This document shows, piece after piece, positions 1 to 64,000 of a stretch of 64,000 nt of DNA. The notes below the pieces were generated by a model. That model saw only the letters and a program-made list of their open reading frames with translations, searched no databases and was not told the DNA's origin. The number at the start of each line of letters is the position of its first letter. Position 1 is the first letter of the stretch. This DNA comes from Otis tarda. Lineage: Eukaryota > Chordata > Aves > Otidiformes > Otididae. The translations under genes were made by a program, and so were the position numbers. Location: assembly GCA_026413225.1 (NCBI GenBank), contig CM048553.1, positions 135,066,190 to 135,130,189 on the forward strand, written 5' to 3'.

Positions 1-1852
1 CCATACAAATCCAACTAACCAAGCAAAAGCATTTCTAAAGGTTACATTTAAAACTTTCTGATACTATCCTGGCTACCTATATTTAACAGCCTCAGGTAAT
101 GGAGAAGCAGCTTTGCATGACTGAGACTTTGCATGACTGTGCATTACTACATATGAATATATCTACGATGTGTAGCGACGTATATATGAAAAAATATTCT
201 GCCATTGCTTTGTGCTTTAGATAATTAGAAATGTTTCTCCTCAACTAGAGACAACTAATGTTGTGGAAAACAAGAATCGAACTCATCCCTGAGGTAACTG
301 CTGATATCAGTCATTAAATAAGTACCGCCAGTGTCTTCTCCAACAGGATTCTTACACAGAAACTGTGGTTGGTGCTCACCCTATGAGGAGTTACAGCAAC
401 ATTTAGCATGTTATTTACAGAAAAAAAAAGAAGTGATAACTCATATTGCTGTTGCTAGTATTGCTATTGCAGCAGGCACACACTGGAACACAGAGGAGGA
501 GCAGAGGATATACAACAGGGTAGAGCTGCAACTTTAACAGGGCACTGAAACTTGAATGAGCATTGAAAGGATCTTACCTGGGGATAACTAAGAGAACTAC
601 TGAAAGGGGATGTGATGCAATTGGACTCATTTTACTTTCGAAGAAACCTTCCCCACATATTTATTTTCATATCGCTACCTCTGATACCATGATTCTGACC
701 GTTCCTTCAAGGTAGGTCTCCAAGTTTCACGGTGATTTTGGTTGAACTTCCTGAGAATTCAGCTCTTCAGAGAGATGATTACATGGAAAATTAATCCATC
801 CTTCAGAATTTTGGCCATGTGGCTTCATCCCCAAGGTGGAGGAGGGATTTTATAAATATCTGTTTACTTGAGTGGCTACATTAACTGTAAATCTATGCTT
901 CCATTGACGGGAAAACTGTAGAGGAGACATTTACACCTCTGACACAATCTAAATGCCAAACTCCAAGAAAGTTATAGTGCTAGTCCTGTGAGGAGAAGGG
1001 CTTTGTAATCATAACAAGATGGCAACTGGGCACTACCACTAGAAAAATTAACCTAGAGCTCAGCACACAACTCAAACCGCTTCCACGGAGCGGCCAATTG
1101 TTCACCAGCAGCATCTGGACACTTTACCTTATATTAGCCTTCCTCCATAGGTAAGTGGTTTTATACGTTACACTAGTTTTTACTGCAAAAACAGGTAAAA
1201 CAGCTCTCAGGTAAATGAGGTAGCACTATATTAAACTAGCAAAGAATTTGGCTTAATGTTCTATAAAGTTATTTCAGCTTTACTTATTTAAATCAAGTAA
1301 TGTCCACTATCTCTGAGTAGTAAGGGAAAGATCATAAACTTTTAATTTCAGAATATTCTTGAGCTCTTAAAGCACATTTTCTTAACTTCATCTCTTTTTT
1401 TAATCTCATTTTTCTTTCTCTCTACTATGTTAAACTGGGAGGAATTATTAAAAGTAAATGTTTAGAAAATACAATATTCAGAAAGTATTTTAAAAAAAAA
1501 GAGAAATTTTAATTCATAAAAAGAAATAGGAAATGTTTAGTAGAAAGATACCTTTTTAGACTGGCAAGTATAATTGATAAAAATTGGAAAGCCTTTCAGG
1601 CATACAAGCCTATCTGGTGGGTTTTTTTCTAATTTGCCCTTAGACTATCTTTATATAGCTTGATCATCTTGTCTATAAAAACATTGCCATTAAAAACAGC
1701 AAACCAAAATGCAACAGATATGTTCTTATCAGCAATGGGCCTGTGCAATAGCTCATACTTCTAGTCAGTCAAAATTCTGATTTATGTAATTGTTACACAA
1801 ATCATTGTGCCTGAAATATATAAATCAGTGTCTGAAGTGATGAATTTGGGTT

Positions 1853-1887
1853 GGATTTTTTTCTTTTCTTTTTTTTTTTTTTTTTTT
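1853..1887. repeat. T-rich homopolymer tract
   Basis: A run of T broken only by two C residues. It could be a bare homopolymer or the A-tail of a minus-strand retrocopy, but no retrocopied body is recognisable next to it. Confidence 0.8.
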
Positions 1888-3943
1888 GTCAACAGACAGT
1901 CTTTTGAATTCTGGTCTCCATCAGTACTCTACTTCACATAGGAGGACAAAGTTTCACATAATATGTGATACCAAGGAAATATAAGCCTAGACCTTTATTT
2001 TCTTTGTTCTATACAGGACAACTTTCAGTGATACATGTCAGGAGGTTTACTGTGTTTGTGATGACATAGCACATTACTTATAATCAACATATCAGTGTAT
2101 GAAACACTGCTTTACAAATCTATTCACTGAACACTATTATTTAAGGTTGCAGGGTTCAGAAAGCAAGTGTATCAGGTCATGTCTCCAGAACACAGAAGTG
2201 CTTTTTGTCAGCAAGCTATATAAAATCAATTGTGCTGATTTCAAGGATGAGTGATCTTTCAGATTTGGATACTTCTCCATTTATTTGTGGATCATTTGTA
2301 AGTGAATTGCAAGTTCTGAGTGTTTTTTGAGGTAGGCCAAGAAGGTGGAAAAATACTAATCTAGGAGTGTTACCAGCTTAAATGTGGCTCATTCTGAACA
2401 ATTTATTCCACATTGGCTCTGGAGGATCCACAACATATCGCACATGGTAGCAGCAGTCAATCAATAATGGCAATAAGAAAAATTACCAAAATCACTGCCT
2501 GTGAAATTGCACATGGGCAGCCATGAAGACAAATTACACTGCTGACTGCTCTATCAGATGTAGACCTTAACTTCAAGAGAAGCTCTTTGAAATCATGCAG
2601 TGCAGAGCTACAGAGAGAGCACATCTGCTTCTGCTGCCTACTCAAGAGAACAAAGAGCCCATGCAGATATTAGATTTCCAGCAGTTTCCTCAGATATCAC
2701 TTTTCAAAAGTGTCTTTTTATAGGGGACGAGCTCAAGCTTTGCCATCCCCTTCATCCTCCTTTTGTGTGGTTTGTCTCATCTGTTAAACTACAAGGTTTT
2801 CCAGAGAAGAGAAATGCAGTGAAGTGGTTTCCTCCTAGGGACGAAGAGCATGAGTAAGTGGGTATGTGCACACCCACATACGCATGACCCACAGACTTGC
2901 AGATGGAGTAAATCTCTCCCTATCTCCACCACCCAGGGCAAACTCCTTGAGGAGTGTGAACCTTCACTTTTTTCAGTGAAGTTGCAGGAGATTAGTTTGG
3001 AGAACTAAAACTCTCTCAGAGTTTTATGAGCTTCTCTTTAAAAACGTTTTTATAGATTGTTTCATCACCTCAAGCAGTCACAGAAGATTGAATCTTTTCT
3101 TGGTTATAGACAGGGAATGTAGGACATGGAGAGACCATCTAGCTGGCTCACAGGCTTTTCCTGTTAGTAACAGCAAGAATCTCAGAGGACTACATAGGAC
3201 CCCAGCCTGGTAAAATCACTAGAGATGGAAAGACTCTTTGGTATTAAAGTAGATCATATTTTTCTGTTTCCTTATCGACAAAGTTCTAAAACTAAATATT
3301 TCATATCATGCTGGGTATAAATTTTTACTGCTGTGAATAATCAGCATAGTAATGGAGTTTAAGTCATAAATCACATTTGACTTTTCCATAAAATGCCCCA
3401 GTAGGGGTGGTTCGAAGTTGATGGTGTTAACCAGGTCTTGGAGCAAACAGAGTGCAAAAACAAAATTATTTAATCTCTTTGAGCTAAGGTGGTGTTGTAT
3501 ATTTCCTTCAGCAATGATAATCAAATTTTAGTGGTCTCTAGAGCAATGCAGGTAAAAATTTAGAAAGCCACAAAGGTATCCAACAGCAAATACAGTAATG
3601 CATAATATTAAGAATGCATCCCACTGAGGCTTGGTTTTCAGGAATGCTGAGAAAATTAAGCCAACATTTGCCATTGAAAAGAATAGGGTTTAGTTAGCAT
3701 GAATTACTATAATTGAGCAAGGATCATGCTACTGTGGCATGTTGCATCTCTGAAAAAGTATCTCTATTTTCATATTCTTTGCAGATATTTTTGATTCAAA
3801 CAAATATGAAACTTGCTAAAATATTAATTTGTGTATATTTTCTCTTGTAATTTAGTCAACACTGTGTGCTTTAATAAATAAAATTCTCCAAACCACACAG
3901 GGCTGAAAATTTGCCAAATAGAATCCAGCCTAAAGTTTTGATG

Positions 3944-4025
3944 ATTTTTTATTATTTTTATTATTTATCAATTTATTATTTATTTGTTATCTATTATTTA
4001 TTTATTTATTTATTATATTTTATTA
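3944..4025. repeat. AT-rich TTTA/TTA simple repeat
   Basis: About 80 bases made almost only of T and A, with repeated TTTA and TTA units and a clean (ATTT)n core near 3990-4010. It lies about 140 bp upstream of the truncated LTR. Confidence 0.85.
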
Positions 4026-4165
4026 CTTTCACCAACATTTTTTTTTTGTTTGGCTTCATATATTTCAAGGCCAAAATGATGTATTATGATAATCTAGTCA
4101 CTAGCATAACCTAGAATGAAGGATTCCTCTTACTAATTCCTGCAATGCAAAAAATCTAGTCTGTT

Positions 4166-5142
4166 CTTAGGAAGGAGGACCCCACGCTGGAGGGGAAAAC
4201 AGAAAAAAAAGAGAGAAGAGAAGATGTGAAGCAGCTGAGCGGGGGGCAGAGAGGGGGAGGCGCGAGCCTCGTGGGCCTTGCAGGCCTCACCCTCTGGCCT
4301 CCCGCCGGGCAGCCGACTGGGCCCAACTCGGCCCAGCCTGGCTGCAAGAAGTGGAGAGGAGATGAGAAGTGAACTAGATGTAAAAAGGATCCTGAGAGGC
4401 ATCTGCCAGCCTGTTGTAAGGAACGGCTGCAGACGCCAAGGTCAGTTCAGAAGGAGGGGGAGGAGTAATGCGGCTCCTGGCCAAGATTCCTCTGCAACTC
4501 GTGGTGAAGACCATGGTGGAGCGGGTTGTCCCCCTGCAGCCCATGGAGGTCCACGGAGGGGCAGAGATCCACCTGCAGCCCGTGGAGGACCCCACGCTGG
4601 AGCAGGTGGAGGCCTGAAGGAGGCTGTGGCCCGTGGAGGGCCCGCTGGGACAGCTGTTCTAGAGGGACTGCACCCCGTGGAAGAGATGACCCACGCCGGA
4701 GCAGTTTCACGAAGGACTGTGGCCCGTGGGAGGGACCCCACGATGGAGCAGAGGAGGAATGCGAGGAGTTCTTCCCCCGACGATGACACAGTGGCATAAA
4801 ACAGCGCGTGATGAACTGACCGCGACCCCCATTCCCTTTCCCCCTCCCGTGCCGCTCGGGAGGGGAGGTAGTATAGATAATGTTAAGCCCGGGAAGAGGG
4901 AGGGGTGGAGGGAGGTTATCTTGTTCCCTGTCTCATTCTCCTGCTAATTTTAGAAATAAATGAATAGTTTTCCCCAAGTCGAGTCTGTTTTGCCCGTGAC
5001 GGTAACTTTAAGGATTTCTCCCTGTCCTTATCTCAAACCTTGAGCCGTTTTTCTTGTATCATCTCCTCCTATTCTCTCGGAGGGTGGGGGGAGCGAGAGA
5101 GAGACTGCGTAGTCTGGTCCCAATCAGGGCTGAACTACGACA
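4166..5142 (+). mobile_element. 5'-truncated solo LTR, 1.1-kb family (family B)
   Basis: From about 4187 this copy matches the complete LTR at 21265-22402 through its GC-rich middle, its AATAAA signal and its terminus ending CTACGACA at 5142. The first roughly 170 bp of the family (the U3 start and the TATTTAAG box) are missing. At the left edge, a short piece reading GACCCCACGCTGGAGG, a motif found again at about 4589 inside the element, is inserted where the intact copy runs directly from TTTAAGAAGG into GGAAAACAG. This suggests a rearranged junction. No target duplication can be scored because the left end is lost. Long open frames on both strands here are by-products of high GC, not genes. 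Confidence 0.85.
4955..4960 (+). terminator. LTR polyadenylation signal AATAAA
   Basis: A perfect AATAAA followed by TGAATAG sits about 180 bp before the LTR 3' end. The same context recurs at 22214 in the complete copy, so it is probably the R-region poly(A) signal of this LTR family. Confidence 0.65.
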
Positions 5143-8100
5143 ATAACTTTAAGATCCTTTATAATGCCAAAAGAATCTTTTAGATCCTGTATCATCAGAC
5201 TCCACCCCATCAGACAAAGCTTATGAAAAACTAAGTGGGCAGAAATAAACTCAAATTTATTGGTGAGTCCTATAATAGCTATCTAAAGTAGGAACTGAAA
5301 CTCTGATCTATTGTTAACTACTGAAAACAGAATTAGATACAGCATGTGTTAAATTATCCTTTTATCACCTATGAAAGAATGCCAGACTTTGGCACATATG
5401 ATTGCCATTAGATGGACTATAGTCACACCTAGACTCATTTATTGCCACAGTGCTAGCTGCAGCAAGCTATTTCAAAATATACCCCAGCCTGTGCCATCTT
5501 TGTACTGCTGGGCTCCCAATTAAAATAAAATTACTGAAAGTCTGTTTTCTCAGCTTAGCACTCTAGGAGCTTGTAAAATAAGAATTATTTCTCACTGTGA
5601 ACTGTGAAATGAACATAAAAGTGATGTAGACTTCTTTCTTCCCGTTGAATCACGGGTCCTCCTCTGGTTTACAGTTAGAGACACTTCGTTCAGTAAAGCT
5701 ACACCAAAGCAGCCCTGTAATCCAACTGCAAACCTGGCTGAAGAGCAATCAGCACTGGCCAACACTGTCATTTTCAGAGGATGGGCTGAGTCCCAGAGGC
5801 AATCCCTACCACGAGGACTCTAGGAGTCATCCTCACCAGAGCTTCATGAACCCCACAGACACCTCTCTTTGTCCTTCTGTCTTAGTAGCAGCAGAATAAT
5901 ACAAAGGGGGTAACTACAGACTCTTACAAACTTGTTATGCATGAAATATAATGAGATTCTTTTTTGTTTACAGTTAAATTCGTCAGAGAGGTCTTGTGCT
6001 TTCTTGCTGCTGTGAAGTAATAACTCTGGGCACTTCCATGGCTGTCACAAGGACAATCATGTGGAAGAGCATAAAAAGGGGCAGGCAGGAGAAAGGTGCA
6101 AGGATTTTTACAAGACACTGGCTTTTTCTGTGTGGGTTTTTTTTCAAAGACTTGGCTATTCTTATCTTAGTACTTCCCTGATAATTAATAATATGTACTG
6201 TTCTTGTTTCGCATATTTCTCTGTTAAGTCTTTGTTGCACCATATATTCACGCTCACATACTCATGTATGTACTACAGAAATTTCTGTTGAGACTCCCAC
6301 CAGCTAAAGTAGCATTCAAGACATGAGTTTTGAGAAGGATGTAACAGTTTTTGAACCATGTCCGCTTCATTGTTTGAGTAAAAAGCAAAAATACAAAACC
6401 AAAAATGCAGAGCCTTTGCATTTCTTTAAAAACTATTCCTCAGCTCTACGTTTTCCAAGTGTCCTTCTTGGCTAAAACTGAGGGTCTTGGTAGAACTGCA
6501 GTATCTGAGCCAGCTTCCCCGAATTATTATTATCATGTAATTTGTTTCTCTGTGAGTTAGACAGCAAAAGCCAAGAGTTTGAATAGCATTCAGAAAGGAA
6601 TTAGCCATTCTGTGGATAATGAAAATTTCCAGAAGACTACTTAAACAGAAATAATAATTCTTCTCTTAAGAAGGATATATATATTTATATTTTTTTTTCC
6701 CCGCCAGTGTATAAACTAAACACTAACTGACAGCACAAAGGGAATGTGGAAACAGGTTACTCCATGACTATTTACCTGGGGTTTTCTAGCACCTCTCTCT
6801 GCACCCTTGAAGTGCAACATGATCAGAGACTGAATAATGGGACTTGATGGAGGCAAGGTGAGGCTTAAAAGACATAAAGCACAGGCAGACACATTACAGC
6901 TGTGTATTTCTAGTGCTACTGAGCAAAACTGTACTGTAATGACTCCTTCACAGCATAGGGGACAGAATACTATTGTGTTTCAGCTTACATCGCACTTCTC
7001 ATGCTCCAGAGAAGTACAAATACACTGCTGGTAACTCAGGAGGTGAAGCTGTGCCACAAGCCAGGTCTCCATCCAGAATTTCCTGCTTCTTTAGAAAACA
7101 AAAGGGCACAAGAGTAGCTCATGTGCTCAGGTTTAGCTGAAAGACTATGTTACCCACACCACAGCACCCTGCTGTCTGGTTTCTTATACATACAATTAAT
7201 CTAGTGATAATTTCTAGCTATTCTGTATATTGCTATTAAACTATGCACACAGGAGTCTTCTGGCCTGCTGTGATTAGGCATAATGTGATAAAGCTTTTAT
7301 TATCAGCATAAAAATGAGAGTTTTCTGGTTGAAACAGCATAGTTTTGCACTCAGTTTCGTGGAGATTCATCCTATGTATTACGCATAAAGAATGCACTAA
7401 ATCATACCCCCAATTACTGCACTTACTCTTTGAGTAAAAAGTTAATTTTCTGAGAAATTTCAAGGGAAGTTGTTCATTTCTTTATGAGTTAAATTTATTT
7501 AGCGCTGAGACCTTTAATTTAACAATCAGTGTCAGACCTTTTCTCTGTCCCCAGTGATCTGTGCATTGGCAAGCCTGCATAAACAAGCCCTAGCAAAGGA
7601 AGGGATCTTGAGAAACTCTGTCTAGATTTCTTCTTTGTATTGTTTATTGCTGAGTTTGAGAACTGTGTACCAGCAATTCAATATAACTGAAAGGGTTTTT
7701 TCCGAGGAAGACTTTAAAGTCATATTTACCTTAAGGGAAGCTTGAAACAGTCTCTCGAACCACAAAATGGAGACTACACGATATTCCACCGGTTTGTGGG
7801 TTTCCTGGACAGACCTTGCACCTAGGCTGTAGGTAGCCTTGTCCTCAGCTGCTCCTTGGGGATCCCTGGAGCACCCCAGACCACACTCAACATCTCACCT
7901 TTCCTGGGACTGTCAATGGCCCCTGTCCCTCTCACCACCACCCTGCCCTGATGCAGTGGGTCTATGCCTTCATCACTGCCCTGCCCATGCTATGCCGAAC
8001 CTCAGCTCCCAGCTCATCCTCTCCAGTGGACCAGCCAGGCTCTTGCTGCTCCCTCATGTGCACAAAATAAGTCACCACTGCATGCAGAGAATCTGGTAAA

Positions 8101-9182
8101 TTTACTGGTTTAATGCAAAGGATCTGCTGAAGCACATACGCTAATGAATGATGGCACAGGGTTATTTATTTAACTTAGCTATTAAAAAGAGCCTAATGAA
8201 AATCAGAATTTTTTTATTCTATAGAGAAATATAATTTTTCAGCATTTGCATTAATGTTTCAGAGATTTTTATCAATAGTTTTAACACTTCTATATCTTAA
8301 AAGCAAGAATGGCAATGTCCATACTTCTCATGGCATGAAACACTCTCGGAAAAGCAGAAAATGTTAAGCATTTCAGTTGAGTGCTTACTTTTTAAGGAAA
8401 AAATGTTGTTCCTACAGCTGCATAATTGATTTCAGATTATTGAATTAAAATATCTTCCTGTAAATCAGTTTAATTTAAAACTATATTTCCTTAAGGTAAG
8501 TCACTGGACCACAGAAGTCATCATTTTTATGGTAGTTCTTTGTTATTTTCCTATAGATTAGGTTTTACTCTATTTCTCATGCTGCATGGGAAGTATGACA
8601 CAACCTATAGGTTGCGTTGCGTCAACCTATGCATTCATCATGACAGATTTCAATTAGAGGTGGTTCATATTTATAAAGGTTACATGTATCTGTTGTGCAC
8701 TGCAAGGTCAGAGTCAAGGGCTGTAAACAACTCAGATTTTGGTGAGATGTGTTTTATGACAGAGAAAAACCAAGATTATATCAGTAACTACATAAAATTT
8801 AGTTTATTTGTAAGTAAAGTTATTGCAAGTGTATTTACTTAATTTATTTATTAATTGATATTACTATTTAATTAATTATTCACAAATTTAATCAAGAAGA
8901 TAAACTGCACGCTGTTGAGAGCAGACCCAAATAAGTAGATGGCATGTAATTATATAAAGGCAAGACACAGAATGTAAACAGCTACTCTGACATTTGTATT
9001 TCACTCTTCATCTCAGATCATATAAAGGGAGGCAGGCCAGGCACCTTCTGATGAGACCTTCATTTCACAGTGGCCTGGTGAGATTCCTGGAGGTTTTGGG
9101 GCTGGCCCAGGTCAGAACAGTGTCAGTCATATACACCAGCAGGAAGACAGCAGCTAGGACTGGTAGTTGCAAGTTTTACTCC

Positions 9183-9201
9183 TTTTTTTTTTTTTTTTTT
9201 T
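9183..9201. repeat. Poly(T) tract
   Basis: An uninterrupted run of T. No retroposed gene body is recognisable on its left side. Confidence 0.9.
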
Positions 9202-10287
9202 AGGGTAAAATAAAACCTATTATTTTAAACTAGATCAGTCAGATACCTGTGGATGAGGGAAGTTCCCCAGCTGAGGACTACCCCGGGCAGCAGCGGTGCT
9301 GCCCACTACCCTGCATCCACCACAGTGATGTTAAGGAGTGGGTTGAATAAACTGGCTGAGCTAATGGAAATACAGTCCTATCTCATTGGGGAAGGTGGAG
9401 CAGAGGGATATTTGGGGTTTTTGCAAGGTCAGACTTCCAGCCTGCTCCCAGCTCAGCTGCAAGGTCACAACAGATGACACAAAGGAGGCAGTGGGAATGT
9501 GAGGCCAACAAAGGGAAGAAAAGTAGAGGAGCCCCTTTGGAATTTATATGATCTTGCATGAGGTGAAGATGATCTATCAGAGCTTTTCATTTCCTTCCAA
9601 GGTTAATTCAAGTAAATTAGTTCAATCTGATGCAAATCATGTCCCAACACTTAGAGGTGCAGCACAGCACGGAGCAGAGTTCCAGGTACTGGGTTCTCCT
9701 GGGCTTACTACTAAGGTGATGCCATCAGGGAGGTAGTACTTCAACAGACAAGTGAGTTTTTAAAAAGCTATGTTCATAGTCTATATTTGCAATTTCAGTT
9801 CCTTCCTTTGCATATGTGCCCCTTCTGTTTAGTGTAAGACCAGAAGTGTAGATAGGTCTGTTTTCATACTTGAATGTGGAAACAGTTTTCCTGCAATATT
9901 GAATATTTACAAAATTTTAAGGTTCAAAAAAATGCAGCTAAATGTGTATTTGAGACCTTTTGGATGACTTCTGATTATAAGACTCTTCAAGCTCTTCAGT
10001 TAGGCAGATACTCCTAGTTTTTAAGCCTGAATCTTCCCATGTTCCTTTCTTTCTTGTAATTTGTAATTTAATACACTAAAGTCTAATATTTTCATAAACA
10101 AAAATTAACTTCAAAGGAAGGAAATCAGACACATCTTCCACCACGTACTGTAAGTCTCCAAGCAGAGATTTTCAGAGGATCTCAGGGAAGCTCCATCCCT
10201 CCTGACATACTAGAGCAGCTGAGCATCTAATTCTTGTAGCTCCCTTTAGAAAAATCTCAGGTCTGGGGCAGCTTTAGGCTACACTTT

Positions 10288-10304
10288 AAAAAAAAAAAAA
10301 AAAA
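10288..10304. repeat. Poly(A) tract
   Basis: An uninterrupted run of A in otherwise unassigned DNA. Confidence 0.9.
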
Positions 10305-11425
10305 CCAAACTTTCCTCTCAGACATCTATTTACTTGCTAAAAGGAATTCAATCTCCTTCTCCATTTAATAAACAAAAAAAATTATCTGATGCAATCATCA
10401 TGATTGCCTTAATATTGACTCTGGTACCCGTGAGGCATCTCTGGATTTCTAGGGACTGAATGTTGTTTATGAACAGCTTGATTTTTCAATATACAATTTC
10501 ATTTTCTCTCACTCTTTTAAATTCCACTTGAAGTTTATATATTTTCTATTACTCTAAAATTGACAATCTTTGAATACACCAAATATAAAGACACCATTAA
10601 ATGGCATTTATAAGCATCACTTTATGTGGAAGGAAATCACTGAAAGATCTTTTGAATTTATAACTGGGAAAGCAGAACAATTCTTTCTTTCCAATTCTTT
10701 CTTTTTTTTATCTAAGCAAAGACTTATAGCAAGTGGAAGTTCAATATCATGCCTTTGAGAATTACAATCTGTTTAGACCAAAGTAAAACTATTTGAAAGG
10801 AAGTACTAAATAGTGAGAAGTAGTTATGCATGGTAATTTTCTAAAATATTTTCATTTCTCCTTTCAGTCTCAGTCACTTTTCTATCTGCAGTATCCTTTC
10901 GACTTCATATCCAGTTCACAATTTAAAATCTGAAGGAGTCTTTGAAGGATGTCATTTATAGTGAAAAGCACGGGGAGAATACAACTTTTTTTTTCCCCCT
11001 GGTGTGCTGAAGGAAAAAAGCATTGAGACCTTTGACTGTGCACCTAGACCCATATGGAAAAAGCACTGCCTAAATCCCTGCACTGAAGGAGTGATAAAGA
11101 TATTTATTCAGTCACAGGTGGAGTTATATTTACAACTATCGTGCTTTTACTGCTGATATGCAGTCCTCAAGATATGACTAATTTATCTTAATCATACCAT
11201 GTCAAGATAGGGTATCTTAAAAAATCTTATCTGTATGTTACAATAGTTGTTTTGTTAGGAAGAGAGTTAATTTCACTTGGAAAAAGCAGGCAGCAAAGTC
11301 TGCTTCCCAAGGGTGCTACAAGGGAAGATATATTCCTTCTCCCTCTCTCCTCCACATAGCACTGCAAATACGTGCAAAGGCAGTGGTCATGTTTTACCTC
11401 TAGACAGGTTCTCTGCATTGCTAGC

Positions 11426-11983
11426 TGTTGTGGTTTAGCCGTGGTCACCACACAGTTGCTCACCCCCTCTCCCCCTCCCCAGTGGGATGGGGGGGAGAAT
11501 TGGGAAGAAAGGAAAACTCATGGGTTGAGATGAAGACAGTTTACTAGAATCGCAAAGGAAAATGACAATAATAACAAAATATAGGGATACTAAAATATGC
11601 AAAATTAACAACGCATATTTTCTCACCACCCAACATCCCAATGACTGATACAGCCTGTCCCAAGCAGTGACCACGGAAAACAAGCAAAGGAGCAAGAGAG
11701 CAATGCCCCCCTGGCCAGCCCCCACTTATATACTGAGTATAATGTTTATGGCATGGAATAATCTCTTGGCCAGTCTGGGTCAACTGTTCTGGCTATACCC
11801 CTCCCAGCTTCCTGCACCTGCACATTAGCAAAACCTGGGAAGCCGGACAGCGTCCTTGGTCGCTTAGCAACAACTCCCACTATCAGGGTGTTTATCAACA
11901 TTCTTCACCAAATCCCATACTAACTCCAAAACATGGTGGCTACTGAGAGGAAAATTAGCTTCATCCCAGCCGAAACTGGGACG
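11426..11983 (-). mobile_element. Solo LTR, ERV-L-like family A, minus strand, TSD CTAGC
   Basis: Read on the minus strand, this 558-bp segment follows the same order as the solo LTR at 27755 and the provirus LTRs. It has a start with CAGTTTCGGCTGGGATG, a CCTCTCAGTAG block, a TATATAAG box, GGGACAGGC, and a terminus GGCTAAACCACAACA. The flanks carry a perfect 5-bp duplication, CTAGC, at 11421-11425 and 11984-11988. The first base pair of the LTR looks mutated (CG on the plus strand where CA is expected), so the TG end is lost. No internal proviral sequence remains, so this is a solo LTR left by LTR-LTR recombination. Divergence from the provirus LTR shows it is clearly older. Confidence 0.9.
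11725..11732 (-). promoter_or_regulatory. LTR TATA box (TATATAAG)
   Basis: The plus strand reads CTTATATA, that is TATATAAG on the LTR coding strand. It precedes a GTGGGGGCTG block at the same place as in the solo LTR at 27755. The provirus LTR lacks this box. Confidence 0.65.
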
Positions 11984-12138
11984 CTAGCTTCTGCTGCTTT
12001 GAAGAGTCTGACAGCTTCCCTAAAACAAACCAGATAAACACAGCAGAGTTGCTAAATTGTTAAAATTATACATATATACAGTGCAAAATCATTATTAGGT
12101 TTTCTGAGAGATTATACATATAGATTACATGTAGATAT

Positions 12139-12158
12139 GAAAGAGAGAGAGAGAGAGA
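12139..12158. repeat. (GA)n microsatellite
   Basis: Short run of GA dinucleotides, about nine units. Confidence 0.85.
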
Positions 12159-15100
12159 TCCCTCAGAAACACAGTTTTTGCTTGAGTATGTACAGTTTGG
12201 CAACTCTCAGGCACTGAGCAGTCCCAGATTGCTTCTTGTCCCTTCCCAGCCAAGCATGACCAAGCACAGCCTTCAGAAAGCATGTGTGCAGCTGCAGTAA
12301 CTCTAGCTACGGTTAACATGTCTGCCTTGCTCTGATTCAGGTCCTTGGTGGCATCTGGCCATCTCAGACAACATTGTCTCTTCAGCTTGTAATAGCAACA
12401 CAAGGAAGCAAGGACAACGTAGAAAAGTTTTCCCTCTTCCCTTGCTATGCATTTCTTCTTGTTATTGGACTAAATAAATAACTGCTCTTTCCAGGGCCTT
12501 TTAAGTAATAATTCCACAAAGAAGGGTGAAATGAATTTCTTGAGGAGTAAGCTGCATAAAGTCAAAGTTATGGTTCCAGGCAGAACAGCAGACTGTAGTG
12601 CTGCTTTCTGCATTGTTATCTTCTCTTTCAGTGTACCTATCTGAATTAAACCTAGAAATATTTTAGCATTCTCTGAAGTCAGTGAAATCACATTTCCATT
12701 TGCTTGCATATTTTTTGCAGAACTTTTTGTGAACCTACACTACTAAGTACTAACATTGTGGTGTTACACTTCCTTCTGCAACGAGAGAAGGGAATTTTAT
12801 TATTACGCACTGGTTAAAACCATGCTAGCATCTTTTGAAATGCTTTTTTGAAGAATAATTTGTGAAATAATGTGGGTAACTAGTTGATTTGCTGAAAAGG
12901 TAGGATTACTGCTCACTCACATCCTGTATGGGCAGTCTGACTGCCTTCACACAACTACCTCTCTTCTACAGCAGACACTTCTTTTGTTTTGTCCATCATT
13001 TGTAACACTGAGATTAAATTCCATTTAAAAATCCACACCTGTGGATCAGATAAAATAAATACACCTGCTTTTGGCTTTGCCATAGCGAAGTTCCACGTAT
13101 TTTCCTATTCAGGATAGGAATTGAATTCAGTGGTGACATCTGTAGGTTGATATTTATCCTATAAGAAATATACTCGTCCCTGCAGTGTGAGACAGCACGT
13201 CAGATCTATCCGAGCGTATCCTCCTTCTCACTTACTCTGGCATAAATAGATATCCCACAGAAATCTTCTTCAGTAACTGCAGCTGCATGAGGTTGCGAGG
13301 GTCACAGCAATGCAGAACTGTCCGCGCTGGTACACACAGGTAGGACTGTGTAACTTCTCCTTGTGTCTCTCTCTGTGGAGATAATGCTACACTTGCTCAA
13401 AGCCAGCATAGCCAAAAGGGTGGCAGGTGTCCAGTTAGGTACTGCTAACTGCTGGGATCTGCTTTGCAAAAACCATGAGAAACAGTACACATCTCTGCAT
13501 TCCATTTTTACATCCAACAGATTCATACTAAAGCATCTCTGAGACCTGGTGGAAACTGCACACTGGAAACGAGAGACCTTCTCTGGACTAGAAAGCCAGA
13601 GTACAAGGTGGTGCTAATTCCTTATACTCCGGCTTATGGATCCTTCCAAGGATCCACAAAGTAGACTACCTTTCAACCCTTTTTTTCCAAGTTCTTTCAT
13701 TCTTTCATCCAGTAGACCTGACTTTTCTCATTTTGAACTTACTATGTGATAGCAAAGTGTTTCACATTCTAATAAAACAGTGCTAGAAGGAAATACAGAG
13801 TGATGGGTTTCTTATCCAGAAAGGGTGGGTCGTTTCATTTCCTTGATCTGGCTGGGATGGGTCCCTTGTGGTTCCCATTCCCATAGAGCACCTTGCCAAC
13901 CTGCTTTTTGAGTTAGGTTCAGGTGATAAGATGCCTAAACAAGGCTGTCTGCAGGTAAATTTGGGCTGATATGGAAGTTTGGGAAAGCAAGCAGAGGACC
14001 TGACAGTCTGTGTCTTCTCCCCACTGCTAACTGTGCTGATTAGAGTAACACCACCAGAATGATTATGCAAAAATATGGTGTGGAAAATCTTGCAGTTACT
14101 TTAACTGCAAAATGTATTTTGATGAAGCAGATTAACTTTTGCACCTCTGTGGTACATTACGGCTGTTTCTTCTTTCCTTGTATCACATAGTTGTAAATTG
14201 AAATTATCGGAATGATATCCAGAATGTTTTTTTCCTGCATTTTGGTCTGTATGTGTGAATATGTGCTCTAGCTCTTCAAACCTGAGAAAGTGTGTAAAAG
14301 CTACAAAATGGCCTTTCCCTATTCCTCTAAAATAAAAAAAAAAGAAAAAAAAATCAAAGATAAGTGATAGACATAATTCACACCACAGTAAAAGGAACAA
14401 AAAACATGCCAGTAGTTACATTTTTAAAGTTTGAGATTTCCAGCTTTTGTGAAATGGGAAAACTTCTGTCAGACTAAGAACTCTAAATGAGTTTCATGGG
14501 CTTGTGTAATTTCAAGAGTGAGAAAGCCAAATTAGACTATGGCATTTATAGCAAATAGTAAGGAGGGAAGGTTTGTTAGTTGGTTTTCTTTTTGGATGCT
14601 GATCAAATTTCTGCAACATTCTGCAACTGTATCGAATACAGTTTGAAAATACAGAATAGTCTTTATTTCTTAAGGGCTCCCTTGGCAGATGACACAAACT
14701 TGGATTATTTCTTTATCAATCTGTGAAACATCTGGAAACGGGAGATGGTTCTCTCAGGGGAGCGCTATCTGCAGCTCCTTTCTTTTTCAGTGTTTGAGAG
14801 TGTTGATTTTGGGGGATGAATGAAGTTTTGCAGTGATATTTTGGCCAATGAATATGCAGAAAAATGTTGCTGTTACCCAAAATCATCATAGCAGCCACAG
14901 TACCTAAAACATTACAGGACTGCTTTGTAGCGAGTTGTATAGTTCACTTGTGAACCAGTCTTCAGACATGCAGATCAACTAATTGTACCTGCATCAACTC
15001 CTTTGCTCCAGCACATTAGTACAGGTCCTTAAAATGCAGTGTCCTTGCTTCAATTATCAGGAGAAAAAGAACATGGTTTTTTACTTATTAGGCATCCCCC

Positions 15101-16501
15101 AGAGGCCATATGAGAGGTGCTTCTCAGATAAAAACAAATAAATAACGGGATTTTTCAGCCAGGTGGCTGAGTGAGCCAATTGATCTTGAGTTGCCAGTCA
15201 GACAGAAACTCCAGGGTTTCTTTTCTACTGCTGTGTTATTCCTCCACAGAGTACATAAATTGTAGAAATTGAACTTCAACCACATAAATCAAAAGATTGT
15301 GAGAACTGACCCATTCTATATTTATACCTGAGCATTGTCTCCATCGCCAGCATTTTGACGAGCCTTGAGAAGACAGAAAAATACTCCTAGAGTTTAGTTG
15401 TATGAAGTGAATGTGTGATGCTCTTCTGCTTTTATCTCAGAGGAAGTGAACTTTTTCTTCCATTATTGATCAGTTCATTTTAAGCAAACATTTCCAAGAG
15501 TGTTATATCAGCTGATGTGCTGTGTGCAAGTGGAGCAAAGGGTTCAAAACAAAGATAATGCTGAATCCTCACTGACCATTTCAAAGCTGGGTCTGCAAAT
15601 ACAAGTCACTATGTTGAGGCAGACCAGCAGCCTGTTTATTTAGCACCTGGTTTCTGTGAGTGGCCGGTGCTGGATATTTCAGAAAAGCTTGTGTCTTCAG
15701 TTTCTCCTTTTGCCTAGGTAGAGGTATCATCACTGTGAGTGGTCAAGCAAAAGTTTCATAGTGACACTGAGTAATAAGTGGCCAGTAAGTGATGTCTGGT
15801 ACCTAAAATCAGCACAGATACCAATTTCTGACAATGCCATGTGCTATCAAGAAACAGGTCTAGGAATATTTCCATGTTGCTTTAAGAAGCTGCAAATACT
15901 GAATATTTTAAATGCGGAACAGAAGCATTTTTCTGTAACAAAACCACACCATATCAGAGTATAAAGTAATCAGATCATTTCAATGACTTAACAATCTTTC
16001 ATAATAATTAAGATTTTGAAAAATTTTATAATGAGGAAGACAAAAATGAAAATGTGATTATTTAAAAAATGTAGGCATTTAGCTATATTTTAAAACTGTC
16101 CTGTTGAACAATTACTACCTAATTATTAATATCACAACTCTTGACCTTCAGAAGACACTCACTTTCATCTAAATCTGCTTTTTACTTGTACTGCATTTTG
16201 TTTCTTTTAAAAACAATGAAGCTTTCTTATTAAAATCTTTGGCTCAATAGAAATGCATTCTCATCTGGTAGAGGTACTTATAGAATATAGTGAAGTACAG
16301 ATACTAATTTACTTATTTTGAATTATTTGGTCATAGTAGTTGATTTTCTCTGAGACAGATTAACTATACATCATAAAAACAATTTTCTCTTAAGACCTAT
16401 CAACCTCAAATTTCTCTGTGTGAGGCATACAGCATAGAATGACAATTATGTAGCCTTACTGCAATTTATTACTTTAAAGAGACAAAAAATAAGGGTATTA
16501 T

Positions 16502-16523
16502 GGGGGTGGGGGTGATGGGGGGT
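16502..16523 (+). repeat. G-rich tract
   Basis: G runs of 5, 5, 6 and 2 are separated by T, TGAT and T. Only three runs are long, so a stable three-layer quadruplex is uncertain. It lies in unassigned DNA with no nearby promoter that I can see. Confidence 0.6.
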
Positions 16524-18526
16524 GGACAAGAGTAAATTACCAACCTTTAATAAATATTGGAAGTGAAATCTGATTGATTTTCATCTTTTTTTTTTTTTGT
16601 CTCAGTATACACCCAGGAAATTCTAGAGAGTTCATCTTTCCTGTGAAAGAAGAGCCAAGCACTGGGTTGGCAGAGACATTGCAGAATTGACATCGTTGCT
16701 GAAATGTAATAGTTGGTGCTACCTTGGGCGATTTGCGCTCTACTGTGTTCTACAATGCAGTCTTCAGTCTGAAAAATGTGTATGCAGATCTCGTGCCAAT
16801 TAGAAAATCTCTTCCTGTCACTGCTGGAAGTGCACTGCGCAGTGCAGTGCAGAAAAATACTTCCAAATCTTGCTTGGCATGCTGGGGCTGGATTGATATC
16901 TTTTAAACAGCTAGGGAGACATTTTCCCTAGGAATGTATTTTTATCCATGGCATTGCTTCAGATGCTATGTAGAGAGATTTTTGCTGAACTCATTTTCAG
17001 TCTCAGCTTTGAGCCAGACCCTTAGATGTATCGGTTCTCCTATTGCTTTACACTATCCCTACAGATCTCACAGGAAGAAAGAGACAGTGATCGAAGAGAA
17101 ATATCTACTATAATACTGATGTTTTACTTTGTCTTTGAAGGATTTGAGTGGGGTGTCACATCACACTGAAGATATACTTTGAAAAAAGAAAAAAAAATGA
17201 AAAATGTTTAAATCCATCTGAAATGAAGGGGTTGTTTTTCTTTGACTTGTGATCTTCTGGGGATAGACTATGAGTCTCAGAGACAGTGAGGGGAAGGAAT
17301 TGTTCTGACCTTGGCAAGGTCAATGATAGGTGTTTGTCCTCCACCAATAGCAAATTGCTATTTACACATATATTTGTAGAACCTAAATTCCATTTCTTAT
17401 TACCCATCTGAGAAAATAGAGAATATAGCATAGGTAGCAGTTGTTTTACTGCTGCATGACAACATGCCTGATGCCATTTCCCAGAAAGATACATTTGAAG
17501 GACAATCTTGACCCTATTCCAAAGTCATTTTGCTACAATGATATCATTTGATGCCAGATAACCTTACACCTATTTTTTCTAAAGTAAATATAGCATAAAA
17601 GAAATAGGAGAAAATTAGGAATGCAATTCAACTGTAATGCTTGGTCTTGTAAAAGCAGTCATTTGATTCATGATCAGTTGCCTAAAATCTAATTTAAAGG
17701 TATGGATACATATCAAAATTACAAAAGTTCTCCATGTTAGAGACATGCTTCCATTTCCCTGGAGACTATTCCTTTAACTGTACATATGGATCCAGGAACT
17801 TGACAACAAATTACTTTAAAAGCCTATTGCTCCTTCTTTTCTAATAAGTATAACCAACGTGTTGCTGTTACTGACCTAGTTATACTGCAGGGTCTCCTTT
17901 TACAGAGGGGATATTTGGGTTATTTATATATTTGTCTCTGTGGTCAACACCACTGTCTGAAGGGCTGACTGAATTTAGTCTTGTAGGCTACAGACACATG
18001 CGTAACTCAGATTCGCAAGAATAAAAAGCTATTGTTACAGAACTGAACAAGGTCGTTTGTGAAGTACAGTTGTTCTGTTCCACATTAATACTTAAAAGGT
18101 AAGATATTTTTCCAGTTTGAAGATAAATTTAATTCCAGTCTTCCAGGTGTATAAAACTGCATAAATCAAGCAGAATGATCACAGCTGGATGACTTATTTT
18201 ACAATTAATTTCAGCTAATGCTTTCCAATGTAGCTGGTTATGTAAATGAAAAAATCTTAGGATCTGGTACCTTCCATTATATTACAGAACACCACATTGT
18301 TTCATTCAACAGACTCCAAAACACTCACAGTGACATAGTTTTAAGTGCTATTGGAAGTGGGTGCCTTCGGTGGGAACACTATGTCTCTAACTAAAAAATA
18401 CATCAGCACCAATATATTGTCAAGTACCAAACCTACATGGTAGTAGATTTTAGAAAACATGAGTATAAACTGTTCTGCCAGCCCACGCATAATTACACTA
18501 CCAATTTTTGTCTTTCTATTGTGGTG

Positions 18527-19040
18527 GTCACAGACCCTTAGAAATGTTGGCAGGAAGGACCTCTGGAAGCCATCTAGTCCATCAGTGTGCTCCGGGCAAG
18601 ACTATTCCCACAACTACATCAGGTCAGCTTTAGCCATATATGAGTCTTGAAAATAACCAGGGATGGAGGTTTAGTAGCCTCTCTGGTGAACCCGTTTCAA
18701 CACTGCACTATTCTGTTGAAAAGGTTTTTCGTAATGTCCAGTCTAAACCTGCAAAGTAGCAACTCATGTTCACTACCTCTTTCATATCACTTGTCACTAC
18801 TGGTTTTGTTGTCTTGCTAATCCCCATTCAAGTAGCTGTAGACTGCTATCTTACTGCCCCTTAGCTCCTCTTTGACAGACTAAATAAACCTAGATACTTC
18901 ATCCTCTCTTTGCAGACTACATGCCGTACAAGTACCACCGACAGTGGTACTTCTCCCTTTGTCTCTCTCTCTAGTCTCTCAACATCCCATTTCAACAGAG
19001 AATGCTGGACTGCTATCTGGGTTGAAAATTTCTCATTCAT
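18527..19040 (-). mobile_element. Old, degraded CR1 3' region
   Basis: The plus strand shows the reverse complement of a CR1 3' end in eroded form: GGACCTCTGGAAGCCATCTAGTCC, then a stretch corresponding to the terminal ORF2 region with AATGTCCAGTCTAAACC, then a block ending near CTCCTCTTTGACAG. Many substitutions and indels break any frame. The match fades after about 18930 and the right edge is approximate. This is a much older CR1 subfamily than the copies at 23151 and 51986. Confidence 0.7.
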
Positions 19041-19299
19041 CCAGTCTGGACTTCATCACCTTTACAGTGTGAATGCTGTAATTCTCCATGTCCTCCTCCT
19101 CCTTAGCTGCTCTAAATAGCTCTCTAAAGCTTTTGCTTCCCAACTGTCATCTGCTTCTCTGCTTCCCAACCATATTGGTAGAAGCAGAGATCTCAGGAGA
19201 GGACTTTGCCTTTAGGGACTGAGTCAACAAAACATGTTGAGAATTTCAGCTTCCTGATTTGCTCAATGCCAAGGTGCCCTCCCTCCAGATGTATGAAAG

Positions 19300-19420
19300 C
19301 CCCCCACAAGTACAAGAAATAGCTATTTAAGGCTCATCCATCACGTCCTCTGGCCAGGTGATCTGTTACAGACCTCCACCACTACATATCAAAATTAGTC
19401 CCATCTCACCTTGACCTCTG
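19300..19420 (-). mobile_element. Possible CR1 endonuclease-domain remnant
   Basis: Read on the minus strand, the stretch around 19340-19385 resembles the conserved part of CR1 ORF2 endonuclease that follows a VCYRP-type motif. It would read V-C-N-R-S-P-G-Q and then, after a one-base shift, E-D-V-M-D-E. It lies just upstream (minus sense) of the old CR1 3' region, so both may be one copy that lost its reverse transcriptase part. The evidence is a short degraded match only. Confidence 0.35.
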
Positions 19421-21264
19421 GTTTCTTACTGGAGTTTTTCAACATTCAAGGGTCTCCTTAACAAAGGGTGCAATTATCACTCCTTTTCCTGCCCTCTTGT
19501 CCATGCCTGTGCTCCACTTGCTCATGCCATCCCTCTTCTACTTGCACTCATCTCTTTGTGGCATTGATCCTGCTTGTAAAAGCTGAAATATCTGGCACAG
19601 GATCTTTCCCCAACAGGACTTTTTTTCTCCTCTGTTGCCAGGGCACTGGAGATATATTTTAGGTTAAATAGCTGCAGGTTGAAATGGAGCCTTCCTCCCA
19701 CTGCCAGAAGTCATAGGCTTCCACCATGCTGGGTGAGTGTCCTCTTGCTGGTCCTGTGTAGCCTTCCTACCCTCAAGGTGGCTCCTGCCTAAGCAGAGTC
19801 TCCTGGAGATCCTATCAGTGTCTCATCTGTCATCCCTGACACAAGGGCTGTTCTTTTCTTGGCTAGGATTATTTTGCTTGTTTTAATGAACTGAAGGAAA
19901 GCATGAAGTAGCAGAGACCTCTGACTTTGAGTTCCCTTGTTTCATTTTTCAGTCTGAACTCCAGCCCCCAGGAACATCTGTATGCCATACAGATAAAATG
20001 GCCTGGCTTGTGCAGATGGGAAGTCAGACTACCTGACTTCACAGTTACATAGGTACTTAAAATCTATGGTCTACAATAGTTTCTCCTTCTCTTTAATTAT
20101 TTGTGAAGCAAAATCCTCTTCCAGCTGTGAAGAGCACAGAAAAAGGAGTTGTGTAGGAAGAAATGCAGCTGAAATTATCCAATGTAAGTCTATCCTCACA
20201 GAGGAGGAGAGAGCATCAAATGTGTAGAGCCTGCTTTTTGGAGCTGAAATGCTACCAAGCTGTGCCTGCAGAGAGAGCGAAGCTAACGAGCTAGTATACT
20301 ACTGTAGGAGTGTGTGCTGGGGATCTCTGAAATCTAGCAAAGCAGAAGAGATTTTTCTCTTTATTTTGGGGTGAATCATACCTCACAGTACATGTTTCTC
20401 ATTTTTAATGTGTTCCAGTGGAGAAACTAAACTGTGTTGTATTTGCTGCCATGAAATAATTTCTCTGCTCTAACATAAATAAATCTTGTGACAAACTGAC
20501 AAACTTCTTCCTCAAAGGCAGCAGAACAGACATGCATTTTTAGGAACAGAAGCATCCTCAAGTGATCCACTCAGTCTCTGAGTGAACCTCTGTCTGCCAC
20601 TGAGCATAATTCACTGTTTCAAGGCAGCCACAAGATGCTTCAGGATAAGCTGCTCTGGAATAAAATCCTGAGGGAGATGGTCTGGAGTCTCACCTGCCAA
20701 TGGCTGGTTCGTGCTTTGAAATGTATTTCTAATTTCTCTGCTGTGACTCTCTAATCTTTTGGAGAGACCCTGGTAAGCTTCCCAATAATGTAAGTTATTG
20801 AAGTTAATAATTTTTACACAATAACATGTTATTGTAGTTAATAAGTGAAGTTACTGAAGTCTTTCATTATTTTCTTCTTTATAGACTAAATACCTCAAGC
20901 ATTATCAGTCCTTTCTGGAACAAAATAAAGATTAGCAGCATATGCCCATTCGCTGAGATGACTTCTTTCTGTCTATTTTAAATGTCAGAGGTACATGTGA
21001 CACTGAAAACATTAAAAATAAATCACGTTGCTAGTTTCCTCCTTGGACAGTATGAGAGGTTGACAGAGATTCTTGGATTTTATGGACCTTCAGGAGTGAT
21101 TCAAACAGTAAAACAGCAAAGCTTACTTTTGTTTTTTAACATATCCCCAACAGACGTAGGTTGACCTGGAATCACTGGAATAAAGACATATGTTGATTTA
21201 CATCAGCTGAAGTTACAGCCCTGAAGTTACTGAAGTGACAGTTACAATTTTTAATATTTAAATT
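19421..21264. other. Unassigned DNA, no gene recognised
   Basis: No recognised element or exon. Short GTTAATAA/GAAGTTA repeats and an 18-bp palindrome ACAATAACATGTTATTGT lie at 20790-20870. The region directly flanks the complete family B LTR. Confidence 0.5.
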
Positions 21265-21437
21265 TGTCATGGTTTTGTTAGTGAGGGGGGGCCTAAGGTG
21301 GTAGCTTCTGCAGGAAACTGCTAGAAGTCGCTCCCCTTTGTTCAGTGGACTTGGCCAGGCCTAGGGCGGACCTGCTGCTGGCCAAGGTCGAGCCGATTGG
21401 TAGCAGAATGTCCCGTGATAACGCCTCTGCGATAACG

Positions 21438-21445
21438 TATTTAAG
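21438..21445 (+). promoter_or_regulatory. LTR TATA-like box (TATTTAAG)
   Basis: TATTTAAG stands about 175 bp into the LTR. The minus-strand copy at 57502-57983 keeps the same octamer (plus-strand 57772-57779), which supports a conserved core promoter element. Confidence 0.6.
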
Positions 21446-22213
21446 AAGGGGAAAACAGAAAAAAAAAAGAGAGAAGAGAAGATGTGAAGAAGCTGAGCGG
21501 GGGCAGAGGCGCAGAGGGGGAGGCGCAGGCCTCATCTTGCAGGCCTCACCCTCTGGCCTCTCGCCAGGCAGCCGACTGGGCCCAACTCAGTCCGGCCCGG
21601 CTGCAAGAAGTGGAGAGGAGATGAGAAGTGAATAAGATGTAAAAAAGATCCTGAGAGACATCTGCCACCCTGTTGTGAGGAACGGCTGCAGACACCAAGG
21701 TCAGTGAAGAAGGAGGGGGAGGAGTAATGCGGCTCCTGGCCAAGATTCTCCTGCAGCCTGTGGTGACGACCATGGTGGAGCAGGTTGTCCCCCTGCAGCC
21801 CATGGAGGTCCACGGAGGAGCAGAGATCCACTTGGAGCCCGTGAAGGACCCCACACCGGGGGAGGTGGATGCCTGAAGGCGGCTGTGGCCCGTGGAGGGC
21901 CTGCTGGGACAGCCGTTCTGGAGAGACTGTACTCCGTGGAAGAGATGACCCACGCCGGAGCAGTTCCACGAAGGACTGTGGCCCGTGGGAGGGACCCCAC
22001 GATGGAGCAGGGGAGGAATGTGAGGAGTTCTTCCCCCGACCATGAAGCAGCAGCGTGAAACAACGTGTGATGAACTGACCGCAGCCCCCATTCCCTCTTC
22101 CCCCCTGTGCCGCTAAGGAGGGGAAGGTAGTAGAGATAATGTTAAGCTTGGGAAGAGGGAGGGGTGGATGGAGGTTATCTTGTTCTCTGTCTCATTATCC
22201 TGCTGTTTGTAGT

Positions 22214-22219
22214 AATAAA
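22214..22219 (+). terminator. LTR polyadenylation signal AATAAA
   Basis: AATAAA followed by TGAATAG, as in the copy at 4955. It lies about 185 bp before the LTR end, consistent with the R/U5 boundary region. Confidence 0.65.
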
Positions 22220-22402
22220 TGAATAGTTTTCCCCAAGTCGAGTCTGTTTTGCCCGTGACGGTAACTTTAAGGATTTCTCCCTGTCCTTATCTCAAACCTC
22301 GAGCCATTTTTCCTTAGATTTTCTCTCCCTGTTCTCTTGGAAGGCGGGGGGAGTGAGAGAGAGACTGCGTAGTCTGGTCCTGATCAGGGCTGAACTACGA
22401 CA

Positions 22403-23150
22403 AAATTGTATGTAAGCAAATGGCCTGTGGCTTGAATTTTTGCATACTCTGACCTAAAATAATCTGCTTTATCAAGAAACCAAGGTCTTGACTCATAAAG
22501 CACTCTTCCCAAGTGCCACTGACTTGAATATTTAACTGAAAAGAGAAGAAGGGATACGGGTTTATTGAATAGTGTACTTGAAAGGGAAAAAAGTGTCTAT
22601 TATAATTCTTATTTCTCTAAATCCTCCACAATCTTAACTGTGGCTGAGAGATTTAAAATAGGATTGTATCAGGCTTTGCCCAGCAAGGCTTCCAATTAGT
22701 TTTTAAGGCAATACTCATATTTTTACTGTACAGGAGAAGCAGCAAAATTTATGGATCATTAGGCCAGTAAAGCTGAGAGGAAAGTAGTTGCAGTTACTTT
22801 AGACAAGAAATGAATGCACCTACTTTTCTCAGATTTTTATGTTCTGAGTTTATACTAGATGTTATTGTCTCCATAATTCTGAAAACTGCTATTTATTTAT
22901 AATTTTATCTTTTTTTTCTGTGTTAAATCTCTTGCACTCTTTGAAGAGAAGGATTGTTATAGGAGAGATAACAAATAAATTATTATCACATTAGCTGTCT
23001 GGATTCTCTTATTTTAGCCTTTATTTGAGGCTTTCTGAAAGCTGCTACTACCTTTTAGGGGAACTTAAAGTAACGCGTGCTCTAAAAATGTCTATATGTC
23101 TATTACCATAAATTAATCCCATTTTCATCAGCTATAATACGAAGCTAGAA
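22403..23150. other. Unassigned AT-rich DNA
   Basis: About 750 bp between the family B LTR and a CR1. I see no coding potential, element end or RNA gene in it. Confidence 0.5.
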
Positions 23151-24755
23151 ATCATAGGATCATAGAATAGTTAGGGTTGCAAGGGACCTTTAAAGGTCAT
23201 CTAGTTCAACCTCCCTGCAAGAAGCAGGGATGTCCTCAACTAGATCAGGTTGCTCAGAGCCCCATCCCACCTGGCCTTGAATGTTTCCAGGGATGGGGCA
23301 TCAACCACTTCTCTGGGAAACCTGTTCCAGTGTTCTACCACCCTCATCGTGAAGAAGTTTTTCCTTATGTCCAGTCTGAATCTACCTCCCTCTATTTTAA
23401 AACCATTACCCCTCGTCCTATCACAACAGGCCCCACTGAAGAGTTTCTCCCTGTCTTTCCTGTAGGCCCCCTTTAGGTACTGGAAGGTCACTATAATGTC
23501 TCCCCGGAGCCTCCTCTTCTCCAGGCTGAACAGCCCCAACTCTCTCAGCCTGTCCTCATAGGAGAGGTGTGCCACTGCTCTGATCATCTTCGTAGCCCTC
23601 CCCTGGACCTTCTCCAGCTGGTCCACATCCTTCTTATGTTGGGGACTCCAGAACTGGATGCAGTACTCCAGGTGGGGCCTCACAAAAGCAGAGTAGAGGG
23701 GCAGAATCACCTCCCTTGAGCTGCTGGCCAAGTTTCTGTTGATGCAGCCCAGGATGCAGTTGGCTTTCTGGTCTGCAAGTGCACATTGCTGGCTCATGTT
23801 GAGTTTCTCATCCACTAGCACTCCCAGGTCCTTCTCTCCAGGGCTGTTCTTGATCCATTCTCCTCCCAGCCTGTATTTGTGCCTGGGATTACCATGACCC
23901 ATGTGCACAACCTTGTACTTGGCCTGGTTGAACTTCATGAGTTTTGCATGGGCCTGTCTAGGTCCCTCTGGATGGCATCCCTTCCCTCCAGCATGTTGAC
24001 CACACCACACAGCTTGGTGTCATTGACAAACTTGCTGAGGTTGCCCTCTATCCCACTGTCCATGTTGCCAACAAAGATGTTAAACAGGGCCAGTCCCAAT
24101 ATGGACCCCTGAGGAACACTATTCGTCACCAGTCTCCACTTGGACATCGAGTCATTGACCACAACTCTTTGAGTGCAGACATCCAGTCAATTCCTTATCC
24201 ACCAAGTGGTCCATCCATCAAAGCCATGCCTCTCCAGTTTAGAGACAAGAATGTCCTGCAGGACAGTGTGAAATCCTTTGCACAAGTCCAGGTAGATGAC
24301 ATCAGTTGCTCGTCCTTTGTCCACTGATGCTGTAACCCCGTCATAGAAGGCCATGAAATTGGTCAGGCACAATTTGCCCTTAGTGAAGCTGTGTTGGCTG
24401 TCACCGATCACCTTGTTATACTCCATGTGCCTTAGCATGGTTTCCAGGAGAATCTGCTCCATGGTTTCCAGGAGAATCTGCTCCATCTCACCTCACAGAG
24501 GTGAGACTGACTGACCTGTATTTCCCCAGTTCTTCCTTGTTCCCCCTTTTAAAAATGGGGATTATATTACCCTTTTTCCAGCTGGTGGGAACTTCACCTG
24601 ACTGCAATGACTTCTCAAATACGATGGACAGCAGCTTGGCAACTTCATCCGCCAGTTTCCTCAAGACCCGTGAATACATCTCATCAGGTCCCATGGACTT
24701 GTGCACCTTCAGGTTCCTTAGATGTTCCCAAAGCTGCTCTTCTGCTACAGTGAGC
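23151..24755 (-). pseudogene. 5'-truncated, broken CR1 LINE (ORF2 reverse transcriptase)
   Basis: Read on the minus strand this is a CR1 ORF2 from the region just before the reverse transcriptase to the 3' end. Open pieces at 24793-24488, 24486-24187, 24162-23935 and 24010-23240 correspond to consecutive parts of the 680-codon frame of the copy at 51986. It is broken by a stop near 24487 and a frameshift near 23950-24010. Recognisable parts are a thumb-like start with [12 protein letters not shown], motif A region [10 protein letters not shown], motif B VPQGSILG, and motif C changed to FVND. The 3' end holds the hairpin GACCTTTAAAGGTC at 23185-23198 and an ATCATAGGATCATAGAAT tail. The 5' truncation is typical of incomplete target-primed reverse transcription. 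It is not functional. Confidence 0.93.
24437..24484. repeat. 24-bp perfect tandem duplication inside CR1
   Basis: The unit ATGGTTTCCAGGAGAATCTG plus CTCC is present twice in direct succession. On the CR1 strand it adds eight codons in frame, so MEQILLET is read twice. The copy at 51986 has the unit once, so the doubling is private to this copy. Confidence 0.92.
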
Positions 24756-25739
24756 AGAAGACTAATCATAGCACTAGCTTTGACAGAAAACATTACACTA
24801 GCTTAATTAATTTAAAATAGATTAGGAACACTGAATAGTCAAATAAAGATTCCTAATTATGTTATCCTTCTTAACACTCTAAAATGATATGTATGTTGTA
24901 TGAAATGCCCTTGGATTGCTGTACCCCAGATCACTGCCCCGAAACCCCAAGATATGCTTCTCCTGGGCCTGCCTCTGAGGTCAACACCATTATCCTGAGT
25001 AGTCACTTTGGCATCAAGGATATCAGGCTGAATATATATGCAAGAGCATTCAAGACTGCCATTTTTCACACGTAGTCTCTCACTACTTTATGGAATGTCT
25101 TACAATTGGTAAGAAACTCAGTACGACATTTTGTAATGAGGTTCATGTACAATCATAAACCTCCATGAGTAAAGCAGATTGAGGCAGCCACTTAAGAAAT
25201 CATATTTCAAGTGCTATGATTTAAAATTCCTAAATTTTGCAATTTTTATCTTTAGAACATCAAAATCATAGAACTCTCTTCCTTTGTTCAGTCTGACCTT
25301 CAAAAGAAGTCAATTTTATTTAAGTGTTTTTCTCTCTTTCTCTGTAGTACTAATTTGACAGCCAATCTAATCCCTTCAGTGCCAATATTGCTACCTCTTT
25401 CTTTTATTTCAACAAGGGTTGTCACCAGTAAAGGAATTCCACTTTCAGCTCGTGGACCCCAACATATGAGTTGAATAATATGAAACAACCCAGACACAAT
25501 GCTGACAACTGAAACCTCTGGCAATTATTCCAATTACTGAAGAAAGAGAACAAAAACACCTCAGCGCTTCACTATGATTAGCTATAATTTTGCTTAAATT
25601 ATATGCATTATAATGGCACTTTCAACATAGTGTGTGTATGCCTAAGAATTCAGAATAATTTATTCCCAGAGACCTGTCCCATAATTTATCAGGACTGTAT
25701 GCATTTCCATTTGAAAGATTCAAGAGTTGAATTTCAAAA
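24756..25739. other. Unassigned DNA between two CR1 copies
   Basis: About 980 bp with no recognisable gene or element. Both flanking CR1 copies are in minus orientation. Confidence 0.5.
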
Positions 25740-26062
25740 CCATAGAATCATAGAATAGTTAGCATTGCAAGTGACCTTTAAAAGTCATCTAGTCCAACCC
25801 CCCTGCAAGAAGCAGAGACATCTCCAACCAGATCAGGTTGCTCAGACCCCTGTCCAACCTGGCCTTGAATATTTGCAGGGATGGGGCATCTACCACCTCT
25901 CTGGGAAACCTGTTCCAGTGTTCCACCAGCCTCATTGTAAACAATTTTTTCCTTATATCCAGTCTGAATCTACCTACCTCCATTTTAAAACCATTATCCC
26001 TTGTCCTATTGCAACAGGCTCTGCTAAAGAGTTTCTCTTCATCTTCCCTATAAGGCTTTCCT
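25740..26062 (-). mobile_element. CR1 LINE 3'-end fragment
   Basis: About 320 bp matching the last part of the CR1 copy at 23151 on the same strand. It has a CATAGAATCATAGAATAG tail, a slightly mutated hairpin (GACCTTTAAAAGTC), and the end of ORF2 with a 64-codon open piece that includes [20 protein letters not shown]. It stops abruptly near 26062, where the other copy continues, so it is strongly 5' truncated. Confidence 0.92.
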
Positions 26063-26220
26063 TAAAATGTGCTTTGCATGTGAACCCTAAGCATGTTATC
26101 ATTTTCATTCAAGTGCTTTACTAGGTATTTTTTAAAAATACCGCTCTGCAGATAGCTTCCAGGCAAGTGGCAGTGTCATGCTAACTCTACAGTAACTTGA
26201 CTCATCTACAAGTAGTTTGA

Positions 26221-26300
26221 CTCATAGAATCATAATTTATCTAGGAAATGCCCTCAGAAGGGAGCAAATTAAGCCACGTTACAAAATATACACTTCAGTC
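26221..26300 (+). repeat. Diverged repeat, copy 1
   Basis: It starts CTCATAGAATC and contains AGAAGGGAGCAAATTAAGCC and ACACTTCAGT. It aligns by eye to 26701-26780 with several mismatches and small gaps. Confidence 0.65.
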
Positions 26301-26700
26301 TAGTTACATTTCCCATGTTGCAGGAAATTCAGAAACAAACAGCAAAACCAAGATCTATCCCTCCTCTGCCAGCACACACAGGAAAGAGAGTCAGTGAAGT
26401 GTCAGATACTATAGGCCAAAATACTGCTTTCAAAAATGCAATCTAGTGCAGGGAGAATGGTTCCTTACGCTTATTTAAGTCCTTGCAAATCATGGGCATT
26501 GTGCGAACTCTTCAAGCCTCTGCCATCCTTTGATCTCCCTCCCTCCAATTTGTCAAGGATCAGAGAAAAATGTATTTTAGTGAGACTTCTCCCTTTAGCT
26601 TCTCAGATCATAGGTTAAGCAGAAGTTTATTTGAAAGCATGAATAGCATGGCAGCAAAGGTGTCCAGCCACATCCAGAGACATTATGTGACACAGTAAAA

Positions 26701-26780
26701 CTCATAGAGTCTAATTTCATCAGTGCTCTAGGGAGGGAGCCAATTAAGCCAAGCTGCAACTTATACTTTTCAGTAAAACA
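26701..26780 (+). repeat. Diverged repeat, copy 2
   Basis: It starts CTCATAGAGTC and contains GGGAGGGAGCCAATTAAGCC and ACTTTTCAGT, in the same order as copy 1. It is either an old local duplication or two fragments of the same unnamed dispersed repeat. Confidence 0.65.
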
Positions 26781-27754
26781 GCCATAAATAGGCTGCTGGT
26801 TCATTTTGGTTTTCTAATACTCTGTTTGACACAGTTCTTCAGTGAATGGCTTAAAATATCAAACGTAAGCCTATGTGCTGTTCTGTGCATTAGCTGTTAT
26901 GTCTTATTGGCTGCTCACTCTTTAAAAAGTCACAGAATCACACTACCTCATTTCCATGACCTGGAGGGATCCTCTGAGGTTTCTAAGTTTCTCTTTTTGT
27001 TCATCAACTATACAGGTTCACAGAAGAGAAATGAAGTGGCTTTCTATGTATGACACCACTCACAGTGATACTTCTTACTTTCACTGAATGGTCTCATAAG
27101 TAAAGTTTAAAATACCAGAGCTCCCTATGAAGCACACCCACAAGCTGCACTCTCAAGTTCTTCTGAATGCTTTATTTCCATGTTTTCCCCAGAGTGATTA
27201 TAGATCATATTCAGAATGAGATATAGAAGAAATAAGTTATCCTTCACAATAAATTGAACTATGTTGAGCATAGGTGAAACAGTGACACCCAGTTTTCCTA
27301 GTTTGCTGCCCATTCATTACCTCAATTATCACATTATATTTGTGAGCCAGTAACAATCCACTTCAAGATGGCTTTGATACAGTTCCTTTTTCTTATACTC
27401 TTACCTCGCCAATTAGTTTTGGCAAATAGCAGCAATCATCATTTAGTTTCCTATAAAACTCTAGCTAATTTCTTCTCTAATTTAGCTTCAAATATTTTTA
27501 ACTAGCACTGAGGTAGGATAGTCAAATGAACTAAACATACATAAATGTCCAAATCAATAAAATAACGGCCCATAGATCAATAGCCTTTAATTTCCTGTGA
27601 TAACAAGTTTTTTCTTCTTCTCTGAAATTGGACTGATAGCCTTCCTTGAGAACAGCCAAAAATTGAATTGGATTAAGCTACATTTTAACATTGCTTTTTC
27701 TCATTAGTATATATCCATAAAACCACTGCTGCACTCAGCAGTAAGTTTTCCTTC

Positions 27755-28364
27755 TGTTCTGGTTTTGGCAGGGACAGAGTTAATTTTCCTCTCAGTAGTC
27801 GGTGTGGTTTGAATTTCTTCTGTGAAGAATGTTGATAAGTACCCTGATGATATGAGTTGTTGAGACCAAGGACACTGTCCAGCTTTCCAGGTCTCACTAA
27901 TGTGCAGGTGCAGGAAGCTGGGAGAGATATAGACAGAATAGTTGACCCAAACTGGTCAAAGAGTATTCCCTGCCATAAATGTCATGTTCAGTATATAAGT
28001 GGGGGCTGCCCATGGAGAGGGCATCTTCTTCCACCTCTCTCTTGCTCGCTGGCATCATTCCGTCTACTTTGCTAGCTCCCTTTCATTCCTTTGCTTGCTG
28101 CTCGGTTTCGTTTCTGTGATGGCTGCTCGGGACGGGCTGTATTGGTCATTGGGATATCGGGTGGCGAGAAATCGTGTATTGTTCATTTTGTATCTTTTAG
28201 TATCCTTATATGTTGTTATTATTTTCATTTTCTTTTGCTATTCTAGTAAACTCTCTTCATCTCAGTCCCCGAGTTTTCCTTTCTTCCCAATTCTCTCCCC
28301 CATCGTGCTGGAGATGGGGAGGGTGAGCGAGCAACTGTGTGGTGACCAGGGCTAAACCACAACA
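27755..28364 (+). mobile_element. Solo LTR, ERV-L-like family A, TSD CCTTC
   Basis: The element starts TGTTCTGGTTTTGGCAGGGA and ends GGGCTAAACCACAACA. It is flanked by a perfect 5-bp duplication, CCTTC, at 27750-27754 and 28365-28369. Length is 610 bp. It is co-linear with the provirus LTRs: CCTCTCAGTAG, GAAGAATGTTGATAA, a pyrimidine-rich stretch with TTTGCTTGCTGCTCGGTTT, GGGACGGGCTGTAT, and a U5 with CCAATTCTCTCCCCC and GGGGAGGGTGAGCGAG. Unlike the provirus it keeps TATATAAG at 27992. It has clear substitutions relative to the provirus LTR, so it is an older insertion of the same family. Confidence 0.94.
27992..27999 (+). promoter_or_regulatory. LTR TATA box (TATATAAG)
   Basis: It lies 237 bp into the LTR, directly before GTGGGGGCTGCC, and is shared with the minus-strand solo LTR at 11426. 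Transcription would be expected to start about 25-30 bp downstream. Confidence 0.7.
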
Positions 28365-31151
28365 CCTTCACAAGTTGACAGGAATAAGATGCTGGATTTC
28401 AACCTGTTTATTTTTGCTTTGAGAGAAAATTAGACCACCTAAGCCTCGGTAAATCTGTGAAAATAGTGAGGTAGTTTCTTTTTTTACTTTCCAGCAGATC
28501 CAAGAGAACATTTCAAAATTATGGTAAATATGAAGCAACATTTGGAGGAAGGAGAACACTTTTGACTAATCAAAATCATTGTAAACTGATATGTTAGTAG
28601 TCATGACATGATCTCAGTAGTTTCCGTTTCAGACTTTTAAAAGGTTAGTTTAACAAAAACAATGAAGATGTGGAAAGAAAGAGAAATTTCAGGAGCAAAT
28701 GGGTCCTAGGCAGCACTCAGAAAAGAAAAGTAATTTTGTGCTCCAAACATAGCGGGGTTAATTTTTCACTTGATTTTTCACAGAGAGAGACCTGCTCTTC
28801 TCATTCTGGATGTGGACCAAAGATCCCAGTGCTCAGGAGAGTGTCCAAGTTCCTGAGCTCTAGGATTTGTGGAAATGGAGATGAAGCTCAGGTTGCCCCA
28901 GATACAGATGACAGAGAACAAATTTGTAAGGCACCAGCTGGAGGCTCTTGGCCTTTTTTTCCAGTAGCCCACAAGAAGGGTATTAATTATTGGGCTACAA
29001 GGTATGAGGCTTTGCCATAGTGCTCCAAACAGCCTCTGCGGAATCACAGTCCTGATAAGTGCAGTGAGGCAGCAAAGGCATTTCAGAAACAACAAAAAAA
29101 AAGTACTGACAAGCATCTCTTTTAAGATGCTACATGTAGACATCATCTATCTCGCATTCATTGTAAATAGATCAAGTATTTGGTCAGTGAGAAGGAAAGG
29201 TGTATATATACATTTATATTTTATACTTTCAAAGTTCTGATGCTGCAGGAAGTGATGCCAGTTATGGAAGGTAAAGGGCAAAAAAGGAAGCACCAGCGGT
29301 CTGGGAAATTTTATTACCTTGGCCTTTTCAAAGACAGAAAAGAAATAAGGACTTTTTTTAAAGCAAATTGGAAACATATTAACTTCTAACTAAAATAAGG
29401 CAGCAGAAAGACTAACTAAAAACTGTTCTGCGGCAAAGTGCAAGACTAAAAATCAAAATATAGTCTATTAGAGAAATTAAGCCAATATTCTCTATTTAGA
29501 CAAAGGCTATGAAATTGGAAATGAAAGACAATTAAAAAGAAGGAAGAGAGATTTGGGGTTTGGAAGCTTTCTTTTTATTTGACATAAACTCCTTTCAACT
29601 TAGGGTAACACTAACCTTCCTCTTGGTTGATATGTGGGGTTTTTGCAATTAATCTTTTCTAGTGTCTTTTTTTTTAGGTATCAGGCAAAAATCTGTGCAG
29701 TCTTAGTATGATAATAAAAATTGGTTTATTTTTGTGCAGTTTGGGAAAGATTATGTAATGGCTTCCATTGGCTTTAAAATTGTAAAAACACTGATTACTT
29801 TGGCCTTGAATCTTTGATGTCACTCTTCTTAAATACATGCATTTCAATCATGCCATCCATGGAAACTTCAGCTGGAGTACCTGTACTTGGTGAGACTGCC
29901 AGACAGCTTTTTCTATGTGTAGTGCCATTGACTGCAGTTCAAGGAACTGTTCTGTGTTGGTAGAATGACTTAAATTAATTTTCCAAAAATCTATGCAGTT
30001 CCTTGCTCTATTTACAACTGTTATCACACCCTTCCTCAGATTTCTTCAGAAGCTCATCAGGGACACAGTGTGGCTTTTTGCAGTTCAGCAAGCCCTGCCA
30101 TTTTTCAGGCCACTTACTGGTCTTGAAAAGTGAATCGTATATTTTATCATATCAACATATATCTCTGTTACCCATCACCACAGTATTCTCCCTGCTGTAA
30201 GATGTTAGAAGATATAAGTAAATAATAATAAAATATACTATACACAACTGAAGTACAATAAATCCCTCGGATCTCATAGGTATTTAATCAGAGAACAGTC
30301 TGCAAATAAATTATTTATTCATGAAGCCAGTGTATTGACTGCCATCGTGCAGGCATTGTAAAATACAAACATTGAAATAATACAGAAATGGTGATGCAGA
30401 AAAGAACATATTTAACTGCAGACACATCCCAAGACAACATTCTGATAGTTTTAAAGGAATTCGAAGTATTTTATATCACCATAAAAACTGCTGCAGAGCA
30501 CAAGGTATTTCTCTGGCTACAGTGAACCATGAATAATATTGCAGAAATGCTTAATTTCACTTAATAGCATTGAGATGTGCATTTCATAAAGGAGACAGCC
30601 TGACTGTTTAGAAAATTTGATTCACAGCAGTCCCTAGTGAAACTGGTCAAATAATCTATTGTGAATAAAACCTATTGTAAATTTGGCCATTTCTCGTAGA
30701 ATAATTACCCATGAATAACTTTTTTCATTATTCAGCAAGCTCTAGACCACAGTATATTTATTTCTGAGGAAGGTACTAAATGATTTGAGAAACTTTTGAG
30801 TGGAGAGTTATACAGCTTCCCTTAAAGTTTGTACTCATTCAGGCATGCTACTGTGACTGAATACTGAATGGTATCATATACAGCACATATATAACATAGA
30901 GAAAATCCCATGAATTTTATCAGACTATTAAAAATAATGTTCAGAAAAAGATTTGCATTTGAAAAATTCACAACAAGTAAGTGAATGACACTATAAGCGA
31001 AAAGAAATTTTGGGCCAAACTCTATAAAGGCAGCTGATAGCCTTCTGTCTACAAGCATTATATAGTGTAAACTGTCCAGTCATTAAATGTTGTGCCATGT
31101 CATTGCCTTTACGCTGCTTATCAGGTTTCATGAATATTTAGTGGCATAAAC

Positions 31152-31165
31152 AAAAAAAAAAAAAA
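31152..31165. repeat. Poly(A) tract
   Basis: An uninterrupted A14 run in unassigned DNA. Confidence 0.85.
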
Positions 31166-31736
31166 GAAGTATTGTTGGGGTAAAAAGTGGTTTCATTTCA
31201 CATTTGAGTGAAATCAAGAAATGCTTTTTTGCAGAAGACCATGAGGGTGGCAGGCACTTTCATCTCTACTTTCCCTGAGAACAAGCAAAGCTTTACTGCA
31301 TTCAGAGTATAAATTACCTAGGTTGACTGGACATTAAGGTTTGACACAATTGCTAATCTGATTCTCTGTCTTAGCATGAAAAAGGGATCTGAGCTTCAGC
31401 ACTGGTTCCTTTGTCAAAGCAACTGCAGTGTTCCTTTGTCAACCCACTGCAAAGGATATGTTCAGACTTCTACAGCCAACAGAGACAAATAGGTACATCC
31501 AGGAGATGATTCACCCAAGACATTATCAGAAAACATTCTTCTCCTTTTAGTAAAGTATCTGTCTAAATGAAGACTTTATACTTCATTCTCAACTTCCAAT
31601 TGGCTGAAAGTAGGTGAGACAATGGCTGTCCTTGGTCAGTATCTTTCCTTTGTTAAAGTTAGCAGAGCAGTGTCCAACTCACCATGATACCAGAGATGTA
31701 CTTTTCTCAGTCTAATGTGTTAGAGGCATTCTCTGT

Positions 31737-31822
31737 TATAAGAAACCACCTAGTAAAGCAGTAAGTTGAATCTGTGTTTCCTGCACCTGTGCTGAGTGCC
31801 ATAGCCACTGGACCACTAGGTA
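31737..31822 (-). mobile_element. Possible ancient tRNA-derived SINE remnant
   Basis: On the minus strand, an A-box-like stretch CTAGTGGTCCAGTGGCTATGG (plus 31797-31818 region) is followed about 30 bases later by a B-box-like AGATTCAAC (plus 31765-31773). This is the order and spacing of the pol III promoter of tRNA-derived SINEs and resembles the tRNA heads of old amniote SINEs. The body downstream is not recognisable, and the cloverleaf is too eroded to call a tRNA gene. Confidence 0.4.
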
Positions 31823-33612
31823 TTTGGGGGCGGTGTTATTTTTGATGTGTTCCAACTTGTCAGGTTTGTTCCTGTGAAAAGCTTCATCTCACCAAAAAGA
31901 TATTCAACAGTAAGAAAAAAGTCTAACTCTGCTTACTACTAAATGTTTGCATTTAAGAAACTGTTCTTAGTAATGCATTCAGTCTGCAATCCCAGTTGAC
32001 TACTGTTTTTTTACTAACAATATCTTTTCAGTTGGATCGTCCTCACCACTTGCCATTCCAGTCTTGTGGAAGATCTGTCCATCTATAAGCCTCTGCTTTA
32101 TACTTTACTGTCTTCTCTTTAGGTTATGGATAACATTCTTAAAACTAGCACAGGGCCAGTACACATAGAAAACCTAGCACTTTTCTGAACTATGTCCAGA
32201 CGACTGCCAAGCATCCCACATTGTATTTTCCTTATAAACTTGTTCCTACCTATCTGTCTTTGGAAGCAGCCTTCATAATTCAGCAAATGCCTTCATCTAT
32301 TTTCTTCATTTTTCAGAGCTTTCAGAGATAAGTTGACCTTTAAGTACCTTTTGCCTCCTTCCAAAGCCAAGAAGACCATTGGTTGCTCTAAGAAGCATGG
32401 GCTACTCCTGGAATGCACTTATCTACAGATTACTGTAAGCACACTTCTTTCATTTAAAAAAGGTACTTAGTTTTCCCACGTAAGCCAGCAGCTAGCTAGA
32501 GTGAAAAGTGATTAGACATGAAAAGAATAAGCAAAAAAAATATATGTATTGATGTCTTAATCTTTTCAGCCTACAGTACTAGAAAGCTGGTAATAAATGT
32601 TCATTTTCAAACCATAATAAAATTAACATAAATTTTACTTTATAACAGGTGAACATTCTCCCTGATGATTTCATAGCAGGAAAACTGGAAAGTCAAATCA
32701 TTTAGAGACTAAATGTTTAAAATATAGCAAGAAACAAGCACATTCATATTTATAGAGATAATATTGTTCCTTCAAATGAGAATGTCAGTTCTCTTCTCTT
32801 GATGACAAATGTATTTTATCACAATGCTTACGACTGCTACAGAATATTTACTAAGACATGTTTTATTCCCTTAATTATATCCACAAGGCACACATGTACA
32901 GGAACAGAAGAACTGGAGAAAACATTTCTTCCTGCATTTATGGATTTGCAGTTGACACCTTAATTTCTGTGGAATGTTGTCAATACTGCACAATGCAACA
33001 GGGATCATTAGGACAAAGAAGATGAGATGAACTGACAGAGGGTGGCAAACTGTCTGAAATTTTAACTGAATGCTGCCTAAGCCTATTTGGCAAGTTTACT
33101 GAAGCTGTGGGGCTGTTTGTTGTTTTGGACAACACCATCTTGCACTGTGTGCGCTACAAAAATTCTGTTCTTCACTAGATGAAACTACTTACATCGTCTT
33201 TGATGTAACTGATAAAAGGAAACTAATGGTGTGTTGCGTAACTGTGAATTAGGGAATGTAGCTGTTAAATTAACAAGTGTTCACAGACATAAGGCTGTTT
33301 CCCCAGGAAAATGTCACAGGGGTTCCTCCTTTATTAAATAATTAGCTTGCAATCTAAACTGTGTTCGAGGATCTGTGTCTATGATGTACCAAACATTTTC
33401 TGTGCCCATTAGAAAAAGCTAAAGGAGTATGAGATTTACTGAAGGAATAGAGTCATGCCATGATTCCCCAGAAAATACATATAAATAATATATTTATGTA
33501 TTTAGTACTATGTGTACATAGGCTTAATGGAAGGATGCACTCACTGAGGTGTCTCTGCTCTGCTGTACCTTATATATTGTCAAAGGTTTTTTGGACTTCC
33601 TCTGAAACTTGC

Positions 33613-34416
33613 TGTCGCAGATGGGAGGGATGCACTTCATTCGTAACAGAGAAGCAACAATATACTTTATTGATATAAATCAGTGATTTATCAAAGTTTG
33701 ATAGTAAATGGTAAACGTGCCAGTGATTTAACAAGATTTGATGGCAAGGTACACTAGATTATTTACTGCATAGAGGACAGAGTCAAATAAAACTATCAAG
33801 GAGACCCTCCCATTGAGTTATAAGATTCAGAAAAGACCCCTTGCTTTCTAAACTCTTTCTCAGAGAGGAGTCTAGGTGTGGCTGAATCCAGTCCTAGTCC
33901 AGGGCTTGACCAACAGTTTACATCTAAAGGACTGTATGTGCACAATCAGTCCTTTATACCACGTAGCTAAGATTTCAAACTTTAGCATGCTATTAGTCAC
34001 TTACCAAGAATCTATTGTGGCAAGGAATCTCTCAACCTCAAGGAGCAACCTTGAGAGGAGTCCCTACTCAAGGGGAGATCCTGATGTACAGCCTGCTGCC
34101 ACGCAGGAGAACTCAAAGGGCTCTTGGGCTGCTCACTATTTATGGAGAATGATAATTGACTCATAGTCATATTTGCACACTGCCTGTAGATGTTAGTTTC
34201 TGCAAAATTTGGCCTGAGTTGGACATTAACTAGCACTGTGGTTAGGGGGGTGTATCGCCATCCCTCGGCTATTGCGTTGTCATCTGTCTCCCCCAAAACC
34301 TCTTTGAGTCAGACACTGTCATTACCATCAAGACCAGACACATCTATTGTTGATGGTTATCACTTCAGCAGGATTATGGGAAAAGTGGTCAAGTTGAGGT
34401 GGGGGGGAGGAGCCCA
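33613..34416 (-). mobile_element. Solo LTR of a third family (family C), TSD CTTGC
   Basis: Read on the minus strand, the 804-bp segment starts TGGGCTCCTCC and ends CCCATCTGCGACA, giving TG...CA ends. It is flanked by CTTGC at 33608-33612 and 34417-34421. An AATAAA on the minus strand (plus TTTATT at 33666) lies about 55 bp before the 3' end, and CATAAATAG near 34135 could serve as a TATA box. An imperfect direct repeat of about 40 bp (33682 and 33722, each starting CAGTGATTTA) lies just upstream of the poly(A) signal. Its sequence does not resemble families A or B. It has no coding capacity. The call rests on ends, duplication and signals, not on a known name. Confidence 0.75.
33666..33671 (-). 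terminator. LTR polyadenylation signal (AATAAA on minus strand)
   Basis: The plus strand reads TTTATT. It lies about 50 bp from the LTR 3' end, a normal distance for R/U5. Confidence 0.55.
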
Positions 34417-34461
34417 CTTGCCTTCAATTTTTGCAATAGTTATAATAACTGTGGTCAAAGT

Positions 34462-34640
34462 TTGTTAGGGTTTGGATTCTTGTATTTCTTTTTAATGCTT
34501 TTCCCTACACAATAATAGAACAAAAAGTTGTTGTTTGGGGTTTGGAATTTCATGTTTCTTTTCTTCTAGTCTTTCTAGATAATGGTTGGTTTTTTTTCTC
34601 TACACAACAATTGAAGAAAAAGTTATTTTATGCTTCATTA
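34462..34640 (+). repeat. Imperfect tandem duplication
   Basis: The segment from GGGTTTGGATTCTTG to AAAAAGTTGTTG is followed by a longer, diverged copy starting GGGGTTTGGAATTTC and ending AAAAAGTTATTT. Both contain a CTACACAA(T/C)AAT block. It sits immediately beyond the U3 end of the family C LTR. Confidence 0.6.
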
Positions 34641-37530
34641 GGCTGAGTGACATATTCTTCCAAGATCCAATGGTCAGTAGTTTTTTTCAGCAAATTGTGT
34701 GTTACGCTTGACTGCAGTTTACAGGAAATTATAGAACAAGAAATATAGAATACAGCAGGTGTAATTACAAACGTATCGACGAATTTTCTTTTCTATTCAC
34801 ATGCCAGTCATAAACAGACCTTGGTTTCTGTCTATGTATTTGATATTCATAAGTATTTGCCAATTACCTTGGATAAATTATAAACTGATTTGTTAGTATC
34901 TATTTGTCCTGCATATTTATGATCGATCACCTAAACCAGAGTATATTATTTATATTTCCCACTTTGAGAAATGCTTCAACTGATGAACAAAAACCAGCGC
35001 TAGTTCTTGCTGTTGGGTACTTAGTGTGTTTCCAAATGGAGCATATATTGTGTGTTAACAGAAAATTCTCCCTTTTGAATTCTATCGCTGTGCCCATTTC
35101 TCATAGCACTTCTCATGTTGCCCTACTCAGTGCAGAATCCTGCCACTAAAACTTTAAATAACAATAAATTAAGTCCAATGAGGTAGCAAATATGACAGAA
35201 TTTATTAATATCCCTTTCTGGATTTCAAGCAACAAACTTCTGCATGGGAAAGATGCTAAGTACAATGATTTGCTTTCTAAAAAACAAACTAGAACTCTAT
35301 AGAGAGCTCTTTCATAAAACAATTATCAGTTACAAATCTCCTCAGTATGCCTCATAACTGCAAGGAACACTTCTGGTTTTAATGTTTCAAGGCACGTTGT
35401 CTGGGCAAAATGCACTAGCTTTACACATCACTGTGTCATCAAATGTCATTTGCCTTATAGAAATGTTAAAACACTACCGTCAAAAAGCTTGTGGTAGTTT
35501 GGAGAGATTTTGGTTCAATATTGTGACAAATCACCCATGTGCAATTTAAAGAAATTACACTACTGGTTCAGACAAACTAACCGGCTAGTAGTTGGCAATG
35601 ATGCAAAATAGTTTCACTTGTATGCCTATAAAACTGGCCCAAGACTGTAATGTTCCCAGTCTTCACTGAAATAATTCAATCTGTCATTTCAATATGTCAG
35701 TGCTAGAGTTTTCCCTTACATTTTTGCCAAGGTTGTTTCCTCCTTAAGGATAGTGGGAGCATTTTATTGAAATACAGTTTAAAAACAGGTTGTAAAATGT
35801 TTTCAAGTTCTGAACATGGATGAAGCACTTGCAATTTGGCAGATTCATTTTTCTCTCGAGATGGGTGCACTACATCTTTGATATTAAATATAGTTAAGCT
35901 GTCATGGTTCTTAGCTTATTGCTTTGTTTCTCAAGTTCTCACTTCTACAGGTAGTCTTTAAAAATGAGTTAGCGCAGAGGCTCAGTAAGAAATCTGAGTC
36001 TGCTGGAATCCATTTTAAAAGATGAGTTCTGTCTATTTTCAATTTCATCATCACTTCTTAATGATCCATAAAGTGATAAAGAAATGAACTACTCAAATCA
36101 CACAAATGCACATAAATAGTCTCCACCTAACAAGGACAAAGCAACCTCTTATCTGTACCAGAATCAAAATCAATCCCCAAATAAAGTTATTGAAAGCCAT
36201 CAAAATGCTTATCCTATAGCAGAAAAACCCAAATAGAAGAGAAGTTGTTATTTACATTTAAAGAAAAAAATTATTGCGTTATTATTGACTCAAGTGTCCT
36301 ATATCCTACTTTAACTTTGAAGCTTGACTTTGAAAAATGACCCTGCAGTTTGCTCATATGTTGGTACAGAGGCCTGATTCTGTGTCATATTCTCATGGAT
36401 TCTTCAGTTCTGAACAAGTAAATGCTCCTAGTTAGCACGGGAAATGGCTGGAGACTTCTTCCAAAACCTAGCGAGACCAACAGATGGCGACCTCTTGCCC
36501 TTGAGCAGCAATTTGAGCTCCACAAACTAATTCCACTGCTAGACAACTATTTTTTTTTCAAAATTCTTATTATTTTTACTGACCTGTAAAGCCTGTTCTG
36601 ACTCAGCATGGCTCCTGGGCTGTGGGGAGTGTGGACAACCAGCCAGGCCTCTCACAGGCAATTGGCCAAGATGCTGGCTGTAAGCTTTGCCTCCAATCTG
36701 TTCTCACTGCACAGCAGCTCTCTGTTCATCTCCATTGGGATATCCGAGGTGAAGATGTGCACAGTGGCTAGCAGACAGTGAAGTATTCGGTTACGTTGAT
36801 GCCACAGTGTGTGTTACAGAAGCTGTTGTCGACTGTTGGCTCTGGGAAGGGACAAAAGGGCCAGGGACGATCTCAGTCAAGTGTGGCACATTTCTGGAGA
36901 AACTAGCTTAGATTCACAGCCAAGCATTGAGCGAATTCTGCTACCTTCAGGATCTGTGCAGCCCCATTAACGATCAGCCTCATGGTCACTGTGGACTCTT
37001 CCATGAGGAATTGTACAGAGACCCCAGCACAAAAGCTAGAAAACTAATTTCTTTATAAATGTGTCTCTCATCTTTTACACTTCTGCACTGCAATCTTCTC
37101 CTTGGGTGAAAAGCTCAGTGCAGAGTAAAAGATGGGATGCTTTTGATAAGCCTTAACTTACAGCCTTTTGGAAAGCACTGAGCAAGGAGGGTCCTGGTTA
37201 TCTGTCCATGTGACATGGGATGGCACGAGATGCAGTAAGACACAAGAACAGAGAGGTGAGGGAGATATTGGTTTGAGCAGGTGAAAATAAAACAATCTAG
37301 GTTTGAATGGACATGTGAAGAGAAGGAAGGTAGCATGGGATGCAAAAAGAGGTTAACATTAACACTCATGAAAAATAAACGCATGTGGACATACATGTGG
37401 AAACTGCATTTGTTTTCTGTTTGGGGTTGTTCAGAGGTTTTTAATGTGTACTCCGGTCACAAATTCCTGCTCTATAATCTTGAGAGCTAGAGGCAGTCCT
37501 TAAAAAAGGGAAAGAAAAGTGAGCAAAGGC

Positions 37531-37586
37531 AAGAAGAGGAGGGGAGGAAGAGGGGAGAGATGAGGAGAAAAGGGGGAGAGGGAAGA
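37531..37586 (+). repeat. Polypurine (GA-rich) tract
   Basis: Fifty-six bases with a single T (37561) and otherwise only A and G, including AGGGGGAGAGGG. Such mirror-like purine tracts can form triplex DNA. Confidence 0.85.
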
Positions 37587-39482
37587 TTCCTTTTCTCTGG
37601 AAACTAGGGCTTTCCATCAAACATTAAGTAACAGGTTCAATAAAATCTTAAGTCTTCATGACACTTCATGAGTGAAAGTAATAACATAAAAACAGCTGCA
37701 TTAAACTAAAGTCTAGTTTCAGTATTTCTTATTACAGATACTGACACACTCAGTTGTAGCCATAATGATTAGAGAGTCTTGTTGGATGGAGACCCTAAAA
37801 GAATAATCTCTAAAAGGATGTATTAGTTTTCTTTTTGAAAACCATAGTGAAGTTTGCTTCCCAGTGCTTACAATCCTTTCATTTTGACAGAATTTCATTT
37901 TAGTAATTAGTGTCAAAAGTGCCTATTAGCTGTTAAGTGATTCTGTTTAATTGTCATTCTCTTCTCTATAATCTAGTTCTGGATAAAGCACTACTTGTCA
38001 GAAGTATTTTAATGAGGACTTTTGAAACTGTTGTTCACACAAACACTTGTGTTATTAAAAACAGAATATAATAAAACAAATTTATGAAATACAAGCTAGT
38101 GATACAAATATTTTACCCTAAAATATCCTCTTTAAAAATAAACATTGATATTTCTGTATTCGTCCTTCACTCGGCAGTAACTAAAGCCTTTGGGAGAAGA
38201 CTTATTTTGTTGAAAGCTAGTAACAGAATGCCTCAGGCCTAGCTTCTAGTCTGATTTATTCACAAAAAATATTTAGTCTATATTTACTTGAGAAATACAA
38301 TAAAACAGACATGAGGCGTATGTGGGGTAAAATCCTAGACACACTGAAGTTTGTGTAGTCCCGTTATTTACTGGCATTTATGAACAATGTTCTGTTAAAA
38401 GTGTGCAAGTTTTAGTAAAAATTGAATATCTATATTCTGATTTATGATAAAATAGACACTAGTCATTACACATTTTTATATATCTAACTAATAATATCAC
38501 ATTATTAATGTTTTTAAAAATTAAACAGAATATCCCAATAAGAATATCTACAAAGTTAAGATAAAGCAAGAGGATGCTTTTGCTTTAAAGTCATATTGGC
38601 TGTTTACTGCTAAGAAACTTGAGGACTTATTCAGTGGTCTGTAGGTTTTTAAAGGAAACCAAAAGTTGATAAAACTACTTCTGCCACAGTAAATTGCATA
38701 CTGTATGCATTCTCCATACATGAAAGACCATTTATCCAAATGAAGAATCCTGCTGTGTTCAAGGGAATAAAGTAGTGAATATACCTAATATTAGAGCTCA
38801 ATTCTGAATAATACCCTTATGAAAATTTGAATGCCAAAAGAGTTCTTGTAATTAGGTAATTTTGCAAGTCTTGTTTGCTACCCATAAGGACTCTTATCAT
38901 GTATGCTAAAATAGGCCAGTACATTTATACAGATGCCTAGCCAGTTTGCGAAAGCCATGAAGTACCAGCTAGCATGCCTTTGGGACCAAGGCTTCTGGTC
39001 TCTGGCATGAGACAGCACAAGGTTTGATGCTCACCCAGGGTCTGGCCTTGATACCAAGTCAGAATTGGGCCAATATGTGCACTCGGACACAGGCCCTCCA
39101 AATTCCCTTATGATCTGCCAGCTGGGATGTAGCCAAAGAATGCCAGGAAGGAAATGATTAATGAAATGCCCTGCTTGATTCAAAAGAAGAAACAGATCCC
39201 TTCTTCCACCAATATTTTTACAATTATGTAAAAATCATTGGCTGCTACTTCCAAGATTTCCACAGGCCTCTCAGGATAATAACTTTGATTAGTACATGAT
39301 GTGGATGTTTTAACTCAGTAGCACCTTATTCCACAAGGGATGCCACTGAAGTCAACAGATAATAATGGAGTAAGGTGTTACTGTGAGAGATAGCTGTCAG
39401 CATCTGGCCTCTGGTCAAAACCAACACATTTCCAAAAATATTTTCATGAGAAGAAGGGGGCTGGCAGGAGAAGATCTGCATT

Positions 39483-39537
39483 GTTGTACTAGATGACCTT
39501 TGAAGGTCCCTTTCAACCCAAACCATTCTATTCCATC
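39483..39537 (+). mobile_element. CR1 3'-terminal fragment
   Basis: Only the last part of a CR1 is present: ACTAGATGACCTTTGAAGG with the hairpin GACCTTTGAAGGTC at 39495-39508, then CCAAACCATTCTATTCC in place of the usual ATTCTATG tail. This is an extremely 5'-truncated insertion. Confidence 0.8.
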
Positions 39538-40249
39538 CTCAAGAACTGTTCTCTCAGGGAGCGATGGAGATGGGTAGACAGAGTCCGATGTTTCTAATCT
39601 CTTTGCAGAGTGGGGAACAAAGGGGAAGAGTCACTGAGATTCCACCCAAGTGCTCAAACAGCCTCTGCAGATGAAGGAGAGGTAATCTCTCAAATTGAAT
39701 GTCAAGAGCAATGGCACGTTAGCAATCCCAACTAAGGCCACTGTGAGTAATGAAACTTTCAGCTTGGTGTCTTCTGCTTGGCTTTCAAATTCCTGTGACA
39801 TTCACAGAGAAGAATGTAAATTCCCCTTTTTTTCCCTCACTTCTATCTGATTTCTGGTCTGTTAGGAAACACAGAAGATGTGTGAAAGAGGGTATCTTCA
39901 CCTTGGATTTGTGCCAAACCTATTAAGATCCAGGAAGAAACAAGTAACCAACTGCTTATGCCAGAAATAATAAAAAAAAAAGTCTAGTTCTTAAAATGCT
40001 ATCAAAAGGTCTCCAACTAAAAGTTAAGGCTAGTCTAGAGCTAAAAAAGAGAAATGTTTTTGGAGGCAACACTAGTGACACCTCTGGGCTCTAAATTTGT
40101 CATATTCATCATCAAACATGTTGGTTTATGTTTAGGGAATAGGACAGCAAGTTTAGGAAGGTTAGAATGATAAATAATTGAATGAAAGAAACATACCTTT
40201 CATGTAAGTGGCATATTGAGTACTTTTTCAATTTTTTGAGGGAAAAGAA

Positions 40250-40310
40250 TACTGATGATTTAATACCAAGAATTGATTGTTTAATATTGATGATTTAATA
40301 CCTGGTATTA
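40250..40310 (+). repeat. Short imperfect tandem duplication
   Basis: TGATGATTTAATACC occurs at about 40252 and again 35 bp downstream, with partly similar sequence between. Confidence 0.7.
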
Positions 40311-41208
40311 AAAACATATGTATCCATAGTAATAAGCCATAGTAATGTAGTCACTATCTTGATCATTGAGTTTTTATGTAAACTCATATCATGGAGCCAT
40401 AATGTTACTGCCAATTATAAATCTTTTTCATTCATTACTTACAGGGAAGTAAAACATGATGCAAACTTTCTTAGAGTTGTGGAATTATTTGGGAAATAAG
40501 AATCAACAGAGAATCAGCCTCCTCAGTGGCTTTAACTGAAGCCAGTTAATTAAGCAAGCAAGCATTGGCTTGATAACTGAATAAGACAAAAGACTAAATG
40601 TGCTACAATGATCTTAGAATTTTGAAAAGAACATTTTAGCATATTTTTTCTAACTTTTTTTTCAGAGAAAACTTGTAGTGCAACTATTTCATTTTTTCCA
40701 TTATAACTGTCCTGTGGCACAAATCTTTTGGAATAGTGTATACATTTCAATTGTTATTAACTTCTCCTTTCACAGCTGCTTTAATTCATCTAGCCTATTG
40801 TGACCAAAGTTGGCCAAACTTACCCAAGTTATAACACCTAGAACCTTTAAAACTGCAATCCTTTACCTCTGCGTAATGCAAGGGTCATGCTGGGCATGTC
40901 TGTCTCACAACTTCAGATTCCATTCTTCTGATCTTTCGCCATGGTGGCCACTCAGATGGATTTGAAGGACAGGACCCTATGGTGTTAACAATGAATGCTC
41001 CATACTGCTGCAAGTAGGCACAGGAAAAATGTGGGCTGTGTGACTTGATGAGCGTGCCTGCAGAGAAACCAGAAAGAGTAGGTTTGGGACTTCTTCAAGG
41101 GGGTTTCCATCCACCCAGAAAAACAAATGAGGGGAGTTGTAGCTCCCCTGTTGAAGACTGGGAATAGGAGGAATGCCCCTTGAATGCAAATGATACAGCA
41201 TACAGGGG

Positions 41209-41631
41209 CTAAAGGCTGGCATATAGCCAAATGAAGGGGTTCATAATGAACAGAGAGAAAGGTGGGGCATAGCAGTTTGTTTGCATTTGAAGGGTGCTAG
41301 GACTCTTTGCACTGGCCACCCTGACCATGGCAGGAGTCCCAGGAGCTCTGATATGGCACTTGATTCCTAATTGCTCCACGGGCAACAAAAGTGTGAGGGC
41401 ATCAGTGGTCGACCTGATGGCATCAAAGAGGTTGGGAAACTGCTGGAAACCTCTGACAGCCAGTGGAGATGCCAGGAACTGATAAGCCAGAGTTGCTGCC
41501 AGTAGAGCTAGGGAGATTTCAAGAACTTGGTGTACTTGTGACAAAGCTCTTCCTACACACACTGATGAGCTGCATAGCAACAGGCTTCGTGCCTGACACA
41601 CCATTTCCTGGGCCATCACTGCTGGGATCAA
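41209..41631 (-). other. Unassigned 140-codon open frame
   Basis: This is the longest open frame outside retroelements. The predicted product has a hydrophobic stretch LEISLALLAATLAYQFLA around residues 37-54 and no motif I recognise. Two plus-strand frames of 62 and 70 codons overlap it, as happens when stop codons are rare by composition. There is no visible splice structure or promoter. It may be chance, or a decayed retrocopy lying in the GC-richer 40880-41690 patch. I do not claim a gene. Confidence 0.2.
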
Positions 41632-43961
41632 CTTCTCCTGATAACACTAACTGCAAACATAGACATCTTAACTAAATCAATAAAGGGGCGTTCATTAGAG
41701 ATCAAAAATGGTAGAGGAAAATTTACAATTTCATCCAAACAGTTTGAATAACCCCATGATTTTTCTTATAAAGAATTTCCCTTCCTTTATAAAACCAAAT
41801 GTTGCTCTGGCTTTTTTTAACACTCTTGAAAGAACAAGTCAATTCTTGGCAAAAGGAGGCCTTGAATGACAAAGATCAAATCATGTTTCAGGAGAAAAGG
41901 AAACATACAAAAGTGTAGAAAAGTGGATATGAAGTTCTTTTACTAAGGAATAACTGAAGTTAAAATCCTGAAGTGGACAGCTAAGGCTGAGAGCAGAGAT
42001 GCCCAGAGGGCTGAGCTTGGCCCGCAAAAACACTGCACACACAGCAGGATTAGAAACGAGAGCTGCACGACGCTTTTGCAAAGTGAGCTCATGAAAAAGT
42101 ATAACAGTACTAAATACAAACCCTGCCAGTCATTGGGAGGTTTGCCATTTATTGCAAAAGCTGATTACACTTCATTATCTCTTCTTCATCAAGTGATGTG
42201 GCATACTTTTCAGTCGTGAATGCCTGACTACATGGGAGCCAAGCTTGGTAATGCAAAAAAACCCAGATTTTCCATGCACCGAATGACAGGATGTAGAGGA
42301 TCTTTGAAAGCTGTAAAATAGCATTAGTCAGAGATAATAAATACTAATTTTCTTCTGTGTTCATTAATAACATATGGGCACTGGGAATAGTGCTGGCTTT
42401 TTCAGAGATATAGATGGTAAATATAAATCAGATGAAGCAAAATACCATAAAATGCAAAATCTTTTGCCAGATTCCAGAGCACTTGTGGTATCAGGAGAAG
42501 AAATCTGACAGAGAAAATATCAAGGCGTATTTTCATTGCATATTAGTTAACCCATGTCATGGATGTACTTCAGTGAATATTGCATGAATTAATGGCAGTT
42601 ATTCTACACAACTATTTTGATAATGCAAAATAAGAGATAACTATTTAACCAGTAAATTTTTTTGGCAGACTTTTTTTTGTAGCTTGAAGCAACAGTTGAG
42701 AAAACATGTGTTTTAATTTAAAAGAGCAAGAGAGTGTTATGAAACACAGGATCTATGATTAAGATTTCAGGAGACTGGATATGAGTGAGGAACCCTAGTA
42801 TAAAGTGCTAAAATAAAAAAAAATAATTTCAAAGCAGAACAATTAAAAAAAACCCTCACAATCCAAGCTTATTAAGGCTGTTAACAATATGATTTTCTGC
42901 CAGCTATTTCCTGTTTGTTCCTCCACAGAAAAATCTAGAAAGAATAATGACAAAGAAAAAATTATCTCTCAAAAGCAGTTTTTAGAAAAGAACAGGCATT
43001 TTATTCTACCAAATTAAATTCAAGTCTCAATGAAAATGTCTCGTTCACCTTTCAGCAGAAAGATAAAATTTTGTACTTTTACAAGAAAGCAATCCTCCTT
43101 CTAAAAGACAAAGGCAAAAAATATACCTGAAAGATTACTTCTATATCCAAAAGCTTGTCTGTTGTCTTGTTGGCTTGATTAAAGGTATTACTTCTCACTT
43201 TAGATCCTTCCCCATTTACATGTTCAGAATACCATGGCAGCAAAAACTTGATCACTAAGAATACACCCCACATCTTGAAGACTACTTTTTCAGTGCAAAA
43301 TTATAATTGACAGTTGTGACATTTATTTGTAGAAGAAAACTATATGCCTGGATACATGCCTGGATTTGCCTCTCAGTGTAGAGCATAGATTAAATGGATT
43401 TTTCTATCTATAAATTATTTCTATTAGAGAAAATCCAATTATTGTTTAGTGCATTTCGTCCATAGCCACTACTGTCCTACTACTGTCTTGATGCAAACCA
43501 TTCCCAGGTCCTTTAAGTCATGGCCCCAGAGCTAAAACCTTCTGCGACAGGGTGAGAATAGTGAGATTCAGAAGAGACTTGAAGGTTGTGTGACACTGGT
43601 ATGGGTACAACTTACTGAAAATTTACTGTTTAGAGCAATATAACTGAGATACTACTGACAATTCTCAAGAGCCAATCCCTAAATGTTATCACCATGTGCC
43701 TCCTTCTCCACTTCACATCAGACACTTATAGTCAAACATAAACAGCCATCTGCAAGGCAAGTGTCTGGTCTAAGCCAATACCTCGTTCATCTCTGAGAGA
43801 GACCTTGATTTATCCCATAGGTCTTAGTCCTCTGCGTTCTGGAGGTGCTTACCCCTCATCGCCATTACGGAAAGGTCCTACCAACACATCTCAGATTGGC
43901 CCAATGATATTTCCCATGTAAAAGTTAGGTGAAATGAAAAACACACAGAGACAGTTGCATA

Positions 43962-44018
43962 TACTAGGGGCATCTTGGCAGTAGTTTGGATACTGGGGCA
44001 TCTCGGCAGTAGTTTGTC
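43962..44018 (+). repeat. Imperfect 28/29-bp tandem duplication
   Basis: TACTAGGGGCATCTTGGCAG plus nine more bases is followed directly by TACTGGGGCATCTCGGCAG plus nine more. It lies about 150 bp upstream of the provirus. Confidence 0.85.
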
Positions 44019-44170
44019 TCATTTTAGTCATGCACTATTTGCAGAATGAAAACAAACAAACAAACAAAAAATCCTATCAGGATCTGTTAGCAAGGGAAGT
44101 TTGACATACACACAGTAAAATAAATTCCAGCAAAGAAAAGTGATGGAAAACACTAGGTGCTTATCTTAAA

Positions 44171-44175
44171 CAGGT
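44171..44175 (+). repeat. Target-site duplication CAGGT (left)
   Basis: CAGGT immediately precedes the TG of the 5' LTR and is repeated at 51182-51186 after the CA of the 3' LTR. A 5-bp duplication fits ERV-L/spuma-like integrases. Confidence 0.95.
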
Positions 44176-44795
44176 TGTCCTGGTTTTGGCAGGGATGGAG
44201 TTAACTTTCCTCTCAGTAGCTGGTATGTTTTGGATTTCGTGTGTGAAGAATGTTGATAAACACCCTGATGATACCAGTTGTTGTGAATGAGACCAAGGAC
44301 ACCGTCCTGCTTTCCAAGTCTCGCTAATTTGCAGATACAGGAAGCTGGGAGAAAGACAGACAGGATAATTGACCCAAACTGGCCAAAGAGAGTATTCCAT
44401 GCCATAAACGTCATGCTCATGGGGGCAGGCAAGGGTGGGTATCTGCCTTCCTGGCATCCATCTTTCCTGCTCGTTTTGCTGGCATCGTTCCCTCTACCTT
44501 GCTGGCTCCCTTTTGCTCCTTTGCTTGCTGCTCGGTTTTGTTTCCGTGATCGCTGCTCGGGACGGGCTGTATCGGTCATTGGGACATCGGGTGGTGAGAA
44601 AACACATATTGTTCACTTTGTATATTTTTAATATCCTTATATTCTGTTATTATTGTAGTTTTCCCTTTTTATTTTAGTAAATTATCTTTATCTCAACCCA
44701 CGAGTTCTCCTTCCTTCCCAATTCTCTCCCCCACCCGCCTGGGGAGGGGGAGGGTGAGCGAGAAACTGTGTAGTGATTCGGGCTAAACCATCACA
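44176..44795 (+). mobile_element. 5' LTR of the provirus
   Basis: 620 bp, starting TGTCCTGGTTTTGGCAGGGA and ending GGGCTAAACCATCACA. It matches the 3' LTR at 50562-51181 base for base by eye. Compared with the solo LTRs of the same family it lacks the segment holding TATATAAG (expected after TCATGCTCA at 44419) and has extra sequence just downstream. A variant poly(A) signal AGTAAA lies near 44677, and U5 carries a C-run/G-run hairpin around 44725-44755. Frames of about 80-137 codons in it are non-coding shadows that recur in the other LTR. Confidence 0.95.
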
Positions 44796-44802
44796 GTCTT
44801 TT

Positions 44803-44820
44803 TGGCGCCCAACGTGGGGC
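44803..44820 (+). promoter_or_regulatory. Primer binding site, tRNA-Lys1,2 type
   Basis: TGGCGCCCAACGTGGGGC is the 18-base complement of the 3' end of tRNA-Lys1,2, as used by spumaviruses, visna virus and MMTV-like viruses. It starts 7 bases after the LTR end (spacer GTCTTTT), a longer gap than the usual 1-3 bases. It would prime minus-strand DNA synthesis. Confidence 0.9.
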
Positions 44821-44830
44821 TCGAAAGGTT

Positions 44831-44838
44831 GAGGTAAG
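44831..44838 (+). promoter_or_regulatory. Possible splice donor in the leader
   Basis: GAG|GTAAGG matches the donor consensus and lies between the primer site and gag, where retroviruses place their major donor. No env follows, so its use is unclear. Confidence 0.4.
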
Positions 44839-44907
44839 GAGAGGTCTGACTAGCGTGTGTTAAAGTTGTTACAAGTGCTCATTATTTTATTTGAATCCCT
44901 GGTCACA

Positions 44908-46950
44908 ATGTTGTACTACGTGTTCACATGGTTGTGTTATGTCTGTTCTAAGTTGCATCACATATTTCCTTTGATGCTGTTTATCACTTCCCGGAAATGG
45001 ATGAGAATTCTCATTTTGATTTACTGGGCACTACTGGCTTATGATATGGTATCATCACTGGTCATGAAATTAATCTGGTCCTTGTTTTCGGCATTGCTGG
45101 CAACTCCGTACTTTGGATGCCATTTGGTAAGAATTATTAATAATCACACATTTTTCTTTTTCTCCCCGGAGAACCAATCTATGGGGAAGTCAGAGGAGGG
45201 TACCTTCCCCTACTCCTTTACCTTCCCTTTTTCTTTTGAGCTAGTCACATCAGCTCTTGGGAATTTTGAATATCCTTGGGATGTGCAAGCCAGCATACTC
45301 CTATTGCTCTGTGTCCTAAATGGGTTTCAGATGTTGTTTAGGATTAAACAACTATTTACAAAATTCACCCGGAGATCTACCTTGAGGTTGGAGGGGCAGG
45401 GGTGGCATGGTGTGTGGGAGAAGATGGGCAGGTACCTAGAGAACTTCTCACCTCCAATGGTCTGGAACTTCACTCCTGAACAACTACAGAATCCTGATGA
45501 AGTGATCGAATATTTGAAAGAAAAATGCCATGGCTATTCTAAAGAGGCAAAGCTTACTGCTTTGTGCTGGGCACTGGCTAGTATCTACCAAACACTGCTT
45601 AACGTGCAGCACCCTCAGGAAGAAGGGAGAAAAAATCAACCGACCCATACCATGGCTGCTCCAGCCCCGGCTACCGGTCCTGCGGCTGCTCCAGCCCCAG
45701 CTACCGGTCCTGCGGCTGCTCCAGCCCCAGCTACCGGCCCTGTGGCTACTTCAGCCCCAGCTACCGGCCCTGTGGCTACTCCAACTCTAGTTACTGGCAC
45801 TGCAGCTGAATCAGAGAACCAACCTGTGTCAGTATCAGTCGCCCCTGTACAGAAGAAGAAATCTTGGAAGCGAAAGTCAGCTCGTTTAGTAAGGGATGAG
45901 GAAAAACCAGGACCATCACGAACAGAAGAGGAAGAAGAGGAACTTATGAGAGAGGAACTCGTAAGAGAGGAACTCATAAATGAGACTGAAACCACCCGAT
46001 CCCTATCCCTGAATGAGTTGCGAGACATACGAAAAGATTTTGGCCGCCGTCCAGGCGAGCACTTTCTCACCTGGCTGCTTCGATGCTGGGATAATGGGGC
46101 CAGTAGCCTGGAATTAGAAGGTAAGGAAGCTAAACAGCTGGGATCCCTTTCTAGGGAAGCAGGCATTGACAAAGTGATTGGAAGAGGTGCACAAGCTCTC
46201 AGCCTCTGGAGGCGACTCCTGTCAAGTATGAAGGAAAGATATCCCTTTAAGGAAGATATTACTTATCATCCAGGCAAGTGGACCACCATAGAGAGAGGTA
46301 TCCAGTACCTAAGGGAATTAGCTGTGCTGGAAACCATTTATAGTGACCTAGACAGTGAGGAGTCACCCCAAGATCCAGATGAAGTCCGGTGCACACGGCT
46401 CATGTGGCGGAAGTTTCTACGGAGTGTACCATCATCGTATGCCAATTCATTGGCAATTATGCTCTGGAAAGAGGGAGAGGGACCAACAATAGATGAATTG
46501 GCTACTCAGCTCCGGCAATATGAAGACACTCTCTCTTCTTCCCTTGTTTCAGCTGTGGAGAAACTATCTCGGGAGGTCCAGCAGTTAAAAGAAGATAGGT
46601 CCTACTCCCCGCCCATACAGAGCAGTATTTCAGCTATTAGGAGTAAACGTTTCCCTGCTCAAGAGAGACGGTACACACGGCGAGGTATCCTGTGGTTTAC
46701 CTTGCGTGACCGAGGAGAGGACATGAGAAAGTGGGATGGGAAACCTACCTCAGACCTAGAGGCACGGGTACGTGAGCTGCAGGGAAAAACATTTGCAAAC
46801 AGAGGTTCTCCCCGGAAAACTGCTGCTCCAGTCTCCAGTGGACAGTTCCCCAGACGGAATAGAAGGGCTGATCTTACCTACGATCCTATGGAAGGGAATT
46901 CTAATTCATATTCACAGGAAGTGAGCGACGAATATTATGAACAGGATTAG
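44908..46950 (+). CDS. gag: Gag polyprotein of ERV-L provirus, with N-terminal membrane segments
   Basis: Gag is the structural polyprotein that would assemble particles. I place the start at ATG 44908 (A at -3), giving 680 residues. The frame opens from 44854, but the only earlier start-like codon is GTG at 44857. Residues 1-27, 32-43 and 46-66 are strongly hydrophobic (for example ILILIYWALLAY), with another segment near 129-144 (SILLLLCVLNGFQMLF). Residues about 250-299 hold five 10-residue Pro/Ala/Thr-rich repeats. A basic patch (about 316-329) and a glutamate-rich run (about 340-356) follow. The capsid region from about 365 contains TWLLRCWDNGASSLELEG and TTIERGIQYLRELAVLETIY, typical of ERV-L. 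The Arg-rich C-terminus has no CCHC zinc knuckle, as in ERV-L and spumaviruses. Mouse MuERV-L Gag particles form at the endoplasmic reticulum, and the N-terminal segments make the same likely here. The frame ends at UAG 46948, in phase with pol. Confidence 0.93.
   Translation: MLYYVFTWLCYVCSKLHHIFPLMLFITSRKWMRILILIYWALLAYDMVSSLVMKLIWSLFSALLATPYFGCHLVRIINNHTFFFFSPENQSMGKSEEGTFPYSFTFPFSFELVTSALGNFEYPWDVQASILLLLCVLNGFQMLFRIKQLFTKFTRRSTLRLEGQGWHGVWEKMGRYLENFSPPMVWNFTPEQLQNPDEVIEYLKEKCHGYSKEAKLTALCWALASIYQTLLNVQHPQEEGRKNQPTHTMAAPAPATGPAAAPAPATGPAAAPAPATGPVATSAPATGPVATPTLVTGTAAESENQPVSVSVAPVQKKKSWKRKSARLVRDEEKPGPSRTEEEEEELMREELVREELINETETTRSLSLNELRDIRKDFGRRPGEHFLTWLLRCWDNGASSLELEGKEAKQLGSLSREAGIDKVIGRGAQALSLWRRLLSSMKERYPFKEDITYHPGKWTTIERGIQYLRELAVLETIYSDLDSEESPQDPDEVRCTRLMWRKFLRSVPSSYANSLAIMLWKEGEGPTIDELATQLRQYEDTLSSSLVSAVEKLSREVQQLKEDRSYSPPIQSSISAIRSKRFPAQERRYTRRGILWFTLRDRGEDMRKWDGKPTSDLEARVRELQGKTFANRGSPRKTAAPVSSGQFPRRNRRADLTYDPMEGNSNSYSQEVSDEYYEQD
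45655..45804 (+). repeat. Five 30-bp tandem repeats inside gag
   Basis: Units start at 45655, 45685, 45715, 45745 and 45775. The first three differ by only a few bases and the last two progressively more. Each encodes an AAPAPATGPA-like decapeptide. Repeat number could change by slippage without breaking the frame. Confidence 0.95.
46948..46950 (+). promoter_or_regulatory. Gag-pol UAG, probable readthrough stop
   Basis: Gag ends in a single UAG, and the frame stays open downstream for 1061 codons in the same phase. The next bases are AGGGGCCCTGCCTCC, a GC-rich stretch that could pair with downstream sequence. This is the gammaretroviral layout, where UAG is misread as an amino acid in a few percent of passages. 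No -1 slippery heptamer is needed. Confidence 0.8.
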
Positions 46951-49900
46951 AGGGGCCCTGCCTCCAGCCAGGCGGAGGAGAGGGACAACAGAGTTTATTG
47001 GACTGTATGGATTAAATGGCCTGGCACATCAGATCCACAAGAGTATAAGGCTCTAGTAGACACTGGCGCACAGTGTACCCTAATGCCATCAAGACATAAA
47101 GGGACAGAACCCATTTGTATTTCTGGAGTGACAGGAGGATCCCAAGAGCTGACTGTGTTGGAGGCTGAAGTAAGTTTGACTGGAAATGAGTGGCAAAAGC
47201 ACCCCATAGTGACTGGCCCAGATGCTCCCTGCATTCTTGGTATAGATTACCTCAGGAGTGGGTATTTCAAAGACCCAAGAGGGTATCGGTGGGCTTTTGG
47301 TATAGCCGCTGTGGAGACAGAGGAGAATAAACAGCTGGCCACCTTGCCCAAGCTCTCAAAGGACCCTTCTGTTGTGGGATTACTGAAGGTTGAGGAACAA
47401 CAGGTACCAATTGCTACCACCACAGTGCACCGGCGGCAATACCGCACCAACCGAGACTCCATAATACCCATCCTCAAGTTGATTCGTCGACTGGAGAGCC
47501 AGGGAGTGATCAGCAAGTCCCACTCACCCTTTAACAGTCCCATATGGCCAGTGAGAAAATCTAATGGAGAGTGGAGGTTAACAGTGGACTATCGTGGCCT
47601 AAATGAAGTTACGCCACCGCTGAGTGCTGCCGTGCCAGATATGCTAGAGCTTCAGTATGAACTGGAGTCAAAAGCAGCCAAGTGGTATGCCACCATTGAT
47701 ATTGCCAATGCCTTCTTCTCCATCCCTTTGGCACCAGAATGCAGGCCACAGTTTGCTTTCACTTGGAGGGGTGTTCAGTACACCTGGAATCGATTGCCCC
47801 AGGGGTGGAAACACAGCCCCACCATTTGCCATGGACTCATCCAGACTGTATTAGAAAAGGGTGGAGCTCCAGAGCACCTGCAGTACATTGATGACATCAT
47901 CGTATGGGGCAACACAGCAGCAGAAGTTTTTGAAAAAGGGGAGAAAATAATACAAATCCTTCTGAAAGCCGGTTTTGCCATAAAACAAAGCAAAGTCAAG
48001 GGGCCTGCACAAGAGATCCAGTTTTTAGGAGTAAAATGGCAAGATGGACGTCGTCACATTCCAATGGACGTGGTCAACAAAATAACAGCTATGGCTCCAC
48101 CAACGAACAAAAAGGAAACACAGGCTTTCTTGGGCGTTGTGGGTTTCTGGAGAATGCATATTCCAAATTACAGTATGATTGTAAGCCCTCTCTATGAAGT
48201 GACTCGAAAGAGGAACGATTTTAAATGGGGCCCTGAACAACGACAAGCCTTTGAACAAATTAAACAGGAGATTGTTCATGCAGTAGCCCTTGGGCCAGTC
48301 CGGACAGGACAAGATGTGAAAAATATCCTCTACACCGCAGCCGGGGAGAATGGCCCTACCTGGAGTCTTTGGCAAAGAACACCAGGGGAGACTCGAGGTC
48401 GACCCCTGGGCTTTTGGAGCCGGGGATATAGAGGTTCTGAGGCCTGCTACACTCCAACTGAAAAAGAAATACTGGCAGCATATGAAGGAGTTCGAGCTGC
48501 TTCAGAAGTGATTGGTACTGAAGCACAGCTCCTCCTGGCACCGCGACTGCCAGTGCTAGGCTGGATGTTCAAAGGGAAGATCCCCTCTACACATCATGCA
48601 ACTGACGCCACGTGGAGTAAATGGGTCGCACTGATCACACAGCGAGCTCGAATAGGAAACCCTAATCGCCCAGGAATCTTAGAAGTAATCACAGATTGGC
48701 CAGAAGGCAAAGATTTTGGAATGCCACCAGAGGAGGAGGTGACACGTGCTGAAGAAGCCCCACCATATAATAATTTACCAGAAGATGAGAAGAGATATGC
48801 CCTGTTCACTGATGGGTCCTGTCGTATTGTAGGAAAACATCGGAAGTGGAAAGCTGCTGTGTGGAGTCCTACACGACGAGTTGCAGAAGCTACTGACGGC
48901 CAAGGTGAATCAAGTCAGTTTGCAGAGGTGAAGGCCATCCAGTTGGCTTTAGACATCGCTGAACGGGAAAAATGGCCAAAACTCTATCTCTACACCGACT
49001 CATGGATGGTGGCAAACGCTCTGTGGGGGTGGTTAAAGCAGTGGAAACAGAGCAACTGGCAGCGTAGAGGCAAGCCCATCTGGGCTGCCGCATTGTGGCA
49101 AGATATTGCTGCTCGGCTAGAGAATCTGGTTGTAAAAGTACGTCACGTAGATGCCCACGTACCCAAGAGTCGAGCCACGGAAGAACACCAAAATAACCAA
49201 AGGGTGGATCAGGTTGCTAAGATTAAAGTTTCCCAAGTGGACCTAGACTGGCAACACAGAAGTGAACTATTTTTAGCTCGGTGGGCTCATGACACCTCGG
49301 GCCATCAAGGAAGAGATGCAACATACAAATGGGCTCGTGATCGAGGGGTGGACTTGACCATGGATACTATTGCACAGGTTATCCATGACTGTGAAACATG
49401 CGCTGCAATTAAGCAGGCCAAGCGGTTAAAGCCTCTTTGGTATGGAGGACGATGGCTGAAGTATAAGTATGGAGAAGCTTGGCAAATTGATTACATCACA
49501 CTCCCACAAACCCGTCAAGGTAAGCGCCATGTGCTTACAATGGTGGAAGCTACCACTGGGTGGCTAGAGACTTATCCCGTACCCCATGCTACTGCCCGGA
49601 ACACCATCTTGGGCCTTGAAAAGCAAGTTCTCTGGCGACATGGTACTCCAGAAAGAATTGAGTCAGACAACGGGACTCATTTCCGAAACAATCTCATAGA
49701 CACCTGGGCCAAAGAGCATGGCATTGAGTGGGTATATCACATCCCCTATCATGCACCAGCCTCTGGAAAAATTGAACGGTACAATGGACTGCTGAAAACT
49801 ACACTGAAAGCAATGGGTGGTGGGACCTTCAAAAACTGGGATAAACATTTAGCAAAAGCTACCTGGTTAGTTAACACTCGGGGATCCACCAATCGAGCTG

Positions 49901-50136
49901 GCCCTGCCCAGTCAGAACTGTTACATACTGTAGAGGGTGATAAAGTCCCTGTGGTGCATCTAAGGAATATGTTAGGAAAGACGGTCTGGGTTATTCCTCC
50001 CCTGGGCAAAGGCAAACCCACCCGTGGGATTGCTTTTGCTCAAGGACCTGGATGTACTTGGTGGGTGATGCGGGAGGATGGGGAAGTTCGATGTGTACCT
50101 CAAGGAGATCTGATTTTAGGTGAGAACAGCCAATAA
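46951..50136 (+). CDS. pol: Pol polyprotein: protease, reverse transcriptase, RNase H, integrase
   Basis: The 1061-codon frame follows the gag UAG without a shift; the first ATG (47083) lies after the protease active site, so independent initiation there would lose it. Residue numbers count from 46951. The aspartic protease has LVDTGAQ (Asp37). The reverse transcriptase has LTVDYRGLNE, LPQGWKHSP and the catalytic YIDD at 312-315. RNase H has all four acidic residues: D621 in TDGS, E659 in FAEVKA, D683 in YTDSW and D753 in RVDQVA. The integrase has the zinc set H780, H785, C814, C817 and the DD35E triad D847, D906, E942, followed by a C-terminal DNA-binding-type region. I see no missing catalytic residue and no premature stop. 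The protein would process Gag, copy the RNA and insert the DNA. No dUTPase or env follows. Confidence 0.95.
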   Translation, partial: RGPASSQAEERDNRVYWTVWIKWPGTSDPQEYKALVDTGAQCTLMPSRHKGTEPICISGVTGGSQELTVLEAEVSLTGNEWQKHPIVTGPDAPCILGIDYLRSGYFKDPRGYRWAFGIAAVETEENKQLATLPKLSKDPSVVGLLKVEEQQVPIATTTVHRRQYRTNRDSIIPILKLIRRLESQGVISKSHSPFNSPIWPVRKSNGEWRLTVDYRGLNEVTPPLSAAVPDMLELQYELESKAAKWYATIDIANAFFSIPLAPECRPQFAFTWRGVQYTWNRLPQGWKHSPTICHGLIQTVLEKGGAPEHLQYIDDIIVWGNTAAEVFEKGEKIIQILLKAGFAIKQSKVKGPAQEIQFLGVKWQDGRRHIPMDVVNKITAMAPPTNKKETQAFLGVVGFWRMHIPNYSMIVSPLYEVTRKRNDFKWGPEQRQAFEQIKQEIVHAVALGPVRTGQDVKNILYTAAGENGPTWSLWQRTPGETRGRPLGFWSRGYRGSEACYTPTEKEILAAYEGVRAASEVIGTEAQLLLAPRLPVLGWMFKGKIPSTHHATDATWSKWVALITQRARIGNPNRPGILEVITDWPEGKDFGMPPEEEVTRAEEAPPYNNLPEDEKRYALFTDGSCRIVGKHRKWKAAVWSPTRRVAEATDGQGESSQFAEVKAIQLALDIAEREKWPKLYLYTDSWMVANALWGWLKQWKQSNWQRRGKPIWAAALWQDIAARLENLVVKVRHVDAHVPKSRATEEHQNNQRVDQVAKIKVSQVDLDWQHRSELFLARWAHDTSGHQGRDATYKWARDRGVDLTMDTIAQVIHDCETCAAIKQAKRLKPLWYGGRWLKYKYGEAWQIDYITLPQTRQGKRHVLTMVEATTGWLETYPVPHATARNTILGLEKQVLWRHGTPERIESDNGTHFRNNLIDTWAKEHGIEWVYHIPYHAPASGKIERYNGLLKTTLKAMGGGTFKNWDKHLAKATWLVNTRGSTNRAGPAQSELLHTVEGDKVPVVHLRNMLGKTVWVIPPLGKGKPTRGIAFAQGPGCTWWVMREDGEVRCVPQGDLILGENSQ

Positions 50137-50494
50137 TTTGAACTGTATATAATCATTTCTATAGTTCTTACATGTCATATCAAAGGTATTGCACCCTGAT
50201 CAGTGAAGAATGAGCTTCAATAAAACCAAGAGAGATGCAACAATGATGGAACAGGAACTGGCACCCAGCAATTTCCTCAAGATCAACATCTTCAACTTGT
50301 AGACCATGGACATGATACACCACCCACGCTAGATGCACCAACTGCGAGTTCCAGATGCAGCATGCAACAGCCCCATACTACATACCATCTCTCTTGTCCT
50401 GAAAGACTGTTATGACAGATGCAACCCAAAGTCATGGACTAAATGAACTCAACAGACTTTGGAGGGATAGCCCATAGATTGAAGGAGTTACATC

Positions 50495-50530
50495 TGTGTG
50501 TGTGTATATATATGTATATGTATATGCATG
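50495..50530 (+). repeat. (TG)n/(TA)n dinucleotide tract
   Basis: A short TG run passes into TATATATGTATATG. It lies inside the provirus just upstream of the 3' LTR and would be prone to length change between copies. Confidence 0.8.
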
Positions 50531-50543
50531 ACGTAGATGGTAT

Positions 50544-50558
50544 GGAATAAGGGGTGGA
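50544..50558 (+). promoter_or_regulatory. Candidate polypurine tract
   Basis: GGAATAAGGGGTGGA ends 3 bases before the 3' LTR. It is interrupted by two T residues, so it is a weak tract. It is the only purine-rich stretch in the expected place for priming plus-strand DNA. Confidence 0.55.
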
Positions 50559-50561
50559 TAC

Positions 50562-51181
50562 TGTCCTGGTTTTGGCAGGGATGGAGTTAACTTTCCTCTC
50601 AGTAGCTGGTATGTTTTGGATTTCGTGTGTGAAGAATGTTGATAAACACCCTGATGATACCAGTTGTTGTGAATGAGACCAAGGACACCGTCCTGCTTTC
50701 CAAGTCTCGCTAATTTGCAGATACAGGAAGCTGGGAGAAAGACAGACAGGATAATTGACCCAAACTGGCCAAAGAGAGTATTCCATGCCATAAACGTCAT
50801 GCTCATGGGGGCAGGCAAGGGTGGGTATCTGCCTTCCTGGCATCCATCTTTCCTGCTCGTTTTGCTGGCATCGTTCCCTCTACCTTGCTGGCTCCCTTTT
50901 GCTCCTTTGCTTGCTGCTCGGTTTTGTTTCCGTGATCGCTGCTCGGGACGGGCTGTATCGGTCATTGGGACATCGGGTGGTGAGAAAACACATATTGTTC
51001 ACTTTGTATATTTTTAATATCCTTATATTCTGTTATTATTGTAGTTTTCCCTTTTTATTTTAGTAAATTATCTTTATCTCAACCCACGAGTTCTCCTTCC
51101 TTCCCAATTCTCTCCCCCACCCGCCTGGGGAGGGGGAGGGTGAGCGAGAAACTGTGTAGTGATTCGGGCTAAACCATCACA
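50562..51181 (+). mobile_element. 3' LTR of the provirus
   Basis: 620 bp, TGTCCTGG...CCATCACA, and no difference from the 5' LTR by eye. It provides the poly(A) site for proviral RNA (variant AGTAAA near 51063) and is followed by the CAGGT duplication. Confidence 0.95.
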
Positions 51182-51186
51182 CAGGT
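51182..51186 (+). repeat. Target-site duplication CAGGT (right)
   Basis: Second copy of the 5-bp duplication. It directly abuts the CA end of the 3' LTR. Confidence 0.95.
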
Positions 51187-51985
51187 GACAAAATTTGTTA
51201 AATTATTTGAGTACTTTAGGCAGGCTATTTTGGTCATCTCTGCTACCACATAAATTAAATAAAAAAGAATGCAAATAACCAGCCAGTACTGCATAGTTGT
51301 TACATTAGTAGAGCAGCTGGATGCAAAATTAAAGTCCTCATAAACAAGAGGAATTATTGTTGTTATGCTACAGTATAAGACTTGAATAAGAGTTTAAAAG
51401 TAGCATTCATTTTCTTGATTAAAGATTAACAAGGTTAAGTATCTAATTGGTATTTTAACTGGATAGGAAGGAGAGAAATTCTGCAGTTGGGAGTGGAATG
51501 GATGTTTTTGGAACATGAGAACACAGTTCTTTGTCTAACTTAAAATTAAATAGCTAACTCAAATTGCATTTGTTTGGGAACATATTGGTCTAGATTTAGG
51601 AATACAGGTGATCTGATAAAAGTGTATTTTGATTCCTACCTTTGTTTCTGTCTCAACTGTTTTTCTGCTTCATAGACAGTAAATCTTGTGTAACTAATCT
51701 TAGAAGTTTAATGACCTTTCAAGTTTTGCTCAAAAAGTTAATGATGCTGATGTAACATTACTTCATCCATGCAATGGTGCCCTCTTAAAAGCCCTAGAAT
51801 ATCTCCTTACCTGCCAACACAATGTCTTCTCTCAATGTAGCAATACATGTTTGGACCTACATTTTTGTTCATATCTTGTCAATAATTTCCTTCTCCTGTC
51901 TGTGGTACAGGTTTTATCACTTTCCACAGACTTCCACTGCTCTACATGTATCTTTTTTTAAAATAAGCTTTTCTTCTTAAGTGCA
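51187..51985. other. Unassigned DNA between provirus and CR1
   Basis: About 800 bp of unremarkable AT-rich DNA with no gene or element end. It is likely the original host sequence on the right of the proviral target. Confidence 0.5.
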
Positions 51986-52053
51986 GGAAACTGCACAGTA
52001 AGCTCTGTGCCCTAGATTTCAGGAAGGCGGACTTCGGCCTCTTCAGGAACCTC

Positions 52054-54096
52054 ATGGGCAAAGTGCCATGGGAGGCAGCCCTGGAGGGAAGAGGGGCCCA
52101 GGAAAGTTGGTCCATATTTAAGGAGCACCTCCTCCAAGCTCAGCAGAGGTGCATCCCGATGAAGAAGAAGTCGGGCAAAAAGGCCAGGAGGCCAGCGTGG
52201 ATGAGCAAGGAGCTCCTGGACCAACTGAAAGTAAAGAAGAAAGCCTTTAGAGGGTGGAAGCGGGGACAGGTAGCCTGGGAGGACTACCGAGTGGCTGTGC
52301 GAGTGGCCAGAGATAGGCTGAGGAAGGCTAAAGCCCTGATGGAATCGAATCTGGCCAGGGATATAAAAAGTAACAAGAAAAGCTTTTACAGGTATGTAGG
52401 GGACAAAAGAAAATCCAAGGAGAATGTAGGCCCCCTCCAGAAGGTAACAGGTGTCGTGGTTACCCGGGATGTGGAGAAGGCTGAGGTACTCAATGACTTT
52501 TTTGCCTCAGTCTTCACTGATAAGGGCTCTTGTCTCCCCACCCAAGATGTGGAAGGCACAGGCAGGGACTGTGAGGATGAAGAACCGCCCACAGTGCTCG
52601 AAGAGCAGGTTCAGGACCATCTAAGGAACTTGAAGGTGCACAAGTCCATGGGGCCTGATGAGATCCATCCGCGCGTCCTGAGGGAACTGGCGGATGAAGT
52701 TGCCAAGCCACTGGCCATCATATTTGAGAAATCGTGGAGGTCTGGTGAGGTCCCCGATGACTGGAAGAGAGGGAACATAACCCCCATTTTTAAAAAGGGG
52801 AGTAAGGAAGACCCGGGCAACTACAGGCCGGTCAGCCTCACCTCTGTGCCTGGCAAGGTCATGGAGCAGATTCTCCTGGAAACCATGCTAAGGCACATGG
52901 AGAGCAAGGAGGTGGTTGGTGACAGCCAACATGGCTTCACCAAGGGCAGATCGTGCCTGACCAATTTGGTGGCCTTTTATGACGGGGTAACAGCATCGGT
53001 GGACAAGGGACGGGCAACGGATATCGTCTACCTGGACTTGTGCAAAGCTTTTGACACTGTCCCGCATGACATCCTTCTCTCTAAACTAGAGAGGCATGGG
53101 TTTGATGGATGGACCACTCAGTGGATAAGGAGTTGGCTGGATGGCCGCACTCAGAGAGTGGTGGTCAACGGCTCAATGTCCAAGTGGAGACCGGTCACCA
53201 GTGGCGTCCCTCAGGGGTCTGTGTTGGGCCCGGCCCTGTTCAACATCTTTGTCGGCGACATGGACAGTGGGATAGAGTGCACCCTTAGCAAGTTCACCAA
53301 TGACACCAAGCTGTGTGGTGCCGTCGACTCGCTGGAAGGGAGGGATGCCATCCAGAGGGACCTGGACAGGCTGGAGAGGTGGGCCCGTGCCAACCTCATG
53401 AAGTTCAACCAGGCCAAGTGCAAGGTCCTGCACCTGGGTCATGGCAATCCCAGGCACAAATACAGGCTGGGCAGAGAATGGATTGAGAGCAGCCCTGAGG
53501 AGAAAGACTTGGGAGTGCTGGTAGACGAGAGGCTCAACATGAGCGGGCAATGCGCCCTTGCGGCCCAGAAGGCCAACCGCATCCTGGGCTGCATCAAGAG
53601 GAGCGTGGCCAGCAGGTCGAGGGAGGTGATTCTGCCCCTCTACTCTGCCCTGGTGAGACCCCACCTGGAGTACTGTGTCCAGTTCTGGAGCCCCCAACAC
53701 AAGAAGGACATGGACCAGTTGGAAAGGGTCCAGAGGAGGGCCACCAAGATGATCAGAGGGCTGGAGCACCTCTCCTATGAGGACAGGCTGAGAGAGTTGG
53801 GGCTGTTCAGCCTGGAGAAGAGGAGGCTCCGGGGAGACCTGATAGCAGTCTTCCAATACCTCAAGGGGGCCTACAGGAAAGATGGGGAGAAGCTGTTCAG
53901 TAGGGCCTGTTGTGATAGGACAAGGGGTAATGGGTTTAAATTAGAAGGAGGTAGGTTTAGATTAGATATTAGAAAAAAATTTTTTACAATGAGAGTTGTA
54001 GAGCACTGGAACAGGTTGCCCAGAGCGGTGGTGGATGCCCCATCCCTGGAAATGTTCAAGGCCAGGCTGGATGAGGCTCTGAGCAACCTGATCTAG
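52054..54096 (+). CDS. CR1 ORF2 fragment: reverse transcriptase, 680 codons, altered catalytic motif
   Basis: This is the C-terminal part of the CR1 ORF2 protein. The frame is open from about 51970 and 52054 is only its first ATG, so no natural start is implied. Recognisable parts in order are a basic linker ([13 protein letters not shown]), [18 protein letters not shown], the fingers motif [16 protein letters not shown], motif [14 protein letters not shown] with Asp328, motif [15 protein letters not shown], and motif C at residues 414-417. It finishes with the conserved LINE C-terminal region ([36 protein letters not shown]). Motif C reads F-T-N-D: the first of the two catalytic aspartates expected in F/Y-x-D-D is Asn (AAT at 53299). 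Without an endonuclease and with this change, autonomous activity is very unlikely. It should not be annotated as a host gene. Confidence 0.88.
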
Positions 54097-54167
54097 CCAG
54101 GGATGTCCCTGCTTCTTGCAGGGGGGTTGGACTAGATGACCTTTGAAGGTCCCTTCCAACTCTAACC

Positions 54168-54204
54168 ATTCTATGATTCTATGATTCTATGATTCTATGA
54201 TTCT
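54168..54204 (+). repeat. CR1 3' tail microsatellite (ATTCTATG)n
   Basis: Four full 8-bp units plus ATTCT. This tail is characteristic of avian CR1 and marks the 3' end of the insertion. Confidence 0.96.
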
Positions 54205-57200
54205 TTAGCTGTAGCTTCCTTTTAATTTAGACGTTTTGTTTTGCCTTATATCATAAAAAAAAAAACTACCAAAAAAAAAAAACCCACAACCTTGTAAAAC
54301 CTTGTCCATCTCTGAGCTTGATGCCTCACTTCTCCTGGTTTCATTGTTCAGTCTCAGCTAATTCTGCCCCATTCCATAGTTCAGCTTAGTCCAGAAAGTA
54401 GTTAACAGGCTTTTTCATTGTCCTAAGCTTTTTCTGTCACCACCTTTGCTCATTATACTGGAAAGAGACATAAAAGAATTTCTGGCTACATGAGTGGAAA
54501 ATACAATGGCAGACAGTGATTCTTGAAGAGCAGTTTTTATAACAGCAACATAGCATTTCCCTAATTTCTACAATAATTCATACTTTTTATGAATTATTCC
54601 AAATAATTGTCCAGATATGATTCCTGTTATCCAAATAAGATTAGATGAACACAGCTGGGGTTTTTTTCTGACTTAACAGTTTCTGACTATTTAAACCTGT
54701 GAAACATGCTAATATTTCATATTTTTCAAGAGCCTATTTAATGCAGTAGCTACTGGTTGATAATGTTACTGTGTTTAGAGAAGTTGCTTGATTTTCAAAC
54801 TTTACTGCATAGTAAGACCAATTTGAAAGACAGAAGCTGTGTGATATATGTCGTAATGTGTAGGGACTGAATAAAATTCAGTTGCTGGACTGAAGATGAA
54901 CAAAACAAATCCCAGATACTGGACATGCACTCATACCTAGTTACAGATGTTGATCCTTTGTTGAGTTGCAAACTTCAGCATGATCACAATTATACTAATG
55001 ATCCTAATCTCATCTAACATTTTGCTATATTCAAAAACATCCATTTGTGTCCCAGTTAATTTTAGGAATTTTTTTCTACCTTTTCCAACCAACTAAAAAT
55101 TGACAAATATCGGTTTATAGGAATATACTTTTCAATGGTCATATTTTCCTGCAAGAGCTGACTCTATGAACTGATTGATGAATCCATTCCCCATAACCAT
55201 CCCACTTAAAATAGACTGACAAAAGGCCAGCTGCAAAAGTGACTACACTAAACTGCTTCTTCCTCAACAACACAATAGAGAAACCAGATATTTATTATGT
55301 GGATTTGATTGTTCACAGCTGGTGCTTTCATCAGCCAAGCATAAATATTGGATGTTGGACCCATGCCACAAAATTCATCTTCGAATTGTAATGCCCCAAA
55401 ATTAATTTTGTGGGGTTCAGATGCAGATTTTTTTTTCTTAATAAAATAAAAAAGGATTACTTGCAAATTTTGTTATAGGGTCAAATTCCAGCCTCTCCCA
55501 GATCTGTAAGAAACTGGTTATGGTGACTTAATTTGTGTGCTTCTGTAGTCATTACACTTACAGACTAATGACGCAAGAAAGGTTAACCTCATCAACTTGA
55601 AGTACCTGCATTTTAAACATAAATCTGGAACTACCAAGTAAAATACTTACACAGTCACCTGCTTTGTCTCTGAAATAAGCATCTCTCTAAATCCAGCTTC
55701 TAGTCTGAACCTTTGGGTGTACAGCACAACACAGAGAAGCAGCCACAGGGATTTTAAGAAAAGAATAATATTTCACTTAGGAACCTTTAAAAATCCAGTT
55801 CCTCATTGAAGTCACACTTCATTGAGGTTAATTATCTCTTATTTCCATTTTTTTTTGTGTATGTGAAAGGGCACGGATGTAAAAAAGAATATAGGTCAGA
55901 ACTCATTTAATCAGCAAGTTGGCAAAGGAAAAGGCCATTCTATATTGCAGTGTAGCACTGGCTGTTTGCCTTATGTTATCAATCTTTTCAAACATGGGAA
56001 TTCAAGCTAAAGCAATAAAATATGAACTTCCAATCTTTTTTTTTCAAAATAATACTGAAAAGGCCACATTAGTCAGACAAAACATCGAATAAACTGAATA
56101 GTAGGATGAATATGAGTTTCTATGTATGTATTCAGATAGGGAGTTTAAATATCCTAATTACTTTTTTAATTTAATGTGATAAAAAATTTCAAATTAAAGT
56201 GTCTAGTCTCATACCAGTTTGGATAATCTACAAAGATACATTCTGTTATGTACAAGTAGTCAACTTAGCTGTACCTTTGAGTTGGTCAAATAAAAAAAAT
56301 AGTGTTTATCCAGGCTGGCAAATATATTACTTACAGCATACAATTTTCATCATGAAAGATCCCCAATTGCTTTTAAAAACTCTATGTTTACTCATATTTA
56401 GTCACATTATTTTCTAGTGAAACACATCCACTGTTTTCATGGATCATAGCATCAATTTAAGAGTACAGTGACAACACAGCAGTAGATAGAAACTGAAGTA
56501 TTCTGGATTTACATCAAATGACAGATAGATTTAAGCAGATTTGCTACATATTGAGAAAGCGGGTACTAGCCAAAAGAACGCTGTCAGTCTTGCCAACCAC
56601 CCAAACAAAATTGCTCTGATTAAAGAAGTTGACATCTTGAGAAAAGCACATTCAATTTTTAATACTTAATTATGTTTCTAATTACTGTTACTTCTGGCTG
56701 TTGTGTGCAACTCAACATTGGATGATGTAAGCCTTCATGAAAAGTTGAAAACATTAGAGCAATGTCTTTAAACACTAAAGACAAACCACCACAGCGCAAA
56801 CTGAGGACCAGGTTTTGTCCCTGAGACAACCACTGTTTCTCTTGGTGAGTCAACTCAGACAAGAACAAGTTGGGAGCTTTCTAGGCATGGCAGACTGGCA
56901 TCTATAACACACTGGCAAGTATCTTCACAGAAGATATGGATATTTTTTTTGCACTGCAGCATAAGACTTGAAATAAAGACCAAAGATGAAGGTTTGTCTA
57001 AGATATCAGCCAGCAGCTTGCTCTAGAAGATCTGAGTGATGTTCACCTATACTACAGGTTTCACATCAATTTCACACTGACATCTGCTGACATCTGCTAA
57101 AAGAGAGGCTACCAGAGCAAATAAAAAAATTAGAATGAAAAATACTTTTTCCTCCCTTGTCACTGTTGTCCTTCTATGCTTTGATCAATTTGCTGTTTTT

Positions 57201-57501
57201 CAGCATGGAAAACATCTAATAAATATGTATACTTCTTCTTCAGATGTATTTACAACTATGTTAACAGCTTTAAAATATTTAAGTTAGTTTTAAAGTTATA
57301 TTCCCATCTGTTATTATGAATTAATTGCCTAGAAAAAGGAAGTTAGATAAGTGATGCAAAGCTGATTTTAACTGTTATGAATTATGAAACGTAAACATGT
57401 TGATTTTTTAAATTCTGACAACAGCTTTATCATTTCATCTTTAATGTGGGAGGAATTTAACCTTTACTTGAGCCAGTCTAGAGTTTTGCTGTCTAGAGCA
57501 A
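54205..57501. other. Unassigned AT-rich DNA, no gene recognised
   Basis: About 3.3 kb. A-rich tracts at 54257-54291 follow the CR1 closely but are separate from its tail. Open frames are all under 75 codons. I see no element ends. Confidence 0.5.
54257..54291. repeat. A-rich simple tract
   Basis: Two A runs (11 and 12 long) separated by CTACC. Confidence 0.85.
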
Positions 57502-57983
57502 CATTACTCCTCTCCCTCCTTCTTCACTGACCTTGACGTCCAAAATTCTTCACAATCAGCTCAGGCAGACGCCTCTCAGGATCTCTTCACATCTCATCTC
57601 CTCTCCACTTCTTGCAGCCAGGCCGGGCCAAGTCGGGCCCAGTCAGCTGCCCAGCGAGAGGCCAGAGGGTGAGGGCCACAAGGCCTTCAAGGCTCACGCC
57701 TCCCCCTCTCTGCCTTGGCTCCAGGCTTCTTCACATCTTCTTCTTCTCTTTTTTTTTTTATTTTTCCCCTTCTTAAATATATTATCGCAAAGGCATTATC
57801 AGAGAACATTCTGTCACCAATTGGCTCGGCGCTGGCCAACATCGGGTCCACCCAGCATCGGGTCCACCCAGCCAAGTCCATCCTAGACACGGTCCAGTCC
57901 ACTGAACAAAGGTGAAACAACTTCTAGCATCTTCTTGCAGAAGCTGTCACCATAGCCCCCTGCCACTAAACAAAACCAACACA
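57502..57983 (-). mobile_element. Partial family B LTR (5' part only), minus strand
   Basis: On the minus strand it begins TGTGTTGGTTTTGTTTAGTGG at 57983. It follows the complete copy at 21265 through TATTTAAG, the purine-rich stretch, the GGCCTCACCCTCTGGCC-like block and a GTCAGTGAAGAAGGAGG-like block. It then stops near 57502, before the GC-rich middle, so the 3' half is missing. A 16-bp unit CATCGGGTCCACCCAG is tandemly doubled at 57840-57871. No target duplication can be identified. Confidence 0.88.
57772..57779 (-). promoter_or_regulatory. LTR TATA-like box (TATTTAAG)
   Basis: The plus strand reads CTTAAATA. It is the same octamer and context as at 21438 in the complete copy. Confidence 0.55.
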
Positions 57984-60900
57984 GATGTTATAAATACAAT
58001 AGTTTTGATTTCATGCCATGTAAAGCAGTTGATATAATTGCTTTTCATTTATTTCTGGAGTTTGAGGCTGAATTTGCCAAATCTTTTACTCTTCCTACTA
58101 TAATTCAACCAAGCTCAATGTATCTATCTTTCCTAGGTGTCACTCTACTGCAAAAAAAAAACTCTCTTAACTTACAAACAAGAAATATCTGAAGTCCAGG
58201 AGCCAGCACCATCACAAGCAAAATAAGAATCTTGTCAAACTCATGAAAAGAAAATGAAATAATCTGCTGCTTTTATCATATTTGCATTTTTGCATGAATT
58301 CCACACCAAATTCATAATCTTTTTTAACACTTACGTTTGCTGAATCTTGTCTTTTGCTCTGGATAATGATACTGTAGATGAATCCAAGAAAAGCACTGCA
58401 ATTACAGTTATTCTTGCAAAAAAAGATTAGAACCACTTAGGTATGAAATAGACAATTTGAGAGCAGAAAGTCTTTATAATTCCAAACAGAAGTAGATGGA
58501 GTAGGTTACTACCGAGGAAATTCAAAAGCCTGAGGAAGGCAGGGTCTCTGCTGCCTGCACAACCTCTGCTATTGCCTGCTCTGGGTGTAGGGGCTAGTTT
58601 GGGAGAGGATGAAGGGCTCCCAGCCCTGCCCTCACCTTGCAGCAGGGGGAATGAACTGCATCCTGCCAAGGGCTGGGAGAAGACACCTGCTCTGCAGAGA
58701 AGGTAACAGGTATTAGTGAGGGGAGACACAAAGACCTTCTCCATCCCTGGAGCTCTGTGAGTCCAGTCCTCCCTCCTGCAGCCCCTCCTGGGATTCACTC
58801 TCTGACCCCACACCCCGAATGGTGCCGCTCACAGAGGTGAAGGACAATGTCACTTACACCAACATCTTGGAGCAGAATTTCCATTTTGTCTGTGCCACTA
58901 GATAACCACAAGCTGGCTCTGGGGAGAAAGCCTGCTTTGAAGTTGAAGTAGGTTTCAGCACTGTTGTCTTTAATGACCTAAGTTGTCCAGCTTTTCCTCT
59001 TGCTTAAACGTACTGTAAATTTAAATGAATTCTGCTTAAATTGCAGTGACACAAGTGAATGATTAATCAAACTTAATTAATCTCTATGCGAGGTTGTTTC
59101 TGATGAGGTTTCATAGTGCATCATAAAGTGGCAAATCTTTTTTATTTGGGGAATTTTTGTTTTAAATAAAGAATGCTGAATGTTATGTAAGCCTTAGACC
59201 TTGGAAATTTACTATGAATAGAGAAAGCAAAGGAGGAACTGGAATTTTCAGACTAAAATGATAAAAAAATCTAGTATGTATACGTTATCTAGCTTGAATT
59301 ACTGCAGCTCTGCATTTTGAACACGGACCACAGTAATATGGAATTAGGTTAGAAAACAAAATCAAGACTCAAAGTTTTCATTTGCATGAAAAAATAGCAT
59401 TATGATGAATACAGTTATTATTTCCTCCTTTGTCATTGCTGGCACTCTGCAACACAGTTTACTACTGCACATTTCAGAGAGGCATGGTGGGTATGACATG
59501 CTGAGAGTCTTTGCTTACTCTGAACTCAGGGCTCTGCACTGAGTATGAACCTACCATTCCTCAGCTCTTTTAACATACGTCCAGGTTGGGAAACTTTCTC
59601 CTGTTCCATTCCTTCTCTGAAGGAGGCATCTTAGACAGGAGTAAGGTATGGATTTGCACTGCAAAATCTGACATGATTTTGCTGACTGTATATGGCAGAA
59701 ACATGTTTTCTTTCTAGGAAGTCAGTAATTGGTAGGAAATGCACAGGACTCCAAATATACAAATTCCACATCCTACTGATTTATCTCTGAAAACACTCAA
59801 TCTAGTTACTTCTTTAAATTCTAGCACTGTTCCAAAGTCTGTACTGCACAGTAACAGCAAGCGCATGTGCTGGCACATTCAGTAGGGAGGGCAGGATCTG
59901 GAAACAGACTGCTACTTGATGATCAAGTAAAAGCTGGAGAAGGATAATTGACCCATCCATACTTACAACTTTTGAAGATCTAAGAGATGGCTGTAGCTAC
60001 AGTCTGTCAGGGGAGGGACATGAGCATAAGCAAACCTGCTCTCTCTGGACAGACAACCCCACGCAGTGGCACCATCAGCCGTAACATGATGCTCAGTGCC
60101 AGCACCAGAGCCATGGCAGGCTGGATTTCACCCTGTGGCCTGGCAGCTCGAGGTCTGGAAAGACACAGCCATGATGCTCAGCACAGATTGTTCCAGGCAC
60201 ATTAAATGCCGCATTTAGATGGGCCTGGCCAGTCCAGGAAGACACAAACTCATGGTAGTAGTTCCTGCCTGCCTTGGAAGCCAAATACATGAAATTAAGA
60301 TGCTCACATTAGCAAAAAGGTTAAACTGTCTGCAAGTATGCCTACAGTAGAGCAAGAGCCAGGAACACTTCCACACATGACAGAAACGGCAAAATGGGCT
60401 AAAAGTGCATTTCAAGGTTGCTATAGGGACAAATCCCATCCCACAATTAGTTTGGATACAAAACCCTTTGACATCAAGTAGAAAGTTCCTCAAGAACTTC
60501 AGTGGCTTTTGATCTTGGCCACGGAGAGGAAAAATCTGTGGGACTCTGTAAATCCTGATTCAGCTTTTTTTTTTAATATGCTCCAACAGTGTGGCTTCAT
60601 ATGCTCTAGTTAGTTGAAAGTATAGTGTTTGCATAATGTCTTCAAGTTGCCTTTTGAAATTGGCTCTGCTACTTTTATTTAGTGCTTTTCACTGAAAAGC
60701 AAGGGAAGATCTGTCTCACCATTGTATTGTAGCACAAAATAAATCACTTTTATAGTACTGAAGGGGACTATAGCTGATGTAAAAATTGAAGCATGTACTG
60801 ACCTTTGGAATGACACTGTTATTGTCAGTATCAGAACCACAGTGTCCCCAAAAAATCTTTCCCAGCCTCAGAAAAGTTGTCACCAGCTATTTTGAAGCCT

Positions 60901-61559
60901 TGCATCTAAGTTAATAGAGCATATAAGCTAAAAGTCTGTACATGGAAGGGGAAACTTTTGCTAATTGAGAACAACAATACTCATAATATAGCAAAAAGGC
61001 TAGAGAGCTTTTTTTTATTATTATTTTACTTCCCTACAGGAGAGGTTTTGGGGAGATTAATTTATGACAAATATTTGACAGTGCAGTGAATTCCTCTTCC
61101 AAATTGCCTGTTTCTCACTTAGCATTTCCTCACTGGACTTCATAACAAAATTGCCTCACGTCTTTCCATTCACACCACTGAAATTATGAGGTGGACTGGT
61201 GTTAACAGGACAGAAGTGCTCTTTCTTGGAGGATTTAGAAATCCATGTATCATACTCCTTTGGATTTAATTCAAATTCAGGAGAAAAAAAAATATGAATA
61301 TTGTACACATGATTTTCATAAGAACACAAAAGATACATACTACATACAAACAGCAGTACTGGATCACCAAAGAATATTCTAGGTTCTAGTGTCCTACCTC
61401 CAACGCTGGCCAGTGGCAAACAATTAATAAAATATATGAAAAGGAGAGCAAGCATGTTGTAAATATTTTTTCCCCGGGTACTTTCTTAGCCTCTAGCAAT
61501 CTGTAGCACTAGCACTTACTAAGCTAGAAATACGACTTCTAATAATCCACAATGGATTC
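57984..61559. other. Unassigned DNA, no gene recognised
   Basis: About 3.6 kb. A GC-richer stretch at 58500-58860 carries a 128-codon minus-strand frame with no known motif, and 60000-60300 has short overlapping frames on both strands. Neither looks like an exon. Confidence 0.5.
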
Positions 61560-61900
61560 TCCTTTGTTGATCTGTCCAGTTGCTTTTTTGAATCCTGGTA
61601 AAATGCTAGCATTCACAACACCCAGTGTATAGAAATTACACAGATTAACTACTCATTGTGTGAAAAATACCTTCCTCTTTGCTTTTGCTGTCAACTGATA
61701 ATATAATTTGATATCTACTAGTTACTGTATTGAAAAATAAAGAGAAAAAAATGTTGTGTCCACTTTGTCTATGCCACTCACAAATTTACAAGCCTTTTTT
61801 TCCATTTTGCATTTCCATCGAATTGTTTCTTTTCCAGGGTCAGCATCTGTGACTAGTAAGGAGTCATTCTTTGTCTTTGTTTACCGTTGCAACCCATGTA
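61560..61900 (-). mobile_element. Ancient CR1/L3-like LINE remnant
   Basis: The plus strand keeps a series of blocks in the order seen in the antisense 3' part of old amniote CR1/L3 elements: TTTTTTGAATCCTGGTAAA, CATTCACAACACCCAGTG, ACACAGATTAACTACTCATTGTGTGAA shortened, CTTCCTCTTTGC, and CTATGCCACTCACAAATTTA. Divergence is high and no frame survives. The edges are approximate. Confidence 0.6.
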
Positions 61901-62344
61901 TCTTTTCTGGTTTTACTATGTCTTTCTGAAATAGGACTGAAACTGCACATATTATTTTTAACTTACAAAAGGGCATGGTGCTGTGCTCTATTTTGTTCTC
62001 TATTCCTCTTCTGATCATTTCTCTGGCATGGTATTTGGTTCATTCTTTTATTGCTGCTGGTCTTGGAACTGATATTTTCATCAAAAGGTCCTGCTTTAAC
62101 CATTAGGTCACTATCTGAAACCTGTTCATATCCCATCGTTTCTGAACATTTTAAAATAAGGATCATTTTTTTCAAGTGTGCATCACTTTTATTCTCATCA
62201 TATATAAGGCAAACTGCATGGCCATAAGATCAAGGAAAGTTGCTGTGCTCAGCACTGGGGTCCAGTTTGTGGCTCCCCAGTTTAACAGGGCTGAGAAAGG
62301 GTCAAGACAGAGGAGGGCTGCCGAGGGGCCGAGAGCACCATGAA
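61901..62344. other. Unassigned DNA between two old CR1 remnants
   Basis: About 440 bp with no clear feature. The last 50 bases may belong to the plus-strand CR1 that follows. Confidence 0.45.
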
Positions 62345-62700
62345 AAGGGGCTGCAGGAACTAGGCAAAGAGGAGACCGCAGGAGCAACCAGCAGTTATTT
62401 AAAGGGTAGTTGCAAAGGTGACAAAGCCAGCAGCTTCTCAGTAGTGGCAAATGCTATAACAAGGGGCCACACTTTGCAGTGAGGGAGACTGAGATTGGAC
62501 ACGAGGAAACACATTTTCACTGGGAATGTAGTGCAGGTTTCCCAGAAAGGCGGTGAAATCTCCATCCTTGGAAGCTTTTAAGATGTGTGCCTAGACATTG
62601 GCACAGCTGCTTGGTCTAGTGTTGGTGATTGTCCCGCTTTGAAACTTGACAACTGCCAAAGGTTCTCCCAACCAGTGTTGCTGTGAGTCTGTGACTGAAT
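62345..62700 (+). mobile_element. Old CR1 3'-end remnant
   Basis: Eroded plus-strand CR1 end: AGCAGCTTCTCAGTAGTGGC, AACAAGGGGCCACAC, TTGGACACGAGGAAACAC, TTTCCCAGAAAGGCGGTG, CATCCTTGGAAGCTTTTAAG, then a terminal stretch. It is an older subfamily than the copy at 51986 and its reading frame is destroyed. It lies next to the minus-strand remnant at 61560 but in opposite orientation, so it is a separate insertion. Confidence 0.7.
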
Positions 62701-64000
62701 GACTTCAATGTTTTTACACTGTGTACAGTATTTGCTGATCTGTTTCTTGAGTTAATGGTGTAGCAAAGCTATATCTTTGAATACCTTAATGAGTATTCAC
62801 TTAATTAGATGTCTGTAGTTGTGCATCCTGGCTTTAAAAAGACAAATCCCTGAGATTTAGAGGATGGTAGAAGCAGCAGTGAAAAATCTCAGTGAAGTAC
62901 CATATTGTTTCATAGAGCTTGCATAGTTGAAGTAAAAATTTGTTGGAAATGACAGTGACTCATCTCTAAGAATTTACTTCTTTTAAAAATATTCATGTAA
63001 GAGCATTTGTGTCTTTGTATCTTCAAAAAGAAGAGAGATGTCTCTAAAGAAAGTGTGTCTTTGGCACTTAACCGCTGGGACTGATCAGTGTAACTCATAC
63101 GATGTGATTTAGGCAACCAGCCAGGCACATCAAGGGAACCCGATCCCCTTCATTGGCTGCTCATTCAGTGCGTTACAAGCATGTGAGACACCGAAGATTT
63201 TGAAATCTTCAGAGAGAGATGAAGTCGGAGTAAGCAGGTCTCAATGTTTTAAATATTAGAATATTTTTCTGTCAGCAATTTCCCAATAGTTTATATTGCA
63301 TTTAACAAGGTTCATGGACTCATTATTTAAAAACAGCTGTTTTCTCTCAGTAGTAAAGAAAAGAAACAGTAATAGATCAGGCTTATTTCCAGTAATCAGA
63401 CTTCACAATCAGTTTTATTTTGTCTTATTCACAATATAAAATTTACTTTTCTGTCTTCTCCTTGCTGCTTTTATTTTAATTCCCATTGCAGTGAAAAAGT
63501 CATTAGAAAAGCATTTCTAGCATAAATCCAAGTGTGAATGCAAAAACTCTTGTTCTAGTTTATATTAGTGAAAAACAACTTCTCTAAATATCGGTATAAA
63601 GAAAGGAAATTTTACAGAAAATATTGCAAAGTGTATGTTTGAAGATAACTCCATTTAAGTTTGTAAGACATTCATTTAATGTGTGTAGCTTTATGAATAT
63701 GCAATGAAAAATGTTTTATAAGTATAAAATAGTTTATATTATGTTTAGGAAAAAAATAAAGATTATTGTACTGACCAGGACAGGTAAGTATTTTTCAAGA
63801 AAAATAACAATAGTATAGGCCATGTGCCTGTTTGCCTTAAATAGCAATCCACTCCTAGGAACATAATTCATGGTCAATAATGCAGTAAATAAGATCTGCT
63901 TTCTTACTGTCTGAATTTTTTCTGCTCCTTTCTTGGCTTCTTTTTCCACACTAATTTCCAAATTTTTTACAAATATTGCTCTTTAACTTGCTCTTCAAGA
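62701..64000. other. Unassigned AT-rich DNA, no gene recognised
   Basis: 1.3 kb to the window edge. Short open frames only, with no element ends. Confidence 0.5.

What the first reader, a model, noticed from the sequence alone, without database searches (positions are those of the whole stretch)
44176..51181. Apparently intact, very young ERV-L provirus
The two 620-bp LTRs show no difference by eye, CAGGT duplications are perfect, gag and pol have no internal stop except the gag-pol UAG, and every catalytic residue I checked is present. If the neutral rate is near 2e-9 per site per year (assumed), one LTR difference is expected about every 0.4 million years. That would make the insertion under roughly a million years old, and it could be polymorphic or still active. 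Most ERV-L lineages in well-known genomes are old and broken.
Basis: partly seen in the sequence, partly recalled or inferred. Interest (0 to 1): 0.8.

Follow-up and report, generated by a model that had tools for sequence, protein, structure and literature searches.

The report
Young, intact bird endogenous retrovirus
The window holds a complete, recently inserted retrovirus-like element of a bird group known to be recently active; it belongs to the foamy-virus-like class but is not a textbook ERV-L, and its coat protein appears built to sit in an internal cell membrane.

Summary
At 44176-51181 lies a 7,006-bp provirus: LTRs identical 620/620, perfect CAGGT duplications, gag and pol open in one frame split by a single UAG, checked catalytic residues present, no env. 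Zero LTR differences give a 95% upper age of 1.0-1.2 My at 2.0-2.3e-9 per site per year, 2.0 My at 1.2e-9. 'Polymorphic or active' is untested: the own-genome search did not complete (11 tries).

'ERV-L' is right only loosely. Pol motif spacing matches class III, but the primer site is tRNA-Lys1,2 (the foamy-virus site), not tRNA-Leu, and no dUTPase is found. Closest described element: songbird TguERVL2, recently active, with two same-frame ORFs.

Gag starts with a hydrophobic region carrying a kept glycosylation sequon (9 of 12 aligned Gags), suggesting ER-anchored, IAP-like assembly. And Gags of this family are joined in frame, at shared boundaries, to AMFR in parrots and owls and to USP4 in hawks and barn owl, in public gene models.

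New member of a known kind.

The parts
44171..44175 (.). target-site duplication CAGGT, left
44176..44795 (+). 5' LTR, 620 bp, TG...CA ends
44796..44802 (+). 7-nt linker between LTR and PBS (MuERV-L has a 5-nt linker)
44803..44820 (+). primer binding site, 18/18 to tRNA-Lys1,2 as printed in PMC1084362; first 17 nt as printed for the human foamy virus PBS in PMC3386198
44908..46950 (+). gag, 680 aa, ends with UAG
   Evidence: homologues
44908..45342 (+). N-terminal hydrophobic region of Gag (residues 1-145); 19-residue windows at 34-52 and 126-144 exceed 1.6 on the Kyte-Doolittle scale
   Evidence: helices in the low-confidence model
45142..45150 (+). N-glycosylation sequon N79-H-T, column kept in 9 of 12 aligned Gags
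45654..45808 (+). 30-bp tandem repeat x5.2 coding an A/P/T-rich stretch of Gag
45958..46542 (+). most conserved long Gag block (residues 351-545, mean 67% identity to 11 relatives); capsid-like at best
   Evidence: (weak)
46948..46950 (+). gag UAG; pol continues in the same frame
46951..50136 (+). pol (protease, RT, RNase H, integrase), ends with TAA
47059..47067 (+). protease DTG; the first Met codon of the pol frame (47083) lies downstream of it
47884..47895 (+). RT YIDD
49288..49401 (+). integrase zinc motif HX4HX28CX2C
49489..49776 (+). integrase catalytic triad DX58DX35E
50137..50561 (+). 425-nt stretch between pol stop and 3' LTR; no + strand ORF of 80 aa or more within it, so no env; purine-rich tract near 50545-50558 (by eye)
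50562..51181 (+). 3' LTR, identical to 5' LTR
51182..51186 (.). target-site duplication CAGGT, right

Best explanation
A recent insertion (most likely under about 1-2 My) of an env-less class III (spuma/ERV-L-related) endogenous retrovirus of the avian TguERVL-like group, which amplifies as an intracellular retrotransposon. Proposed cycle: the LTR drives a full-length RNA; Gag is translated from 44908, and a minority of ribosomes read through the UAG to give Gag-Pol; Gag's N-terminal hydrophobic region inserts into the ER membrane with a short glycosylated loop in the lumen and the capsid part in the cytosol, so particles assemble on or bud into the ER as in IAP; tRNA-Lys1,2 primes reverse transcription; integrase joins the DNA with 5-bp duplications. 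SHOWN by sequence: intact LTRs, TSD, ORFs, motifs, PBS, absence of env. INFERRED: readthrough, ER insertion, glycosylation, particle site, age and any present activity.
For: Anatomy. Class III: DYRGLN-X66-G, YIDD, HX4HX28CX2C and DX58DX35E equal the XtERV-S column of Table 2 in PMC8278194, and the last three equal its ERV-L column; RT profile best PDB hit is Pr125Pol (a spumavirus Pol; label recalled), 183.5 bits, versus 174.7 for the best MLV-type RT (label recalled) (single sequence 169 versus 156); IN best hit is PFV integrase (MLV integrase core may be missing from the PDB set). Readthrough: same frame, and the protease DTG (47059) lies upstream of the first Met codon of the pol frame (47083), so initiation there would lose the protease active site. 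TM Gag: 12 of 12 aligned Gags have at least one hydrophobic 19-mer in the N-terminal region; in the wider set 31 of 37 Gag-block proteins with more than 100 residues upstream of that block have at least one and 27 of 37 at least two. Sequon column 79 in 9 of 12; next best column 4 of 12; any sequon in the region expected in 4.4 of 12 by shuffling, seen in 9. Positive-inside pattern: 6 K/R in residues 145-165, 6 D/E in the loop 76-125. MuERV-L, also env-less class III, is reported to form particles in the ER (PMC5930517 passage). Related family recently active in songbirds.
Against: Both AlphaFold models are poor (mean pLDDT 48.7 and 55.8), so ER topology and capsid fold are not confirmed. RNA downstream of the UAG folds no better than shuffles (z -0.46 and -1.08). 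No TATAWA motif in this LTR, while two older relatives in the window have one each, and no AATAAA in the LTR: transcription is not assured. The sequon column is absent from the 3 most divergent of the 12 Gags, and related rows are not independent. The RT margin over MLV-type RT is modest. Zero LTR differences could also come from gene conversion or an assembly collapse. Copy number unknown.
Confidence: 0.8

Rival explanations
1. It is an older insertion whose LTRs were homogenised by gene conversion, or whose two LTRs were collapsed in assembly.
For: LTR identity alone cannot exclude it; no reads or second assembly could be examined; own-genome search unanswered.
Against: TSDs are perfect and the outer flanks differ; gag and pol are also free of disabling changes, with a modelled ORF half-life of 0.44 My at 2e-9 and an assumed indel rate of 0.1 of substitutions, independent of the LTRs.
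Confidence: 0.12
2. Gag starts not at 44908 but at a later Met (residue 92 or 173), so the hydrophobic stretch is a leader and not part of the protein; Gag is then an ordinary cytosolic Gag.
For: Residue 92 begins MGKSEEG and residue 173 MGRYLEN; N-terminal identity is low (31% mean for residues 1-110); MLV makes an extra glycosylated Gag from an upstream start (recalled).
Against: Those Mets stand in only 2 of 12 and 5 of 12 aligned Gags, against 11 of 12 for the first Met (the first column may partly reflect end alignment); hydrophobicity (12 of 12) and a sequon (9 of 12) persist despite low identity; T excess is at codon positions 1 and 2 (0.43, 0.46) rather than 3 (0.29).
Confidence: 0.2
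3. A true spumavirus (foamy virus) endogenisation rather than an ERV-L-type class III element.
For: PBS identical over 17 nt to that of human foamy virus; RT and IN best PDB hits are spumaviral; the foamy column of Table 2 also has DX58DX35E.
Against: Pol is in the gag frame behind a stop, whereas foamy pol has its own start in another frame (PMC8278194 passage); IN zinc spacing is HX4HX28 as in ERV-L, not the foamy HX3HX29, and RT is YIDD, not YVDD; no room for env or accessory genes.
Confidence: 0.07

Closest known systems
TguERVL2 / TguERVL2_I_Ucy (songbird ERVL-superfamily element; PMC6523648, section 13 read)
   Same: Two long ORFs in one frame; protease domain predicted partly outside ORF bounds (as here: DTG before the first Met of pol); AP, RT, RH, IN; no intact env; recent activity; bird hosts; solo LTRs common (two related ones in this window).
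   Different: 6.4 kb pseudo full-length versus 7.0 kb. The RT here lies outside the passerine group in the tree. DNA identity to the Repbase consensus could not be tested. The paper section read does not mention TM segments, the PBS or a readthrough stop.
MuERV-L / ERV-L (mouse; PMC5930517 passages; Table 2 of PMC8278194)
   Same: Class III, env-less, YIDD, HX4HX28CX2C, DX58DX35E, 5-nt target duplication, a linker between LTR and PBS, recent activity; particles in the ER are reported for MuERV-L.
   Different: MuERV-L uses tRNA-Leu and ERV-L carries a dUTPase; here tRNA-Lys1,2 and no dUTPase found. Linker 7 nt versus 5 nt. Whether MuERV-L Gag has N-terminal hydrophobic segments was not tested.
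XtERV-S (Xenopus class III ERV; PMC8278194 sections 5 and 7 read; passages)
   Same: Gag and pol in one frame split by a stop; DYRGLN-X66-G; no CCHC in Gag; identical LTRs.
   Different: XtERV-S has env, dUTPase and a Ser PBS, a TGA stop, and polybasic regions in Gag rather than a reported hydrophobic N-terminus.
Mouse IAP (recalled; SRP bringing IAP Gag to the ER membrane is mentioned in a passage of PMC3945221)
   Same: Env-less (recalled), ER-directed Gag.
   Different: IAP is class II (recalled); here class III, so any likeness would be convergent; ER targeting here is predicted only.

Membership tests
Class III (ERV-L/spuma-related) ERV | RT/IN motif spacing of class III (YIDD, HX4HX28CX2C, DX58DX35E) | tested here: met
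   against Table 2 of PMC8278194
Class III (ERV-L/spuma-related) ERV | RT nearest to spumavirus | tested here: met
   Pr125Pol 183.5 bits, MLV-type 174.7; margin modest; no tree with outgroups was made
Class III (ERV-L/spuma-related) ERV | 5-bp target-site duplication | tested here: met
   (CAGGT); solo-LTR relatives: CCTTC and GCTAG if the LTR's first base is taken as changed, otherwise 6 bp
ERV-L sensu stricto | tRNA-Leu primer site | tested here: not met
   PBS is tRNA-Lys1,2, 18/18
ERV-L sensu stricto | dUTPase downstream of integrase | tested here: not met
   no dUTPase in Pfam at E 0.01 over three pol pieces; pol ends 119 codons after the DDE glutamate
ERV-L sensu stricto | no env; gag and pol in one frame | tested here: met
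Avian TguERVL group | two long same-frame ORFs, protease partly outside ORF, bird relatives | tested here: met
Avian TguERVL group | DNA identity to TguERVL consensus | not testable with these tools
   no bird DNA collection or Repbase on hand
Spumavirus | separate pol start in another frame, env and accessory genes | tested here: not met
   pol in gag frame behind UAG; only 425 nt after pol
IAP-like ER-budding element (works like) | ER-targeting N-terminus of Gag | tested here: inconclusive
   hydropathy and sequon support it; structure models poor
Retroviral Gag | capsid fold | tested here: inconclusive

The most novel reading that the evidence does not exclude
Bird class III ERVs carry a Gag that is a glycosylated multi-pass ER membrane protein, and birds have at least twice turned the cytosolic part of this Gag into a host protein by splicing it onto ubiquitin-pathway genes: onto the ER-anchored RING-CUE half of the E3 ligase AMFR in an ancestor of parrots and owls, and onto the DUSP-UBL half of the deubiquitinase USP4 in an ancestor of hawks and barn owl. 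The chimeras would work as Gag-binding restriction factors at the site where the element assembles, an avian counterpart of Fv1 and TRIMCyp (both recalled).
Probability: 0.3. Interest if true: 0.8.

Novelty: new member of a known kind. Interest (0 to 1): 0.45.

Why it matters
A near-zero-age, intact env-less class III element in a bird is a direct marker for recent ERV movement and could be scored as presence/absence in individuals. More broadly, the family shows a Gag architecture (hydrophobic, sequon-bearing N-terminus) that would suit life without env, and its Gag appears joined to AMFR and USP4 in gene models of several bird orders, which would make a bird version of capsid-derived restriction directly testable.

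Tried and rejected

Rows dropped: of the 120 Gag hits listed, 11 were aligned with the window's Gag for A1, chosen for long coverage; 28 for A2; 65 for A4. For the pol alignment 16 of the 120 listed hits (1,242 in all) were used. In one search, 41 Gag pieces were cut and 2 shorter than 150 residues were left out of the tree. In one search, 162 Gag-hit proteins were held, 106 had the anchor block, 42 had more than 100 residues upstream, and 5 of these (P0009, P0015, P0027, P0031, P0102) were set aside as host fusions or oddities, leaving 37. Six of the 37 had no hydrophobic segment (P0046, P0252, P0253, P0258, P0265, P0267); five of these six carry pol Pfam domains and look like joined gene models. 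One of the 31 positives (P0263) is also a pol-joined model, so the count is approximate.

No claim of absence from print is made for the TM Gag either: the searches that touched it were (listings only).

Full report
WHAT IS THERE. The window's 44176-51181 is a complete provirus. The two 620-bp LTRs are identical, start TG and end CA, and are flanked by CAGGT on both sides. Inside are a primer binding site at 44803-44820 after a 7-nt linker, a 680-aa gag ORF from 44908 to a UAG at 46948-46950, and pol in the same frame to TAA at 50134. Pfam finds protease (below cut-off), RVT_1, RT_RNaseH_2, RNase_H, Integrase_H2C2 (just below cut-off) and rve. Only 425 nt lie between pol and the 3' LTR, with no + strand ORF of 80 aa, hence no env.

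AGE. No difference in 620 bp per LTR gives, at 2e-9 per site per year, one expected difference per 0.40 My and a 95% upper bound of 1.21 My; at the collared flycatcher rate 2.3e-9 (quoted in PMC8564624, passage) 1.05 My; at an assumed slow 1.2e-9, 2.0 My. Under simple assumptions the open gag and pol have a half-life of 0.44 My at 2e-9, which agrees. Gene conversion or collapsed assembly cannot be excluded from the window alone.

CLASS. Spacing of the RT and IN motifs (DYRGLN-X66-G, YIDD, HX4HX28CX2C, DX58DX35E) equals the XtERV-S column in Table 2 of PMC8278194, and for the last three the ERV-L column. The foamy column shares DX58DX35E but has YVDD and HX3HX29; the MLV column has YVDD, HX3HX32 and DX56DX35E. 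RT profile: Pr125Pol (spumavirus; label recalled) 183.5 bits, MLV-type 174.7. IN: PFV. So class III. But the PBS is tRNA-Lys1,2 (18/18 to the string in PMC1084362, passage; the same 17 nt as human foamy virus in PMC3386198, passage), and there is no dUTPase in Pfam. By the Leu primer that names the group (recalled) and by the dUTPase it is not an ERV-L proper.

RELATIVES. RT relatives: 1,242 proteins at E 0.001, 120 shown. Sixteen aligned ones (parrot, ibis, pigeon, crane, duck, two shorebird-order species, eagle, two owls, five passerine sequences and one unnamed ena record) are 79-90% identical over the RT piece, whereas the 11 aligned Gags are 39-68% identical. In the midpoint-rooted RT tree the five passerine sequences form one group (support 1.0) and the window sits outside it, beside the two owls (0.915), with weak support deeper down, so the host is probably not a passerine (inference). 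TguERVL2 of songbirds has the same two same-frame ORFs and was recently active and vertically inherited in the songbirds compared (PMC6523648 section 13); that section also notes hits with a similar pol but dissimilar gag. The window also holds two older solo LTRs about 80% identical: 27755-28364 with CCTTC on both sides, and 11426-11983 on the minus strand with GCTAG on both sides if its first base is taken as changed. Each has one TATAWA motif; the young LTR has none. So intact ORFs do not by themselves show activity.

EXPRESSION. Pol is in the gag frame behind one UAG. The protease DTG (47059) precedes the first Met of the pol frame (47083), so simple initiation there would lose the protease active site; readthrough is the economical reading. 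A downstream RNA structure is not detectable above shuffles.

A SIDE FINDING. Among the Gag hits are public host-gene models. AMFR isoforms of two parrots (Lathamus, Pezoporus) and three owls (Strix, Bubo, Athene) run to the same point of AMFR and continue into about 400 residues of this Gag family to its C-terminal end (a second Strix model, P0091, was not in the alignment). In the two scanned, that point lies after the CUE domain. USP4 isoforms of Buteo, Accipiter and Tyto continue into Gag from about residue 147, just after the hydrophobic part; in the two scanned, DUSP and a ubiquitin-like domain precede it. In a tree of 39 Gag pieces the three USP4-joined Gags group together (0.943) and the AMFR-joined ones group together (0.875), apart from the free Gags sampled, as single ancestral captures would predict; the second value is modest. 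AMFR-joined Gag parts are 56-61% identical between parrots and owls and 83-96% among owls, against 95-96% and 98-99% for the last 350 residues of the AMFR part; USP4-joined Gag parts are 79% identical between hawks and Tyto and 94% between the hawks, against 89% and 99% for the USP4 part. So the Gag part changes much faster than the host part. Single-species joins also occur (a CTD phosphatase in a penguin, P0111; an RRM protein in Accipiter, P0102), so joined models can be artefacts; shared boundaries across orders argue against that for AMFR and USP4. No junction reads, DNA or dN/dS could be examined, and no paper search was left.

VERDICT. It is a new member of a known bird group rather than a surprise. 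The label ERV-L needs the two corrections above. The more interesting leads are the membrane Gag and the host-gene joins.

Noticed in passing
proteins P0073, P0074, P0087, P0091, P0095, P0100 (AMFR) and P0015, P0027, P0031 (USP4): Public bird gene models join AMFR (parrots, owls) and USP4 (hawks, barn owl) in frame to Gag of this ERV family at boundaries shared between bird orders; each set groups together in a Gag tree.
   Followed up: partly
window 51967-54093 + and 54168-54204: A 709-codon stop-to-stop open frame with an RVT_1 domain (Pfam E 1.9e-33) and an (ATTCTATG)4.6 tandem repeat just downstream; looks like a 5'-truncated CR1 LINE (label recalled), 786 bp from the provirus.
   Followed up: partly
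window 27755-28364 + and 11426-11983 -: Two older solo LTRs related to the provirus LTR (about 80%), with short flanking duplications (CCTTC; GCTAG); each has a TATAWA motif the young LTR lacks.
   Followed up: partly
window 44796-44802: A 7-nt linker separates LTR and PBS; PMC5930517 (passage) calls such separation, 5 nt in MuERV-L, uncommon in exogenous retroviruses.
   Followed up: no
window 45654-45808: 30-bp tandem repeat in gag, in a stretch whose length varies among relatives; possibly the stretch that gave the 'Marek_A' hit in TguERVL2 Gag (PMC6523648; inference).
   Followed up: no
P0269: A record labelled Klebsiella pneumoniae encodes a Gag of this family (51% to P0120 over 52%), probably bird DNA contamination.
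   Followed up: no
P0014, P0019, P0021, P0023, P0028 (Grus japonensis): Gag proteins named 'ubiquitin carboxyl-terminal hydrolase 4' by a source, with no Pfam domain listed: a name probably copied from the USP4-Gag models.
   Followed up: no
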